From Branchiostoma floridae (Eukaryota > Chordata > Leptocardii > Amphioxiformes > Branchiostomatidae), in NCBI RefSeq assembly GCF_000003815.2, contig NC_049988.1, forward strand, positions 6,267,192 through 6,331,191: a DNA stretch of 64,000 nucleotides, given 5' to 3'. Below the pieces are notes generated by a model. The model worked only from the letters and a program-made list of their open reading frames with translations. It searched no databases and had not been told where the DNA came from. This document shows positions 1-64,000 of this stretch, in pieces; the first letter of the stretch is position 1, and each line of letters opens with the position of its first letter. A program made the translations under genes and the position numbers.

Positions 1-115
1 AACATAAGATAACGACCATTATTATCCATTAGGTCAGCATTTCACATTGAGGATAATCAAATGGGCTGTACAGATGTTTCGTTATCTGGTCGGTTCAGTG
101 AAGTAGCCATCGACT

Positions 116-535
116 TTGCGGTCTGTAGACTCTCGATCTACCTTGTCCCCCCAACGACCTGGAGGTCAAGGTACTAGTAGTTTTTTTTTCCTATGGAAAG
201 CAAACTCTGTCAACTACCAACTAGCACCTCTGCTAAAGCACCCAGGTATCCCTATTGAGACCAAGGCCAGACTCATCAATGCCATCTTCGTGCCGACACT
301 CACACACCAGTGCCAAACCTGGACCCTGAACAAAGCACAGGAAAGGAAACTCACAGGCTGTGAGATGACGGTCCTGAGAAGAGCAGCTGGCAAAACAAGG
401 AGAGACAGGTTGAGGAATGAAGTGGTTAGAGAGATGGTGGGAACCAAACCTGTCTTACAGTTTATCATTTATCAGTACATCCCCACCCCACCCCCCGGCA
501 CAAGCGGAAGGATAAAGTAAAGTAAGTAAGTAAGT
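116..535 (+). mobile_element. 3' fragment of a non-LTR retrotransposon (reverse transcriptase C-terminal part)
   Basis: The reading frame from about 190 to 466 encodes LINAIFVPTLTHQCQTWTL followed by a basic stretch (RRAAGKTRRDRLRNE). This resembles the region just after the reverse transcriptase core in endonuclease-type LINEs. The frame runs out before any later domain, and the copy ends at 518-535 in a short repeat of the tetramer taag, which looks like a LINE 3' tail. No catalytic YxDD motif is present, so this is a dead 5'-truncated copy. The clade is not resolved by eye. Confidence 0.6.
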
Positions 536-641
536 TGTTTTTTCCTAGGGTCGGTCAGCCGGAAACAAAACATTAATTTTTCTACGGTCTAATTTGAATA
601 ACCTTCATCTTGTTCGAGCATACCATTTTTCGGAGTTTAAC

Positions 642-932
642 CTGTAATTTGGTAGACCTCACTTGACCAATGCCCGCCCTTGCCGTCCGCAGCACAGTCG
701 TTGGAAGGCCCGTGCTTGTAGTAGGTGTTCAGGCCATTAGCTGACCCGTAACACTGATCGCCGGACTGAACAGCAAACACGGTAAAACCGCGAGAAAGTG
801 CTGCCTGGTAACATTTCCTGATGGGGTTTTGACGGTCATTGGAGCTGCCATCCAGACGTGTTGGAATGGCACGGCCACCGCTACGGCTGTCCTTCCAGCA
901 ACCCAGGCTGATGAACTTGCGGATTCCCCTTC
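642..932 (-). CDS. Exon: cysteine-rich GCWKD (WSC-like) domain
   Basis: The 291-bp exon lies between an acceptor read as cctcacacag and a donor read as acag/gttaaa, phase 1 at both ends (97 codons). The translation begins RGIRKFISLGCWKDSRSG, then RAIPTRLDG, RKCYQAALSRGFTVFAVQSG, DQCYGSANGLNTYYKHGPS and ends near GGHWSSEVYQI. The pattern (GCWKD, RAIP.LEG-like motif, KCY..A..RG, FAVQ.G..C) matches a small disulphide-rich domain often seen in cnidarian and lancelet matrix proteins and resembling WSC domains. A carbohydrate-binding role is only inferred. If the donor is not used the frame ends two bases later in TAA. Confidence 0.7.
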
Positions 933-3900
933 CTGTGTGAGGAAGGGGGTATGAGGACGTTCACGGTACCGAGTACACATGCACAGCATAATATGTCAAA
1001 GGTGAATCAGATCAGGTCTGCACATTATTATGCACCCTCCTTTGCACGGTCCCTAACGGCGCTTGCAAACCGCCAATATGGGGACCCTGCTATCTGAAGT
1101 GCCACCCCCGGTTACTGTGAGCGTCGCCACAAACCAGCTGTCAGCCAATCAGAGAATAGCCTTTCAGTTTTCAAAAGGGATCGCTGGTTCCCATATAAGG
1201 GTAAGGTCATTAATGTTTATAAGCAGGGAGGTCAGTAACCAGGGTGGCCCTTCAGATAGCAGGGTCGGTGGCCCTTCAGATAGCAGGGTCCCCACATAGG
1301 CTAGCGCCGTTGGGGACCGCGCGTAGGAGGATGATTATTATGCTAATCGAGACATTGGTCGTGATGAGTACTGTTCACAAGCCTGGGCCTTCACCTTTGA
1401 CATATTACCCACAATTCATATCGCTACATGTGCGTAACCGTGAAAGTTCTTGCTTTGATTTTCGGGTAGATTTTGTACGCTTGCTCTTTCAGGAGGTTGT
1501 GTTATTTTCGAAGACTGTGTGACACATTGCAAATAACATTTCTACTATAATAATTATAAATGAAGCGTGCAGCATCAATAAAAAAAATCGATTCACTCAA
1601 TCCTGTCATCGGATAAAGCTAAGGGCACAACCGGCCGAAGGTGCAATAAGTCCGATTGTTTTTTCGGGAGGCTACGTCCGCCACGTTTCTGAAAACGTTC
1701 AGGCTCTACGGGCACGTAAAGTTCTATGGCGTGTCTGCGTGCTCCAAAATCCGTCGGATTCCCTACGAGTTCGAATGGAGGCGGTATTTACCACTTACGG
1801 ATCCAAAAAGATTGTACACGTTTTGGCACGTAGACAGCACGTATTTGCACGTACGGCGGGTTGTGCCCCTAGCTTAACTTTAGTAAAAAGGATGATCGAA
1901 ACGCATACCTGGCTTAAGCTGGCAAATGAACGGCCTCGGTATGTCGCAGTCTTTTTCACCCCAACAGTACTCAGCCCCCCAGAATCCGGCACAGCCACCG
2001 ACACCGTTCTCAGTTTCAGGCCCTTTCGGTATGTCAGGACACCAGAGGGAATATTCGGATGATTTTAGGGGTTGGCCGTCGTCAAATACCCATTGACCAT
2101 CCCTGTCGGCGTCGGTCAGCCCAATCCAGCGCCCCTCACCGGCGCGACCCTTCACTGCTTTTACCAGCTTGTGGATGAAATTGTTGGTCTCCATGTCCTT
2201 CGGCGCGGCTAACATCCCCCCGTCTGCCGCACACGTCTCACTAGCCTTGTCGCGTGTCTTCTTCTCTTCAAAGCTCTTGTAGCAAACGCCCTTAAAACGA
2301 ATGTAGTCTCCTATAGGACAATCTGTAGAAAAAGAAAAGAAATTCTAACATAGTGCAAATCTGTATACATACACGGTTAAAACCGGAAGTTCTGGTTTCA
2401 AATCCGCTGCCATGTCACCGATGTTGTGCCCTTTGGGAAAGGCACTTAACACGACTTTCTTCACTTTGCTTAGGGCCTCATACCGGGCTTTTGTTGTCTC
2501 ATAAATATGCAACTTTAATCGGCGAAAATCCAATAAAAAAGCCGGAGATGTTTAATTGCTATTGCAAGAGCATTTCCAGTAATCAATTAAAACAATTCCC
2601 GTGAATCGATTTCTATAACATCTTTAACTGCACTGAAATATTATACACACCGTGAATCGATTTTATAACATCTCTAACTGCACTGAAATACTGTCCACAA
2701 AGAGGGGCTTTCCTCTAGTGAACCGCTGACCGCATTACTCAGTCAACGTACACGTCCGACACTCGCGAATGTCGAAACTTTCCTACACGATTCTGTCAGA
2801 AATACACAACCTTTCATCTCAAATCCTTTCTATATGATATGAGGGCGCTAAAAGGCAATTTATCATCTACATAACCACACGAGTTGGGGGACCAATTTAT
2901 ACTTTGGAAGGGATTCTTTGTGAAATGAGCATCTAGCTTCAGTTAGGGCGGTTCCAAGGATAGGACGTTAAATTGAGGTCCCGTGTTTGAGAAGCGCCAC
3001 ACCTCGAGCAAGTTAAAGAACACACCGCGCTTACGAAAAGAGTATGGTTTTTCCCAATGTGAGGGCTAAAAAAACTACAGCCTAATGGATGTACATTTGG
3101 CAATTTTAATTGCCCCAGGTACATCCACATTAAAATGTCATATTGAGGACACCTCAGGTACAACCTCATGGCGGCCGCTCCAGACCCTGGACCCTAAAGT
3201 ACGGATACTACTATCCTCCTTCACCGACGTCTCAAGAGCCTTGGCGACGAACGTTCTTTTTTTTGGGGGGGGTATTCTTAACAAAGGTATTGTTCTGTGT
3301 GGGGGGGGGGGGGGTGTTGGAAGTCAATTCGCGATTTTTTATCCGGGAATACGACGGGAAAGGAAAATATGCTAGCACTAGGGCCGGTACACCCCCCCTG
3401 GTATATATTCCTCTCTCGACATTTTTCCTTTCCCGGAATATTTTCCTTTCCAGTCGTATTCCCGATAAAAAAAATCGCGAATCGACGTCCTAACCCCCCC
3501 CCCCCACACACACACACACAACCTCACCCAAAAAACAACAACTTTCGCCAAGGCCCCAGAGACGCCGGTGAAGGAGGCTATGATACTACCAGCGTGATTA
3601 AGTCTGGGATCAGGGCGAACCTTTCGTCGTCTTTTGAAAGCACCACTTTACTAGAAGCACTGAGTCATCAAAGCAGCATCCTTGTTTACGACAGTCATCT
3701 GGCTTGATGCCATCCCAGCCACAGTCATACCGCACGTAGGGATCAACCAGGCATTCATCGCGATCGTCTGTAAAAAGTTAAAAAAATAAAAGGCAAGATT
3801 GTAAAAGAAGATTCGTTAGGTTATTCTTTCAAAGCTACTGTAGTATATATAGTGGCGTCGTGTGTGGCGTATGCGTAACTGGTAGAGTGTTGGACTTAAA

Positions 3901-4312
3901 ATCTAGAGGCCCCGGGTTCGAAATTCGCCGTGGCCCTGGCGTTGTGCCCTTGGGCAAGGCACTTAACACAACTTTCCCCGACGGTGGAGTGACGCCCACC
4001 GAGCCTCTACGGCTAACCTGCCAATAGTGTGGCAAAATAACACACAGATTTGGTCTGTCAATGTCCACATGTACGTGCAAACATTTGGCATTATGAACAG
4101 CTATATTTTGGCTTAATTTTTCAAGAATAGCATAGTACAAGACACTATACTGTGCAAGCTTAAGAACTGTGAAACCTACCGCAGCCTAGAACCTCCGCCC
4201 TCATACTGATACGGCTACGCCAGGACTGAACCACGAAACGCACATAACGGGCATCAATAGGGTAGCCCAGTAAGTTGGTTACAGTGCTCATGTCGGCGTT
4301 GCCCGGAAAGAC
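642..4312 (-). CDS. Mosaic extracellular protein: discoidin, trefoil, C-type lectin, WSC-like (partial gene, four exons)
   Basis: Four minus-strand exons join in phase: 4312-4180 (end of a discoidin/F5-8C domain), 3767-3621 (trefoil), 2322-1909 (C-type lectin) and 932-642 (GCWKD/WSC-like). Every junction between them is phase 1, the usual arrangement for exon-shuffled secreted domains. The product should be a secreted or membrane-anchored matrix or recognition protein. The gene is incomplete at both ends. The exon for the first half of the discoidin domain is not recognisable upstream, and the chain continues past the donor at 641 toward or beyond the window edge. Introns carry SINE pieces and inverted-repeat elements. 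I know no single named protein with this exact order, so no symbol is given. Confidence 0.75.
1044..1323. mobile_element. Terminal-inverted-repeat element (MITE-like)
   Basis: The left end (1044-1112, starting gcacggtccctaacggcgct) is repeated in inverted orientation at the right end (about 1250-1323). The core gggaccctgctatctgaag matches its reverse complement at 1272-1293. Part of the right arm (ggtggcccttcagatagcagggtc) is also tandemly duplicated at 1243-1290. There is no transposase. It lies in the intron between the WSC-like and lectin exons. Confidence 0.6.
1616..1878. mobile_element. Terminal-inverted-repeat element (MITE-like)
   Basis: The sequence agctaagggcacaacc at the left is mirrored by ggttgtgcccctagctt at the right, about 260 bp apart. 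The interior is open in one frame but shows no recognisable domain. It sits about 30 bp downstream of the lectin exon donor on the minus strand. Confidence 0.5.
1909..2322 (-). CDS. Exon: C-type lectin-like domain
   Basis: This 414-bp phase 1-1 exon (acceptor tttctacag, donor cag/gtatgc) encodes one complete lectin-type fold of 138 codons. It starts CPIGDYIRFKGVCYKSFEEK, continues with CAADGGMLAAPKDMETNNF and WIGLTDADRDGQWVFDDGQP, and ends GGCAGFWG then DCDIPRPFICQLKPG. The WIGL motif and the framework cysteines are present. At the usual sugar and calcium site the motif is GQPL rather than EPN or QPD, and WND is replaced by WGE, so calcium-dependent sugar binding is doubtful. The methionine inside the exon is not a gene start. 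Confidence 0.85.
2374..2480 (+). repeat. tRNA-derived SINE fragment
   Basis: A B-box-like ggtttcaaatcc (2395-2406) is followed by the SINE body motif gccctttgggaaaggcactt at about 2428-2447. The same motif occurs in the copies at 3855 and 13030. The A-box side is missing. Confidence 0.55.
2941..3050 (+). repeat. SINE 3' body fragment
   Basis: The segment ggacgttaaattgaggtccc, followed by a stretch ending gttaaagaacacaccgc, matches the downstream part of the SINE at 13030-13305 (read there on the minus strand). A further degenerate piece lies at about 25236-25300. No tRNA-like head is seen in this copy. Confidence 0.5.
3200..3592. mobile_element. Foldback element with long inverted arms
   Basis: About 140 bp from 3213 (cctccttcaccgacgtctc) pairs with its reverse complement ending near 3577 (agagacgccggtgaaggagg). 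Each arm contains a homopolymer G/C run next to a (gt)n/(ca)n run. Inside lie paired pieces such as tcgcgattttttatccggga and tcccgataaaaaaaatcgcg. The whole can form one hairpin of nearly 400 bases. It ends about 30 bp from the trefoil exon. Confidence 0.65.
3621..3767 (-). CDS. Exon: trefoil (P-type) domain
   Basis: The 147-bp exon, phase 1 at both ends, encodes DECLVDPYVRYDCGWDGIKP, DDCRKQGCCFDDSV and WCFQKT. The six cysteines have trefoil spacing (C, DCG, C, CC, WCF), which gives the three-loop disulphide fold known from TFF peptides and gut and matrix mosaics. The acceptor is tttttacag and the donor aaag/gttcgcc. One domain is complete in one exon. Confidence 0.85.
3855..4000 (+). repeat. 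tRNA-derived SINE
   Basis: A tRNA-like head contains an A-box region (tggcgtatgcgtaactggta) and a B-box (gggttcgaaattc, 3913-3925). It continues into the body motif gcccttgggcaaggcactt. The internal promoter layout is that of RNA polymerase III SINEs. The extra insertions in the A-box arm and the attached body argue against a functional tRNA gene. Confidence 0.65.
4180..4312 (-). CDS. Exon: second half of a discoidin (F5/8 type C) domain
   Basis: This 133-bp exon begins in phase 0 after an acceptor read as aattcccag and ends in phase 1 (tgcg/gtaggt). It encodes VFPGNADMSTVTNLLGYPID, then ARYVRFVVQSWRSRISMRAE and VLGC. The ARYVRF, W, I.MR.E.LGC pattern is the standard end of a discoidin domain, which typically binds lipid heads, glycans or collagen. 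The matching first half would lie in an upstream exon that I could not find before the satellite array starting about 300 bp away. Confidence 0.75.
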
Positions 4313-4610
4313 CTGGGAATTAAGTGGATAGTTGAGATTGATTCATTGATGACTAGTTGATAGTGCTATCTTATAGCATATATTTCTCATAGTACAAAGC
4401 GGAAATATGAAGAGTACGAAAGTGACATTGTGATTGTACAGTTGGAAAATGAGAATCAGTCGGACGCTTCGAAGGGGATATGACCAAACATGAAGTTGAC
4501 CAACACGGCACGAAAAACGGTATTTAAGCGTGCTGAAACCATGCGTAATGTTGACGTATTTTCCTTCTTTACGGATCTATACACCACTTATACGAGTACG
4601 TAAATATTGC

Positions 4611-5905
4611 CTTTAAGTGGTCTTTCTGTAGGTCCGTGTTAGTCCTTATTTTCCGGTTTTCCCGTTGTCTTTCAGCAGCTTAAAGATGTCGTAAATGATT
4701 TTTAAAACCCCCTTAAAACTTGTTTAAAGTTCACGTTTATTTGATCTAAAGCCTCTTTACGTCTCATATACAATTGCATTAAGTGGATTATAACGTGTGT
4801 TTTAGTGCCTATTCAGCAGCTTAAAGTTGCCATAAATACTTATCAAAACGCCCTTAAGACATGTTTAAACTTCACGTTTATTTGATCTAAAGCCTCTTTA
4901 CGTCTCATATACGTGTGCATTAAGAGGATTATAACGTGTGTTTAGGTGCCTTGTCAGCAGTTTAAAGTTGCCATAAATATCTATTAAAACCCCCTTAAGA
5001 CATATTTAAACTTCACGTATATTTGATCTAAAGCCTGTTTACGTCTCATATACGTGTGCATTAAGTGGATTATAACGTGTGTTTTAGTGCCTATTCAGCA
5101 GCTTAAAGTTGCCATAAATACTTATCAAAACGCCCTTAAGACATGTTTAAACTTCACGTTTATTTGATATAAAGCCTCTTTACGTCTCATATACGTGTGC
5201 ATTAAGAGGATTATAACGTGTGTTTAGGTGCCTTTTCAGCAGTTTAAAGTTGCCATAAATATCTATTAAAACGCCCTTAAGACATGTTTAAACTTCACGT
5301 ATATTTGATCTAAAGCCTATTTACGTCTCATATACGTGTGCATTAAGTGGATTATAATGTGTGTTTAGGTGCCTTTTCAGCAGCTTAAATTTGGCATAAA
5401 TACCTATTATAACGCCCTTAAGACATGTTTAAACTTCACGTTTATTTGATATAAAGCCTCTTTACGTCTCATATACGTGTGCATTAAGTGGATTATAACG
5501 TGTGTTTAGGTGCCTTTTCAGCAGCTTAAAGTTGACATAAATACTTATTAAAACGCCCTTAAGACATGTTTAAGCTTCACGTTTATTTGATCTAAAGCCT
5601 ATTTACGTCTCATATACGTGTGCATTAAGTGGATTATAACGTGTTTAGGTGCCTTTTCAGTAGCTTAAATTCGCCATAAATACCTATTAAAACGCCCTTA
5701 AGACGTTTATTTGATCAAAAGCCTCTTTACGTCTCATATACGTGTGAATTAAGAGGATTTAATGTGTCTATATATATGTGTCTTTTAGCAGCTTAAAGTT
5801 GTCATAAATACGTACTAAAAGACCCTTAAGACATGTTTAAAGTTCCCTCTGTACGTCTCATATACGTGTGCATTAAGTTGATTATAAGGTGTGGATAAGT
5901 GCCAT
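4611..5905. repeat. Satellite array, 141-bp unit, about 9 copies
   Basis: The marker cgtctcatat recurs at 4760, 4901, 5042, 5183, 5324, 5465 and 5606, exactly 141 bp apart. It then recurs at 5730 and 5854, where units are shortened to 124 bp. The unit is AT-rich and contains gcagcttaaagttgccataa and a paired segment around cttcacgtttatttgatc. The outer units are more diverged, which fits unequal exchange inside the array. Confidence 0.95.
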
Positions 5906-5968
5906 TTTAGGAGAATAATCATTAGCACATTTCAAAGCAAGAAAATACAATGGATGAAACTTTGAAAT

Positions 5969-5974
5969 TTTATT
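5969..5974 (-). promoter_or_regulatory. Poly(A) signal AATAAA
   Basis: AATAAA reads on the minus strand about 40 bp after the stop codon of the candidate terminal exon at 6014-6208. That spacing is suitable for a 3' end. Confidence 0.4.
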
Positions 5975-6013
5975 GAATTACGAGAAAATATTACATGGAA
6001 GGGTAAAAAAAAA

Positions 6014-6208
6014 CTACTGCCTACTAGGTATTTGTGGCCTTTTAATCTGAGGTAGTCGGCAGTTGAAACAATCACAACGGTTGCGCAATTCCGTGCAGCA
6101 GTCCACAGTCCCATTTCCAGTGTCGGGTGAAGCGTCTCGGCGTAAGTTAAACAGAGCACACATGTACAGTTCCATCTGGTCACCACAGGAATAAGAATCC
6201 GGTAAGAT
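6014..6208 (-). CDS. Candidate terminal exon, cysteine-rich C-terminus
   Basis: After a possible acceptor (actctag/atctt) an open frame of 64 codons runs to TAG at 6014. It includes DSYSCGDQMELYMCALF, GNGTVDCCTELRNRCDCFNC and a basic tail. It has seven cysteines and is followed by AATAAA. I do not recognise the family. Two other frames just upstream are also open (see findings), so the exact structure, or a frameshift, is uncertain. If real, it ends a minus-strand gene lying upstream of the lectin/trefoil gene. Confidence 0.35.
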   Translation of the reverse strand: MLPDSYSCGDQMELYMCALFNLRRDASPDTGNGTVDCCTELRNRCDCFNCRLPQIKRPQIPSRQ

Positions 6209-6910
6209 CTAGAGTAGTGGCCGATATGACTCGTGTTGTTGGATGGTCCTGGATTCTGTGAACGCGAAACATGTTCAGCTTGCAGTCTCGGCTTCTATTA
6301 ATCCGGATGGTACAAGGGCCGTGATTTCCATTCTGTGTCGATTTCCAACAACAGCTTTTACGGAATGATAGCCACCTCGTATCTTTGAGTCAAATTCCGT
6401 CACCGGGGGTCCTAGGCGGTAAAAGCGGAGTCGCGGCCACAACTTGCGGGCTAGAACAGGCCCAAACTTTCTTCAATACTTCTCTTCAAAAATGAACGCC
6501 CGGAAAATAACCGCTCCTTGTCGTACGTATGACCCGTAAATTTGAACCCCCCACTCTTTTCTGCCATTGGATACATCCTATCACATGGCACAGCTGTGTC
6601 ACAGACGGACCAAGGAAGTTCAACCTCCTTGGACGGACGGAGGGTTGCGCCCCATGGCGAGTACGAAGTAACGCTGAATAAATTTACATCTTGCCTGCCC
6701 ACGCATATCACCATATTTAAATTAAACCCAAACAAACACGAGCAACACTAGAAGACAACGCCTGTGTGCACAAACTGTTCTTTCTCGACGCTTGCTTGTA
6801 GATAAAGAAATAAACATATTTCGTACATTTACCTGTAGTAAGAACTGCTTGCCGTTTTATAGAGAAAACACAACTCACTACACAAAACGCGATAAGTATA
6901 CCTACTACAT

Positions 6911-7000
6911 CCTTATTCTTCAAGCAGAGGTTGAGTCGCGGAGATATTCATAGCAGTAGTCGGGATTTCTACCGTCTCTTAGTTCGAGGGTCAACTTGCC
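6911..7000. mobile_element. End of a foldback MITE family (attctYcaagcagaggtt)
   Basis: The sequence attcttcaagcagaggttga followed by gtcgcggagatatt matches the left end of the element at 29083. Related ends occur at 15010-15029 and 47895. Only one end is evident here. Confidence 0.5.
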
Positions 7001-7078
7001 ACAAAGAAAACAGGCGGCCTCACCCTGATTTAGACCCTGGAATTTCAGAACATATATGCGGTATAAAATAAAAAGGAA

Positions 7079-7944
7079 AGAGTCTCCTCCTGTTCGCATA
7101 AACTGCGCTTCAAACATGCCGTATGTTCAGCAGAAAAAGGCAACGTTTCATAAAACCTTTGAGACGGTATTAGCTAATAGATAAAACAAGTTTGCTTAAG
7201 CTACGCGGATTCAAAGATTAAACATGTCGTATGTTCAACAGAAATACGCAACATTTCATATACGTCTTGGCAACATATAAGCTAAACGGGGGAGGTCTCC
7301 CCTAGTTCGCTTAAACTGCGCGGATTCAAAGATTAAACATGTCGTATGTTCAACAGAAATACGCAACATTTCATATACGTTTTGGCAGCATTTAAGCTAA
7401 ATGGGGGAGGTCTCCCCTAGTTCGCTTAAACTGCGCGGATTTAAAGATTAAACTTGTTGTATGTTTTACAGAAATACGCAACATCTCATATACGTCTTGG
7501 CAACATATAAGCTAAACGGGGGAGGTCTCCCCTAGTTCGCTTAAACTGCGCGGATTCAAAGATTAAACATGTCGTATGTTCAACAGAAATACGCAACATT
7601 TCATATACGTTTTGGCAGCATATAAGCTAAACGGGGGAGGTCTCCCCTAGTTCGCTTAAACTGCGCGGATTCAAAGATTAAACTTGTTGTATGGTTTACA
7701 GAAATACGCAACATTTCATATACGTCTTGACAACATATAAGCTAAACGGGGGAGGTCTCCTCAAGTTCGCTTAAACTGCGCGGATTAGATAAGTATGTTT
7801 TACAGAAATACGCAACATTTCATATACGTTTTGGCAGCATATAAGCTAAACGGGGGAGGTCTCCCCTAGTTCGCTTAAACTGCGCGGATTCAAAGATTAA
7901 ACATGTCGTATGTTCAAAAGAAATACGCAACATTTCATATACGT
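7079..7944. repeat. Satellite array, 115-bp unit, truncated by a gap
   Basis: The marker ttcgcttaaactgcgcgg recurs at 7306, 7421, 7536, 7651 and 7766 (115 bp each) and at 7870 (shortened unit). Diverged units precede it from about 7079. Each unit carries the near-palindrome ggggaggtctcccc. The array runs directly into the N-run at 7945, so its true length is unknown. Confidence 0.95.
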
Positions 7945-8044
7945 NNNNNNNNNNNNNNNNNNNNNNNNNNNNNNNNNNNNNNNNNNNNNNNNNNNNNNNN
8001 NNNNNNNNNNNNNNNNNNNNNNNNNNNNNNNNNNNNNNNNNNNN
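7945..8044. other. Assembly gap (100 N)
   Basis: Exactly 100 N, probably a nominal size, next to the 115-bp satellite. The array very likely continues into it. Confidence 0.98.
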
Positions 8045-9877
8045 AATGGAGATAGTAAGAGATAGTAAGGTAAATTGTTATGGAGAATATAGAGAATAAA
8101 ATGAGATTATACACAAGACAGATGACGTTAAGACCCCGCCGTGTGACGTCGCGCCCAGTGATTTAGTTAACACAGGCGCCATCTCCTGTATTGATTTCCG
8201 ACCCAGAACACAATCAGCCAAAGCTTTTATTCCATTGTTCTGGATATAACCTATCGATCCCTCTTCAATTTCCTCAGCAAAGCCACACTCAATCAATGGA
8301 GCTCCGGGCATGCAATGAGTACTAAATATTATCTAAGGGTTTACTTATTTCATTGTAATAATAATTTAGTGTTCTAAATGTACATCGTATTTGACGAATT
8401 ACTTTTGTACCTTACATCTTATCAAACAATGTCATCATGACCTATTGAACAGGGAATTTGATCATGAAAACTTGAACATTTATTTCCCTTCGTTACAGAT
8501 CGTTGGTAGCTCGTCCGTCTTTAAGACCTTTGACTTCTCATCTTTGCTGCATGCTTATATTATTTTGTCTGTTCGTTAGGGGCACATCTATCGTACGGAC
8601 CAAGCGTTGGATTGACGGGATTGAGACATCAGTTGCTTGCTTTCGTTGCTTGGTTTCTGTGCTGCTTTAAAAAGTAACTTATCACATTATAATTTATCGT
8701 TATAAGAATATCTTATGACGTCACTATAGGCATAGGACATTTAAATCACCCGTAAATAGTTTTGATAAATAACTGTGTTAGGAAATGTGTTACAATGTTC
8801 ATTGTTAACAACCACCAACAGTATTCTAGATAGAAGCAAAGAAGCATAGAAATAAATGTCTATATCGACTTTAGCTAGGAGTGTTGTATGATAGGGCTGG
8901 CTCACACACGTGTTGAAGTCAAAATAACATGGAAGATCCAGAAGATCTAGATCGTAAGAATTTTAAACCATTATTTCCGTACTTCTTTGAGCACTTACCA
9001 GCAAACTCTTGGTCAGTCATCTGACCAATTTTCAGTTAAAATGAACCTAAGCCTTTGCCACGTAAGCTGAGCGGAAATGTGACGTCAGCAAACGGTCAGA
9101 GGTAAATGGCAGTTTCTATCTGCCCCCGTCTCTGTTGAGTGGCGATACCGAATATCGGGCAATTGTTTACGGAAACAGCGTGTAAACCCTTTATGATATG
9201 GATAAATATCAAAGATGGAAGCTTCATACGAATAGGCAATCTAGACCGATCCCTTACATTATAGGAAAGGCTTTTTTATACGGTTGGAGTTAGAGAGAGC
9301 AGCATGCAGCAATGAGTCATCACTTTAGAGACCGTTTGGGCTATGTTGATTTGATTATATGGATTACATTCTCTTGGAGTCCAAAAACGCGAGCGTGCGA
9401 ATAAAACATTTTGACCAAGAAAGTTGCCTTCATTATGAAATATAAGTGGTCAGGAAAGTTTGACAAATAATATGAATATAGTATAATAGTACATAGAATA
9501 TAGTATACTAAACAATACATGTATATTCTTTATATTAGAATGTGGACACAGAAAGCCATGCCAAGTATTGTGTGGCTACATGTAATGTATGCTAAGCTGT
9601 TGGTACCGGACAACATAAGGGGACACTGGTGCCACTATCAGTAACAAGATCACGAGAGAGAATATAACGGTTGATTACAGGAACTATGATGACACTGGAT
9701 TTAAAACTATAGTATTAAGGAGTCTTTGGTGAGGTAATCTTAAAAGCTTACATCAAACCAGCTCCACCTAGCAATACTGTCGTGAACTACAGCAAATGTT
9801 GCATGGGATCTGAATGGTTCTGTATTCTGTGTAATGAAGTGAAATTAAATAAAACAATAGGAAATATTGTGGCACAC
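8045..9877. other. No gene recognised
   Basis: The region is AT-rich. Open frames are short and lack domains. The longest, on the minus strand at 8078-8311, starts MPGAPLIECGFAEE but has no recognisable motif or clear splice context. I see no RNA gene or clear repeat here. Confidence 0.5.
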
Positions 9878-10015
9878 CTTGTTTTGCTTATGATGGACTG
9901 GAGGTGAGCTTTCCCCCACAACAAGCTTAGCGTCTCCCCCACTCATGTCCTCCCAATGCGAACCGCCAGGGGGCGAGACTGGATAGTACTCGGACATGTA
10001 GTACTGGTGAGAATT
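9878..10015 (-). CDS. Candidate orphan coding exon
   Basis: A 138-bp segment between a good acceptor (ttcttttccag) and donor (aacaag/gtgtgc) is open in phase 0 for 46 codons. It encodes NSHQYYMSEYYPVSPPGG, then SHWEDMSGGDAKLVVGE and SSPPVHHKQNK. The composition, rich in Tyr, Pro and Ser, suggests a disordered linker. I recognise no domain and see no partner exons nearby. Confidence 0.3.
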
Positions 10016-10529
10016 CTGGAAAAGAAACATTCATGTAAGCAGATTCATAATGCAATAAAAGGTTGATAAATTGTAATATGTTGCTTTATCATTGCTGTTT
10101 TCTGCATTGAGTAGGTTGAAATTTAGCTCAAAGGTAAGCACGTATCTTCTTGAGACTGAATATCTCAATTTGTCATATTTGTATGGTCAAGTGAGTTGAT
10201 TCCAGGATGCTGTTCAGATCTCTTCCCACGTCTTAAAAAACAAAAGTGGCTACTCAGACCTTCCAATCTTGATGGCATATGTGTTCATTATATATGCATG
10301 TTAATACATGTCTCTACAAGTCTTATTTTATTTTTTAGAATGTAATTTTGTCTTTTACAGCTCCTAGAATTGAGCGAGAGCCAGTTGAATTCAGAGCCGA
10401 AAACGGACATTAGACTATTTTTCTATCAAGTAAAAGAAACGGGGAAAACAATGACACAATGTTGTTAAAAGACCAAAACGTTAGCAAAGTTCCGTCCCTC
10501 GGTATCTCACTGCACTTGCGTCAAGCTTG

Positions 10530-10768
10530 TGTCACGGTGGCATGGTAGTGAGTCAAGCAAGGATCAGGACAGAGGCATGATGTTGCGGAGATGATAACTT
10601 TATTCAGGTCAATCTGGACACGTCCTACCCTGTCGGCGTCTCTAGCTGGAATCCCCTACCCTAATACGTGTCCCTTCTCAAACCCCTGTACATCTGCTCC
10701 CAATTACTCGGGTGACACTCCCCACACCAGGGGTGATCACAGAGTGATCACGATGTCACCTCGTGACA
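10530..10768 (-). repeat. 3' LTR
   Basis: 239 bp with TGTCAC/GTGACA ends. AATAAA (minus strand, ctgaataaagttat) provides the LTR poly(A) signal. The hairpin-forming gtgatcactctgtgatcac lies near the 5' end of the LTR. Confidence 0.85.
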
Positions 10769-12136
10769 CCTCACCCCTCATTTTTTGAAACAATTTCCAC
10801 ATTGTTGACAGCTGGTCATCACCGCTTTTCCTTTACAATTACATACTAATTCTTCTACAATGCAATGAAGTTATAATGAAAAAGTACAGGAACAACAGTA
10901 TAATCGTACATAACAAAAACATTCGACAGTCCGACAAAGCAATAACACAAACACAACAATTTACAACAACAAGTCCATCAATGGCTGCCAGGTGTCTTGC
11001 TCCGACTTCCTCCTCGACGGCCGGCTTGCGCACTTCCGGGTGTGTCCCGGAACCACAGGAAACGACAGGAACTCCTCTGCCCGTCGGGAAGAGGCTTGTC
11101 TTGTCAACAGAGGCCTCCCGGCTGGATGCTCCCACGACGACGACTCCTATACGACGTCGGGCCCTCGGGGCATCGTTGTCTGCCGAGTCGTGCTGTGGAG
11201 TCTCGCCTGTAGAGGTTGGGGTCGGACAGGGCACGCAAAGCAACCACTGACGCACATACACATAACACCGGACTTCTAACCTCGACACCACATCTACGTC
11301 TCAACTCAACTCCGCTGCTCTCTCCTCTACCTCTCGACTTAAACATTAATATCTCCTCAACACATAAACACAACAAATAGACCTTCCGACAACTACATGA
11401 AACGCCGGACACCCCTGACCTGCTATATGGTAACATCATACGAACTACACATTACTATCCCGGGGAGTAAAACCCACATGTATATCTATAATTCTATCTC
11501 TATATGTCTGTCTTACATCTAAACTGACCCATCTGGTGACTCCCCCCCACTGACTTCCGCCACGTCCGCATGATACTCGCTGCTCAGCTAATCTATACTG
11601 TATTCCTGATAGCACTGACATAATTTATCTAACATTGGTTGCCTACATTCTAACAAATCTAAAACTACTACAACAAAGCTGAATAAAGTAAGTAACAGAA
11701 CTAGGCCGGTGTGCACGGTGCGTCAATGATATTATGCGAGCCCACCGACCTTCCTCCTGTGTCTCTCTCTGCCCGGCCGGGCGCTCTTCCTCAGGGCACC
11801 GCCGCGTGGCCGTCCTGCCCCTGCTCTGCTGCCGCGCCCGCCGTGTGGCCGTACTCCGCTCCCCTCGCCGCTGCTGTAGGCCATTACTGTCGCGGTCATC
11901 ATGATCACAAATCGCTTCGAGTCAGTCTGCATCTCTCGGACGCCTCCCCTCCTGCTTCCTCTCGCTCGCCTCGGCCACCGACACTCCCTCGCCGCCTTGC
12001 CCCTAGCTGGTCAACCCTGCGGGCTCGGTACTCCGGGCCGGCGCTCTCTGAGTCGAAGTCAGCCTGCGTCTCTGTACACTCCCGTTTGCCTCTGTCCCGT
12101 CCGTTGAACTTGACTCACCCCAGCCGTACTACCAGA

Positions 12137-12375
12137 TGTCACGGTGGCATGGTAGTGAGTCAAGCAAGGATCAGGACAGAGGCATGATGTTGCGGAGATG
12201 ATAACTTTATTCAGGACAATCTGGACACGTCCTACCCTGTCGGCGTCTCTAGCTGGAATCCCCTACCCTAATACGTGTCCCTTCTCAAACCCCTGTACAT
12301 CTGCTCCCAATTACTCGGGTGACACTCCCCACACCAGGGGTGATCACAGAGTGATCACGATGTCACCTCGTGACA
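12137..12375 (-). repeat. 5' LTR
   Basis: Nearly identical to the 3' LTR; the one difference seen is a T/A in the segment caggWcaatctgg. Confidence 0.85.
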
Positions 12376-13029
12376 CTTGCGTCACTGCGGATTTCGTTCA
12401 CTGCGTCACTATTTTGTTATTTCTCCCATCTATTATTTTTATAATTCAGATATTGCGTAATACGTAAAAGTATGACTTAGAAGACGACAAAATACACAAA
12501 TAGTAAGTAAATTCTTTATGTCTAAATATAGTTGAGTATCATTCGAACCCCACAGTGACGCAAGCGTGACGCAAGTGCACTGAGAACCTTTGGTTCAGAG
12601 CAAATGTCATTGAAGATATACACTGCGCACACGGCCCTGATGGCTGCTCCACATTCACACCTCACTGAACTTAGATACGTTCAGAAATGAAATTAAACTT
12701 GTCTCTATTTCTGTACATGGCCAAATTAAGCATCCTGCAATGACTGTTTATTGAGCTACCCTCAAACTCGTTCCGCTTGGTTCTGACCGCCCATCGTCAG
12801 ATCAACTCTGTCACAGATTTGGGTCAACTTTCAAACCACTCTCATTTTTAAAGTTTGCTCAGTTCAAGGCCATTGACCACTTCTAGGCACCGAACTACAC
12901 TCACTGTGGCAGCATATCTTCTCCCTAAGTCAGAAACATCGAGCTTCAGCAAGTTCGACTAACTGACTCAATATGCGAAGCAGGAGTTAAGAGGCTGCTT
13001 AGGAAATTCCCTACGCCATTTAGCCGGAA

Positions 13030-13305
13030 TGGTACTCATTTGATAAGTGCGGCGGGTTCTTTTACGTGCCAGAGGTATGACTCTCCCCAGACAGGGGACC
13101 TCCATTTAACGTCCTATCGGAGGGACGGCCCTAGCCGGAGCTAGGTACTCATTTTTCACCTTAGTGAGGTGAGGAAAGTCGTGTAAAGTGCCTTCCCCAA
13201 GGGTACAAGACCGGTGACACGGCAGGATTCGAACTCGAGACCTCTCGGTCCCGATCGAGGCAAACACGCTTCTGCTGTGCCACGCGATCTCACGCACTCT
13301 ATAAG
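13030..13305 (-). repeat. tRNA-derived SINE with conserved body
   Basis: On the minus strand the head gatcgcgtggcacagcag resembles an A-box and gttcgaatcctgcc a B-box. They are followed by cccttggggaaggcacttta and a 3' body containing gggacgttaaatggaggtcc. It is the fullest copy in the window of the family also seen at 2374, 2941 and 3855. Confidence 0.7.
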
Positions 13306-13634
13306 AAAAGATTGAGTCTGATATGAATCGCATTTTGGCTCATCATTGAAACTCCTGCCAACACAGAGAAACTTCAGTGAAGCAAAGACAAGCAAACGCC
13401 TTTTTGTCGCCCCTACTTCGAGCATTGATTAAGTCATCTGGGTCGTGATTGTATGACAGCGTATTGAGACGTTTCTGAAAAATGACATCGTTGTTGTTTA
13501 CGTTATAAAGTCAGCCTGTTGCTCATATTTCACACGACGCTTAGATACCCACTCATGTCACAACAAAAACATATTTTACAATTTCTTGAAGATGTGAATA
13601 CAAGTCATCACGCATAACAGAGCTGCCGACACAA

Positions 13635-13989
13635 NNNNNNNNNNNNNNNNNNNNNNNNNNNNNNNNNNNNNNNNNNNNNNNNNNNNNNNNNNNNNNNNNN
13701 NNNNNNNNNNNNNNNNNNNNNNNNNNNNNNNNNNNNNNNNNNNNNNNNNNNNNNNNNNNNNNNNNNNNNNNNNNNNNNNNNNNNNNNNNNNNNNNNNNNN
13801 NNNNNNNNNNNNNNNNNNNNNNNNNNNNNNNNNNNNNNNNNNNNNNNNNNNNNNNNNNNNNNNNNNNNNNNNNNNNNNNNNNNNNNNNNNNNNNNNNNNN
13901 NNNNNNNNNNNNNNNNNNNNNNNNNNNNNNNNNNNNNNNNNNNNNNNNNNNNNNNNNNNNNNNNNNNNNNNNNNNNNNNNNNNNNNNNN
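13635..13989. other. Assembly gap (355 N)
   Basis: Unlike the other gaps its length is not 100, so it is probably an estimated size. Confidence 0.98.
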
Positions 13990-14757
13990 GGCGCTTTAAC
14001 CCCCTCGAAAGTCGATATTATATTGTTCGGTGCAAACATGACATTGAAATGAAAAAAGACAATTTTTGCAGCTGAGGTGGCATAAAACAGTGCTACTGCG
14101 AACGTATAAATCAACACCGTCTATGGTACGGAATACGTCAGCTATATGTTTTCAATTTGTCACAGTGTTTTCTTTCTTGTGCTGGAAACATTTCCAAAGC
14201 ACTAACAAAAACACACGTGAATAATAGTTTCTCATTATAAACACTATCTACGCGCAAGTTGATATAGCTGTTGCTAAATGCTACACAAACACTGGTAAAG
14301 TACCTGTCTTAAGAAACACGGGTAAATGCATCAGTTCCTAAATACTAGAAAAAACAGTCATGTTGGAGGTGAAGATATCCCTTGGCCAGGTGCATATACC
14401 AAAATGTGCGTTATTCTAATTAATATCTAATATTTGCATAATTAATAAGACATTACATAGTTCTTTTGTGGTCACTTCATTGTAGAGACTTCATATTGGA
14501 GATATATAGGTTGCTTGAGGACAGGTGAATACAATGAAATATATCTTATGTCAAGACTCAGGTATATGCAATAATGGGAATACAAGGGACCAAACCCTCC
14601 TTGTCTGAAACAAGTTCAACTATCTTATTACCATGTAATTACGTTAATATTGATACTATGAATGGAGTTATGTATCAAACTCGTGTACTTATATCATTCT
14701 GAAACTACATTTTGTGATTTATACCAATCAACTTCTAAAATGTCATGTAAACCCGTT
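13990..14757. other. No gene recognised
   Basis: AT-rich sequence with no convincing exon, repeat or RNA gene. Confidence 0.4.
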
Positions 14758-14915
14758 TTTTTTGGGGGGGGGGGCGAAATCGCTAAAGGGGCGAGGTAGG
14801 GGGGCGAGATCACTAGCCGGGGAGGGCGAGATCGCTAGTGATTTCGCCCCGGGGGGGCGAGATCGCTAGTGATTTCGCCCCCGGGGGGGCGAGATCACGG
14901 GGGGGCGAAAACGCT
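14758..14915. repeat. G-rich palindromic minisatellite
   Basis: After a T run and a G run, the block ggggcgagatcgctagtgat + ttcgcccc is repeated in tandem with variants. Each 28-bp unit is itself nearly palindromic around ctag and is separated by runs of 5-8 G. It can form hairpins and G-quadruplexes. Confidence 0.8.
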
Positions 14916-14933
14916 GTCACACCGGTGCCAACC

Positions 14934-15029
14934 CCTAGTTGCGGGGATTAGATAGTAGTTACCGGATTTTTTACCTGTTCGCTTCCCCCTACTATCTAGT
15001 CCCTGCGACCCAATCTCTGCTTGGAGAAT
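14934..15029. mobile_element. Foldback MITE, left-truncated
   Basis: gcggggattagatagtag pairs with ctactatctagtccctgc across a 30-base loop. The right end is ctctgcttggagaata, the terminus shared with the elements at 29083 and 47888. Confidence 0.6.
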
Positions 15030-16130
15030 AACGGATCATTGCCATGCAGCTCACTTGTCAGGGGTTTACAAAGTAATTTACAAAATGCTTCTTGTGCTGT
15101 AATACTGTACAACGTTATTCTGTTCAAGCACAAAGACAGACCCGATCGAAAACATACCCTTGTCGGTGTTGGTTAAAGCGGAATGTAAACCGTATCGGTG
15201 CCTTTTTTTGGGCAAAGTGAAGAGGGGGACAAGACAAAACATATATTTGCAGTGTCATGATTTAGCAGTGGAAAGATCAGCGCGAAAACCGCGAAAATAA
15301 AACCCCCGCAAACATTTAAAGATTTACAGTACAAAATGTACTAGTATATGGAACGCATTTGAGTGTGTCTTTCGAGGTCACAGTATAAAAATACATCCTT
15401 CAGAAAGAAAACAAATTACAACGTGAAATAAAAAAGACTACAAAATGAAACCGACAGTTTGAGATCTCCCCCTCTTTATGTTAGACGAATCGAAACAATA
15501 AGAGATGTTAATAGAGACTTTACGACAAAGAAAAGGCAAAAACAATTATGATACATGCTCGCGCAAGATGGATGAAATAAGGCGCCCCCCCCCCCCAAAT
15601 ATTTAACCTGATAAATCGTAACAGAGCAAAAACAAATGTCACTATGGCTGGTTGGATGCGGAATATGATTGGTAAGACATCTTGTGTGAGGAAATGAAAT
15701 TCTACTCTTGACTTTATTCCTTTAAAGGAAGAAAAATAATGTAACATGTTTTTCCTGTAGGGAAACATACCTCACCTACTTTAACTAAGCAGCAGTCTGA
15801 AATATGTGAAGATGTTATAAACGGAATAGAGCTTTGGTTGGCAGTTTGAACTTTTAATCAGTGTTGGGGAAATCACCAGGGCTCATGGGATTATAAGGAT
15901 TTTTTTTAATTTATTAAAACAGTCTACTTTGGGTCAAGGTGTTTGATCTAGAACAAATTGCAGAAACACAAAAAGATGGGATTATCTCTTTAGACTTTAC
16001 TTTTGAAACAAGATGCAGCGGGAAAATAAAAGAAACATTCAAGTAGTTGGCGACTTGCTCTTTAATACATAATAGTTACTGTTCGTGGGAGGCATGTTGA
16101 TATGACATGTTTACAAATCGGTCGTGCCTA
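15030..16130. other. No gene recognised
   Basis: AT-rich sequence with a C run at about 15586-15597. Open frames are short and domain-free. Confidence 0.4.
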
Positions 16131-17513
16131 TGTCACGAGGTGACATCGTGATCACTCTGTGATCACCCCTGGTGTGGGGAGTGTCACCCGGGTAATTGAG
16201 AGCAGATGTACTGGGGTTTGAGAAGGGACACGTATCTGGGAAGGGGATTCAACCGAGAGAAGCCGACAGAGAAAGACGTGTCTACCAGAAGTCCGAATAA
16301 AGTCTTCTATCCGCAAACATCATGCCTCTGTCCTGATCCTTGACTTGACTCACTACCATGCCACCGTGACATCTGGTAGTACGGCTGGGGTGAGTCAGGT
16401 TCAACGGACGGGACAGAGGCAAACGGGAGGTGTACAGAGACGCAGGCTGACTTCGACTCAGAGAGCGCCGGCCCGGAGTACCGAGCCCGCAGGGTTGACC
16501 AGCTAGGGGCAAGGCGGCGAGGGAGTGTCGGTGGCCGAGGCGAGCGAGAGGAAGCAGGAGGGGAGGCGTCCGAGAGATGCAGACTGACTCGAAGCGATTT
16601 GTGATCATGATGACCGCGACAGTAATGGCCTACAGCAGCGGCGAGGGGAGCGGAGTACGGCCACACGGCGGGCGCGGCAGCAGGGCAGGGGCAGGACGGC
16701 CACGCGGCGGTGACCGGAGGAAGAGCGCCCGGCCCGCGCAGAGAGAGACACAGGAGGAAGGTCGGTGGGCTCGCATAGTATCATTGGCGCACCGTGCACA
16801 CCGGCCTAGTTCTGTTACTTACTTTGTTCAGCTTTGTTGTAGTAGTTTTAGATTTGTTAGAATGTAGGCAACCAATGTTAGATAAATTATGTCAGTGCTA
16901 TCAGGAATACAGTATAGATTAGCTGAGCAGCGAGTATCATGCGGACGTGGCGGAAGTCAGTGGGGGGGAGTCACCAGATGGGTCAGTTTAGATGTAAGAC
17001 AGACATATAGAGATAGAATTATAGATATACATGTGGGTTTTACTCCCCGGGATAGTAATGTGTAGTTCGTATGATGTTTCCAAAGCAGGTCAGGGGTGTC
17101 CGGCGTTTCATGTACATGTAGTTGTCAGAAAGTCTGTATGTTTGTGTTTATGTATTGAGGATATGTATGTCGAGAGGTAGAGGCAAGAGCAGTGGTAGAG
17201 AAGAGTTGAGACGTAGGTGAGGTGTCGAGGTTAGGAGACCGGTGTATGTGCGTCAGTGGTTGCTTTGCGTTGTCCTGTCCGACCCCAACCTCTACAGGCG
17301 AGACTCCACAGCACGACTCGGCAGACAACGACGCCCCGAGGGCCCGACGTCGTATAGGAGTCGTCGTCGTGGGAGCATCTAGCCGGGAGGCCTCTGTGGA
17401 CAAGACAAGCCTCTTCCCGAAGGGCAGAGGAGTTCCTGTCGTTTCTCTGTGGTTCCGGGACACACCCGGAAGTGCGCAACCGCCGCCGAGGAGGAAGTGC
17501 CGCGGACGGTACC
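16131..17513 (+). mobile_element. Second copy of the LTR element, 3' part lost in gap
   Basis: The 5' LTR (16131-16371) starts TGTCACGAGG, carries AATAAA near 16296 and ends ACCGTGACA. It is followed by the same primer-site candidate tggtagtacggc. The interior (16372-17513) matches the reverse complement of 12136 down to about 10990. The copy runs into the N-run at 17514, and no 3' LTR is visible after the gap. Its LTR differs from the first copy at more positions than the two LTRs of that copy differ from each other. Confidence 0.85.
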
Positions 17514-17613
17514 NNNNNNNNNNNNNNNNNNNNNNNNNNNNNNNNNNNNNNNNNNNNNNNNNNNNNNNNNNNNNNNNNNNNNNNNNNNNNNNNNNNNNNN
17601 NNNNNNNNNNNNN
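17514..17613. other. Assembly gap (100 N)
   Basis: Interrupts the LTR element before its 3' LTR. Confidence 0.98.
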
Positions 17614-17829
17614 GCATTTCTGTTCTTCATGGAATATGAAACATTCAGAAACGAATGTCTGTAAGGGTCTTACATTTGTGGCAACATTTAAAAAAATGGA
17701 TTTTGGTCATATTTTGCACAGTGATAGTACTTGGTACACAACCCCTCAAAATAGCTTTCTTTCTGCTCCGAACCTCGTTCCTATGGAAACAGGCCAAAGA
17801 AGTTTATGGGCCATTTTTCCAGATTTCTG

Positions 17830-17990
17830 TATCAGCTTCTCTATCTGTAAAGTTGGAATAACCGCCCTTCGGCATATCACACCATCTTCTGTATCTGTAT
17901 CTGTATCTATATAGCCGGAATAACACACTATCTTTTGTATCTATATCTCTATACCCTGTATAACCACCCTTTGGCTATCATATCAGCTTC
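17830..17990. repeat. Interspersed repeat with tctgtatctatatagccgg motif
   Basis: Two to three imperfect copies of a unit containing tctatatagccggaataac and ccacccttYggc. The same motif stands at 32275-32330 and, inverted, at about 63905-63965, inside the large inverted repeat pair. Confidence 0.6.
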
Positions 17991-18619
17991 GCAAGCACAC
18001 AGCGAGACAGCAGTTAGTTATGTTACACCGGTTTAAACCTTTATGTTTTATTATAAGTAAATATTGTAAATATTCATGTATAATATATTTGGGATATTCT
18101 GGAGACATGCAGTGTTTCCCATTCTAAGAGTTTCCGGTGCCCCCTGCAATGGTAACAATGTACTCCGGCAGCTTTATTTTTCAATGACCCCCCTGTCCTG
18201 AGCCTAGCAGCAGGACTGACAGACTATATTGTCAGACAGAAAGCTGCAGTAGAGCTCTGAGGAGGGCGTCATTAAACGACTATCCCCCGTGGGTCTTAGT
18301 CGCAAGGGTCTGGAGGCTGCCATTCAGCGCTACGGTGACCTTAGTACGTCAATTGCCCCGGGTGCGGCCAATTAAACAGTATGGCAATGAACTACTCACT
18401 TCTGGAAGAACTCCGACTTTTTTCGATAAGTGTGGTGGCTTTAGGGATAATTTGTCTTCTAAACATGCTGCTGTACTTACTGCTTTTGCTGAGTAACCTT
18501 TCTAATCACTTGTTGCTCATATTGCAGAATGCTAATAGTTTAACATGTGAAAGGAATTATGGCAAGTCTGATTTGCCCCGTTCGGACTGTTATTCCAGGT
18601 GAGCTAGCCTGGACACGTG

Positions 18620-18692
18620 ATGAACCCGCGACTGTCCGTATTCGTGGGGCTGCTGGTTCTACTCGCTTTGGCTTCTGGCGGGACTGCTCAAG
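18620..18692 (+). CDS. Exon 1: start codon and signal peptide
   Basis: ATG at 18620 gives [20 protein letters not shown] then GTAQ. This has a basic N-terminus, a Leu/Val-rich core and small residues at the likely cleavage point. The donor (caag/gtaaga) is phase 1, matching the EGF exons. ATG 18620 is the first methionine of this frame in suitable context. Confidence 0.8.
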
Positions 18693-21600
18693 GTAAGATT
18701 TCCCCTCGATCATTTGTTACTTATTGATTTCTATCAAAGTTTATTGAAGTCAATAACATACACAAGCTTAACTTTTTATGTATCGTTTTTCCTAATGGAG
18801 CATCAAAATATCATAAACATACCTATGCGTGTTTTAGGTACAAATTTCAAAGTTGAATGTGTTCAATTGCACACTCAATTTGCCAGCGGCATTATTATCA
18901 TCATCGGATCGGCTGCTACGTAAATCGTGCAATTATCCGGCCAGGTGGTGCAACAATACGAAGTTATTCAGCTGAACCGCACCGTTTTGGGATGTAGGGA
19001 TTCCATGGAATTATCTGACTTCTACTGTACAATATTTTGACTGAGAAATTCTAATAAAAAACAAGTGACCGTAGGTATCATACTTTGTGTCCTAATTATG
19101 GTTATGTCGGTTGTGATATGGGTTTTGTGGTGTATGACTTGCTGTTATCGCATATAGAACACATCACTTGAACTTATACCCAAAACTTACTTAAAAGCTA
19201 ACATATGTATAACTGCCAAATTTATAACACAATCCTGTACGCATCAACAGCAAAATCAGCGTCTTAATCCATGCCCGAGCCATGATTTTGTTGGTGTGTG
19301 TGTGTGTGTGTGGGGGGGGGGGGATTCTGTTTAGTACTGGTGGGACCATCGAGAGCCGCGTGTACGAGCTGCCTTGGGGGGACCGGAGCATGCTCCCCCG
19401 GAAAAATTAAAACCTTGACCCTCTGAAACGCCATTTCCTGCATTTTTACGGGCAAAATTCGCTGGCTAAGTTTAATGGAATTTCTATTAAAATACACAAG
19501 GCTTTGGGCATAAGTCTTTGAGGCCTATTCCCCCGATATATTTTTACCATGTCCGACACCAAAGGCGCGAGGCGTCGCAATGGAGGTCCGGGGAAATTTT
19601 GAAATCTGGACCCACTGAAAAGCCATTTCCTGCACTTTCTAGGGCAAATTTTGCTGATAGACTCACTAAGATTGAATGAAATGTCTATCAGTGAAAAATG
19701 TAAATCAGCTATGCCTTTGAAAAAAAATTGGGACATAAAAAAGTGGACCTTCGAGCGTGAAAAAGCGGTCATTTGAGCGTGTGGAGGGTTCTTTCGAAGG
19801 ACAACATCTGCTTGACGATATTCAATTGCCTCAAGGCTTAATGCGCGGTCATAACGAAGACCTAAACCACTTTACCGGACGGCAGGTATTTTTACATCCA
19901 TGATAAAAACAGCTACCGCGAAAAAAAAGAAGTTCATCATTTCGCAACGAAGTACAGACGACATGCCAAACCACATACGATTGCTGCAAATGGAACATAA
20001 AGTTATAGGTGCGAACACTCAACGCATTAAGTGATCACAAGACTCTGTCGCTGAAGGTTACCCTCCAGTCACAGAGTACGAGGGGCGTGCAATAAGTAAG
20101 GGTCCTGAGACTCCTGACCCACTTCCAGTTGTCTGATCTAAATGAAATTTTGTATGTGTAATAATTCGTATCTCTATGGGTTATGTTGCAAAAGACAGCT
20201 CTGAACTAATTGTGGTTTCTGGTTTACTGGTGTTTGAACTTAGTCAGGTGCGAAATGGACCAGGTGTGAAATGGAACCAGTTGAGTGTCGCGCAGTGATC
20301 CGGTTTTTGTATTTGAAAGGACGCACACCAAAGAAGACTTTTGATGAAATAAATGAAACTTATGGTGATGATGCCCCATCATATGACCTTGTAAAACGCT
20401 GGCATCCTGAATTCAAACGTGGCTGGAAGTCTGTGGAAACAGCTCCCAGACCTGGTCGTCCCTCTTGTGCCATTGATGAGGCATCAGTTGGAGGACCAAC
20501 CTGGGGTGTCCTACAAAATCGGTGTCCAGAGCTGCATCAAACGATGGGAGAAATGCATAACTCTGGGTGATTCCTATGAAGAGAAAGACTAATAACTGTG
20601 CCAAGTTTCATTAATCTCCTGCTATGGGAAATGGGTCAGGACCATTACTAATTGCACGCCCCTCGTAATACGGGGAATTATGGTTACCCTTTATGATAAC
20701 CCCGTCTTGGTATATGTTTAGCATTGTAGACATATCTTTAGTTCCATTTCACAACACAGACTGAAAGGTGTATTTATCTTTTAGTAACTTGGATTGTTTG
20801 TATCCACAGATGTCGATGAATGTTCAGATGGCACAGACAACTGCGACGCTGACGCAACCTGCTATAACACACCCGGCTCGTTCTCATGTATCTGTAACGA
20901 TGGTTTTGACGGAGATGGACTCACTTGTAATGGTAAGAACAACGAATCTTGTAGTCCATACGTTACCTCCATTTTACAACATTTACAAACTATCATTTAT
21001 TCACTGAAACTTGTGCTGTTTTTTTCCGCAGATGATAACGAATGTTCAAATAACGAGCACAACTGCGACAATGACGCAACCTGCTCTAACACACCAGGGT
21101 CGTTCGTCTGTTCCTGTAACCATGGTTACGACGGAGATGGACTCACCTGTGATGGTAAGAACAACGAATGTGATTGAACATTCAGTAATTCTTGTAGTCC
21201 ATACGTAACCACCATTTTACAACACTTACAAACTCTCATTTATCCATGGAAACCTGCCACCGCTGTGCGCGGGGTGAATCACTATATGCACATTAGGGAT
21301 ATGAAGCCGATGGCTGCACAGATCAGAACTATAGAAGAAAGAATAACTGTGAACATCCCTGTCACCTTTGTATAGAATTAATCATTATATACACATTAGG
21401 TATATGCGCCAGGTGCAGGTGTAACTAGAGTTCCACATTACCTTCTCCAAATTATCCTTACCTTTAAAACTGCTGTATTAATTGTGTTTGTCTTATTTGC
21501 ATAAATTATATCAGTTGATCATCTCCTCCACCAGACACATCTATGTTAAAAAAGAAGGCTTTTATCGCATTTTCTGATCATTTATGCAAATAAGGATCTC

Positions 21601-24600
21601 ATTGAGATAGGGACATCACTCATAGCTATCTATTTTTCTTTTGTACAAAATGCTGCAAAATGAACAATTTGGACGTTTGACTATGATGAGGATCTCATTT
21701 GCATAATCAATGTTCAACGATGTTCACCTGTACATAACGGCGTTCACCTGTACATAAATTTCAAATGCATAAGTAAGCATTTCCGTCATTAACCACAATG
21801 ACATTATAGCATTTTCTCATTTATTATGCCAATTAGGTATTTATCTTGCATGATATCTATATATCAATATTCTTTTCCTCCTCAGTTACAAATGCCACAT
21901 GTTTACACAATTTCCTAATCAATTATGCAAATCAAATACCAATTTGTAATCAATATGTCATTATATGAAGCATCTCATAAGCTATCTACATACCGAAAAT
22001 TAAAACAATCTGTTAACCCCCTCTTGATGAGTTATTCCCTTTCAAAGTCTGACACTAAACCTGCAAGTTTGAGTTTTCAGACTCTTGTATTTAAAAAAAT
22101 TCTATTACATCGCCGGTAACTTATGTTTTTTGTATCCACAGATGTCGACGAATGTACAGACAACACAAATAACTGCCACTCCGCGGCATCCTGTACCAAC
22201 ACAGACGGCTCTTTTACCTGTGCCTGTCCCACAGGTTATGCGGGAGATGGAATCAGCTGTACTCGTAAGAACAAAGTGTTTGATAAGGAATTGTGTTGTA
22301 CGTCTGTACTTGTTACATTGTATGCGTTACTCTATCACATTCTATTTTACAACGTTCACAAAGTCTCATAGGTTTATTCAGCACTGGAAACTTGTGCTCT
22401 TGGTTTTCACAGATGTCGACGAATGTGCAGATGGCTCACATAACTGCCACGAGAAGGCTACCTGTTCTGACACAGTCAAGGGGTTTAACTGTACCTGTGA
22501 GGAAGGTTACAACGGTAATGGAGTCACCTGCACAGGTATAAGATGCCCTTTTACTATCGTTTGTCACAAAAGCTTTTTGGTGTCTTGTTTTCACATAACA
22601 GCTGTTTTTTCTCATTATAGAGAATAGGGGCATTTATTGTGGCAAAGATTAGTCCCTCAAACTTGTCAATGCATTTCTTTTCCTGTAGTACTAGGATTTG
22701 TGTGACTACAAATAAAAATTGTTATCGTGGCGCCTTCTTTGCAATGTGAGAGACCATGATTACTTGCACATGCATCCCAAGAAGGATTCATTACAGGCTA
22801 TAATCTCCAAGTGCCTCAAAGTATTCGGTCATTTTTCCTGTTTAGAGGAAGCTTAAAATTTATCTTTTGTGTGCAACCAAACTAAAACTATTTATCCAGC
22901 AACTTGTGTTGTTTGTATCCACAGATGTCGATGAATGTGCAGACGGCACAAATAACTGCCACTCCGCGGCATCCTGTACCAACACAGACGGCTCTTTTAC
23001 CTGTGCCTGTACCGCAGGTTATGTGGGAGATGGAATCAGCTGTACTCGTAAGAACAAAGTGTTTGATAAGGATTTGTGTTGTAAGTCTGTAATTGTTGCA
23101 TTGCATGCATTACTCCCTTATAATTTATTTTACAATGTTCACAAAGTCTCATCGGTTTATTCAGCACTGGAAACTTGTGTATTTACAGATGTCGACGAAT
23201 GTGCAGATGGCTCACATAACTGCCACGAGAAGGCTACCTGTTCTGACACAGTCGAGGGGTTTAACTGTACCTGTGAGGAAGGTTACAATGGAGATGGAGT
23301 CACCTGCACAGGTATAAGATGCCCTTTTACTATCGTTTGTCACATAAGCGTTTTGGTGTCTTGTTTTCACATAACAGCTGCTTTGTCTCATTGTAGAGAA
23401 TAGGGGCATTTATTTTGGCAAAGAATAGTCTGTCAAATTTGTCAAATTATTTCTTTTCCTGTAGTTATTAGGTTTCTACTAGGATTTGTGTGTCTACCAA
23501 TAAAACTTGTAATCTTGGCACCTTCTATGTAGTGTGAAAAACATAATTCCTTGAACAGTCACCGCCAGATGGAAGCGCAAAACTCTCTGTGCCTCAACAT
23601 CAGTGGTCATTACTTCTCATTCTTCCTGTTAAGAGGAAGCTTAAAATTAACCTTTTATGTGCAACCAAACTAAAACTATTTATCTAGCAACTTGTGTTGT
23701 TTGTATTCACAGATGTCGATGAATGTACAGACGGCACAAATAACTGCCACTCCGCGGCATCCTGTACCAACACAGACGGCTCTTTTACCTGTGCCTGTCC
23801 CACAGGTTATGCGGGAGATGGAATCAGCTGTACTCGTAAGAACAAAGTGTTTGATAAGGATTTGTGTTGTAAGTCTGTAATTGTTGCATTGCATGCATTA
23901 CTCCCTTATAATTTATTTTACAATGTTCACAAAGTCTCATCGGTTTATTCAGCACTGGAAACTTGTGTATTTACAGATGTCGACGAATGTGCAGATGGCT
24001 CACATAACTGCCACGAGAAGGCTACCTGTTCTGACACAGTCGAGGGATTCAGCTGTACCTGTGAGGAAGGTTACAACGGAGATGGAGTCACCTGCACAGG
24101 TATAAGATGCCTTTTCTTTATCGTTTGTCAAAAGTCTACAAAACATACATGCTAATCTGTTCGCATTATATATCACAATAGACGGCACATAACGCGAAAA
24201 TTCTAGGTTATCCAGAAAAATAGGCTGTAACTAATGCACTAATGTAAGTTTGAAACTTTGATGCTCTCAGCACCTCTTTTACATAGAAGCAAAGAAAAAG
24301 TGTTTCTAGCATACATAGATTGAGAGGCTAAAAAGGCTTTGTTGTGATTACCCCCACAGCTTTGTCTGACCTGGTCTTCACCGATGTCGGAATAGACTAC
24401 CTGACCCTGTCCTGGAGGGCGCCTACTGACCTGACTATAACCCGTTACCGACTACGCTATCGTCCCACCGGGGGCTCGGACCAGGACCTGTCTCCCCCGC
24501 CCTCCCCGGGCGACACCGCGGCCACCGTGCCCGGACTGTGGGCAGACACAGAGTACACCTTCACCCTGACGGCGTTTGGAGATGGCGACCAGGAAATCGG

Positions 24601-27600
24601 AGAGATCAGTGGGGCAGAGACAACAGGTTGGTTTGTGATAGGGCATGGGTGCAGGGAAGTTTAGATCTTCCAACTCGATTGATTTTAGAAAGGCTGCAGT
24701 GTACCCTTGACCTAAAATAAAATTCATTCATTGTCAATGGTTTATTGAGCAAAGTCCAGCATTAGCAGGCCCATAGGTAGCTCAAGGCTGGATTGAAGGC
24801 GTTACTTAACAATGAGTTGAGACCATTGTGAAAAGTTGTAAGGTAAGGCTTTTTTAAAAGTGTTTCTGACTTCAGATCTGGATTATTTCTTTGCAGAACA
24901 TCCACCAAGACGTGATGGACATAACGTATTCAGTCAGATGCATGGATATGTTTTTCAGCTGAGGTTATCGTGAATGTGGAGTGCCATCAGGATCACATGA
25001 CCGTGACCTTCCCCAGAGCGGCGCTACCAGAGGTAGATGTGGACAACATGCACCTGCTGAACGACAGCTGCCGCGCCACGGTTACAGACACGGAGGTGAC
25101 CGTCCAGACAGGTCTGCAGGACTGCGGGACCATTCAGGATGTGAGTAGTAGCCTTCTGTAAAATGGATAATGGACAGATGCAAAATAGATAAACGAGTGG
25201 GATTGCTAAGGCTGTTCAGTGGATGCCTCATCATGTTTTAGGAGAGCCACATCTCGAGCACTTAAAAGAACTTACCACACGTATCGTAATTAGCGGTCTT
25301 TTCCGGTTTCCTAAAAACATTACGGCCTAAATTGGTCAGGGATTCTCCTATAGAGCCAGTTAGTCGAGATTGCCCAGGCTTGATGTTTCTGACTTAATAA
25401 GGACAAGATATGTTGCTACAGGGAGCGTTAGTGCATTACCAAGAAGTGGTTCATGTGGCCTTGCATTGAGCAAACTTTGAAGAAAACAAAGGCCGACATT
25501 TGCTTGGGAGCAAATACAGCATATTGCAATCCAAAACTTTATTTTACCCCCCCCCCCCCATACAAGAATGGAATCTTCCAGAACACCCCTATCTATGCGA
25601 AATGGCCTGGTCTATGTGGTCCATTTTCCATTTATAGTGCTAAAGCTACCCCAATACTAAATTCCAGAACAGATGGCTTTTTCATGACACAGGAAACAAA
25701 AATATACATTTTTTTATCAAAAAATGGCAAAAAATCCCAAATTTCACAATTTTAATTGATGTAGACCATAGGTGTAAATAGAGCCCTGTGGCCGCATACA
25801 GTACGCACCTTCATACCAAATTTCAGATCATTTCGTTTTCATACATAGCCACAGCAGCAAAAACTTAACATTTTAAGTCTAAAAATGGCAAAAAATCCCA
25901 AAATTGAACAATTTAAAGTAATGTATTCCCAAAATAAAAATGACGTACTTTCGGCACTTGCCAGACACACCTTCATGCCGAATTTCAGCTCATTAGGCTT
26001 CCATACAAAGGCATAGTGGCCCAAAATATACATTTTTAGTCAAAAATGGACGAAAAATCCAAAATAACTCATTATTGAAGTGATCAATGAAGAAATCGTT
26101 GTCAGGATCCTGTGCTCATATGTCCAATGCACCTATGTACCAAACTGCAGGTCATTTGGTTTCCATAGAAGGGCATAGGAGCCCAAAATATACATTTTTA
26201 GTCAAAAATGGCCAAAACGCCCCAAATAACTATTTTTTTTAGGTTATCTAGGTTAAATTTCAGGTTATCAGGTTGTAATACCAGGACACAGTGGCGCAAA
26301 ATATACATATTTGGTCTAAAAATGACCAAAAAACTTAAATATCATAATTTATACGGCCTCTATCAAGAAAGTGAAAAAAAAACTGGGCGTATTTGCTATT
26401 TCTACGACCCTGCCAAATTTCAGCTCATTTGGTCCAAAAATGAACAAGAATGGTGTTGAAAAACACCTTGGCGACGCGGGTTCTGATGGATTTGTGAGTC
26501 TTTATATGAAAAAGATGTTTATTTGCTAGCCATGCTCACAACACAGTCTTGAACGCACACATTTCCATGCAGTGATTCCATCTTGGGAGAAGCCTCGCAA
26601 ACACAATTAACGCTAGAAAAAAAGTTAAGCTTGCCTCAAATTGCTTGCGGTAAATTCTGAAAATCTATATTTACCTTCGCCAAATAGGTTATATTTGGGC
26701 ATGTTTAGCCGCCAGGTGACAACACCTCTATCCATTACCCCCTATACCCCATAGAAATATCTGTGTGTGTGTCTGTGAACAGCAAAACTTGATAAGTCTT
26801 GGATGCATCTTTAATGGTATTTGGTAGGTGGGTAAGGGTCAGGAAATCGAAGGTCGATAATGGATCCCCAATCTACTCCCTAAGGTACTGCAGCGGAACT
26901 ACCGTTTTTATATTTCCTGTTTCCTGACATGTCACGGTCTTGATTTTTTAAAGGTGGTTATCTCTTGGGGCAGAGAGTAAGTGCTGTAAGTTTGGGTTCC
27001 CTTGCACCTTTATTTTCGGAAATTGTTTAAAAGGTTAGAAGAAAATAAATCAAGAATGTTTCGACGGATCGTTATGTTTTATTAGGTTTTGTAGGTCTAA
27101 TGTATTTTGCACATAATAAGATGCTAAATATGCAAATCAATGTCTAATTTGCATAAGTAATGAGGAAATTTTATAAATCCCTACATTCCATGAAACTTCT
27201 CACATATGTAACTGAGAAAGACCGAAATTCTTAGGAAATCAATCATGCAAATAGATACCTCATTTGCATAATTAATGACAGGATACTATAACCCTATAGT
27301 AGTAAATGATGTAAGTTTCATATTTGAGGCATCACGAGGCAAACTAAAGCGAAAATTATTAAACATAAATCATTTAAATCGGCAGGGTACGTCACATCTA
27401 ATTTATGAGGAAACGCTACAACAGCCTTCTTTGCTATAAGATAAGATTTTCATACTAAGATAAGATTTACATAGTTTAAACTTTTCCCACCTTTTGTTTC
27501 CTATACAAAACTACATAAAACTACAACTAGATCTATCTGAGACTCATGTATTTGGACCATAGCATGGCCAGAACACTAGATATCAAAACCGAAAGTTCAC

Positions 27601-30600
27601 TGCAGTACGCTAGAAAACCGATTGGCGGAACCATTTTAGAACTTGGCCTTCATTTTCACGGCGCTACCCACATTCAAGATTCATAAGAATCCATACTTTG
27701 CAAGTTATGCAGGCTACAAACAGACACACAGGGAGATAAACGGTACCGAACACATAACCTTTTATGGGCAAAGTTACGTTTTAACGTATTATGCTTCTGT
27801 ATTCAGTGCAAAGCTTTGTTGGGACTCCCCCACTGCAAAAAAGATAACTAAATAATAGCTAATTATCGACAATGCACTCTGACATTTGTTGTATTAGTAT
27901 CCCTTGAGCGGCTATGTTACAATACAAATATAATAATGCTAGGCATGATAAAAAATCAGATCTATCTCGTGTTGATCATTGTTTATTCTGTGATCTATGC
28001 TTTACGTTTCATGTACTATACCAGCCAAGTCTATACAGTGGACCGATCCTGATCGAACGCCATATCGAACAAATAGAACCCCCTACTCTATTTCGAACAC
28101 CTCCGTCAAAAACAGCCCCAGTGGGACAGAAATGGCTGAAGGAGAAATGCTATACTCTTCTTTGTTAAAGAATACACCAAATTGTCGAACAGGGAGCGGG
28201 GCTTCGGGATCGGTCCATAGTCTACGTAAGTCTAATCATGTCTTTTGCCACAGCTAGATTGGAAATGTACTGTTGATAGACGGAATTATGGGCTATACTA
28301 CAATATAAACAGTTACTACAAGGAGAGCTACACAACATGTCTACTGTATATCATTAAACCTCTGAGAACCGGCAGTGTTTGAGCAGTTCAAACTTGGCGC
28401 TCTACCAATTACTCATAGCTCATCTCATCAATTATTGGTCGATGCAACATTCAATTGAACTTCCAAATATGGTCAAGTCACATGTCCTATTCCTAAAATA
28501 GCCGAGGGGCCTGGTAACACCCAAATATGGCCCAAATACAACATGCGCCATTTGGTCTGTCCTATCTATTTCTAACCATTTCATTGTCTTCTTTCCAGTG
28601 TCCGGCAAACTAAAAACAGACTGAAAGAATGTCTTACCGTGACCGCCTTTTCCTTAGGCATTTTGTACAAAACTCTTTTTCAGTACACAAAAGAGGCGAC
28701 TACAACCGATTTTAAATTGAAGTCATTTAGAGAAAAAACATTTTGTGAGTCCCTGCGAACTTGCTTAAAAGTCTACAAAAGAAAGACACGAAAACAAAAC
28801 TATATTTCAATACACTGTATATCTAAGCGACCACTACCGGTTTGGGGTTTAAATGAAGCCTATTTTGCGGCGCGCGAGTAGCTGCGAACTTCAGAATATG
28901 GCTACCCAAGAATGATCAAGAATGTCTTCTTCTACTGTCACATTTCCCCCGGGGCCTGTCGGGAAGTTACAGGAAACAAAAGTAAAGCTGTTTATCAAGA
29001 AATACATTCAAAGTACTTTTTTGTGTGTGTTCTTTGGGCCCTTTTTAATTATACTTTTACGGTTCGTTCCCGGGTCTGTTTCACTATTCTCCAAGTAGAG
29101 GTTTGGTCGCGGAGATAGTTGTGATCTTGTGGAGTACCGGGAGTTTAACTTGCTCCCCCCGTACAAATTCCGATTTCTATCATGATACTATCTCCGCCGG
29201 ACCAAACCTCTGCTTGGAGAATATGTGTCACGAGATACTAGTAACATCGTGATAGTGAGGACGGTCGCCCCTGTAATTATAACCATATGGACAGGAGTTG
29301 GGTTGGCCTGGCCGTGTGACGTAGCCAGTCAAGACAGGACACGACGCGAGAGAGGACGTGGATGTTTATAGAGTAGATAATGTTTTGAAAGGAATGAATT
29401 TGAACCGACATAAATGACTATAGTGTTGCTCCTTGCGGTGCCCTTTGTAATTAGGCGATAAGCTTGGACGAGCAAAGCCAGGCGTGGCGGCATGGTGGAT
29501 TTGAGGTGGAAGTGCCGCCGTGCTAATTAATACCAAAAACATCCTTTTGTTTGATACCGACGAACTCTGTATGTGGTCCGGACGCTAACAGGACGCGGCT
29601 GTCACCGAATGCCTCAAAGGGTCATTACACCAACAGATCCCGAGGTGAAAGCACACAGACACATTTTTGCGGAGCAAAAATACAGCGTAGAGTACAGAGG
29701 GCTGGGAAACAGAATGAAGTTGATTATGGCTGTCACCCGTATTTGAACGTGCACGTGACATTCTGGCAATACTGCTGGGCTGGAGATGCGGCAAGTTCAA
29801 CCAAGATCGAGACGGGAACAGTGAGATCGGGGAACTGAGGACGTGGCAAGGGTACTGGGCCAGTGATGGGTGGCGCGCGGGGCAGGGAGGCAGAAATAAC
29901 ACATAAAGATGCCCGCCGATCCCTGACCCTGAAGAGAACGCCGGCCTAGGGTAACCTTCTATGACCGCTGTATTGACACTCGTAGAGTGGGGCAAGATGC
30001 GGCGGGTACGGGCGGTGGAGGGACCGGAGATCTCGGAATCAAGACTACTCGTCAGAAGGAAAAGTGGGTAGGCTCCCATATAAATTATTGGTGGACCGTG
30101 TTGTGGATACCGGTGTCGTCCTACATGTACTTTACTTTATTGTAGTCTTAAATTTGTCGACACTTAGTTATATGATTGTGACACGGAGGTCTGAATCGGG
30201 CAGCGATCCACCATTTTGAAAACAGTTTGGGTTACGTAATGTTAGCGTTAACATTTTTGCACTACCATAGTTTATGCTGAAGTTCATGTTTATGTATCTG
30301 TTCGGTTGTGTAGTTTTCTTCCTGCCACATGTCTCATTTTGGATTGTTTTGGTGACCTATGCAGTTAGCGAGAAATCCACATAGTGTAGAGCTATATTTG
30401 TCGAGCATGACAAAATTAAGCTTTCGACGCAGCGGATTTCCGATAAGTCTATATGTAAAATAAATGCCAGATGTGGCACAGCGTAAGGAAACGTGATGCA
30501 TTCTGATTGGCTCAGGCAACGTGGTCCGAGGCGAGACTTATCGTAAGCTTTCTACTGTCTAATGTTGTCCGTTTGAGGAGATCGGTATAACTATATCTCA

Positions 30601-33600
30601 ACTATTTCATCCACCCGTTCCTTCCCAGATTTTTGTGCCCGCATGCTTCCTAACAATGCAACAATTAGACTAGTTCTTCATGTTGAAATAGGTGTCAAGT
30701 GTGAATCAAAGCAAGGAGGTAAAAATAATGTTAATCATCTTGATAAAACCTGATAAATCTACGTAACCAAGCGTTTGGGGTGACGCCTAAGCTTACTTGA
30801 TGTTGCCTGGAAAGTAATGATCACCGTTGAATGGTTCGAAGCTTGGCTGACATTTATAAAAGGTTTTATATGCCCCGAAATTGGAGCTGTACATGAGCGT
30901 GAGGTCCCGAACTTATTGATCACCCCTCAAGATGTATTGATGAGTTCGATCAGTACAAGTGCCGACTAGTTTGTTAATTGTATACTCGAGTGATAAAAAA
31001 TGATAATGTAAACGTCTTTCTGTATGTCGTCAAGGTAAGTAAGCACGATGTTCCAATAAGTCGAGTAACCAAAGTTCAACTTAGCACAACTTTAGGCAAC
31101 TAAGTCAAAATCTGTACACTGCATTTCAGCTAACAAGGCATAGATAAGCTTACCTCACTCATGAATGCCGAAGAAAAGTTCCAATTTCTACAGTGTTTTC
31201 TGGTTGCTTCGAATTGACAAGAAAGAGAAGAGAATTGTTTTTGTACTTCAATTTTAACCTTTGTTCTCTGCGTGCGTTCTCCCTACGTACAGCAGCTCCT
31301 GAGATGAACATTAGCTAACTGTGACGACCATCCATGTGGTGACTTAGTCCATGTAGAACACCAACAAATGTGCAGCGATAGTAGCAAATTCATTAGGGTG
31401 ACTTTACAATAAACCATTATTGCTAGCATCACTATTATATTACTATAGTATATAAAACGGGTGAAACTGTGTTCTCTCGTGATCTAACGCACAGGTCAAC
31501 CTACCGGACAAGGGCGACGACGGCGAGGTGTTCCTGACAGACGTATATCATGTCCATCAAGACGACACATTCCCGCCACACCCAACATAGAGACTCTTAC
31601 CGCCACAAGGAAAGTAGGTCGAGTCCCTTCACGAGAAGTGGCCATCGCTGAGAGGAGCCAGAATATACGTTTGTGCGGCTTGAAAATTCTGAACAGAGGG
31701 GAGCCACACAACATCCAGAACAGCGCCATCGACAGAAGGGAAGTAGAGGCCAGTAGCAGAGCCAAGACGTACAGCCGATAGATTGCGATCATACTTGTAC
31801 ATGTATAGAAAACCTGACATGACACCAGTTATAGAATTCACGGATTGACTGATTGACTGACTGTTAATATCACGAATATGTATTTTAGTGTATACATTGT
31901 AGTAGTTGATTTTATATGTATATGAATGGACCGTAGATGAAATAACCGTTGTTTTGTGGTGTGACAAGACCTGTATGTTTGATACGTCAAAACGTGACCA
32001 CGAGACAGAGAGTCAGAGAGTACAGTTCAGAAGAGAAAAAGAGATCCTCAGCTAAGAACGAGGTTAGCGAGGCCAGCATTACTAGTATATAGTAACGTCA
32101 AACCATCTTAACAGTCTCCAGTGCCCAGTGTACGGAAAACCTTGTCTCTGCGTCCTTCCTTTATTCTAGCTATGCTAGTCTTCAAAGCAGAATCTTAACA
32201 ACTTGACACCCATTGGTTTCAAGGCTTGTTTGAAACATGTGATTTCTTAACTTTTCACAATCAGACTTTACGTAATCTGTATCTATATAGCCGGTATAAC
32301 CGCCCTTCGGCGTAACACACCAGCTTCAATTCCAAACGACAACAACCTGAAAGCACATCATTTCATGTTTCATAAAAAGATATCGACAAAAATTTGTGGT
32401 ACATTGCTTTGGTCTTCATTATTTTTTTTTTTGACCTCGTGAAAGCATATCATCCCACCTTGTAAAAGCTAAGCTCAAAAGATATTGGCAAAAGTTGTGC
32501 TATATTGGTCTTGTCTTCTTTAAAACATCTTATTTTTCTACCCCTCTTAATCAGGCTCTCTATGACTTCGAACGATAACCACTTGACAGCATTTCATTCC
32601 ATATTGTAAAAAGTACAGGCTTATAGAAGACATAACGGCAAAAAGCTGGGACATATTGGTCTTCATTGCAAAATCATAAAGCATGCGAAACATCGTACTA
32701 GTAATAATCTGTGTGTACGTCTTATGATATGCAAGGAGCGCTGTCATTCCCGGCTATGTGAAAAGACCGTTCCCTTAAATCATTAATCCTGAAAACAAAA
32801 AAATGCCTCAACAAAGAAAAATAACAGCTAGAATACAATGATACAATTTTTAAGGCTTTATATCCGTACACAAAATAAAGCGCTTCCCAACAAGCTTTCG
32901 ATCAGTCCTCTGATCCTTCTCAAGTTGTAATGACCCAAAACCTAAGTCGCACTTCCGGTGGGCTCTGATGTAAATAGCCTTTTCACTCCACTAAGAAAGT
33001 AATCCTGTTCGGAATCAAGTATCTTCACCTTGTCAAAATCCACAGAGTGTCCCGGAGATTCTATGGATGTGTTGCGCAACCTCCGATGTTTTAACTTGAG
33101 AAGGATCAGAGGACTGATCGAAAGCTTGTTGGTAAGCGCTTTATTTTGTGTGCGGATATAAAGTCTTAAAAATTGTATCATTATGTTAACTACCGTCACA
33201 GATGAACTTACATTCAAACAGCTAGAATAGTCCTCAATTACCAGTGTATGAACGACGCCCCTGCGGTTTAGCCAAAAATCAATTCCCAAGGGAATGCATT
33301 CGTGGAATTTTCTAAATTCTTTCAAAGCGATCGTAATACTGTAGAAAATGCCTCCGCCCCTGAGGCGTCGCCAAAAAGTTGAATCCATTTGAAGATTTGA
33401 CAGGAGAAGAAACAAAGGAAAAACAGCATATTGCAGATCCATACTGTAGTATGGATTGTCACCATGTCACCATGTCACCATGGTACCATGTCGCTGCGAA
33501 TGGCTATATTTTCCTCCCATGACATTTCATGACAGAGGATTTCTGTTGAACGAGTTTCTTTGCCTTTCTCCCTGTTTAAGTCGTCAGAAGAGGACAAATT

Positions 33601-36600
33601 TACATTCATCAACGAGGCCATCGCCAGTCCGGTGACGTCTGACAACGGAGCCGTGAGAGGGGCGCCTTTCAGCAAGAGGTTCTGGTGTAAGTTCCTCCGT
33701 CAGTACGTGGTCTCGCAGGGAGGGGAGATCCTCTACAACATCCCGTCTCCTCGGTAAGTTCCACCGTCAGTACGTGTTCTCACAAGAAATGGAGATCCTC
33801 AACAACATCCCGTCTCCTCGGTAAGTTCCACCGTCAGTACGTGTTCTCACAAGAAAGGGAGATCCTCAACAACATCCCGTCTCCTTGGTAAGTCCCTCCG
33901 CCACTACGTGGTCTCGTAGGGAGGGGAGATCCTCTACAACATCCCGTCTGCTCGGTAAGATCCCCCGTCAGTACGTGGTGTCACAGGAGAGGGAGATCCT
34001 CTACAACATCCCGTCTCCTCGGTAAATTACTCCTTTAGTACGTGGTTCCGTCTCTTCGGTAGGTTCCTCCGTCAGTGCGTCGTCTCACAGGGAAGGGGAG
34101 ATCCTCTACAACATCCCGTCTCCTCGGTAAGTTCCTCCATCAGTACGTGATCCCGTCTCCTTGGTAAGTTCCTCCGTCAGTTCGTGTTCTCAAAAGAAAG
34201 GGAGATCCTCAACACATCACGTCTCCTTGGTAAGTTCCTTCGCCAGTACATGGTCTCACAGGGGAGGGCGATCCTCTACAAAATGCCGTCTCCTCGGTCA
34301 GTTCCTCCGTCAGTACGTGGTCCCGTCTCCTGGTTAAGTTGCTCCGTCAGTTCGTGTTCTCACAAGAAAGGGAGATCCTCAACAACATCCCGTCTCCTTG
34401 CAAGGTTCCTCCGTCAGTACGTGGTCTCACAAGGGAGGGCGATCCTCTACAAAATGCCGTCTCCTCGGTAAGTTCCTCCGTCAGTGCGCGGTTCCGTCTC
34501 CTGGTTAATTTCCTCCGTCAGTTCGTGTTCTCAGAAGTATGGGAAATCTTCTACAACATCCCGTCTCCTCAATAAGTTCTTCCGTCAGTACCTCGTCTCA
34601 CAAGGGAGGAAGATCCTGTGCAATATCCCGTCTCATCGCTTATTTCGTCAGTACGCGGTCCCGATACCTCGGTCAGTACGGGGTCTCATAGGGCAGGGAT
34701 GACCTCTACAACATTAATCTCTCTCTTCGGTAAGAGATGTCAGTACTAAGACAACCTGTCTGAATGAGCATTGCCGTATTACATTGATAAGCATTACAGT
34801 GTGAACAAAGAACATAGAACTTTTTTTCGGTGTCAACTCCCTTTTAGTTTCCTAATAACATTTATTCAGAGAGGGCTACTTTGACTTGATGCCTTGACTT
34901 GAGATTTCTGGGACCGGGAACGAGGTTGTGGGGTGTTGGGTATTTCATTCGCTATAGCCTATACATTCATTATTCTACTTTCTCATTCAACTATCTGTAT
35001 AGTTGCCCACTCGATTTTTATATGTTTACAGTTTGCAAGTGGTGGGCGCGGAAAACAATCTCACCTTTGAGATGCACATGTTCAAATCGTCAGACTTCAC
35101 TGCGACATACAACTCAGACGACTACCCTGTGCAGGTCTGCTGTTTTTTTTCAGAGACTTTAACGTTTGTCAATTTTTCTTTTTGGGCAAACTGTCATTGC
35201 ATTCCGGCTAGGATTCTTGTCTTCTCTGCAAACCAGCCGGAAAGTCATGATCTTCTTTCAGTTGATATGCTTGTCGTTTATAGATATCGTAACAACTGGC
35301 TTTGTCTTGGTTATCTCTCCCGATATGCAATGCGTATTTTATTGTTTTCTCATTTATTGGTGCATCCTTAGGTGTCCTCCTCTGAAAATCTGAACTTCAG
35401 GTTGAGCGTGAGCTCACCTCTGAACGACTTGAAGCTGTTCGCTCTCCGCTGCCTCGCCACGCCCAGTACCGACCCTGAGGACTCTCCCAGCATCAGCATC
35501 ATCCATGACGGGTATATATAACGTGATTAATTAATATTCAAAGGAGCCAAGTGCTTAACCCGTATCCATCCATGGCGATTAGACTGTTATAGGCCTCCAG
35601 GTAAAGATGCGACAAAAAGCAGATACTCAAGCAACTGGATATGATTCGGGAAACAGACGTTTTAGGCAGCATTCACTACCGTTCGCCAGTGACACTATTT
35701 CCAAAAGTTTATCCAGGTGTTTGAGTAACTAATTGATTACAGTGAGTCATCTGCTACCGAATGATGGAGCAGTGAATCATTATTCTATGGCGTTTACAAT
35801 AACGCTTCTCCTATAGGTGTGAAGTTGACGCCACGCTTCAGCTAGACACAGCACGGTCTAACGACATGGCCTTATACTACTCAATCGAGTCCTTCTCCTT
35901 CCCCAACATTGATGATCCCAGTCTGGTACGAGGGTAAGTCAGAAAGTAATGCAAGTGGTTTCATAACAGACTCGTTTTATTGTCAATTGAGTTGAAATTT
36001 GGCACAAAAGTAGCGATATATGTCCTCTTGAGATTGAATGTTTTAAATCTGGTCTTTATTATTTTATGAGCAACTGAGTTGATTTCAAGATGAACACACC
36101 CTTAGTACCTTGTCAGACTAGCGATTCCTCTAAATCTCACCCACTAAAAATCACTGTAGGAAGTTGAAATTACTCATGTATGATACCAAATGTCTCTATA
36201 GATTGCGTGCCAATTTTCATCTCTAAACTCGTAATGGTTCTTTATTTACAGCTGCTAGGATGCAGTAAGTTGTGTTATAGAGCTGTTGGATTTATACACG
36301 AATTCGTGAGTTGTTGGTTAAAAGACTACTTTTCCATTCACCAAAAGAAACGAAACTTTACACAGTTATTAACTGTTTAAAGGCCAAAAAGTGTGCTAAG
36401 TTTCATTTCTCTTTGTTAATGGAAAACAAGGCTACGGAAAGTTTTAATAATAACACCGCAGATCTAATGACCCTGAAGACCGCGTATACCTCACTCTACA
36501 CCAGCAACGAAAAAAGAAAAACTGCTCAGATTTCAGAGTTAAAATTAAGCGTGTGGCTTATACAGAAATGCAGCTTATTACATGTGCAGGCTTAGTCTCC

Positions 36601-37801
36601 TACAATAGCAAACATTGGTTTAGGAATATTCTTAATTGTACGTTAATTGGACCTCTCTTTTCTTCTGACGGGATACCAAGGGTGTGGTCACCTTGAAAGC
36701 AGCTCAGTCACACATAAAGAAATGAGCAACAAATTTTGATATTTCAATCTCAAGAGAAGATATGTCTTAACCTTTGTGCCAAATTTCAACTCATTCGATC
36801 AAAGAACGACTCTGTTATGAAACCACTTGCATTACTTTCTGACTCACCCTCGTAAAATAGGCAGTCATTAATCTGGTGGTGGCTGGGCTAGCTTTCAACC
36901 AATAGGGAGTCATTGGTCGGGCGGTGGGCAGTGTTAGCTGTCAGCCAATAGGCATTCATAGGTGGTGGCAGGGCTAGCTGACAGTCAATAGGCAGCCCTA
37001 TGTGGTTGCAGGGCTAGCTGTCAGCCAATAGGGAGTCATTGGTCGGGTGGTTGGCAGTGTTAGCTGTCAGCCAATATGGAGTAAGTGGTGCTGTCAGCCA
37101 ACAGGGAATTTGTGGTAGCGGCAGTGTCAGCTGTTAGCCAATAGGGAGGCAGTGGTGGTGACAGTGCTAGCTGTCAGCCAATAGAGAGTCAATAGTCTGG
37201 CGTGGGCAGTGCTAGCTGTCAACCAATAAGGAGTCAGAGGTAGTGGCAGTGCTAGCTGTCAGCCAATAGAGAGTCAGTGGTGGTGGCAGTGCTAGCTGTC
37301 AGCCAATAGGAAGTCAGTTGCGGTGACACTCCGGGATAGCTGTTAGTATGAAGTTGATTTCATTACGTAAGGTGGTGATCCCGTAAATGTGTTTAAAGTA
37401 ATCAGAGCCAATTCCTGCTCTTTCATCCATCTTATTTGGGCTTCATGATCAGCAGCCGTATTATATCTCTGTATCGGTGCTCACTGAAAGGTTTCTTCAA
37501 TGTGATTATCCTTTGCTACTACACAGTACATGGTGCTTGGGTACCTTAAACGCATGTGCAAGTTCCATACATATGTTGCCCTTTCCTCCACGACAGGTGT
37601 ACATATACTTCCATTGCACCATGGTGGTCTGTTTCAAGAACGACCCGGACTCGCGGTGCAGTCAGGGCTGCATCCCGCCCAGCCGGCGCAGGCGCGCTGT
37701 GTCCGACCTGAGCGAGGCCCGAGTGCGACGTGCCAGCGAAAGGGACAGCACAAGGACCGTCACCCAGGGGCCCTTCAAAATGGAGAATGCACAAGAACAA
37801 G
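18620..37801 (+). CDS. EGF/fibronectin III/zona pellucida domain protein (17 exons, 3' end unresolved)
   Basis: The exons are 18620-18692, 20810-20932, 21032-21154, 22142-22264, 22413-22535, 22925-23047, 23189-23311, 23713-23835, 23977-24099, 24360-24626, 24959-25140, 33581-33753, 35032-35134, 35372-35511, 35817-35925 and 37597-37801. Another is expected after the last phase-1 donor. They encode a signal peptide, eight calcium-binding EGF domains, one FN3 domain and a complete ZP module followed by a furin-type RRRRA site. All junction phases agree (1 up to the first ZP exon, then 0, 2, 0, 2, 0, 1). ZP modules polymerise into extracellular filaments, and EGF-ZP proteins such as uromodulin and oikosin-like proteins form matrices. 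No transmembrane or GPI segment was found, so the C-terminus is missing or in the gap at 38157. Confidence 0.85.
20079..20665 (+). mobile_element. Internally deleted Tc1/mariner element
   Basis: Inverted ends cgaggggcgtgcaataagta and its complement are flanked by TA on both sides (20077-20078, 20666-20667). From 20271 it encodes a mariner N-terminal helix-turn-helix ([17 protein letters not shown], then [13 protein letters not shown]). A deletion then jumps to a C-terminal remnant in another frame ([10 protein letters not shown], about 20549-20569). The DDE catalytic core is gone, so it is inactive. Confidence 0.9.
20810..20932 (+). CDS. Exon: calcium-binding EGF 1
   Basis: 123 bp, phase 1-1. 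[12 protein letters not shown] then [17 protein letters not shown]. DxDEC, the Asn/Asp hydroxylation-type position and six cysteines give the calcium-binding EGF pattern. Confidence 0.9.
21032..21154 (+). CDS. Exon: calcium-binding EGF 2
   Basis: 123 bp, phase 1-1. [12 protein letters not shown] then [17 protein letters not shown]. Closest to EGF 1 in sequence. Confidence 0.9.
22142..22264 (+). CDS. Exon: calcium-binding EGF 3 (type A)
   Basis: 123 bp, phase 1-1. [20 protein letters not shown] followed by [17 protein letters not shown]. First member of the type A/type B exon pairs. Confidence 0.9.
22413..22535 (+). CDS. Exon: calcium-binding EGF 4 (type B)
   Basis: 123 bp, phase 1-1. [20 protein letters not shown] then [16 protein letters not shown] is a possible N-glycosylation site. 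Confidence 0.9.
22925..23047 (+). CDS. Exon: calcium-binding EGF 5 (type A)
   Basis: 123 bp, phase 1-1. Nearly the same as EGF 3 and EGF 7, with TAGYVGDG in place of PTGYAGDG. Confidence 0.9.
23189..23311 (+). CDS. Exon: calcium-binding EGF 6 (type B)
   Basis: 123 bp, phase 1-1. Nearly the same as EGF 4 and EGF 8 ([13 protein letters not shown]). Confidence 0.9.
23713..23835 (+). CDS. Exon: calcium-binding EGF 7 (type A)
   Basis: 123 bp, phase 1-1. A copy of EGF 5 displaced by 788 bp, with a few changes. Confidence 0.9.
23977..24099 (+). CDS. Exon: calcium-binding EGF 8 (type B)
   Basis: 123 bp, phase 1-1. A copy of EGF 6 displaced by 788 bp (FSCTCEEG instead of FNCTCEEG, which removes the glycosylation sequon). 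Confidence 0.9.
24360..24626 (+). CDS. Exon: fibronectin type III domain
   Basis: 267 bp, phase 1-1 (acceptor cccccacag, donor acaacag/gttgg). [31 protein letters not shown] and [15 protein letters not shown] show the conserved Trp, the Tyr-x-Tyr strand and the L..TEY.F.V.A pattern. One full FN3 domain, and distinctly GC-richer than the surrounding introns. Confidence 0.9.
24959..25140 (+). CDS. Exon: start of the ZP-N subdomain
   Basis: 182 bp, phase 1 to phase 0. [28 protein letters not shown] and QTGLQDCGT supply ZP-N cysteines 1-3 (VEC, DSC, DCGT). The next exon lies 8.4 kb downstream. Confidence 0.85.
25650..26460. repeat. Diverged tandem repeat, about 150-160-bp unit
   Basis: Five or so copies of a unit containing aaaatatacatttttagtca followed by aaaatggccaaaa and later tttcagctcatttggt. 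Copies are AT-rich and poorly conserved. Confidence 0.6.
29083..29223. mobile_element. Foldback MITE (attctccaagYagaggttt ends)
   Basis: attctccaagtagaggtttg at the left pairs with caaacctctgcttggagaat at the right. The interior gcggagatagt/actatctccgc extends the stem. About 140 bp, no coding capacity. Confidence 0.75.
32235..33377 (-). repeat. Large interspersed repeat, inverted copy of 62875-64000
   Basis: Over about 1.14 kb this is the reverse complement of the end of the window with few differences. Internally, 32852-32935 and 33089-33186 are inverted copies of each other (cgatcagtcctctgatcctt and its complement), so the element can fold back. A minus-strand frame of more than 120 codons ([20 protein letters not shown] onward) is shared by both copies, but I recognise no domain. 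Transposon class is unknown. Confidence 0.8.
33581..33753 (+). CDS. Exon: ZP-N end and linker
   Basis: 173 bp, phase 0 to phase 2 (acceptor cctgtttaag, donor cctcg/gtaagt). It encodes [38 protein letters not shown] and [13 protein letters not shown] is ZP-N cysteine 4. The last 67 bp of the exon (33687-33753) form the first unit of the tandem array that follows. The donor at 33754 is fixed by phase: the next exon supplies the single base completing the Arg codon. Confidence 0.8.
33754..34735 (+). repeat. Minisatellite made of ZP exon end plus splice donor, 67-bp unit
   Basis: The motif gtaag/gtaaa recurs at 33687 (inside the exon), 33754, 33821, 33888, 33955 and 34022, exactly 67 bp apart. 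About ten further units follow, several shortened to 35-40 bp. Each unit holds ttcctccgtcagtacgtg, gagatcctctacaacatccc and gtctcctcg followed by a donor-like gtaagt. Confidence 0.95.
35032..35134 (+). CDS. Exon: start of the ZP-C subdomain
   Basis: 103 bp, phase 2 to phase 0. [20 protein letters not shown] and [14 protein letters not shown]. The F.M.M..S..F...Y...YPV pattern is typical of the region linking ZP-N and ZP-C. Confidence 0.8.
35372..35511 (+). CDS. Exon: ZP-C
   Basis: 140 bp, phase 0 to phase 2. [19 protein letters not shown], then [20 protein letters not shown]. The C.ATPS.DP and IIxDG motifs are ZP-C hallmarks. Confidence 0.85.
35817..35925 (+). CDS. Exon: ZP-C
   Basis: 109 bp, phase 2 to phase 0. 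It completes DGC and encodes [20 protein letters not shown] then [12 protein letters not shown]. The next exon opens in phase 0 (VYIYFHC), so the donor must be CTG/GTACGAGG rather than the better-looking GTAAGTCAG eight bases later, which would break the frame. A mariner-type element begins three bases after the exon end. Confidence 0.8.
35929..36852. mobile_element. Mariner-type element with long inverted repeats, inserted in a splice donor
   Basis: Its ends (cgagggtaagtcagaaagta and the complement of tactttctgactcaccctcg) continue as inverted repeats of about 190 bp, with TA flanking both sides (35927-35928, 36853-36854). The 924-bp body has no transposase. A fragment with similar terminal sequence lies near 10140-10240. 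Confidence 0.9.
36870..37343. repeat. Minisatellite, about 37-45-bp unit, 11-12 copies
   Basis: The unit is approximately gtggtggcagtgctagctgt followed by cagccaatagggagtca. Every copy carries a CCAAT/ATTGG-type pentamer. Intronic. Confidence 0.9.
37597..37801 (+). CDS. Exon: ZP-C end and furin site
   Basis: 205 bp, phase 0 to phase 1. [16 protein letters not shown] and [19 protein letters not shown] hold the last ZP-C cysteines and a dibasic/furin site (RRRRAV), where ZP precursors are cut before assembly. The tail ([20 protein letters not shown]) is polar. If the donor (caag/gtagct) is ignored the frame ends after ten more residues at 37831-37833. Confidence 0.8.
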
Positions 37802-38039
37802 GTAGCTGTATACTTTATTTATCAGAAAGGTGATACTCTAATGGACCTCACCAAAATGGCAAACAGTGTATTCATAATCATTCCTATTCCGACAGTAAAA
37901 TGTCATTTCAAAGGAAAAGCTTTTAGAAAGTTTTCTAGTTACAAGTCTTTTCCATGATAGTAAAAGTCCAGATGCTAGTACGATTATGCAAGTGCAGATA
38001 CTGCACACTATTGCACTCAGTCAGGGAGCAGGCAGTATG

Positions 38040-38156
38040 AACATGATGTGTCAGGAGAGAAGACAGTATGAACATGATATGTGTCAGGAGAGTGGACAGT
38101 ATTGGCATAATGTGTCAGGAGAGTAGACAGTATGAGTATTATGTGCCAGGAGAGTA
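38040..38156. repeat. Minisatellite abutting a gap
   Basis: About 3.5 copies of a roughly 36-bp unit (gtgtcaggagagtagacagt + atgaacatga) run into the N-run. Confidence 0.85.
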
Positions 38157-38256
38157 NNNNNNNNNNNNNNNNNNNNNNNNNNNNNNNNNNNNNNNNNNNN
38201 NNNNNNNNNNNNNNNNNNNNNNNNNNNNNNNNNNNNNNNNNNNNNNNNNNNNNNNN
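38157..38256. other. Assembly gap (100 N)
   Basis: Lies between the last ZP exon and TMEM198. The missing 3' exon of the former or 5' exon of the latter could be hidden here. Confidence 0.98.
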
Positions 38257-40828
38257 TCACTCCCAAGCTGTTATCTACACTTCACTGATGATATAAATGT
38301 GTTTTGGCAACCCCATCTATTCCTAAAGTCATTGGCTTTTTTTCCATAACCCAGGGTAAAAGCCCTTGGGATTTATTCATAACTTTTGTCTTATCCTGTT
38401 CGCAGATCAACCAACCCAAACAAACATTGATGAAAGCATAATCAAAACTTGGCAAGGATAGAAAGGAATCCTGTTGGAAATCAGCCAGCTTTTCTTTCAT
38501 ACCATGATGTTCAGACACCAGACACGTACTAGCCCAGACATGATTTCATGTTCGTAATGCAGATATTGCTTTAGAAGACACAATGGGGATTGATGAGCTC
38601 AGATTGAGTGAGTAGGTGCCAAGGGGAGAATCAGATTCAGAAAGGAAAAGCTTCAACACAAGAGTCATGACGTATAAAGCACGTCTTAGCTACCTTAACA
38701 GATGAAAGCAGTCAAACCCTAGATGAGCGCAAAACATATAAAATTGTTCATCGTCATAATTTTCGCAGCTTTTCTAGTATTTTACACTGGGGCGGGCCAT
38801 TGTTTTTCTGTACAGTTTTTTTTTGCTTGTTGTTCCTATCCACAATCCATTTCTTCTTTTTCGTAAGTCAGTAGTGCAAAGCGGCTTTCCTACAGCTCAC
38901 GTGTTTTCTTTAATTTGTAGACTAACAGATTTCTTGTATAAAATTCCACAAAACTATCTGCATGAAGATTTATATATGTTGGTATACAATATGATGGTGT
39001 TCTAACATTAGGATAGGAGTCACCAAATTTATTGGTACCATATCAATATTGGAACTTGCAAGTACTAAATTTTTTGCACGTACTACAAAACAAAATGCAA
39101 AATATTGATGTGTAGGCTTTCAGGTCAGCCATCATGGAACATTTTGTTGTACAGAAAAATGATAGTTGAACAGATGGTACATTGTTAGCATAAAATATAA
39201 CTTCTCATCTTCTTAGTTTTCTCGTCAAATATTCATAACTTGACAGGACTGTCCATCAAGGTGACCTTGGGTTAACAGTGATGACCTGTGTGACCTTGCT
39301 ATGGGTCATCTGACTTGACCTTTTCTAGAGGTCGGGTCATGGACCACTGAGCGCTTCTTTTACCTGATTATCAAATGACCAAAAAATTGATTGCCTTATT
39401 ATGGAGTGAAAAAGTCATTTGTAAAGTTCATCTCTCAGGCTGTGATATAAGTCATGGACTGTATCTTAGGAAGAAGATCGGATTGTGTATGAAGGAAAAG
39501 AGATAAGATCAATTTACTGTAAATGCAGAAATGTTATCACTATAGTGGTTATTTATGCTCCTGGTACACGCTTCACCACAAATTCTAAACCAGGGAACTG
39601 CAGAAATGTTTTCTGTCAATCCCACCTTGCCTATTCCCTTGTCTAAATGCTACATGTACAAACTATACATTGTACAAAATGTACAGTATTATAATATGTT
39701 TGAGGTGACTGTTCTGACTGTCTGTAGCACCCTTGCCCAGTTGCTAGTGGGTTGGGTGATTTCCGACTGGCTGTAAAATTGCCGGGGTTTCCATTACTTG
39801 CGACTATAGCTTCTATAGCAAACTCAAAACCAGTCCTTTTCCCCCTGCCCCTAAATTGAATCCACACCAACATGAACATAAGAATAATTTACATTTAGTA
39901 ATCAAACGTTTTGGGTGGAGATGGGCAAGAAAGATGGTTAACTTGCAAAAGCCGAAATCTTTCCTGTCGCCAGGAACCAGCGTTATCACCTGAATGCGGC
40001 CTGATGATATTAGGATGGAGATTGGTGGATAAAGGGACTAAAATGTAATACTACAGTCTTACCTATGTAGACTGGAAGAGAGATTGTCAATATACATGCA
40101 TGGAGTTTCTAACACCTTTGGTCTATCGGTGATGCCATCTATTCCAACAGCTATGGCCTGTGAGACTCTAATGCTGTAAGGCAGATTGAAAAGAAAATGG
40201 AAATTGTCAGAAATGGCCCTGAAGCAGTAGAGCCTTGTTATTAACCAATACATTTCAAGATTTTCTGGGACTTGAAGGTTTCAGGACCTGAAATTAGAGA
40301 CACATTTCCATAGGTCACCTGAAATGATTCTTTCCTGGTTGTCTCAACCAATGAGGTCTTTTTTTTATTATCCTGGCTTGATTATTGATTGGTGACTTCA
40401 TTCATAGGATAACTCTGTATATGGATTTTTATCCTGTGGGAAATTTGCAGCCAAAAGACATTAAAGAGATCACAGTGCACTGAGAGCAGTAATTTTCAGA
40501 GAATCCTCTATCCCTGTGACATACATATATGATGTAGTGCAACCATGCACCTAGCAAGTACTGGGCAAACTGCAGAATTATATAAACATGTAATTCCTAA
40601 CACACTTCTTGGAAGACTTTGTATGTATAGCAATGGTATCGTGGCATTTAAGAGGTCCTATCATACATGTAAATGTTTGTAATGTAATATTAGTTTTACA
40701 AAGTCTGTTGAATGCTACAAACAAATAATTGTCTTCAAGTTAGATATATCCATATGGCCTCTTGTATTACATACATGTACATAAATTGTGATTCTTTTAT
40801 TTACTTGCATTTCTGTCCTGTTACCTAG
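38257..40828. other. Probable TMEM198 upstream intron/intergenic, no exon recognised
   Basis: I looked for a TMEM198 N-terminal exon (CERY motif and a first membrane helix ending in a phase-1 donor) and for a ZP-type transmembrane exon, and found neither. The sequence is AT-rich and single-copy in appearance. Confidence 0.4.
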
Positions 40829-41404
40829 GTTACCGCTGCTTCAAGGCCGTCATGTTCCTGACAGGCTTCATCTTTGGTTCCGTCATCGTCTTCATGCTGT
40901 GTAACGAGGAACGTTTCTACACGACGTACCTCAGCGTGGAAGCCAGCGCGGGAATCGCCATTGGGATCGGTGTTCTGTGCGGACTTGTGACGATGCTCAT
41001 AAATGCAGTGGGACTCTTCATGACTGGTTTCACCCTGGGGATGTTCCTCTCGGCCGCTCTCCTGATCGTCCTGGAGGCGTTCTACCACCCGCCCACGGTG
41101 TGGATCCCCGTGGGGATCATCTTCGGGGTGGGGATCCTGTTCGCGGTGCTGACCTTACAGTGGCAGAAGTCGTGCACCATCCTGGCCACCTCTGTGTTCG
41201 GAGGCGCGATCATGACGGTGTGCGTGGACTACTTCGTGGAACACTTCATCATGGTGCAGTACGTGTGGGAGCGGTTCATGGCCGCGCTGTCGGAGCCCGT
41301 GTGCTGGTACTCCTGGGTCATCCTGTCCATCTGGCCGGTACTGATGGTCATCGGGGTGGTCGTGCAGCACAGAGTGACCGGCAGGAACTTTGACCACCAG
41401 GAAG
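40829..41404 (+). CDS. TMEM198: TMEM198 exon: membrane core
   Basis: 576 bp, phase 1-1 (acceptor ttacctag, donor ggaag/gtcag). Six or so hydrophobic segments, e.g. AGIAIGIGVLCGLVTMLINA and WIPVGIIFGVGILFAVLTLQ. Charged loops are short, as in the family. Confidence 0.93.
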
Positions 41405-43637
41405 GTCAGAGCCTTTTCTCTCTTTCTTTCTTGCAGAGGGAGGGGGGCAAACTCTAGTAACACCATTTGTTTATTTCTCCCAATGCAAATGTAAAGCTTG
41501 AAAGACTTGAAAGTAACTGTTATTCCCTCTCCTAAATTTCCACCTACAGTGTATGAACAATTAATGAAAACCTACGTATAATATTTATGACGTACAAAAT
41601 TAGAAAGAAACGAACTTTGACAGTCAAGAAAACTAAAGGCATTTAGGAGCATGTATAAGCAGTACACTAACTTTTTTCTCCTATTTCTTGTACAGTACAT
41701 ATATCCTAGAATTTTGTTGGAGTAGCCCTAGTTTAGTTGCTTTTAGAGCTTTAATTTAAACCCCAAATTTGCCAAGATTAAAAGCTCATGAGATTAAAAA
41801 CATGGCCATTGCCAAGTCATAGAGAAATTAAGATTTTTACTAACAAAATAACTTAAGTACATTTGTACATGTAATACAAACTATCCTGATTACCCCAATA
41901 CCATATTTTATACTGACAATGTAGTTCTCCCTCCGTCTATCCCATAATAGCCTCACGATCTCGCAGAAGTTACTCGCGAACGGAAACTCAGGAACCCTCT
42001 CACGAGGGGGACGATGTAGTTGAAAATAGTCGGCAACAGCGTGATGTAGTGGGTATGTTGACGCAAAGTTGTGACTCTTGCACTAGGAGGTGAACTCCGA
42101 ATTGCTGGTGGTGTTGGCTGTACATATAGTCTGTTCCACTGGTATGGCAGTCCTACATTTTGTTCAAAACCTCCTTTGATTCCTCAAGTTTTAAAACTTG
42201 TAAGTAATGGTCCAAAAATTGGAAGACTTATGTGATACTTGAACCAGAGGCAAAACAAATTTAAAGGTTTTGACCCAAAAAGTGTGATGATTTAATCATT
42301 ACCAAGTGGAACAGACGAAAGAGCATCTTCTCTGAACTTGCTACTTGAAGCATGGGATCTCTGCACAAGGAACTGCATTCTACAAGGCCTTTCCAATCCT
42401 GACAGCTCTCTCTTTAGAGGTGGCGTTAAAGTCTGCAGACCTTGAATGTAGAAGTTGGACCAGTTGATTTGAAATTGGGAATGGTTTTATGGCTAACATT
42501 ATTATGAATTAATTTCTGACAAGACTTTTAACTTAATGCTATTCTGCAACAAGATGTGGGAGCATAGTTGCGACCAAAAACAGAAAAATTTAGTCTTGTC
42601 AAATTCTTGCAATATTTTCTTGATAGTTAATGGCAATCTTAGTTTTGAAAATTCCATCCGCAAAATCATATCAACTGGTCTACCCCTTATAAGGTGATGC
42701 ATGTGCAATGCACATTTCTCTGATCTATTGCCTGGTCTAGTTGTCAGCTATACAACTTCAGTTTTGCATCCTTAACCCTAGAGATAAACACTAACAGAAC
42801 AGTCTATCTTATTGACTGGTAGATGAGTAGTTGCTTACTGATAATGATTGACACCTGTCCATCTCCCTGTGTCTGTAGTTGTGATCAGCAGGAAGAAGCG
42901 GCGTGTGCACCTGTACAGGATACGTCAGCAGGACGCCCGCGTGCGCCAGCGCAACATGATGGAGGAGAGATACCGCCAGTACCAGGACCTCTACAGACCC
43001 GTCCGACGTTTCCATGGCGATATCATCACGCAGGTAAGGTTTACCCAGGAGTTACATCTGACTGTATATGTCAACCGGTATTTATAAAACATAGTGTTGG
43101 CCAGCTGTCAACCAATCAGGCATGTTCTCAGCTGTCAACCAATCAGACATTGTACTGACTGCCAGCCAATCATGTTGCTTCTTTTGGTCAATCGTCAATG
43201 TGATTGGATGGTATCTAACTTTGAAACCTTGGCAACTTGATTTAGTAATTTGATGCCCAGCTACATGTATCATTTTGTATTACCTATTACCAGAATATGC
43301 AAGGTTATTCCAAGGTCATTATCAAGGAAAATTATTCATCAAACATTGAGTATCACTCCTACTTTCTATGAGTACTTTCGATTCTAAAGACAAAATAGAT
43401 AAAATGCGGGTGAACAAGAGACATGTGTACTTTTCACAGTACTGATCTTAATGAATACATTGTGTTGTAATCCAGAACTACCTGCAGAGTCTACAGAACA
43501 AGTCCCCTGGCCCACAGACCCCCACCTCGCAAACACCGACATCCATCGAGGCGGAGACCCCCCCGCCACATCTGGAGACGTACACCCCAGCACACGGCGC
43601 CAACGTCACGCCGTCCGCTCCCATCGTGGCCGTGTAA
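40829..43637 (+). CDS. TMEM198: TMEM198 multi-pass membrane protein (5' exon missing)
   Basis: Exons 40829-41404, 41951-42052, 42879-43033 and 43476-43637 (stop TAA at 43635) join in phase. The first encodes GYRCFKAVMFLTGFIFGS and successive hydrophobic helices to WPVLMVIGVVVQHRVTG. The third, VVISRKKRRVHLYRIRQQDA through RRFHGDIITQ, matches the vertebrate TMEM198 tail motif VVISR.RRRV.L.RIRQQ and KRFNGD. In vertebrates the protein is reported to sit in plasma membrane and vesicles and to promote LRP6 phosphorylation in Wnt signalling. The codons before GYRCF (N-terminus and first helix) are not found. High GC of the first exon is ordinary for this gene body. Confidence 0.92.
41951..42052 (+). 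CDS. TMEM198: TMEM198 exon: Ser/Arg- and Glu-rich insert
   Basis: 102 bp, phase 1-1 with acceptor cccataatag and donor gtgg/gtatgt. SRSRRSYSRTETQEPSHEGD then DVVENSRQQRDVV. It lies between the last helix and the VVISR motif, where vertebrate TMEM198 is contiguous as I remember it. It is symmetric, so skipping it keeps the frame. Confidence 0.6.
42879..43033 (+). CDS. TMEM198: TMEM198 exon: basic cytoplasmic tail
   Basis: 155 bp, phase 1 to phase 0. VVISRKKRRVHLYRIRQQDA, RQRNMMEERYRQYQDLYRP and VRRFHGDIITQ. Conserved basic juxtamembrane motif. Confidence 0.9.
43476..43637 (+). CDS. TMEM198: TMEM198 terminal exon
   Basis: Phase 0 start (NYLQSLQNKSPGPQTPTSQ, then Pro/Thr-rich) to TAA at 43635. 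Ends APIVAV. The NYLQSLQ start parallels SYIQSF in the vertebrate tail. Confidence 0.85.
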   Translation, partial: NYLQSLQNKSPGPQTPTSQTPTSIEAETPPPHLETYTPAHGANVTPSAPIVAV

Positions 43638-44590
43638 ACAACCGCTGCTGAAGAACACCCAACGTCACAGAGGATGGTACCTTCTTAACACCCCTATTTT
43701 GTAGTGGACACTTTCTGAGATTGATGTAAAGAGAGGGTAGACAGGCACTCTACACTTTCAAAATAGGCGTGAAAAGAGACTGCAACAAATCTTTAGACCA
43801 GGCCTGAGAGAGTAAAATGTTTAACATATTAGCAATAGAAAGGATTCTTCTACAAGGATGTTACTCTGATTCTTCTACAGCAATGTAGAGAAAACTTGTT
43901 TTCTTTACAAGGAAAAAGCAAGCTCATGATTTAAGTGTCTACTATGTATAATCAAGGACTTGGTATAATAAGGAGTCAACTGCTACTTTGCAAACAAGAA
44001 AAAACATTGCTTTGATGCAGGACTAAAGGCATAGAAGGAGAAAAGTTGCCTGTTGGTAGAGTTGTCAGAAATCAGACTTATTCAACTTCTCATTTAGGGA
44101 GTCCATAAAGCATGCATTGGGTAAAAAGATCCTGGTTGGAAAAAGGTAGTCCTGAACTGTATATAGATCATCATCAGAACACAGTTAATTTCACTGTTCA
44201 AAATCTCACCTGTGATTGGTCAAGAATATTCAAGAACATCATGTTGACATGTAACAACACATCATGAAAGAAGATTCTCAAGTTCCTCCAACACTTACAT
44301 TGATGATGTAACCTGTAGTAACAAACATGAAAATTAGTCTGTTAAACGTGTCTTGTGGAGTAGAAGTATCTCTACTAAAAGAAACCAAGAGAATCGCTTA
44401 CATGTTTGAAAAACTATCAGTCCTTGTGTAGAACACAGTGATGTAAACAAGAATTGTTAGAATCAAAGACACTGAAATACTAGTACACAAGATCCGTGGT
44501 CCCTTTTCAACTCTTACGGAGCAAGAGAAAGACATTTAGTGATATGTTGTTCACAAACTGGCTCCTTGAATAAAGAGAGGTCTTCATGAA
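43638..44590 (+). other. Presumed TMEM198 3' UTR
   Basis: No coding frame. AATAAA at 44569-44574 (ccttgaataaagag) is the first canonical signal noticed after the stop. The UTR could extend further. Confidence 0.4.
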
Positions 44591-46563
44591 CAGTGCAAAT
44601 TTAGAGACATTTCCAAAACTGCTATATGATACCTTGTACATAAAATGAAACCATGATGAGATCTGAAAAGAGCTCAATAACTTCTCAAGTAAGATAGCCA
44701 ATTGCAACATGAGACACATCCTAATTGGAGTATACTGTCTGTCATTGGCTGTAACAAGACAGCCTATCTGTGATTGGTGTAGGTTTGAGCCAATCATGAA
44801 GGTAAAGACTTGATATGATTATGTGAAGACTAAAAGTAGATGGCACTAAGGGTAGGTACAGTTTATTCAAGAAACTCTGCAGTAAACCACTTAATCATGA
44901 ACTTGAAAATGTAGAATCTGGAGATGGTTATATGGACACTGTCACGAACAGTTAGGAAAAGACGGATCAGACATAAGAATAGACAGTAACCTTACAAAAT
45001 GGTTGTAAAGTTATTGACACAAATTTCAATAGAAATCTACATCATGTATCAAATTTGTTCATTCTTAACTATATGCTTATTTTTACTATTTACTTTTTGC
45101 TTCATTACAACAGGCGGGCCCTGTGTTGATAAGTTTTCCTATTTAATTCGAAATCCTGAATTGTGTCCATATATTAATCCTCAGATTTTACATGCAAAAT
45201 AACCAGAATAAGTAAAAGTGTACATAGGTAATGTATCTAGACTAATCACAAAGTAATCTTGTTCAATGAATCTGATGCTAGAATGTCCGTGAATGTAAGA
45301 TAGTGTAATGTTTCTGCCTTGTGCACTCTGTAACAATGTATCATGTAATGTACAGGAGATGTAAGTTGTATATACATGTAGGAACTTACGACTAATACGT
45401 GCCAATATGTGTCAGGCTTTGGCCCATACGTACATGTGTATGTATGTTAGTATGTTAACCCGGAACTTGTGATGTACAGTAAAGCAAGCCTGTATTTACA
45501 CAATCTCTCGCTGGCTGGGGTTAATGACCCCCTCTGGCAACTGTAAGGCCGGCCGCTAGGAGCATGATTTAATCAGGCTACAGTAAAGCAGTCTCTGAAC
45601 AGTCTTAGATGCTCTCTCGTTAGATTGGACAATACTGTAAAGTACTATATATTACAGTTCACAACTACACTGTAGTAATCATGGTCTATGTGTATGACCA
45701 CTGTCTAATACATACATATTACTGTGGAAAATCTTGTGAAAGAAACTTCCTAGTTAGGTGTGCCAGCAATTTCATGCTCTAATTCAGTGTTGTATTCTTT
45801 AGAGAGAGCACTTACTTCAGAGAACTACAATACCACTATTGCGACCAATCTACAAGTTTCAGTGTATATATGTAACTGTACAGCATTTTGTATCAGTGTT
45901 GTTGTCTGTAGATTTGTTAGGTTATAACCTAGTAGCTTTTAAGTGTTTTGTTTCAGTTTAAGGAATTTGCATGGTGCTTTGATAGAAGGTTGAATAGTTT
46001 GGTTGATTCGTCCATGACATTTAGTAAAAGGTTTTGTTGCTGTAGAATGGTGAGAATGACATTGTTATGAAAATGTTATATGTTACATGTTGACTATGAT
46101 ACTATGTTGTATGTAGCCTATACCGGGGGTACATGTATTTACTGTTACAGTACTAAAATGTGTGTGTTTAACTGAACCTGGTTTGTTATTTGTGTTGTAC
46201 CTAGAAGAAATTGTTGAAGACAAAAAGTCTCCACAAATTTGTCAGGAAAGGACTTACAATGCAATTATGTCGACTTTAACGTTATATTAACTGATAAATT
46301 GTTCTCTGTTATTAGAAGATAGAATTTGTTTTTAAATTTTGTTTTAAATATTTTAATGGACAAAGAGAAAGAAAGCATACCACCACCACTCTACAAGTTA
46401 TCGTACAGCACAAAATTAATAATGGCACATAAGCAACTTTAAGCTACGGCTGAAACGTTAAGGAAGCTATTAAAGTTTTTCTTCTTACAATGAAGACACG
46501 GTCACAACAGTATCCTAACATAATACAACAAAACAAGACAAATGTAGATATTTAATTGGCATC
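44591..46563. other. No gene recognised (possible extended UTR)
   Basis: AT-rich single-copy-looking sequence. A small inverted motif ggggttaatgacccc lies at 45518-45532. Confidence 0.4.
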
Positions 46564-46952
46564 ATGAAGTGTTTAAGGCCATACCTAAACAGACAAGCGC
46601 TATTGACAATCTACACTAGTCTGTTCCTCCCCCACATTCAATATTGCAGTACCACATGGGACCAGGGAGGTAAAGGGGCCATCGACAAACTCCAGAAGTT
46701 GCAATATAGGGCGGGCAGGGTAATATTAGGGTGCGACCACTACACTTCTAGGGAAACTGTCTTGCACTCACTAGGCTGGACCCCTGTAGCANNNNNNNNN
46801 NNNNNNNNNNNNNNNNNNNNNNNNNNNNNNNNNNNNNNNNNNNNNNNNNNNNNNNNNNNNNNNNNNNNNNNNNNNNNNNNNNNNNNNNNNNTAACTATTA
46901 GTTGTTTTTGGTTGCCATACATTGTACCTGGTACGATTGTTGAGCAATAAAT
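46564..46952 (+). mobile_element. Non-LTR retrotransposon 3' end, interrupted by a gap
   Basis: The frame encodes LTIYTSLFLPHIQYCSTTWD, then KLQKLQYRAGRVILGC, the post-RT region of Jockey/CR1/I-type LINEs. After the N-run the 3' end (ttgccatacattgta ... gagcaataaa) resembles the tail of the LINE at 53850-53890. Confidence 0.75.
46792..46891. other. Assembly gap (100 N)
   Basis: Within the LINE fragment. Confidence 0.98.
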
Positions 46953-47887
46953 TCAGTGAGTGCCGTCAGTGAGTTCAGTGAGTGCCAGATTGTTTACAAA
47001 CAAACCTTTCGTAATTCACGACAAATGAAATTCTGCAACATCTGTTTTGATTATCTATTTATAGGAACATAATCTATTGGGAAATGACACCCTTTTGTGG
47101 AAGTACCCTTAGCTATCTTCTCGCCCACGTGCGTTAACAAAGGGGATAATCCATTTGCCGGATACGCGTAACGCTAGTTCACCTTTATCCGCGGAGTAAT
47201 ATATATTCGTTGCTTTTAAAAACAGGGTATATAATAGGTATATTAAGAGACAGTGTTGTCAAATGGCAATATACTTAATATCTTTTTTCATGTATTGAAA
47301 ATATTGCAATTTGAAACTATTGTTCGTCTACTTTATATCCCTGAATATTTTAAAGAAGGTTTTTTTAAAGACAACGGATAAAGACCATCTTACGGATAAA
47401 GGTAATCTAGCATTACATTCCATTTCTCAGCGTATATCACTGCAATCTATTGGTTCTTGCCACTGGAGATACATCGTATAGTAAGCACAGCACGAACGCC
47501 ACATATTGAAGCTACTCATCATATTTTCCTAGCAAAATACTTGCTGACCTGCTGGGTTTCTTGCAAGACTGTCTAAAAGGGGGAAACATGTACAGTTGCC
47601 TGTGTACACTCTCATCTCTAGCTCTGTAGAGTGAATCTATTGAGTCAACACATAAAACGTCTTTTCAAAGCTACAACCTTCGCAGGTTGTTTAGTTAGAT
47701 ACGCCTCGGACTTAACAAAGCCCCGGCCCCGGCCCAATTGATCCGTACGGATTGCAGGTACTGACGGCCTGCGTGTTTGTCAGCTGCCTAAGTGAAGCAG
47801 TGGTCGGTGAGTGACAGCGAACTCAGCCGTGAGTCAGGTCTCAAGCGCACAGTCGTCAGGCGTAGGAAAAAAAACTTTGTGTTTCTG
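46953..47887. other. No gene recognised
   Basis: AT-rich. Short direct repeat gtgagttcagtgagtgcc at 46960-46990. No exon seen. Confidence 0.4.
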
Positions 47888-48097
47888 GGTACCCGATATT
47901 CTCCAAGCAGAGGTTAGGCTCCAGCTGTTTTTTTATAACATTCTTTTATTCATTATAATTGGGCTTTCTATTTGTATTGTATCTTATGTGTTGCCAATAA
48001 AAGATACAATACAAAATAGAAAGCCCGATAAAAACGACTAAAAAACGCTACAAAAACAGTTGGAGCCTAACCTCTGCTTGGAGAGTAGGTACCCGAC
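47888..48097. mobile_element. Foldback MITE forming a near-complete hairpin
   Basis: gggtacccgatattctccaa at the left mirrors the right end (ttggagagtaggtacccgac). The arms pair over about 90 bases, including gcagaggttaggctccagct, gggctttctatttgtattgt and their complements, around a small loop at about 47985-47998. The loop is flanked by atcttatgt and aaaagat. Confidence 0.85.
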
Positions 48098-51000
48098 CCA
48101 TCCTGGCAAAACCCGACCGCCCGTAGATTTTTTGTCGGCAGCTGACAAAGGGTATGAAAGCTGTGACCTGGCCTGGCGTCTAAATCCCTGTACTTCACAC
48201 AGGTTTTTTTTTTTTATCTTTGAACATTTATTGTAAGAATGACTAGTAAACGTCGCACTCCTTTGTCCAGTTTTACATCTAAATAATTGCGAAAATACCA
48301 GTGCCTGATGCACTTCAAGTTACATTGCATTTGTTGAATTACTTCGGCTGTTTTAGAAAAATAAAAGAAGAGATCCGCTACCTACCCACAATATTTTTAG
48401 GACCAGAACCGGAAACACAGTATTCTAGTTCCTTGGCCTTGGCATCTGGTCTGTGACGTCACTAGCGTTACAGGTTTCACCATTCTAACGAGGGTCTTGG
48501 TACAACCCCAACAGATCTTGTCTTTTTCATATATCAACTGTTTTTTTTTTGTGTGAGCCGGTTCTCCTATGCTGGGCAAATAAAGGCTGTAGTAGGGGTA
48601 CATGTAAGTATAACATTACATACAACATAGTTTATATTGTTATGAAGTTCTTCTGTGCAAGACTTGAAATTTCCAGGTGTGTCGTGCCTTTTGATTCTAC
48701 AATCAAGCACTACTCCCTGCAGAGTCTCCATCAGTCGGTGCCTCGGTGCTGTGTGGATGACCCAGAACTAGTCGTACTTGGCTTAATTGCCCCTAAACAA
48801 TGCTATGTTATCACAAGGTTAGCGACTTATCAACCCTGTACTTCAACTCTTACTCTGGTTGACGTTTCAGCATTGTTTTCTGCGTGATTCGTTTGCAAAA
48901 ACCCTTTATGGCCTAAGGGTTCCTCCAGGCCTATCCGACAATCTATTCCTACCTGAGAACGCCTAAAGCTGGGATTGCACGACTCAAGAGTGTTCTGTTT
49001 ATAGGGCCGCGAAGTGACACTGTTAACATCAGTAACTAACTTCAGCGCGGTACAAGATTGTCATAGTCTGCCTTAAAGCAAAATTAATCAACAAATAAGA
49101 TAAAAACCAATCCAATCATAACCTACGGCAAGAACTTTGTTGTGCAGCTACTTAAAGAAAGTTCATGTCCAATTGCCCTTGCTGCGATGACAGGACATTT
49201 TCAGAATACCAATTACAACTAACCCGTTGATTTAAATGCGATATTGCTATCCGTGACAACCCTCTGCTTACTTAACCCAAATGACGAGCTCAGAGGTCAA
49301 CCGTCGGTCAGGCAGCGTTAGACGGACCAGATAACTGAGGGGGTTTCGCCAGGCTCAGAGCAGACTTTCTTGATATGTACTGACATGACAAAGCCCCCAG
49401 TCTGTTCTATGCTTCTTGTATATGATCAGGAATTACAGTTTAATGGCGGCTTTCCCCGCACTGCTGTCTGCCGGAATCCCCGGCAAGTCGGCTTGTTTCC
49501 CGTACTGTACGTTCATTACTGTTTGAAGTGGTAAGTTTAAGACCAGATCAATAAAAAGCTTTCATCGAGGCATCAGAAGTTCTTTGAGGATATGACTTCC
49601 GTGATGGGGGACGATAATCACAAAGTCTGCATGACCGTTAAGAGCGCGGTGGGAGACCAGCGGTAATGGCCTGCTGTGCCGACTACAGTGCACCTGTACA
49701 TACCAATATGTGAGGGGGGAGGGGGGCATACAGAACTGGAGTTATGAAGTTGGCGTAGAGGACGTTCTGTCTCCTTTTGCCAAGGACAAATTCATGGTGT
49801 AAGTAAAAATCATAAACACGTACATTTTTTTTTCTGAAATACAAATAATTCAGTGCTTTATGTTTTATCAATTCCAACCTCCCATAGAAGCTCTCACGCG
49901 TGAGAGTGCTGTCTTGTTTCACGGTCAGGACCGCCATCCTCCATTGCGCCATGGTGATCATTGTGGAAGAAAGTTGATCCTCTGATAGTGTCTGATGGCC
50001 CTATGGCGTAGTCTGTGCCCACAATGATTACGGACTTGGGCCATTGAAGCTCGTTACGGTCATCATACCGTACTTTCTTCTGATTAAATGATTGGATTTA
50101 TTCAGGGCTGAGTTTAACTTTTTTTACGTGTTCTTGTTTACCTATTCCATACTCCGCTATCTTTGTGACAGCTTTTTCCTTCTCTTGCAGAGACAGAAAT
50201 GTTCCGAAGGCATCATAATTTCAGCAAGTGTTTAAAGGAAAAACAAAAAAGAATTGAATGTGGTAAAAATGCATTCAGACGGTCTTTGCTTGTATCAATG
50301 TATGAGTGAAGGGAATTTTAGGGCCAAGTCCAATGCTATAGTCCCGCCTGGCAGGCAGAGCGTACTGCAGTGATAACAGTGGTCATCCCAACCCACAGTG
50401 GATTATCATTAGAGGAACACCAGTAAAATCCAACTGAACAGGACATGGCGTGATTATCAGCGGTGCTTGTCTTATGGAATGAAATTGACAGGTTGTTTTC
50501 TCTCCGACTAGTTCAAGCCTAATGTTACCTCCTGTGGACTCTGACGTGTAGTTGTCAAATATTCGTAGGGCGTCTTCCCCGGGTCCGGCGGCATGCCTTG
50601 TAATTCAGTATTCGCCTTGCTAATCTAATGGCAGGGTTGGCATGAGTAAATCTACATGACTTCATGACTACATGACAGAAATACACATTCCTCTCTTTCT
50701 ATTCCACAGCCAACTCAAGGGCTGCCTGATCCGTGAGTGGCTGGCTGAGAGAGAGAGAGGGGGAGAGAGAAAGAGAGAGAGAGAGAGACCTCAAGCATAT
50801 CTGGCTTTAGCACGGAACGGTTACTGTGAACCTAAACACTCGGCCTGCTGTGCAAACGACCAGGGAGGACAAATTGTGGCGGGGCGGTAATACGACACCT
50901 TCTGCCTGGGCCTGCTGCCGGCAGAGTTCCCCGGAAAGAAACTCTCACAGGCCTCTCAGCCGGCTCTACACCACTTTAGCTGGCTCTTAACTTCTCTTCT

Positions 51001-51116
51001 GGTGACAGGTCATAAACAACAAGAGACTTAGCGGGACGTAGGTGTGGACGCACAGTGACTGCTGGAGTAAGTTGGACCAGACTATTCTGACCTGAACAGT
51101 GCTGGCTTCCGACAAC
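48098..51116. other. No gene recognised; (GA)n microsatellite
   Basis: A purine microsatellite (gagagagagagggggagaga and variants) occupies 50742-50790. No exon with domain support was seen elsewhere in the stretch. Confidence 0.4.
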
Positions 51117-51176
51117 ATGCCGGGAGGACGGCTTGCTCTGGCGACCCTTCTAGTTTTTACGGTGCTCTCAATACAG
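51117..51176 (+). CDS. Candidate first coding exon with signal peptide
   Basis: ATG at 51117 gives MPGGRLALATLLVFTVLSIQ followed at once by a donor (acag/gtacgt), phase 0. A basic start and hydrophobic core resemble a signal peptide. No downstream exon could be linked to it, so the gene is unidentified. Confidence 0.45.
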
Positions 51177-52166
51177 GTACGTGTCAATCTGTACTCTAAC
51201 TAAGGGCACGGGCTCGTCTCCTTATCGCAAAAGTTCATCAGCTCCTATAGAGTTGAAGTAATACGGTGTTGTTTAGGGTTGGCAGGTTTATACTTAGCAC
51301 CAGTGGAGTTAAACTGTTTGTACGTAAACGTTATTTTAGTGTTGGGCTACATCTAGGTTAATAGGTTGGAAAGCAACGGCTGATCAGGCCTAGGAGAAAA
51401 TGTACTGTTTCCGCGTGCAGAAATAAAGAAATAGGGTCGATAAGGATTTTTCTTTTCTTCTAGATTAAAGTGATTCAACAAATATTAAAAAACAATGTGA
51501 TGAAATGTAACAGGACACTGACATTTTCAACATCATATTGTAATAATAAGTTTACAGGTATGCACTGTACAAGCACAATATTCTATCACAACAAACATGA
51601 GATGAACTTGGAGAACGATTTCAAGTGTCAGATTGTAAAATTTATGTCCGTTGCTAGTGATAGTGGTCGACACCAAAAGGCTCGGGTCGTCAGGTTTTTC
51701 CTGGGGTCGGTCGTGTGACCGGGGACATAACATTTCATCTTAGGCCTTAGGATAACAAAAGGGTAGATCAGTATACGAATAGTCAGTTTAAATACGTTTC
51801 AACTTCTCATATTCTGCTGTTTTCTTTTCTGGTGTGTTGATTGGTGCTGTTGTAGTTGTTGTTGTTGTTATAGTAGTTGTTGTTGTTGTTTTCGCTTCGT
51901 AAACATTTCCACTAGCTGGATGTGTAGTGGATGCTAGTACCAACGCACAGCCACACAGTAAAAACTATTCTCTAACAACTGAATACAATGGACTTTTGAC
52001 AGCTACGACGGACTAACGACATATTTAATTTAGCAGTAGGCCGTAAGTGTTATAAGCTTGATAAATGGCGGGAGTAAGAAATCAACTTATCTTTTCCGGA
52101 TATGCCAAAAGAATATCAATCTTCTGACTACATTATGCATAAGAGATGAAATATGACTCCCATGAC

Positions 52167-53940
52167 CAGGGCTCGAAATACATTTTTCTGCGCACCCGCA
52201 CTGGTGCAGGTAACATTGAAAATTACCTGCACCAGACAAATTTTACCTGCACCACTCTGAATTTAAGAAAATGATGGATTGTACTAAAGTTGTTCAGGAA
52301 TCATTTGCTATATTTCCTTTATAGGCGGTAACAGTCAATGCAGCTAATAACAATCCACATATACATACATCATATGACATTAATGTATAAAACCCAGTAC
52401 ATGGACTAGGTGCAGGTAGGTGCAGGTAGACACCAGAAATACCTGCACAGCTCAAAAAATGGACGAGCTAGCAGTCAACACTCCACTTATAAAATACAGG
52501 GCCGTCCAATTGACATTGCAACCTCCTACACATACCTCGGAGTAGATTTCACCCCCTCAGGTTCATTTAATCGCGCTACCAAACAGTTACGGTTAAAAGC
52601 ACTTCGGGCTTCTTTTAAATTAAAACCACTGTTATCAACAAATTTCAACCATGCTCTTGAATTATTCAACAGTTGCATAAAACCGATTTTACTTTATTGT
52701 GGCGAAGTCCTTGGAACAACTGTACAAGGAAGAGACCTTATTTTCTATGGGATAAATGAATATGAAAATGAAAATACCAGAGAATCAATAAATAGGATTA
52801 TCAGTACGTTACTGGGATCAGAAATTCATATCCTTAGAGCCTCTCGTGTGGGCAAAAAAGACCCTTCCACTACTCGCCCTGTCCTTGTCCGGTTTCAAAA
52901 ATACAGCGACAAATTGAACATTATGTATCAATCAAACACAGTAAGAGACCAGGACATAACTTTTGAGCAACCAAAAATATCATATGAAATTTCTGATTTG
53001 GAATTTGTGCTTTTGAATTATTGCAAAATTTCACTCGGCGTACCCAAAAGCTCTGTCAACGCCGCGGTCAGGGGTGAGCTAGGAGTTTTCCCACTTTATA
53101 TTGATTCACAGACACAGATGATAAAATACTGGCTTAGGTTACATAATCTCCCAAATGACAGACTTGTAAAGAAAGCATATAATACTTCTGTTGAGCTACA
53201 ACAAGACTGGGCTGTGCATGTGCAAGATATGTTAATTAGACATGGTTTCCAAAATGTTTGGCTTAATCCTGCTGTTAATGCCAACCGTTTTGGAAATATA
53301 TTTAAGAACCGTCTGCATGACACGTTTCTCTCTGGTTGGAGACAAGAATTAAGAAGTTTTAACAAACTCAGTACTTATTGTAAAATCAAAAAAGAATTCT
53401 GTTTCGAAAAATATCTTTCATCTGTTCAAAACAAATTGTTTAGAAATGACCTAACGAGACTAAGGATTAGTGCACACACCTTACAAATTGAAAAGGGCCG
53501 ACACTACAACATACCAGCCAATGAGAGACTTTGTCCCACATGCCATAATGACATAGAAAATGAATTTCATTTTGTAATGGATTGTCCGACTTATGAAGAA
53601 GACCGTCAAAAGTTATTTCAAAATATTGTATGTAAGTCCGAAATTGTACTACCACATGCTAGGTCAGAGGTATTCCATTTGATATTATCATGTCCTGTTC
53701 ATATATCTGCCTACGTTGGCCAATTTATTTACAACTCATCGCAAAAACGAGATAATGCTTTATGATACTCACTAGATTGTTTATACTGTTATATTATATT
53801 ACATATTAGTTGTTAGTTATTTGTATTAGTATATAGTTGTTCACATTGCCATACATTGTAACTGTTACAATTGTTGCGCAATAAAGTTATTCAATCTTAC
53901 CTTCACTAACCTGCATATGCAGGTGGCATTTCGAGCCCTG
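52167..53940. mobile_element. hAT-like ends around a LINE insertion
   Basis: CAGGGCTCGAAAT at 52167 and ATTTCGAGCCCTG ending 53940 are inverted copies of each other. Repeats of acctgcacc lie just inside both ends. The interior is occupied by a LINE. The 8-bp flanks (cccatgac, cgtacaga) do not match, so one end may have been rearranged. Confidence 0.45.
52430..53900 (+). mobile_element. 5'-truncated non-LTR retrotransposon with ORF2 C-terminus
   Basis: A frame of over 430 codons ends at TGA 53763. It starts within the post-RT region (SYTYLGVDFTPSGSFNRATK, then ILLYCGEVLG) and runs to a C-terminal zinc-knuckle-like segment (NERLCPTCHNDIENEFHFVM followed by DCPTYEEDR). The 3' end has AATAAA at about 53880. 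The frame is uninterrupted, so the copy is young. Endonuclease and catalytic RT parts are absent. Confidence 0.85.
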
Positions 53941-54170
53941 CGTACAGAGGTAAGAACTGCGCAGCTCAGCTCATGTGAAAGAGAGATTTTCAAGATATTT
54001 CGGCGCCAGGCGCCCGTGGAAAGCCGTGAATGGGGCTATCGTGCTGCCTCTTACATGCCCATAGCGAGGGGACTTGATATTATATGCGCTATTTGTTCTC
54101 TTAACTTCAATAGCTGACTCTTTTCCTCTAGATACTCCGTCCCTACAATAGGTTGGGTTACTTCTGAATC

Positions 54171-54178
54171 TATAAATA
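54171..54178 (+). promoter_or_regulatory. TATA box
   Basis: tataaata, placing a start site near 54200-54205. ATG 54222 follows about 20 bp later. Confidence 0.4.
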
Positions 54179-54221
54179 GACTGGAAACCAGACACGAACA
54201 TGCGGATGTCAAACAAGAGCG

Positions 54222-54392
54222 ATGAGGACACTGACAGCGGTGGTGTTGCTATGTTTTGGTTGTCACTCATCGGCCGTTAGAATGCTGAATCTGAGGCTGT
54301 CTAAATTCTTCAAGCAGTGGTTCTACTTCGGTTGCTTTTTGACCACAAAAACGCCTAAAACACGTCAAATACAACCTCCGCTTCGAAAATAA
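54222..54392 (+). CDS. Candidate short secreted peptide or first exon
   Basis: A 56-codon frame starts MRTLTAVVLLCFGCHSSAVR (signal-peptide-like, possible cut after SSA). It continues RLSKFFKQWFYFGCFL and a basic tail ending PPLRK. The mature part would be strongly basic and aromatic. An overlapping frame starting ATG 54200 is also open, but its start lies before the likely transcription start. Part of the sequence (attcttcaagcagtggtt) resembles the MITE end at 6911, so this may be repeat-derived. Confidence 0.3.
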   Translation: MRTLTAVVLLCFGCHSSAVRMLNLRLSKFFKQWFYFGCFLTTKTPKTRQIQPPLRK

Positions 54393-54678
54393 CTCTCTGT
54401 GGCTGTCTCCGTATGAGCAGAGCCTTGAAAGCTTTGGGGAAGTCTTCAGGTGATAAACATGTCATTAGAGGTTCTGTGTATGCTCTGTATGAGCAGGCAT
54501 GTTTTTGAGAAGGGGTTAGTCGAGTCACGTTACCTTTACGCGACTCCGCAGCTGTGCGTGGAGTTTGTCATCATTCTGAGGTCAAGTGGTCTCGGTTTGC
54601 TACCATCGTATACAGTAGGCCAACACAAGGAAGGGGGTTCTGTGAGACATTGTACATTTTACATTACAGTTTCGTGTT

Positions 54679-54778
54679 NNNNNNNNNNNNNNNNNNNNNN
54701 NNNNNNNNNNNNNNNNNNNNNNNNNNNNNNNNNNNNNNNNNNNNNNNNNNNNNNNNNNNNNNNNNNNNNNNNNNNNNN
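54679..54778. other. Assembly gap (100 N)
   Basis: Immediately followed by a minisatellite and the first visible kinesin exon. Confidence 0.98.
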
Positions 54779-55036
54779 GGGGGATTCAGCACCATGGACA
54801 GGGGCACCATTCTTGTTGGATGGTAATTCGGTACAAGGGACGGGGCACCAGTCTTGTGGGCGTGTCATTCAGCCCCAAGGACAGGGCACCAATCATGTTG
54901 GTGTGTTATTTAGCACCAAGGACAGGGCTACCATTCTGGTTGGTGTGCAATTCAGCACAAGGACAGGGGCACCAGTCATGTTGGTGTGTCATTCAGCACC
55001 AAGGACAGGGCACCATTCTTGTTGGTGTGTCATTCA
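54779..55036. repeat. Minisatellite, about 42-bp unit, 6 copies
   Basis: Unit approximately tcattcagcaccaaggacag followed by ggcaccattcttgttggtgtg. The array begins inside the gap. Confidence 0.9.
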
Positions 55037-55092
55037 TTGTTGTTTTTGTTCTCATGAACAACTGATACTGATACTTTCCACACCCCTAATAG

Positions 55093-55204
55093 TTGAACAG
55101 CTTGTCACTGCTCCTGTCAGCAGCTATGATGATATCGACAGGAAGATCAACGAAGGAACCAGGAACAGAACAGTGGCTGCAACCAACATGAACGCCACCA
55201 GCAG
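55093..55204 (+). CDS. Kinesin exon: switch I region
   Basis: [20 protein letters not shown], then [12 protein letters not shown]. Ends in phase 2 and joins the next exon to make SSRAH. Confidence 0.85.
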
Positions 55205-58200
55205 GTCAGTGTTGTGTACACATAAAATCTTAAAAATTCACTTTGAAGGCTTTAAAAGTTGCAAGAATTGCACACTGTAAAATGGAATTAATAACTGGAA
55301 AAACAACTTATTTTGTGAATCTTTGCTCTTCCTTAGTCGTGCCCACACCATTGTGGCCATCAACTTTAGCCAGAAGGCCCCAAACGAGGCTGGACAGAGC
55401 ATGACCAAATCCTCAGTCATCAACCTGGTAGACTTGGCAGGAAGGTAAGCAGTCTCTCATCTTGCCTGCTTTCCTCTATCAACCAATCATTAGTGACAGC
55501 TCATAAAATCTGGCCAATGGCAGACCTTCTTACATACCAGAGGAGCTAAGTGTGTAGTGGAGCTTAGTGTTTATCCATCAGCCAATCAATGATGATGATT
55601 CAAAATATCTGACCAATGGTGTTTCTTGTTGCATAGTGAGAGAGCTGAAAGCACAGGTGCAACAGGAGACAGGCTGAAGGAAGGTTCTGCTATCAACCAA
55701 TCACTGTCCACGCTTGGAAATGTAATTAAAGGTGAGAAGAATGTAGTAGAACCATGTTATTGCCAGTGGTTAACATGGAAATGTAGATATCCCAATGTCT
55801 GAACCTTGCACTTCTGTATACCTCTAACTTTAAGACTTGTCTTAATTTCGTTTCTTTGATTTTTCAATAGCTTTGGCCGACGCATCCAGTGGAAAAGGAA
55901 AAGTAATGGGTAAGTTTGCATTTTTCTGCTCAATTTTTTAACATGTCTTTATATGATATGTATAGCATCTCATATGTATATTATGTTTTCCATATTCTTA
56001 TCATTTTTCTACAGTTCCTTTCAGAGATTCTGTACTGACCAAGCTGCTAAAGAATGCCCTGGGTGGCAATAGTAAGACTATTATGGTGAGTCACTACAAA
56101 TGTCTTAGCCTAACTGAATTACAACTAACTTCATCTGCTTATCTTTGGAAAAACTGTTCCCCAACTAATGAATATTTTGTGATATATGTCAACAATTGTG
56201 AGCAGCAAAGCGTATTTTTTGTTTCTCTATAATTTGTATTGACTTCTGTTTTAGGTACATCATAGCTTTCATGAGCCAATTCAAGGATGATATGATATCA
56301 TAACTCATAACTGTTATCATTGTATTTTCTACAGATTGCAGCCCTAAGTCCTGCTGATATCAACTTTGATGAGACCCTGTCCACACTGAGATTTGGTAAG
56401 GTTGCTTACATGACACTGGATCTGGTGTGCAGATTAATTGAGATGTAACTGTCCAATGAAACAACAGCAGTATGCTTGATTGGCATACCCCTGTCCAATG
56501 AAACAGCAGTATGGGTGATTGTCAGGGCACTGTCCAACAACACAACAGTGTGTCTGATTGATAGGGCACTGTCCAATGACCTAACAGCATAGTTGGTTGG
56601 CAAAGCACTGTCCAATGAAATAGCAGTATTTTTAATTGATATGACACTTTCATGAGGGATGGATTTAGACATGTTAATATTTTTCTTAGATTATTGATAG
56701 ATGGATTGATGAAATAAAGAAACAAGATAAAAAGAAGAAAAAAGAACAACTTGACCCAATCTTTTCCCTAGCTGACCGAGCAAAGGCCATCAAGACCAAA
56801 GCGATAGTGAACGAGAGTCCGACAGACAAGCTGATCCGAGAACTGAAGGAGGAGAACCAGAAACTGATGGACATGCTGAAGGCAGCGCAGGGGGGCGGGG
56901 TCATGCCGCAGCCAATAGCAGCCGAGGAGGGGGAGGACAACAAGGGCAAGTTCACAGAGGAAGGTGGGTGAGATCTACACCATGGAGAAAGTTGAACTTC
57001 TGCAGGGCTTTAGCCAGCTCGAAATTTTTTTCCGTCAGCCAATTACAATCGTCGCGAAAACCGCGAAAATTAATTAGAAGGACTGAACTGAAACCTTGAA
57101 AAACGGGTTTTAATGAGATTATCGTATGCGAAAGGGCGCCGACACACATTGTCAACAATCATAATAATAGCAAAACAAACAGTGTGTGGCTTTTACGGCT
57201 GTGGACAGCGTCCCCAAGCCGCTTGTAGCTTCCACCAAGGATTTTTGTCCGTCAAGGTTGACGGATTGGTTTTTAAATTTTTCCGTCAGACGCAGCACAT
57301 TTCCGTCAATTGACGGAAAAACGGACGCTGGCTAAAGCCCTGAACTTCTGTCAAAAAGTTGTGTTGATCGTTTAGTTACTTTCTGGAAAAGTTGGACTGT
57401 AATTTTCAGCACAAAAATTGGATTTACCCGAACTTTTGACAGAACACCTCCAGTTTTTTTCAAGGAATGAACAATCCACTGCTTCTGTGATGTCACGTTA
57501 TATAGGTAAGCTCACGTGACTTGGTGAGCAGTGGATAAGTCTATCTACATAACGAGACGTCACAGAAATTACAGTTAAGCTTTTCCGGAATGTCTTCTGC
57601 TGTGCAGGACTCCTGTAACAGTTATACTCTTGGCCATCCTATCAGTTAACTGTTACAAAATATACAATGAAGGAAAATGACACAAAAATGTTCCAAGTCT
57701 AATTAGCAGTGTTCAGCTTTGAGTGTTTAAGAATTAATGACATCGTATAGAATGGGGGAGTCTCTGTATTGGCAAGGTCAGCATCTAATTGTACATAACA
57801 ATTGTTATTGATGGTACAGAGGTGGAGGAGATGAAGAGGTCCATGGAGGAGCAGCTGAGGAGGAACCAGGAGGAGATGGAGATGATGATAATGATGATGA
57901 TGATGATGTTGATGATGTTGATGATGATGATGATGATGATGTTGATGTTACAGAGGTGGAGGAGATGAAGAGGTCCATGGAGGAGCAGCTGAGGAGGAAC
58001 CAGGAGGAGATGGAGACCATGAAGATGACCTGGGAACAACGACTGCAGGAGGAGGCTGCACAGAACCAGGTGGGGGAGGAGGATGGTCATTAGGGTGGTG
58101 TGTTGTTTGCATGTTTATGGTACATGTGTGTGTGTGCCTGTGTGTCTGTCACGTGTGTGTGCACATGTGTGTTTTTTTTGGGGGGGGCGTGATTGTATGT

Positions 58201-60816
58201 GTGTGCATGGGGGTGTGGGTACATGTGTAATTGTGTGTGTGTTGGTAGGTGGGCGTGGGTAAGTGGGTGGTTGGGTGTGTATGCTAGTGTGTCTGTATTA
58301 TGTGTATGTGTAATGATACTGTACGTGGAGGTGTGTGTTTGTGTGTACTCTGTGTGATATGTTTGTGTATGTGAATGTGCTTGTGTATATGTTTCTGAGT
58401 GTGCGTCCATGTGTGTATGGGTCTATGTGTGTTTCAAAACATATAGCTGATGCTGCTTCATTTATTTTTCACTCCACAGGAGAAACTGCAGGCAGAGAGG
58501 AGAAAGCAGGAGGAGATGAAGGTCATCCCCCACTTCTGGAACCTCAACGAGGACCCCTCTCTGACGGGGATGGTAGTGCACTTTGTCAGGGAAGGTCAGT
58601 AAACAAGAGAATGTTTCAGAATCTGACTATTTTCATATTTGTTATAGATCTATGTTAGATGTTTAGCTGTAGACCACATTATGGCACTTATTTCAAAGTA
58701 AGTAGAGTGCATGATTTGTACAGAAAGTGTAAGAAGCTGAGTATACATAAATGCTTAAAACTATATGCTCCCCTAGTGTTAGATTTCACTTTCTATATTA
58801 CTATTTCATATCTATTTTGTTCTAAAAGATGTTGTTGTTTTTTTGCTTTGAAGGAAACACAAGAGTTGGAAACAAGAAGGCAGACCCTCCCGCTGATGTT
58901 GTTCTGATTGGACTCAGGTAAGAAATAACATATTTTTTGTCTCTTCCATATTACCGAGAGGGTGTTTCTTGCCCTTTGTTCTAACAATTTAGAAATCTTT
59001 GTAACAATCTAACTATGATAGGTAACTGTTTAGAACTATTTACAACATCTATGTGACGTTTTAAATGTTTCTATAGTATTCAAACATGTTAGAAACATTT
59101 CTAACATCAAATGCATTATTTCTGTTAGTTTCTAAACTGTTCCAACATAGATGCATCATTTGTGATCACATGTTCGAACATGGAAACAATATGATGAAAC
59201 TGGGTCAGTGGGCTGAGAAGAGGGCAATTCACACATCCCTGCCAAGTGCAGGAAATCATGTCTGTCTGCCACCTTCTCACAAAAGACTCACCAGCGTATA
59301 CTAAAGAAAATATAAAAATAGAAGAGCCAAACAAAGGACCAAGCTTAGCAGCTTTGTTAATGGGGTCAATAAAAGTTTTTATGGAGGGAAAAAATGACAC
59401 AAAATGTTGGAACATGTTGGAACAATAACAAAAACACGTAGATGTTTGAAAATTGTTCTAAATAAAGAGATAATGATAACATTACTTTCCCAAATGTTCC
59501 AACAAATATAAAAAGGTTCAAACATGTTTAAACTTTCATTTTGAAATGTTTGAACAATTTCGAACTTTAGTGACTGAAATGTTCTTTTACTCAAAATAGT
59601 TCAAACTTATCACAAATATTATTGCAAAACCATCTCGGTGACTTGGAATTGACTCTAGCTCATTATTTTGCACAAATTGCTTTGGAAAAAGTACAAAGAT
59701 AAGATCATTGAACATTGCTTGTAGGAAAATTCATTGATAACGATATTGTATTTACAACTTCATTAAGTATCCATTAATGCCAAAGAGGAGAGAGGGAGAG
59801 AGAGAAAAACAATGTGATTAGTGATCTAATCAATTGTTCAGGCAATCATTAAGAGGAGCATCATACCTCTATTGCAGATAGAGGAAAAGTTTTTTAAAAA
59901 AGATTCCTTGACCTCATCGCTTTCGGTATTTCCTTTAGACATTATTTCAGTCATGTAAATAAGAGACATTACAAGGAAAATTGCTTACAAAAATGCACAC
60001 CTTTTACTCTATGTTACAATCTATTTTGTATCATTTGATATTTTTCCATCCAGTATCCAGGCCGAGCATGCCTTAGTGAGGAATGACAACAATGTGGTGT
60101 ACCTGAAGCCGGCAGCAGCTGATGCTAAAGTGTTGGTGAACGGAAAACCTCTCACAACAGAGGATGGGGAGGAAGAGCTTCATCATAATGACAGGTGAGG
60201 AAAGAACAGGATTTATTATAAAAGTACTTTATAACAAATACCTTCTATAGATATCTGTTAACTGAATGCAATGCATAACAGAAAAGTTAAACAGTTACTG
60301 CAATTTCCAACACAAAAATTAGACTTTTCGACTGAATAGCTCCAGTCTTTGTCAAGGAATGAACAATCCACCGCTTCTGTGACATCATGTTATGTAGCTA
60401 GCACATGTGACTCGGTGAGCAGTGGATCATACGTTGCAGGAAGTCTATGGCGGCCACCGTCTCTGTTAAGGGAGGGACTATTTGCCAGCGGGTTTAAAGA
60501 AGCCATCTATGTCAGAGCCTCACAACCATTCCCGGTGTGAATGGATCAAACCTTACAGTCTGATCTCCGGGTTGACATTTTAAAAAGGTGATAGTCACCT
60601 GTTATGTCAATCCTTCTACAAATGTGGTAAAACTAAATGTTTCTGTCCCCAGGGTGATGTTTGGGTCGAACCACCTGTACGTGTTCCACCACCCCCAGGA
60701 CCTGGCCAAGCAGGAGAAGTCAGGCAAGAAGGTGGAGAAGGTCACCTACGAGTCCGCACAGGAGGAGATCGCTCAGAACACCGGCTTTGATATGGACAAG
60801 GAGGGAAAGTCCAAAA
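55093..60816 (+). CDS. Kinesin-3 family motor with FHA domain, KIF28/KLP-6-like (5' part missing)
   Basis: Exons 55093-55204, 55337-55444, 55637-55731, 55871-55909, 56015-56085, 56335-56395, 56772-56963, 57954-58069, 58480-58594, 58854-58917, 60054-60194 and 60653-60816 join in phase. They encode the second half of a kinesin motor: switch [16 protein letters not shown], switch II LVDLAGSERAE, and the tail [18 protein letters not shown]. Then come a neck/coiled coil and an FHA domain ending [22 protein letters not shown] after the motor places it in kinesin-3, which carries vesicles toward microtubule plus ends. SSRAH and the [16 protein letters not shown] neck suggest the KIF28/KLP-6 branch, from memory. 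P-loop exons are not visible, and more 3' exons are expected. Confidence 0.88.
55337..55444 (+). CDS. Kinesin exon: switch I end to switch II
   Basis: [15 protein letters not shown] then [10 protein letters not shown]. Usual kinesins read SSRSH; here the fourth position is Ala. Confidence 0.9.
55637..55731 (+). CDS. Kinesin exon: relay helix region
   Basis: [20 protein letters not shown] then [12 protein letters not shown], highly conserved in kinesins. Confidence 0.9.
55871..55909 (+). CDS. Kinesin microexon
   Basis: 39 bp, phase 1-1: [12 protein letters not shown], loop L12 region near the microtubule-binding face. Confidence 0.85.
56015..56085 (+). CDS. Kinesin exon: alpha-5 region
   Basis: [20 protein letters not shown] then TIM. 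Standard RDSVLTxLLxxxLGGNS motif. Confidence 0.9.
56335..56395 (+). CDS. Kinesin exon: alpha-6 start
   Basis: [20 protein letters not shown], the end of the catalytic core. Confidence 0.9.
56450..56655. repeat. Minisatellite, about 43-bp unit, 5 copies
   Basis: Unit approximately actgtccaatgaaacaacag followed by cagtatgcttgattggca. Intronic. Confidence 0.8.
56772..56963 (+). CDS. Kinesin exon: neck and first coiled coil
   Basis: [40 protein letters not shown], then an acidic linker. The heptad pattern fits a short coiled coil. Phase 1-1. Confidence 0.85.
57003..57342. mobile_element. hAT-type MITE, 340 bp
   Basis: Ends CAGGGCTTTAGCCAGC / GCTGGCTAAAGCCCTG, flanked by perfect 8-bp duplications aacttctg (56995-57002, 57343-57350). 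It contains several ttgacgg/ccgtcaa motifs. A sister copy lies at 60908. Confidence 0.9.
57384..57538. repeat. Interspersed repeat, copy 1
   Basis: Shares caaggaatgaacaatccacY, gcttctgtga and ggtgagcagtggat with 60300-60430, same orientation. ccactgct/agcagtgg form an inverted pair. Confidence 0.7.
57820..57881 (+). pseudogene. Partial duplicate of the next coiled-coil exon
   Basis: Preceded by an acceptor (ggtacag), its first 60 bp match the start of exon 57954-58069 ([20 protein letters not shown]). It then dissolves into a GAT repeat with an in-frame TGA shortly after. Confidence 0.75.
57882..57947. repeat. (GAT)n microsatellite
   Basis: Roughly 22 gat/gtt trinucleotides between the two exon copies. 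Confidence 0.95.
57954..58069 (+). CDS. Kinesin exon: coiled coil
   Basis: 116 bp, phase 1 to phase 0. [20 protein letters not shown], then [15 protein letters not shown]. Charged heptads. Confidence 0.85.
58100..58440. repeat. Degenerate (GT)n microsatellite tract
   Basis: Long imperfect tg/gt run with a T9G7 block near 58171. Confidence 0.85.
58480..58594 (+). CDS. Kinesin exon: coiled coil to FHA start
   Basis: [46 protein letters not shown] marks the start of kinesin-3 FHA domains. Confidence 0.88.
58854..58917 (+). CDS. Kinesin exon: FHA
   Basis: 64 bp: [24 protein letters not shown] corresponds to the conserved start of the phosphopeptide-binding sheet. Confidence 0.85.
60054..60194 (+). 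CDS. Kinesin exon: FHA
   Basis: [42 protein letters not shown].....L.HND is the FHA signature. Confidence 0.88.
60300..60430. repeat. Interspersed repeat, copy 2
   Basis: Second copy of the repeat at 57384-57538, in another intron of the same gene. Confidence 0.7.
60653..60816 (+). CDS. Kinesin exon: FHA end and charged linker
   Basis: [20 protein letters not shown], then [19 protein letters not shown]. Donor aaaa/gtaagg, phase 1. Confidence 0.85.
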
Positions 60817-60861
60817 GTAAGGAATCTCTCGGGATTGTTCAAACACATGAATGTGATTATC

Positions 60862-60867
60862 AATAAA
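60862..60867 (+). promoter_or_regulatory. Possible intronic poly(A) signal AATAAA
   Basis: If the donor at 60817 is not used, the frame runs 16 further codons to TAA at 60864, and AATAAA overlaps that stop codon. Confidence 0.3.
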
Positions 60868-60907
60868 AAGATTTCTGAGACTTAAAACCCTTACTTAGAC
60901 CTTAGAC

Positions 60908-61253
60908 CAGGGCTCTAGGCAGCTTGAAATTTTTTTCTGTCGGCCAATTCCCATTGTCGCTAAAAAAACACTATTCCAGGTGTTTGAAAGACTGAACTAA
61001 GACCTTGAAAAACGGGTTTTTAATGAGATTATTGTATGCAAAAGGCCACCGACACACTTCGTCAACAATAATAACAATAGCAAAACAAACAGTGCGTGGC
61101 TTTTACGGCCGTGGACGGCGTCCGCAAGCCGCCTGTAGCTAATCCACCAAAGATTTTGTCCGTCAAAGTTGACGGATTGGTTTTAAAATTTTTCCGTAAC
61201 ACGCAGCAAATTTCTGTCAATTGACGGAAAAACGGACGCTGGCTAGAGCCCTG
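60908..61253. mobile_element. hAT-type MITE, 346 bp
   Basis: Ends CAGGGCTCTAGGCAGC / GCTGGCTAGAGCCCTG, flanks ccttagac and cctcagac (7 of 8 match). Interior similar to the element at 57003. Confidence 0.85.
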
Positions 61254-62463
61254 CCTCAGACCTTAGGTCCTCCTGTGCCGTGAGGCACATTGGGTAGCAA
61301 GTAATTTCCATTGGCCTCTGTCAGACGTAACCATCTCTGCAAGGCTTTGGCAATTTGAGGGCAAGTCTAAAAGTAAGTTAAGTTTCTACAATATTCTTCA
61401 AACAGTGACTTAACACCCAGACATGGACAATTAGAGGGCAAGCACAAATGTAAGATGTTTCAAAGACCCTTTAATGCTGTTTTTAAGAGGTACATGTAAT
61501 GCAAAGCATTGCATAGCTTTTCTGAGGCCATAGGGATAGTGCTACATAATATTCTCTTTGCAGTTGTCTTTTCAATGTTATAAGGTCAGCATTTAAGTGT
61601 TGTAAAGAAAAAGTGGTGTTGCGAAGAAAATTTAAACCAAGGAATGCATTAGACATCAAAAATCTTCAGAATACAGGACTCACAATTTGAATCCTAAATA
61701 CATTTGTTATGATAGTGTATCAACTTAAAGGAAGAAGTTTAATAATTTAGCCAAGTCTGACTCAATTGTCTTGATGCAGGAATCATTTTGTAGTTACTTC
61801 TTACCAGTAGCTTCCAAGACCTCTCAACCAATGAACACTATTCTTTCCTGTAACGCGGGGCTTCTTTGGTACCAAATTGCATAGTAACAGGAACGGCGTC
61901 ATGCGCCCTTTATACAGTACTCTGGCAGGTGTAGCTTCTCAACTCGGCAAGTCAGATATGGGGACTATTTTGGGGTCCGCAACCCCGCTCAACCTCAGAT
62001 TATCTGCCATTGGTGAAGGCGAAGGAATGTTACGGTTGATGAAGACCAGCTTTCCACATACGATAGAAAACTGCTTACAAAGAAATACCATAGAGTGCAC
62101 ACTACAGTTTTACGTTATGTATCTGCAAGTACATTACTATATTAGGTTTTTAGAATGTACTCTTACTAGACAGATCCTTTATAACAGTTTCCAGGTTAAA
62201 ATACGACTTTAGTCTAAGCCCTCAGTTTACCAAAACAGGTGCACATAGTTTAGCCACTAGAAAGTAGACTGGCATAATTGGTCAATTTCACGGGTTACCA
62301 GACATAATTTCAAGGTTTTGAGCTTTTGTATGATGACTACCACCTATAGGGCTGGTCATAGGTTTCTGAGGTCTATAATGATTTGAGGTAGCTTAAAGTG
62401 TAGGAGATTTAAAGTCCTTCATCTCTTTTTGGGATAATAAGATTATTGAAGTATTGTGTTTAG
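61254..62463. other. No exon recognised
   Basis: Probable kinesin intron. Open frames short, no domain. Confidence 0.4.
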
Positions 62464-62529
62464 ATATGAACAACCATGTACTACCCAACTACGCTGTACA
62501 GCTTCTACGAAGGGCTCCACGCAACAAAC
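62464..62529 (+). CDS. Candidate kinesin 3' exon
   Basis: 66 bp, phase 1-1, acceptor gtgtttag and donor acaaac/gtaaga. NMNNHVLPNYAVQLLRRAPR then NK. It continues the frame of the previous exon, but the residues match nothing I recognise. Confidence 0.3.
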
Positions 62530-62874
62530 GTAAGACATGGAGGTCATAAATTTGGTCTCTTGTATGCTACAGCTGTCTGGTTACTTCTGTGTGTTGTGAA
62601 AATGTATTTTGCTGTGTCCGTCTAACTTCAAACTTTTACAGATGAAAGCAATGTTTAACTGGTACTGTGGCTGCATGTCAAGTTTTGATTTCAATTAAGT
62701 TTAACAAGACAGTATATACTGTAGTTAACTTGAATTTTGTGCAAAACTTCTTTCTCAGTCTGTTTTTGAGAGATTGTATATTAAGGAGGCTCACAGAAAA
62801 CTTATCATGCAATATCAATGTCCCACATGTACAATGTGGGGAAAAATTAGTCTAAGTTCAAGAATACTACACGA

Positions 62875-64000
62875 TTTTTGGCGACGCCTCAGGGGCGGAG
62901 GCATTTTCTACAGTATTACGATCGCTTTGAAAGAATTTAGAAAATTCCACGAATGCATTCCCTTGGGAATTGATTTTTGGCTAAACCGCAGGGGCGTCGT
63001 TCATACACTGGTAATTGAGGACTATTCTAGCTGTTTGAATGTAAGTTCATCTGTGACGGTAGTTAACATAATGATACAATTTTTAAGACTTTATATCCGC
63101 ACACAAAATAAAGCGCTTACCAACAAGCTTTCGATCAGTCCTCTGATCCTTCTCAAGTTAAAACATCGGAGGTGGCGCAACACATCCATAGAATCTCCGG
63201 GACACTCTGTGGATTTTGAAGATACTTGATTCCGAACAGGATTACTTTCTTAGGGGAGTGAAAAGGCTATTTACATCAGAGCCCACCGGAAGTGCGACTT
63301 AGGTTTTGGGTCATTACAACTTGAGAAGGATCAGAGGACTGATCGAAAGCTTGTTGGGAAGCGCTTTATTTTGTGTACGGATATAAAGCCTTAAAAATTG
63401 TATCATTGTATTCTAGCTGTTATTTTTCTTTGTTGAGGCATTTTTTGTTTTCAGGATTAATGATTTAAGGGAACGGTCTTTTCACATAGCCGGGAATGAC
63501 AGCGCTCCTTGCATATCATAAGACGTACACACAGTTTATTACTAGTACGATGTTTCGCATGCTTTATGAATTTGCAATGAAGACCAATATGTCCCAGCAT
63601 TTTGCCGTTATGTCTTCTATAAGCCTGTACTTTTTACAATATGGAATGAAATGCTGTCAAGTGGTTATCGTTCGAAGTCATAGAGAGCCTGATTAAGAGG
63701 GGTAGAAAAATAAGATGTTTTAAAGAAGACAAGACCAATATAGCACAACTTTTGCCAATATCTTTTGAGCTTAGCTTTTACAAGGTGGGATGATATGCTT
63801 TCACGAGGTCAAAAAAAGTAATGAAGACCAATGTGCCACAAATTTTTGTCGATATCTTTTTATGAAACATGAAATGATGTGCTTTCAGGTTGTTGTCGTT
63901 TGGAATTGAAGCTGGTGTGTTACGCCGAAGGGCGGTTATACCGGCTATATAGATACAGATTACGTAAAGTCTGATTGTGAAAAGTTAAGAAATCACATGT
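62875..64000 (+). repeat. Large interspersed repeat, inverted copy of 32235-33377
   Basis: Starts at tttttggcgacgcctcaggg and continues to the window end, so it is probably cut by it. It shares the frame [20 protein letters not shown] and the internal foldback (cgatcagtcctctgatcctt, about 63133-63152, versus about 63328-63347). Confidence 0.8.

Follow-up and report, generated by a model that had tools for sequence, protein, structure and literature searches.

Transposon insertions that alter the splicing of host genes are known for Tc1 in C. elegans and for Ds in maize. Damage by a transposon to a donor (5' splice) site, with a competing site carried in the end of the element, is an event of a known type. 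The available text of PMC9860276 describes introners that bring one splice site with them or obtain it from the target duplication. What is uncommon in the case reported here, from a 64,000-nucleotide stretch of the Branchiostoma floridae genome (hereafter the window), is that the disrupted donor comes with a set of paralogous empty sites. The window lies on contig C10 of the genome that we searched (513.4 Mb, 431 contigs).

The affected gene lies on the forward strand, and we identified five exons of its ZP region: exon a (33588..33753, containing the end of ZP-N, its start approximate and its 3' end set by TCG followed by the donor GTAAGTTC), exon b (35032..35134), exon c (35372..35511, matched by tblastn in paralogs), exon d (35817..35925, ending in the residues DDPSL) and exon e (37597..37801, with the residues VYIYFHC). 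Joined together, these exons give one open frame without stop or frameshift, exons a and b being open in frame with those that follow. The joined protein matched Pfam ZP-C even without the upstream exons, with exons b and c inside this match, and also matched eight PDB sequences, including ZP2, ZP3, uromodulin and GP2. When upstream exons were added by eye, we recovered PF23344 (ZP-N), which covers exon a, and PF00100 (ZP-C), plus EGF and fn3 (fibronectin III) domains. The host gene encodes a ZP-domain protein with both ZP-N and ZP-C, the joins upstream of exon a being assumed by eye.

We additionally observed that the end of exon a and its 5' splice site (CCGTCTCCTCG followed by GTAAGTT) are tandemly repeated into the next intron, at 33687-34663 of the window and also at loci L089-L094, with periods of, for example, 37, 67, 104 and 115. 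Within the next 1500 bases, exact copies of CCTCGGTAAG recur 3 times in the window, 6 in L089, 4 in L090, 9 in L091, 6 in L092 and 5 in L094; L093 has none, and has a short array (about 2 units) with altered donors. TRF matches for this repeat are 71-91% in the window, and reach 98% in the paralogs.

Exon d ends in GATCCCAGTCTG at 35925, its last codon being CTG, and the following intron opens with GTACGAGG (35926..35933). The sequence-only reading had taken the TA of this opening GTA to be the target duplication of a 924-bp element with TA flanks and long inverted repeats, and this can be read directly in the window, with coordinates exact to the base. The two copies of the duplication lie at 35927..35928 and 36853..36854, and enclose a non-coding, mariner-like element at 35929..36852. 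Comparison of its arms delimits a 5' terminal inverted repeat (TIR) at 35929..36117 on the forward strand and a 3' terminal inverted repeat at 36664..36852 on the reverse strand; with the TAs included (35927-36117 and 36664-36854), the arms measure 191 nt and are 80% complementary. The end motif of the element occurs twice in the window, compared with no occurrence in 100 shuffles. The duplicated TA keeps GTA as the opening of the intron: positions +2 and +3 of the present donor are the duplication, and the bases from +4 on belong to the transposon, so that the GT was preserved and the rest of the donor replaced, as had been claimed. The old intron resumes at 36855..37325 with a 40-bp minisatellite, for which TRF calls an array from 36874, and the insertion point separates the GTA from the first unit-like stretch of this intron-opening repeat.

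The element belongs to a large family. Its end, TACGAGGGTRAGTCAGAAAGTAATGC, occurs 272 times genome-wide when up to 2 mismatches are permitted, versus 0 times for a reversed-pattern control. We fetched 39 other copies, and scored 40 with the window copy among them, from 691 candidates, a sample biased toward window-like copies. The ends of the window element are common to these other copies except L026, L032 and L033. TA directly adjoins both ends in 37 of the 38 other copies with both ends visible, the exception being the 3' side of L026; L032, whose 5' end runs into N, was left out of this count, and L033 is without the first C of the element. Truncation or greater divergence marks three further copies (L049, L051 and L052). 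At both ends of the family a consensus 5' splice site lies about 6 bases inside the element, and GTRAGT is present in 76 of the 77 ends of other copies (37/38 5' ends and 39/39 3' ends). Thus, an insertion in either orientation brings a donor.

The longest stop-to-stop frame overlapping the element has 104 aa, and a Pfam scan of this frame returned no match. Elsewhere in the genome we identified seven matches to PF01359, with transposase-bearing elements of about 1.3 kb that have related ends; no partner with an identical TIR was found among the seven. The nearest TIRs (CGAGGG..A.TAAGTAATG) are on L096, L097 and others, with 6-7 mismatches in 24 positions for L097 and 7 for L101, and a 1.6-kb TIR pair at L048 encloses no frame longer than 72 aa among those listed. 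The element is a non-autonomous mariner-like transposon, with a TA duplication, shared terminal inverted repeats and no intact transposase in its longest frame. Its earlier description as mariner-type holds as far as the TA duplication and the similarity of the terminal repeats go; the end motif TA-CGAGGG likewise fits the mariner group, an assignment drawn from these features and not from a transposase, none having been found in the element.

Other repeated sequences were noted in the window. A second mariner-type element, at 20077-20668, stands just before an EGF exon; its TIR (TACGAGGGGCGTGCAATAAGTAAGG) is nearly identical to that of L096, and it contains a fragment that by eye resembles the N-terminal portion of a mariner transposase. 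Two nearly identical open frames lie in opposite orientation (32942-33466 on the reverse strand and 62729-63229 on the forward strand) and probably represent a repeat element, and similar stretches with overlapping open frames, also in opposite orientation, were found at 10839-12187 and 16282-17914.

Two groups of copies are visible in the family, and the window copy falls by identity in the younger one (16 full-length copies and L032). It differs from the majority sequence of this subfamily at 12 of 924 sites (1.3%), and nine of these 12 changes are absent from all 17 members fetched. One of the nine converts the family GTGAGT to GTAAGT; the older group has the same A in 8 of its 22 copies. 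That the window TIR might be an unusually strong donor for its family is not supported, the GTGAGT form scoring -10.1 and the window form -10.0 kcal/mol. The available text of PMC12862219 gives B. floridae a mutation rate of 5.89e-9 per base per generation and a pi of 0.0397. With this rate, a divergence of 0.97-1.3% corresponds to about 1.6-2.2 million generations, an upper bound for the age of the insertion since part of the difference may predate it. The same values give a 2Ne of about 3.4 million as the neutral depth; the estimated age lies below this, which predicts that the insertion is polymorphic. It is thus probably both recent and polymorphic. In the open literature searched, judged by title or abstract opening, the insertion was not reported.

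The state of the site before the insertion can be seen in paralogs. A protein search with exons c-e in the same genome found 88 matching places, of which 20 loci were chosen and fetched, and the ends of the paralog exons were placed by homology, not transcripts. Exon d is present in 19 of the 20 loci, and in all 19 a GT stands at the same place, directly after the homologous codon; L081 has exon e without exon d in the fetched stretch, and L067 has exon d without exon e. The donor is GTAAAA in 15 of the 19 (GTAAAAT in 14), the others being GTACAA (L071), GTACGG (L079), GTAAAC (L080) and GTAAGA (L084). In three loci (L065, L067 and L070) the first 18 intron bases are identical to the joined flanks of the window; in L065 the identity extends back over the last 24 bases of the exon, giving 42 identical bases across the junction. 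The pre-insertion donor that had been proposed, CTG followed by GTAAAATAGG, is therefore directly observed in paralogs. Several C5 paralogs have introns that lack the element and are homologous to the downstream part of the window intron, indicating that the intron is older than the insertion. In the window gene and in near paralogs, the 40-bp minisatellite opens at about intron position +4, right after the donor. The atypical GTAAAA, which has no G at +5, is kept in its 15 paralogs although deeper intron bases diverge.

We scored donors as ViennaRNA energies of the duplex with the 11 bases at the U1 5' end, in a fixed register, a calculation that ignores exon enhancers, U6 and spacing effects. 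The old donor gives -5.3 kcal/mol and the present native donor -4.1 kcal/mol. The terminal repeat contains a competing donor, GTAAGTCAG (35934..35942, forward strand), at -10.0 kcal/mol, better by about 6 kcal/mol and only 8 nt from the native site; it pairs better than each of four further donor sites scored in this gene (-9.3, -5.8, -6.7 and -6.2 kcal/mol). Among the paralogs, 18 of 19 donors fall between -4.1 and -5.3 kcal/mol, with L084 apart at -8.0; those of L079 (GTACGGTAG, -4.3) and L071 (GTACAA, -4.1) are as weak as the present donor of the window. As nearly all paralog donors are weak, the weak site here follows the rule of its family; the insertion met a native donor that was already weak and left it slightly weaker. 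Scoring of both sites, which had been proposed as a check (-10.0 for the TIR donor against -4.1 for the native one), agrees with the sequence in bearing out the claim of a stronger donor at 35934, whose use adds 8 bases and breaks the frame. The wider statement, that a transposon replaced most of a donor and brought in a competitor, is correct on both counts, but the site lost was not a strong one.

Use of the TIR donor would shift the frame and create a stop within exon e, 90 nt before its end; with codons numbered from the first of exon d, this stop is codon 77. Nonsense-mediated decay follows a 50-55-nt rule, by which a stop at this distance is predicted to trigger it. In this truncated reading the match to Pfam ZP-C covers profile positions 2-111 instead of 2-133 and is still significant (E 2.9e-18). 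Retention of the intron would bring a stop three codons on. The window allele of this redundant gene family is most likely damaging or hypomorphic.

We also compared the constraint on the host gene with that on its relatives. Values of dN/dS are 0.37-0.81 against ten near paralogs (L065-L072, L076 and L077), 0.15-0.31 against nine more distant ones (L073-L075, L078-L080 and L082-L084), and 1.39, on few sites, against L081 with exon e alone. The window gene has nine private amino-acid changes, the most of 10 sequences (0-6 in the others), a comparison in which close relatives cannot show the private changes of a branch that they share. After the acceptor it also contains two inserted codons (6 nt), reading VYIYFHC where near paralogs read VYIHC or VYFHC. 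These patterns suggest that constraint probably acted on the gene during part of its history, perhaps more weakly than on its relatives.

The reading that we favour, at a probability of roughly 0.6, is that a recent non-autonomous insertion split the donor, that the TIR donor is often chosen, and that the resulting partial or full loss of function is tolerated and polymorphic. A mariner-like transposon entered the TA of the GTA donor of one member of the ZP family; the duplication left a GTA at the start of the intron, with transposon sequence from +4 onward, and the terminal repeat offered AGG/GTAAGT 8 bases downstream, by calculation a far better match to U1. U1 would then often pick the transposon donor, yielding mRNA with 8 additional bases, a shifted frame, a stop and decay of the message, with some normal mRNA still made from the native donor. 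The outcome would be a loss of function, partial or full, that the many paralogs make tolerable and that is probably still polymorphic. The weak donors of L079 and L071 speak against a takeover, since the native site may still serve as theirs do, and the five open ZP exons speak against damage, although the insertion may be too young for visible decay; the ZP-C match that the truncated reading keeps is a further point against it. The same evidence fits a neutral insertion, in which exon context keeps splicing almost exclusively at the GT at 35926, the TIR donor goes unused and the intron is merely longer. That a weak donor is the family norm (GTAAAA in most paralogs, and two at -4.1 and -4.3 kcal/mol, as low as the window) and that the frame is intact both agree with this account; it has to contend with a site 8 nt away whose U1 pairing is about 6 kcal/mol stronger, and we regard it as unlikely, though with a real chance of being correct.

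It is quite improbable, in our view, that the window gene was a dispensable duplicate already degenerating when the element arrived, leaving the insertion without consequence. The excess of private changes, whose count is blind to shared branches of close relatives, and the two-codon insertion could be signs of such prior decay; the five ZP exons without stop or frameshift oppose it, and dN/dS against the ten near paralogs suggests constraint for at least part of the history of the gene. We give very little credence to an introner-like origin, with the element building or replacing an intron and its own donor functional. A strong donor is present at both TIR ends, and introners with one splice site of their own are known, as mentioned above; but the paralogs have the same intron without the element, which largely refutes the proposal that the element created it, and splicing at the TIR donor disrupts the frame. 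Nor did we find targeting of donors by the family: the exact pattern of GG before the TA, which covers only exons ending in G, has three matches genome-wide, and the two besides the window are without an exon-like flank. A broader view, which we consider doubtful, is that the family acts as a portable donor in a chordate genome and takes over exon ends when it lands downstream of exons in either orientation. The window copy would then be a takeover in progress, with a fallback donor preserved by the duplication and two mRNAs in competition.

The locus offers a clean natural experiment in donor choice: many paralogs have the same weak site, and one has its sequence from +4 onward swapped and a strong donor 8 bases away. 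A comparison of carriers with non-carriers would reveal the weight of U1 pairing strength in the choice between close donors. Apart from this test, the locus is an ordinary insertional allele.

The element resembles non-autonomous (MITE-like) Tc1/mariner transposons in its TA duplication, its terminal inverted repeats, its many similar copies and the lack of coding capacity found, and differs from them in its length of 924 bp, its inverted repeats of about 190 bp, and in that the PF01359 matches yielded related TIRs, none identical. Like the splicing insertions of Tc1 and Ds, it has cryptic splice sites in its ends that would change the mRNA; in contrast to these, it lies inside the donor, and the duplication itself gives positions +2 and +3. 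With introners, as described in the accessible part of PMC9860276, it shares the use of a DNA transposon whose duplication or ends give splice-site bases, whereas here the intron was pre-existing, none is new, and a donor but no acceptor was recognised. The split of a donor by an inserted sequence also recalls stwintrons, as far as these are presented in the accessible part of PMC12403724; at this locus, however, the insert is a transposon rather than a demonstrated internal intron, and if its own donor were spliced, transposon sequence would remain in the message.
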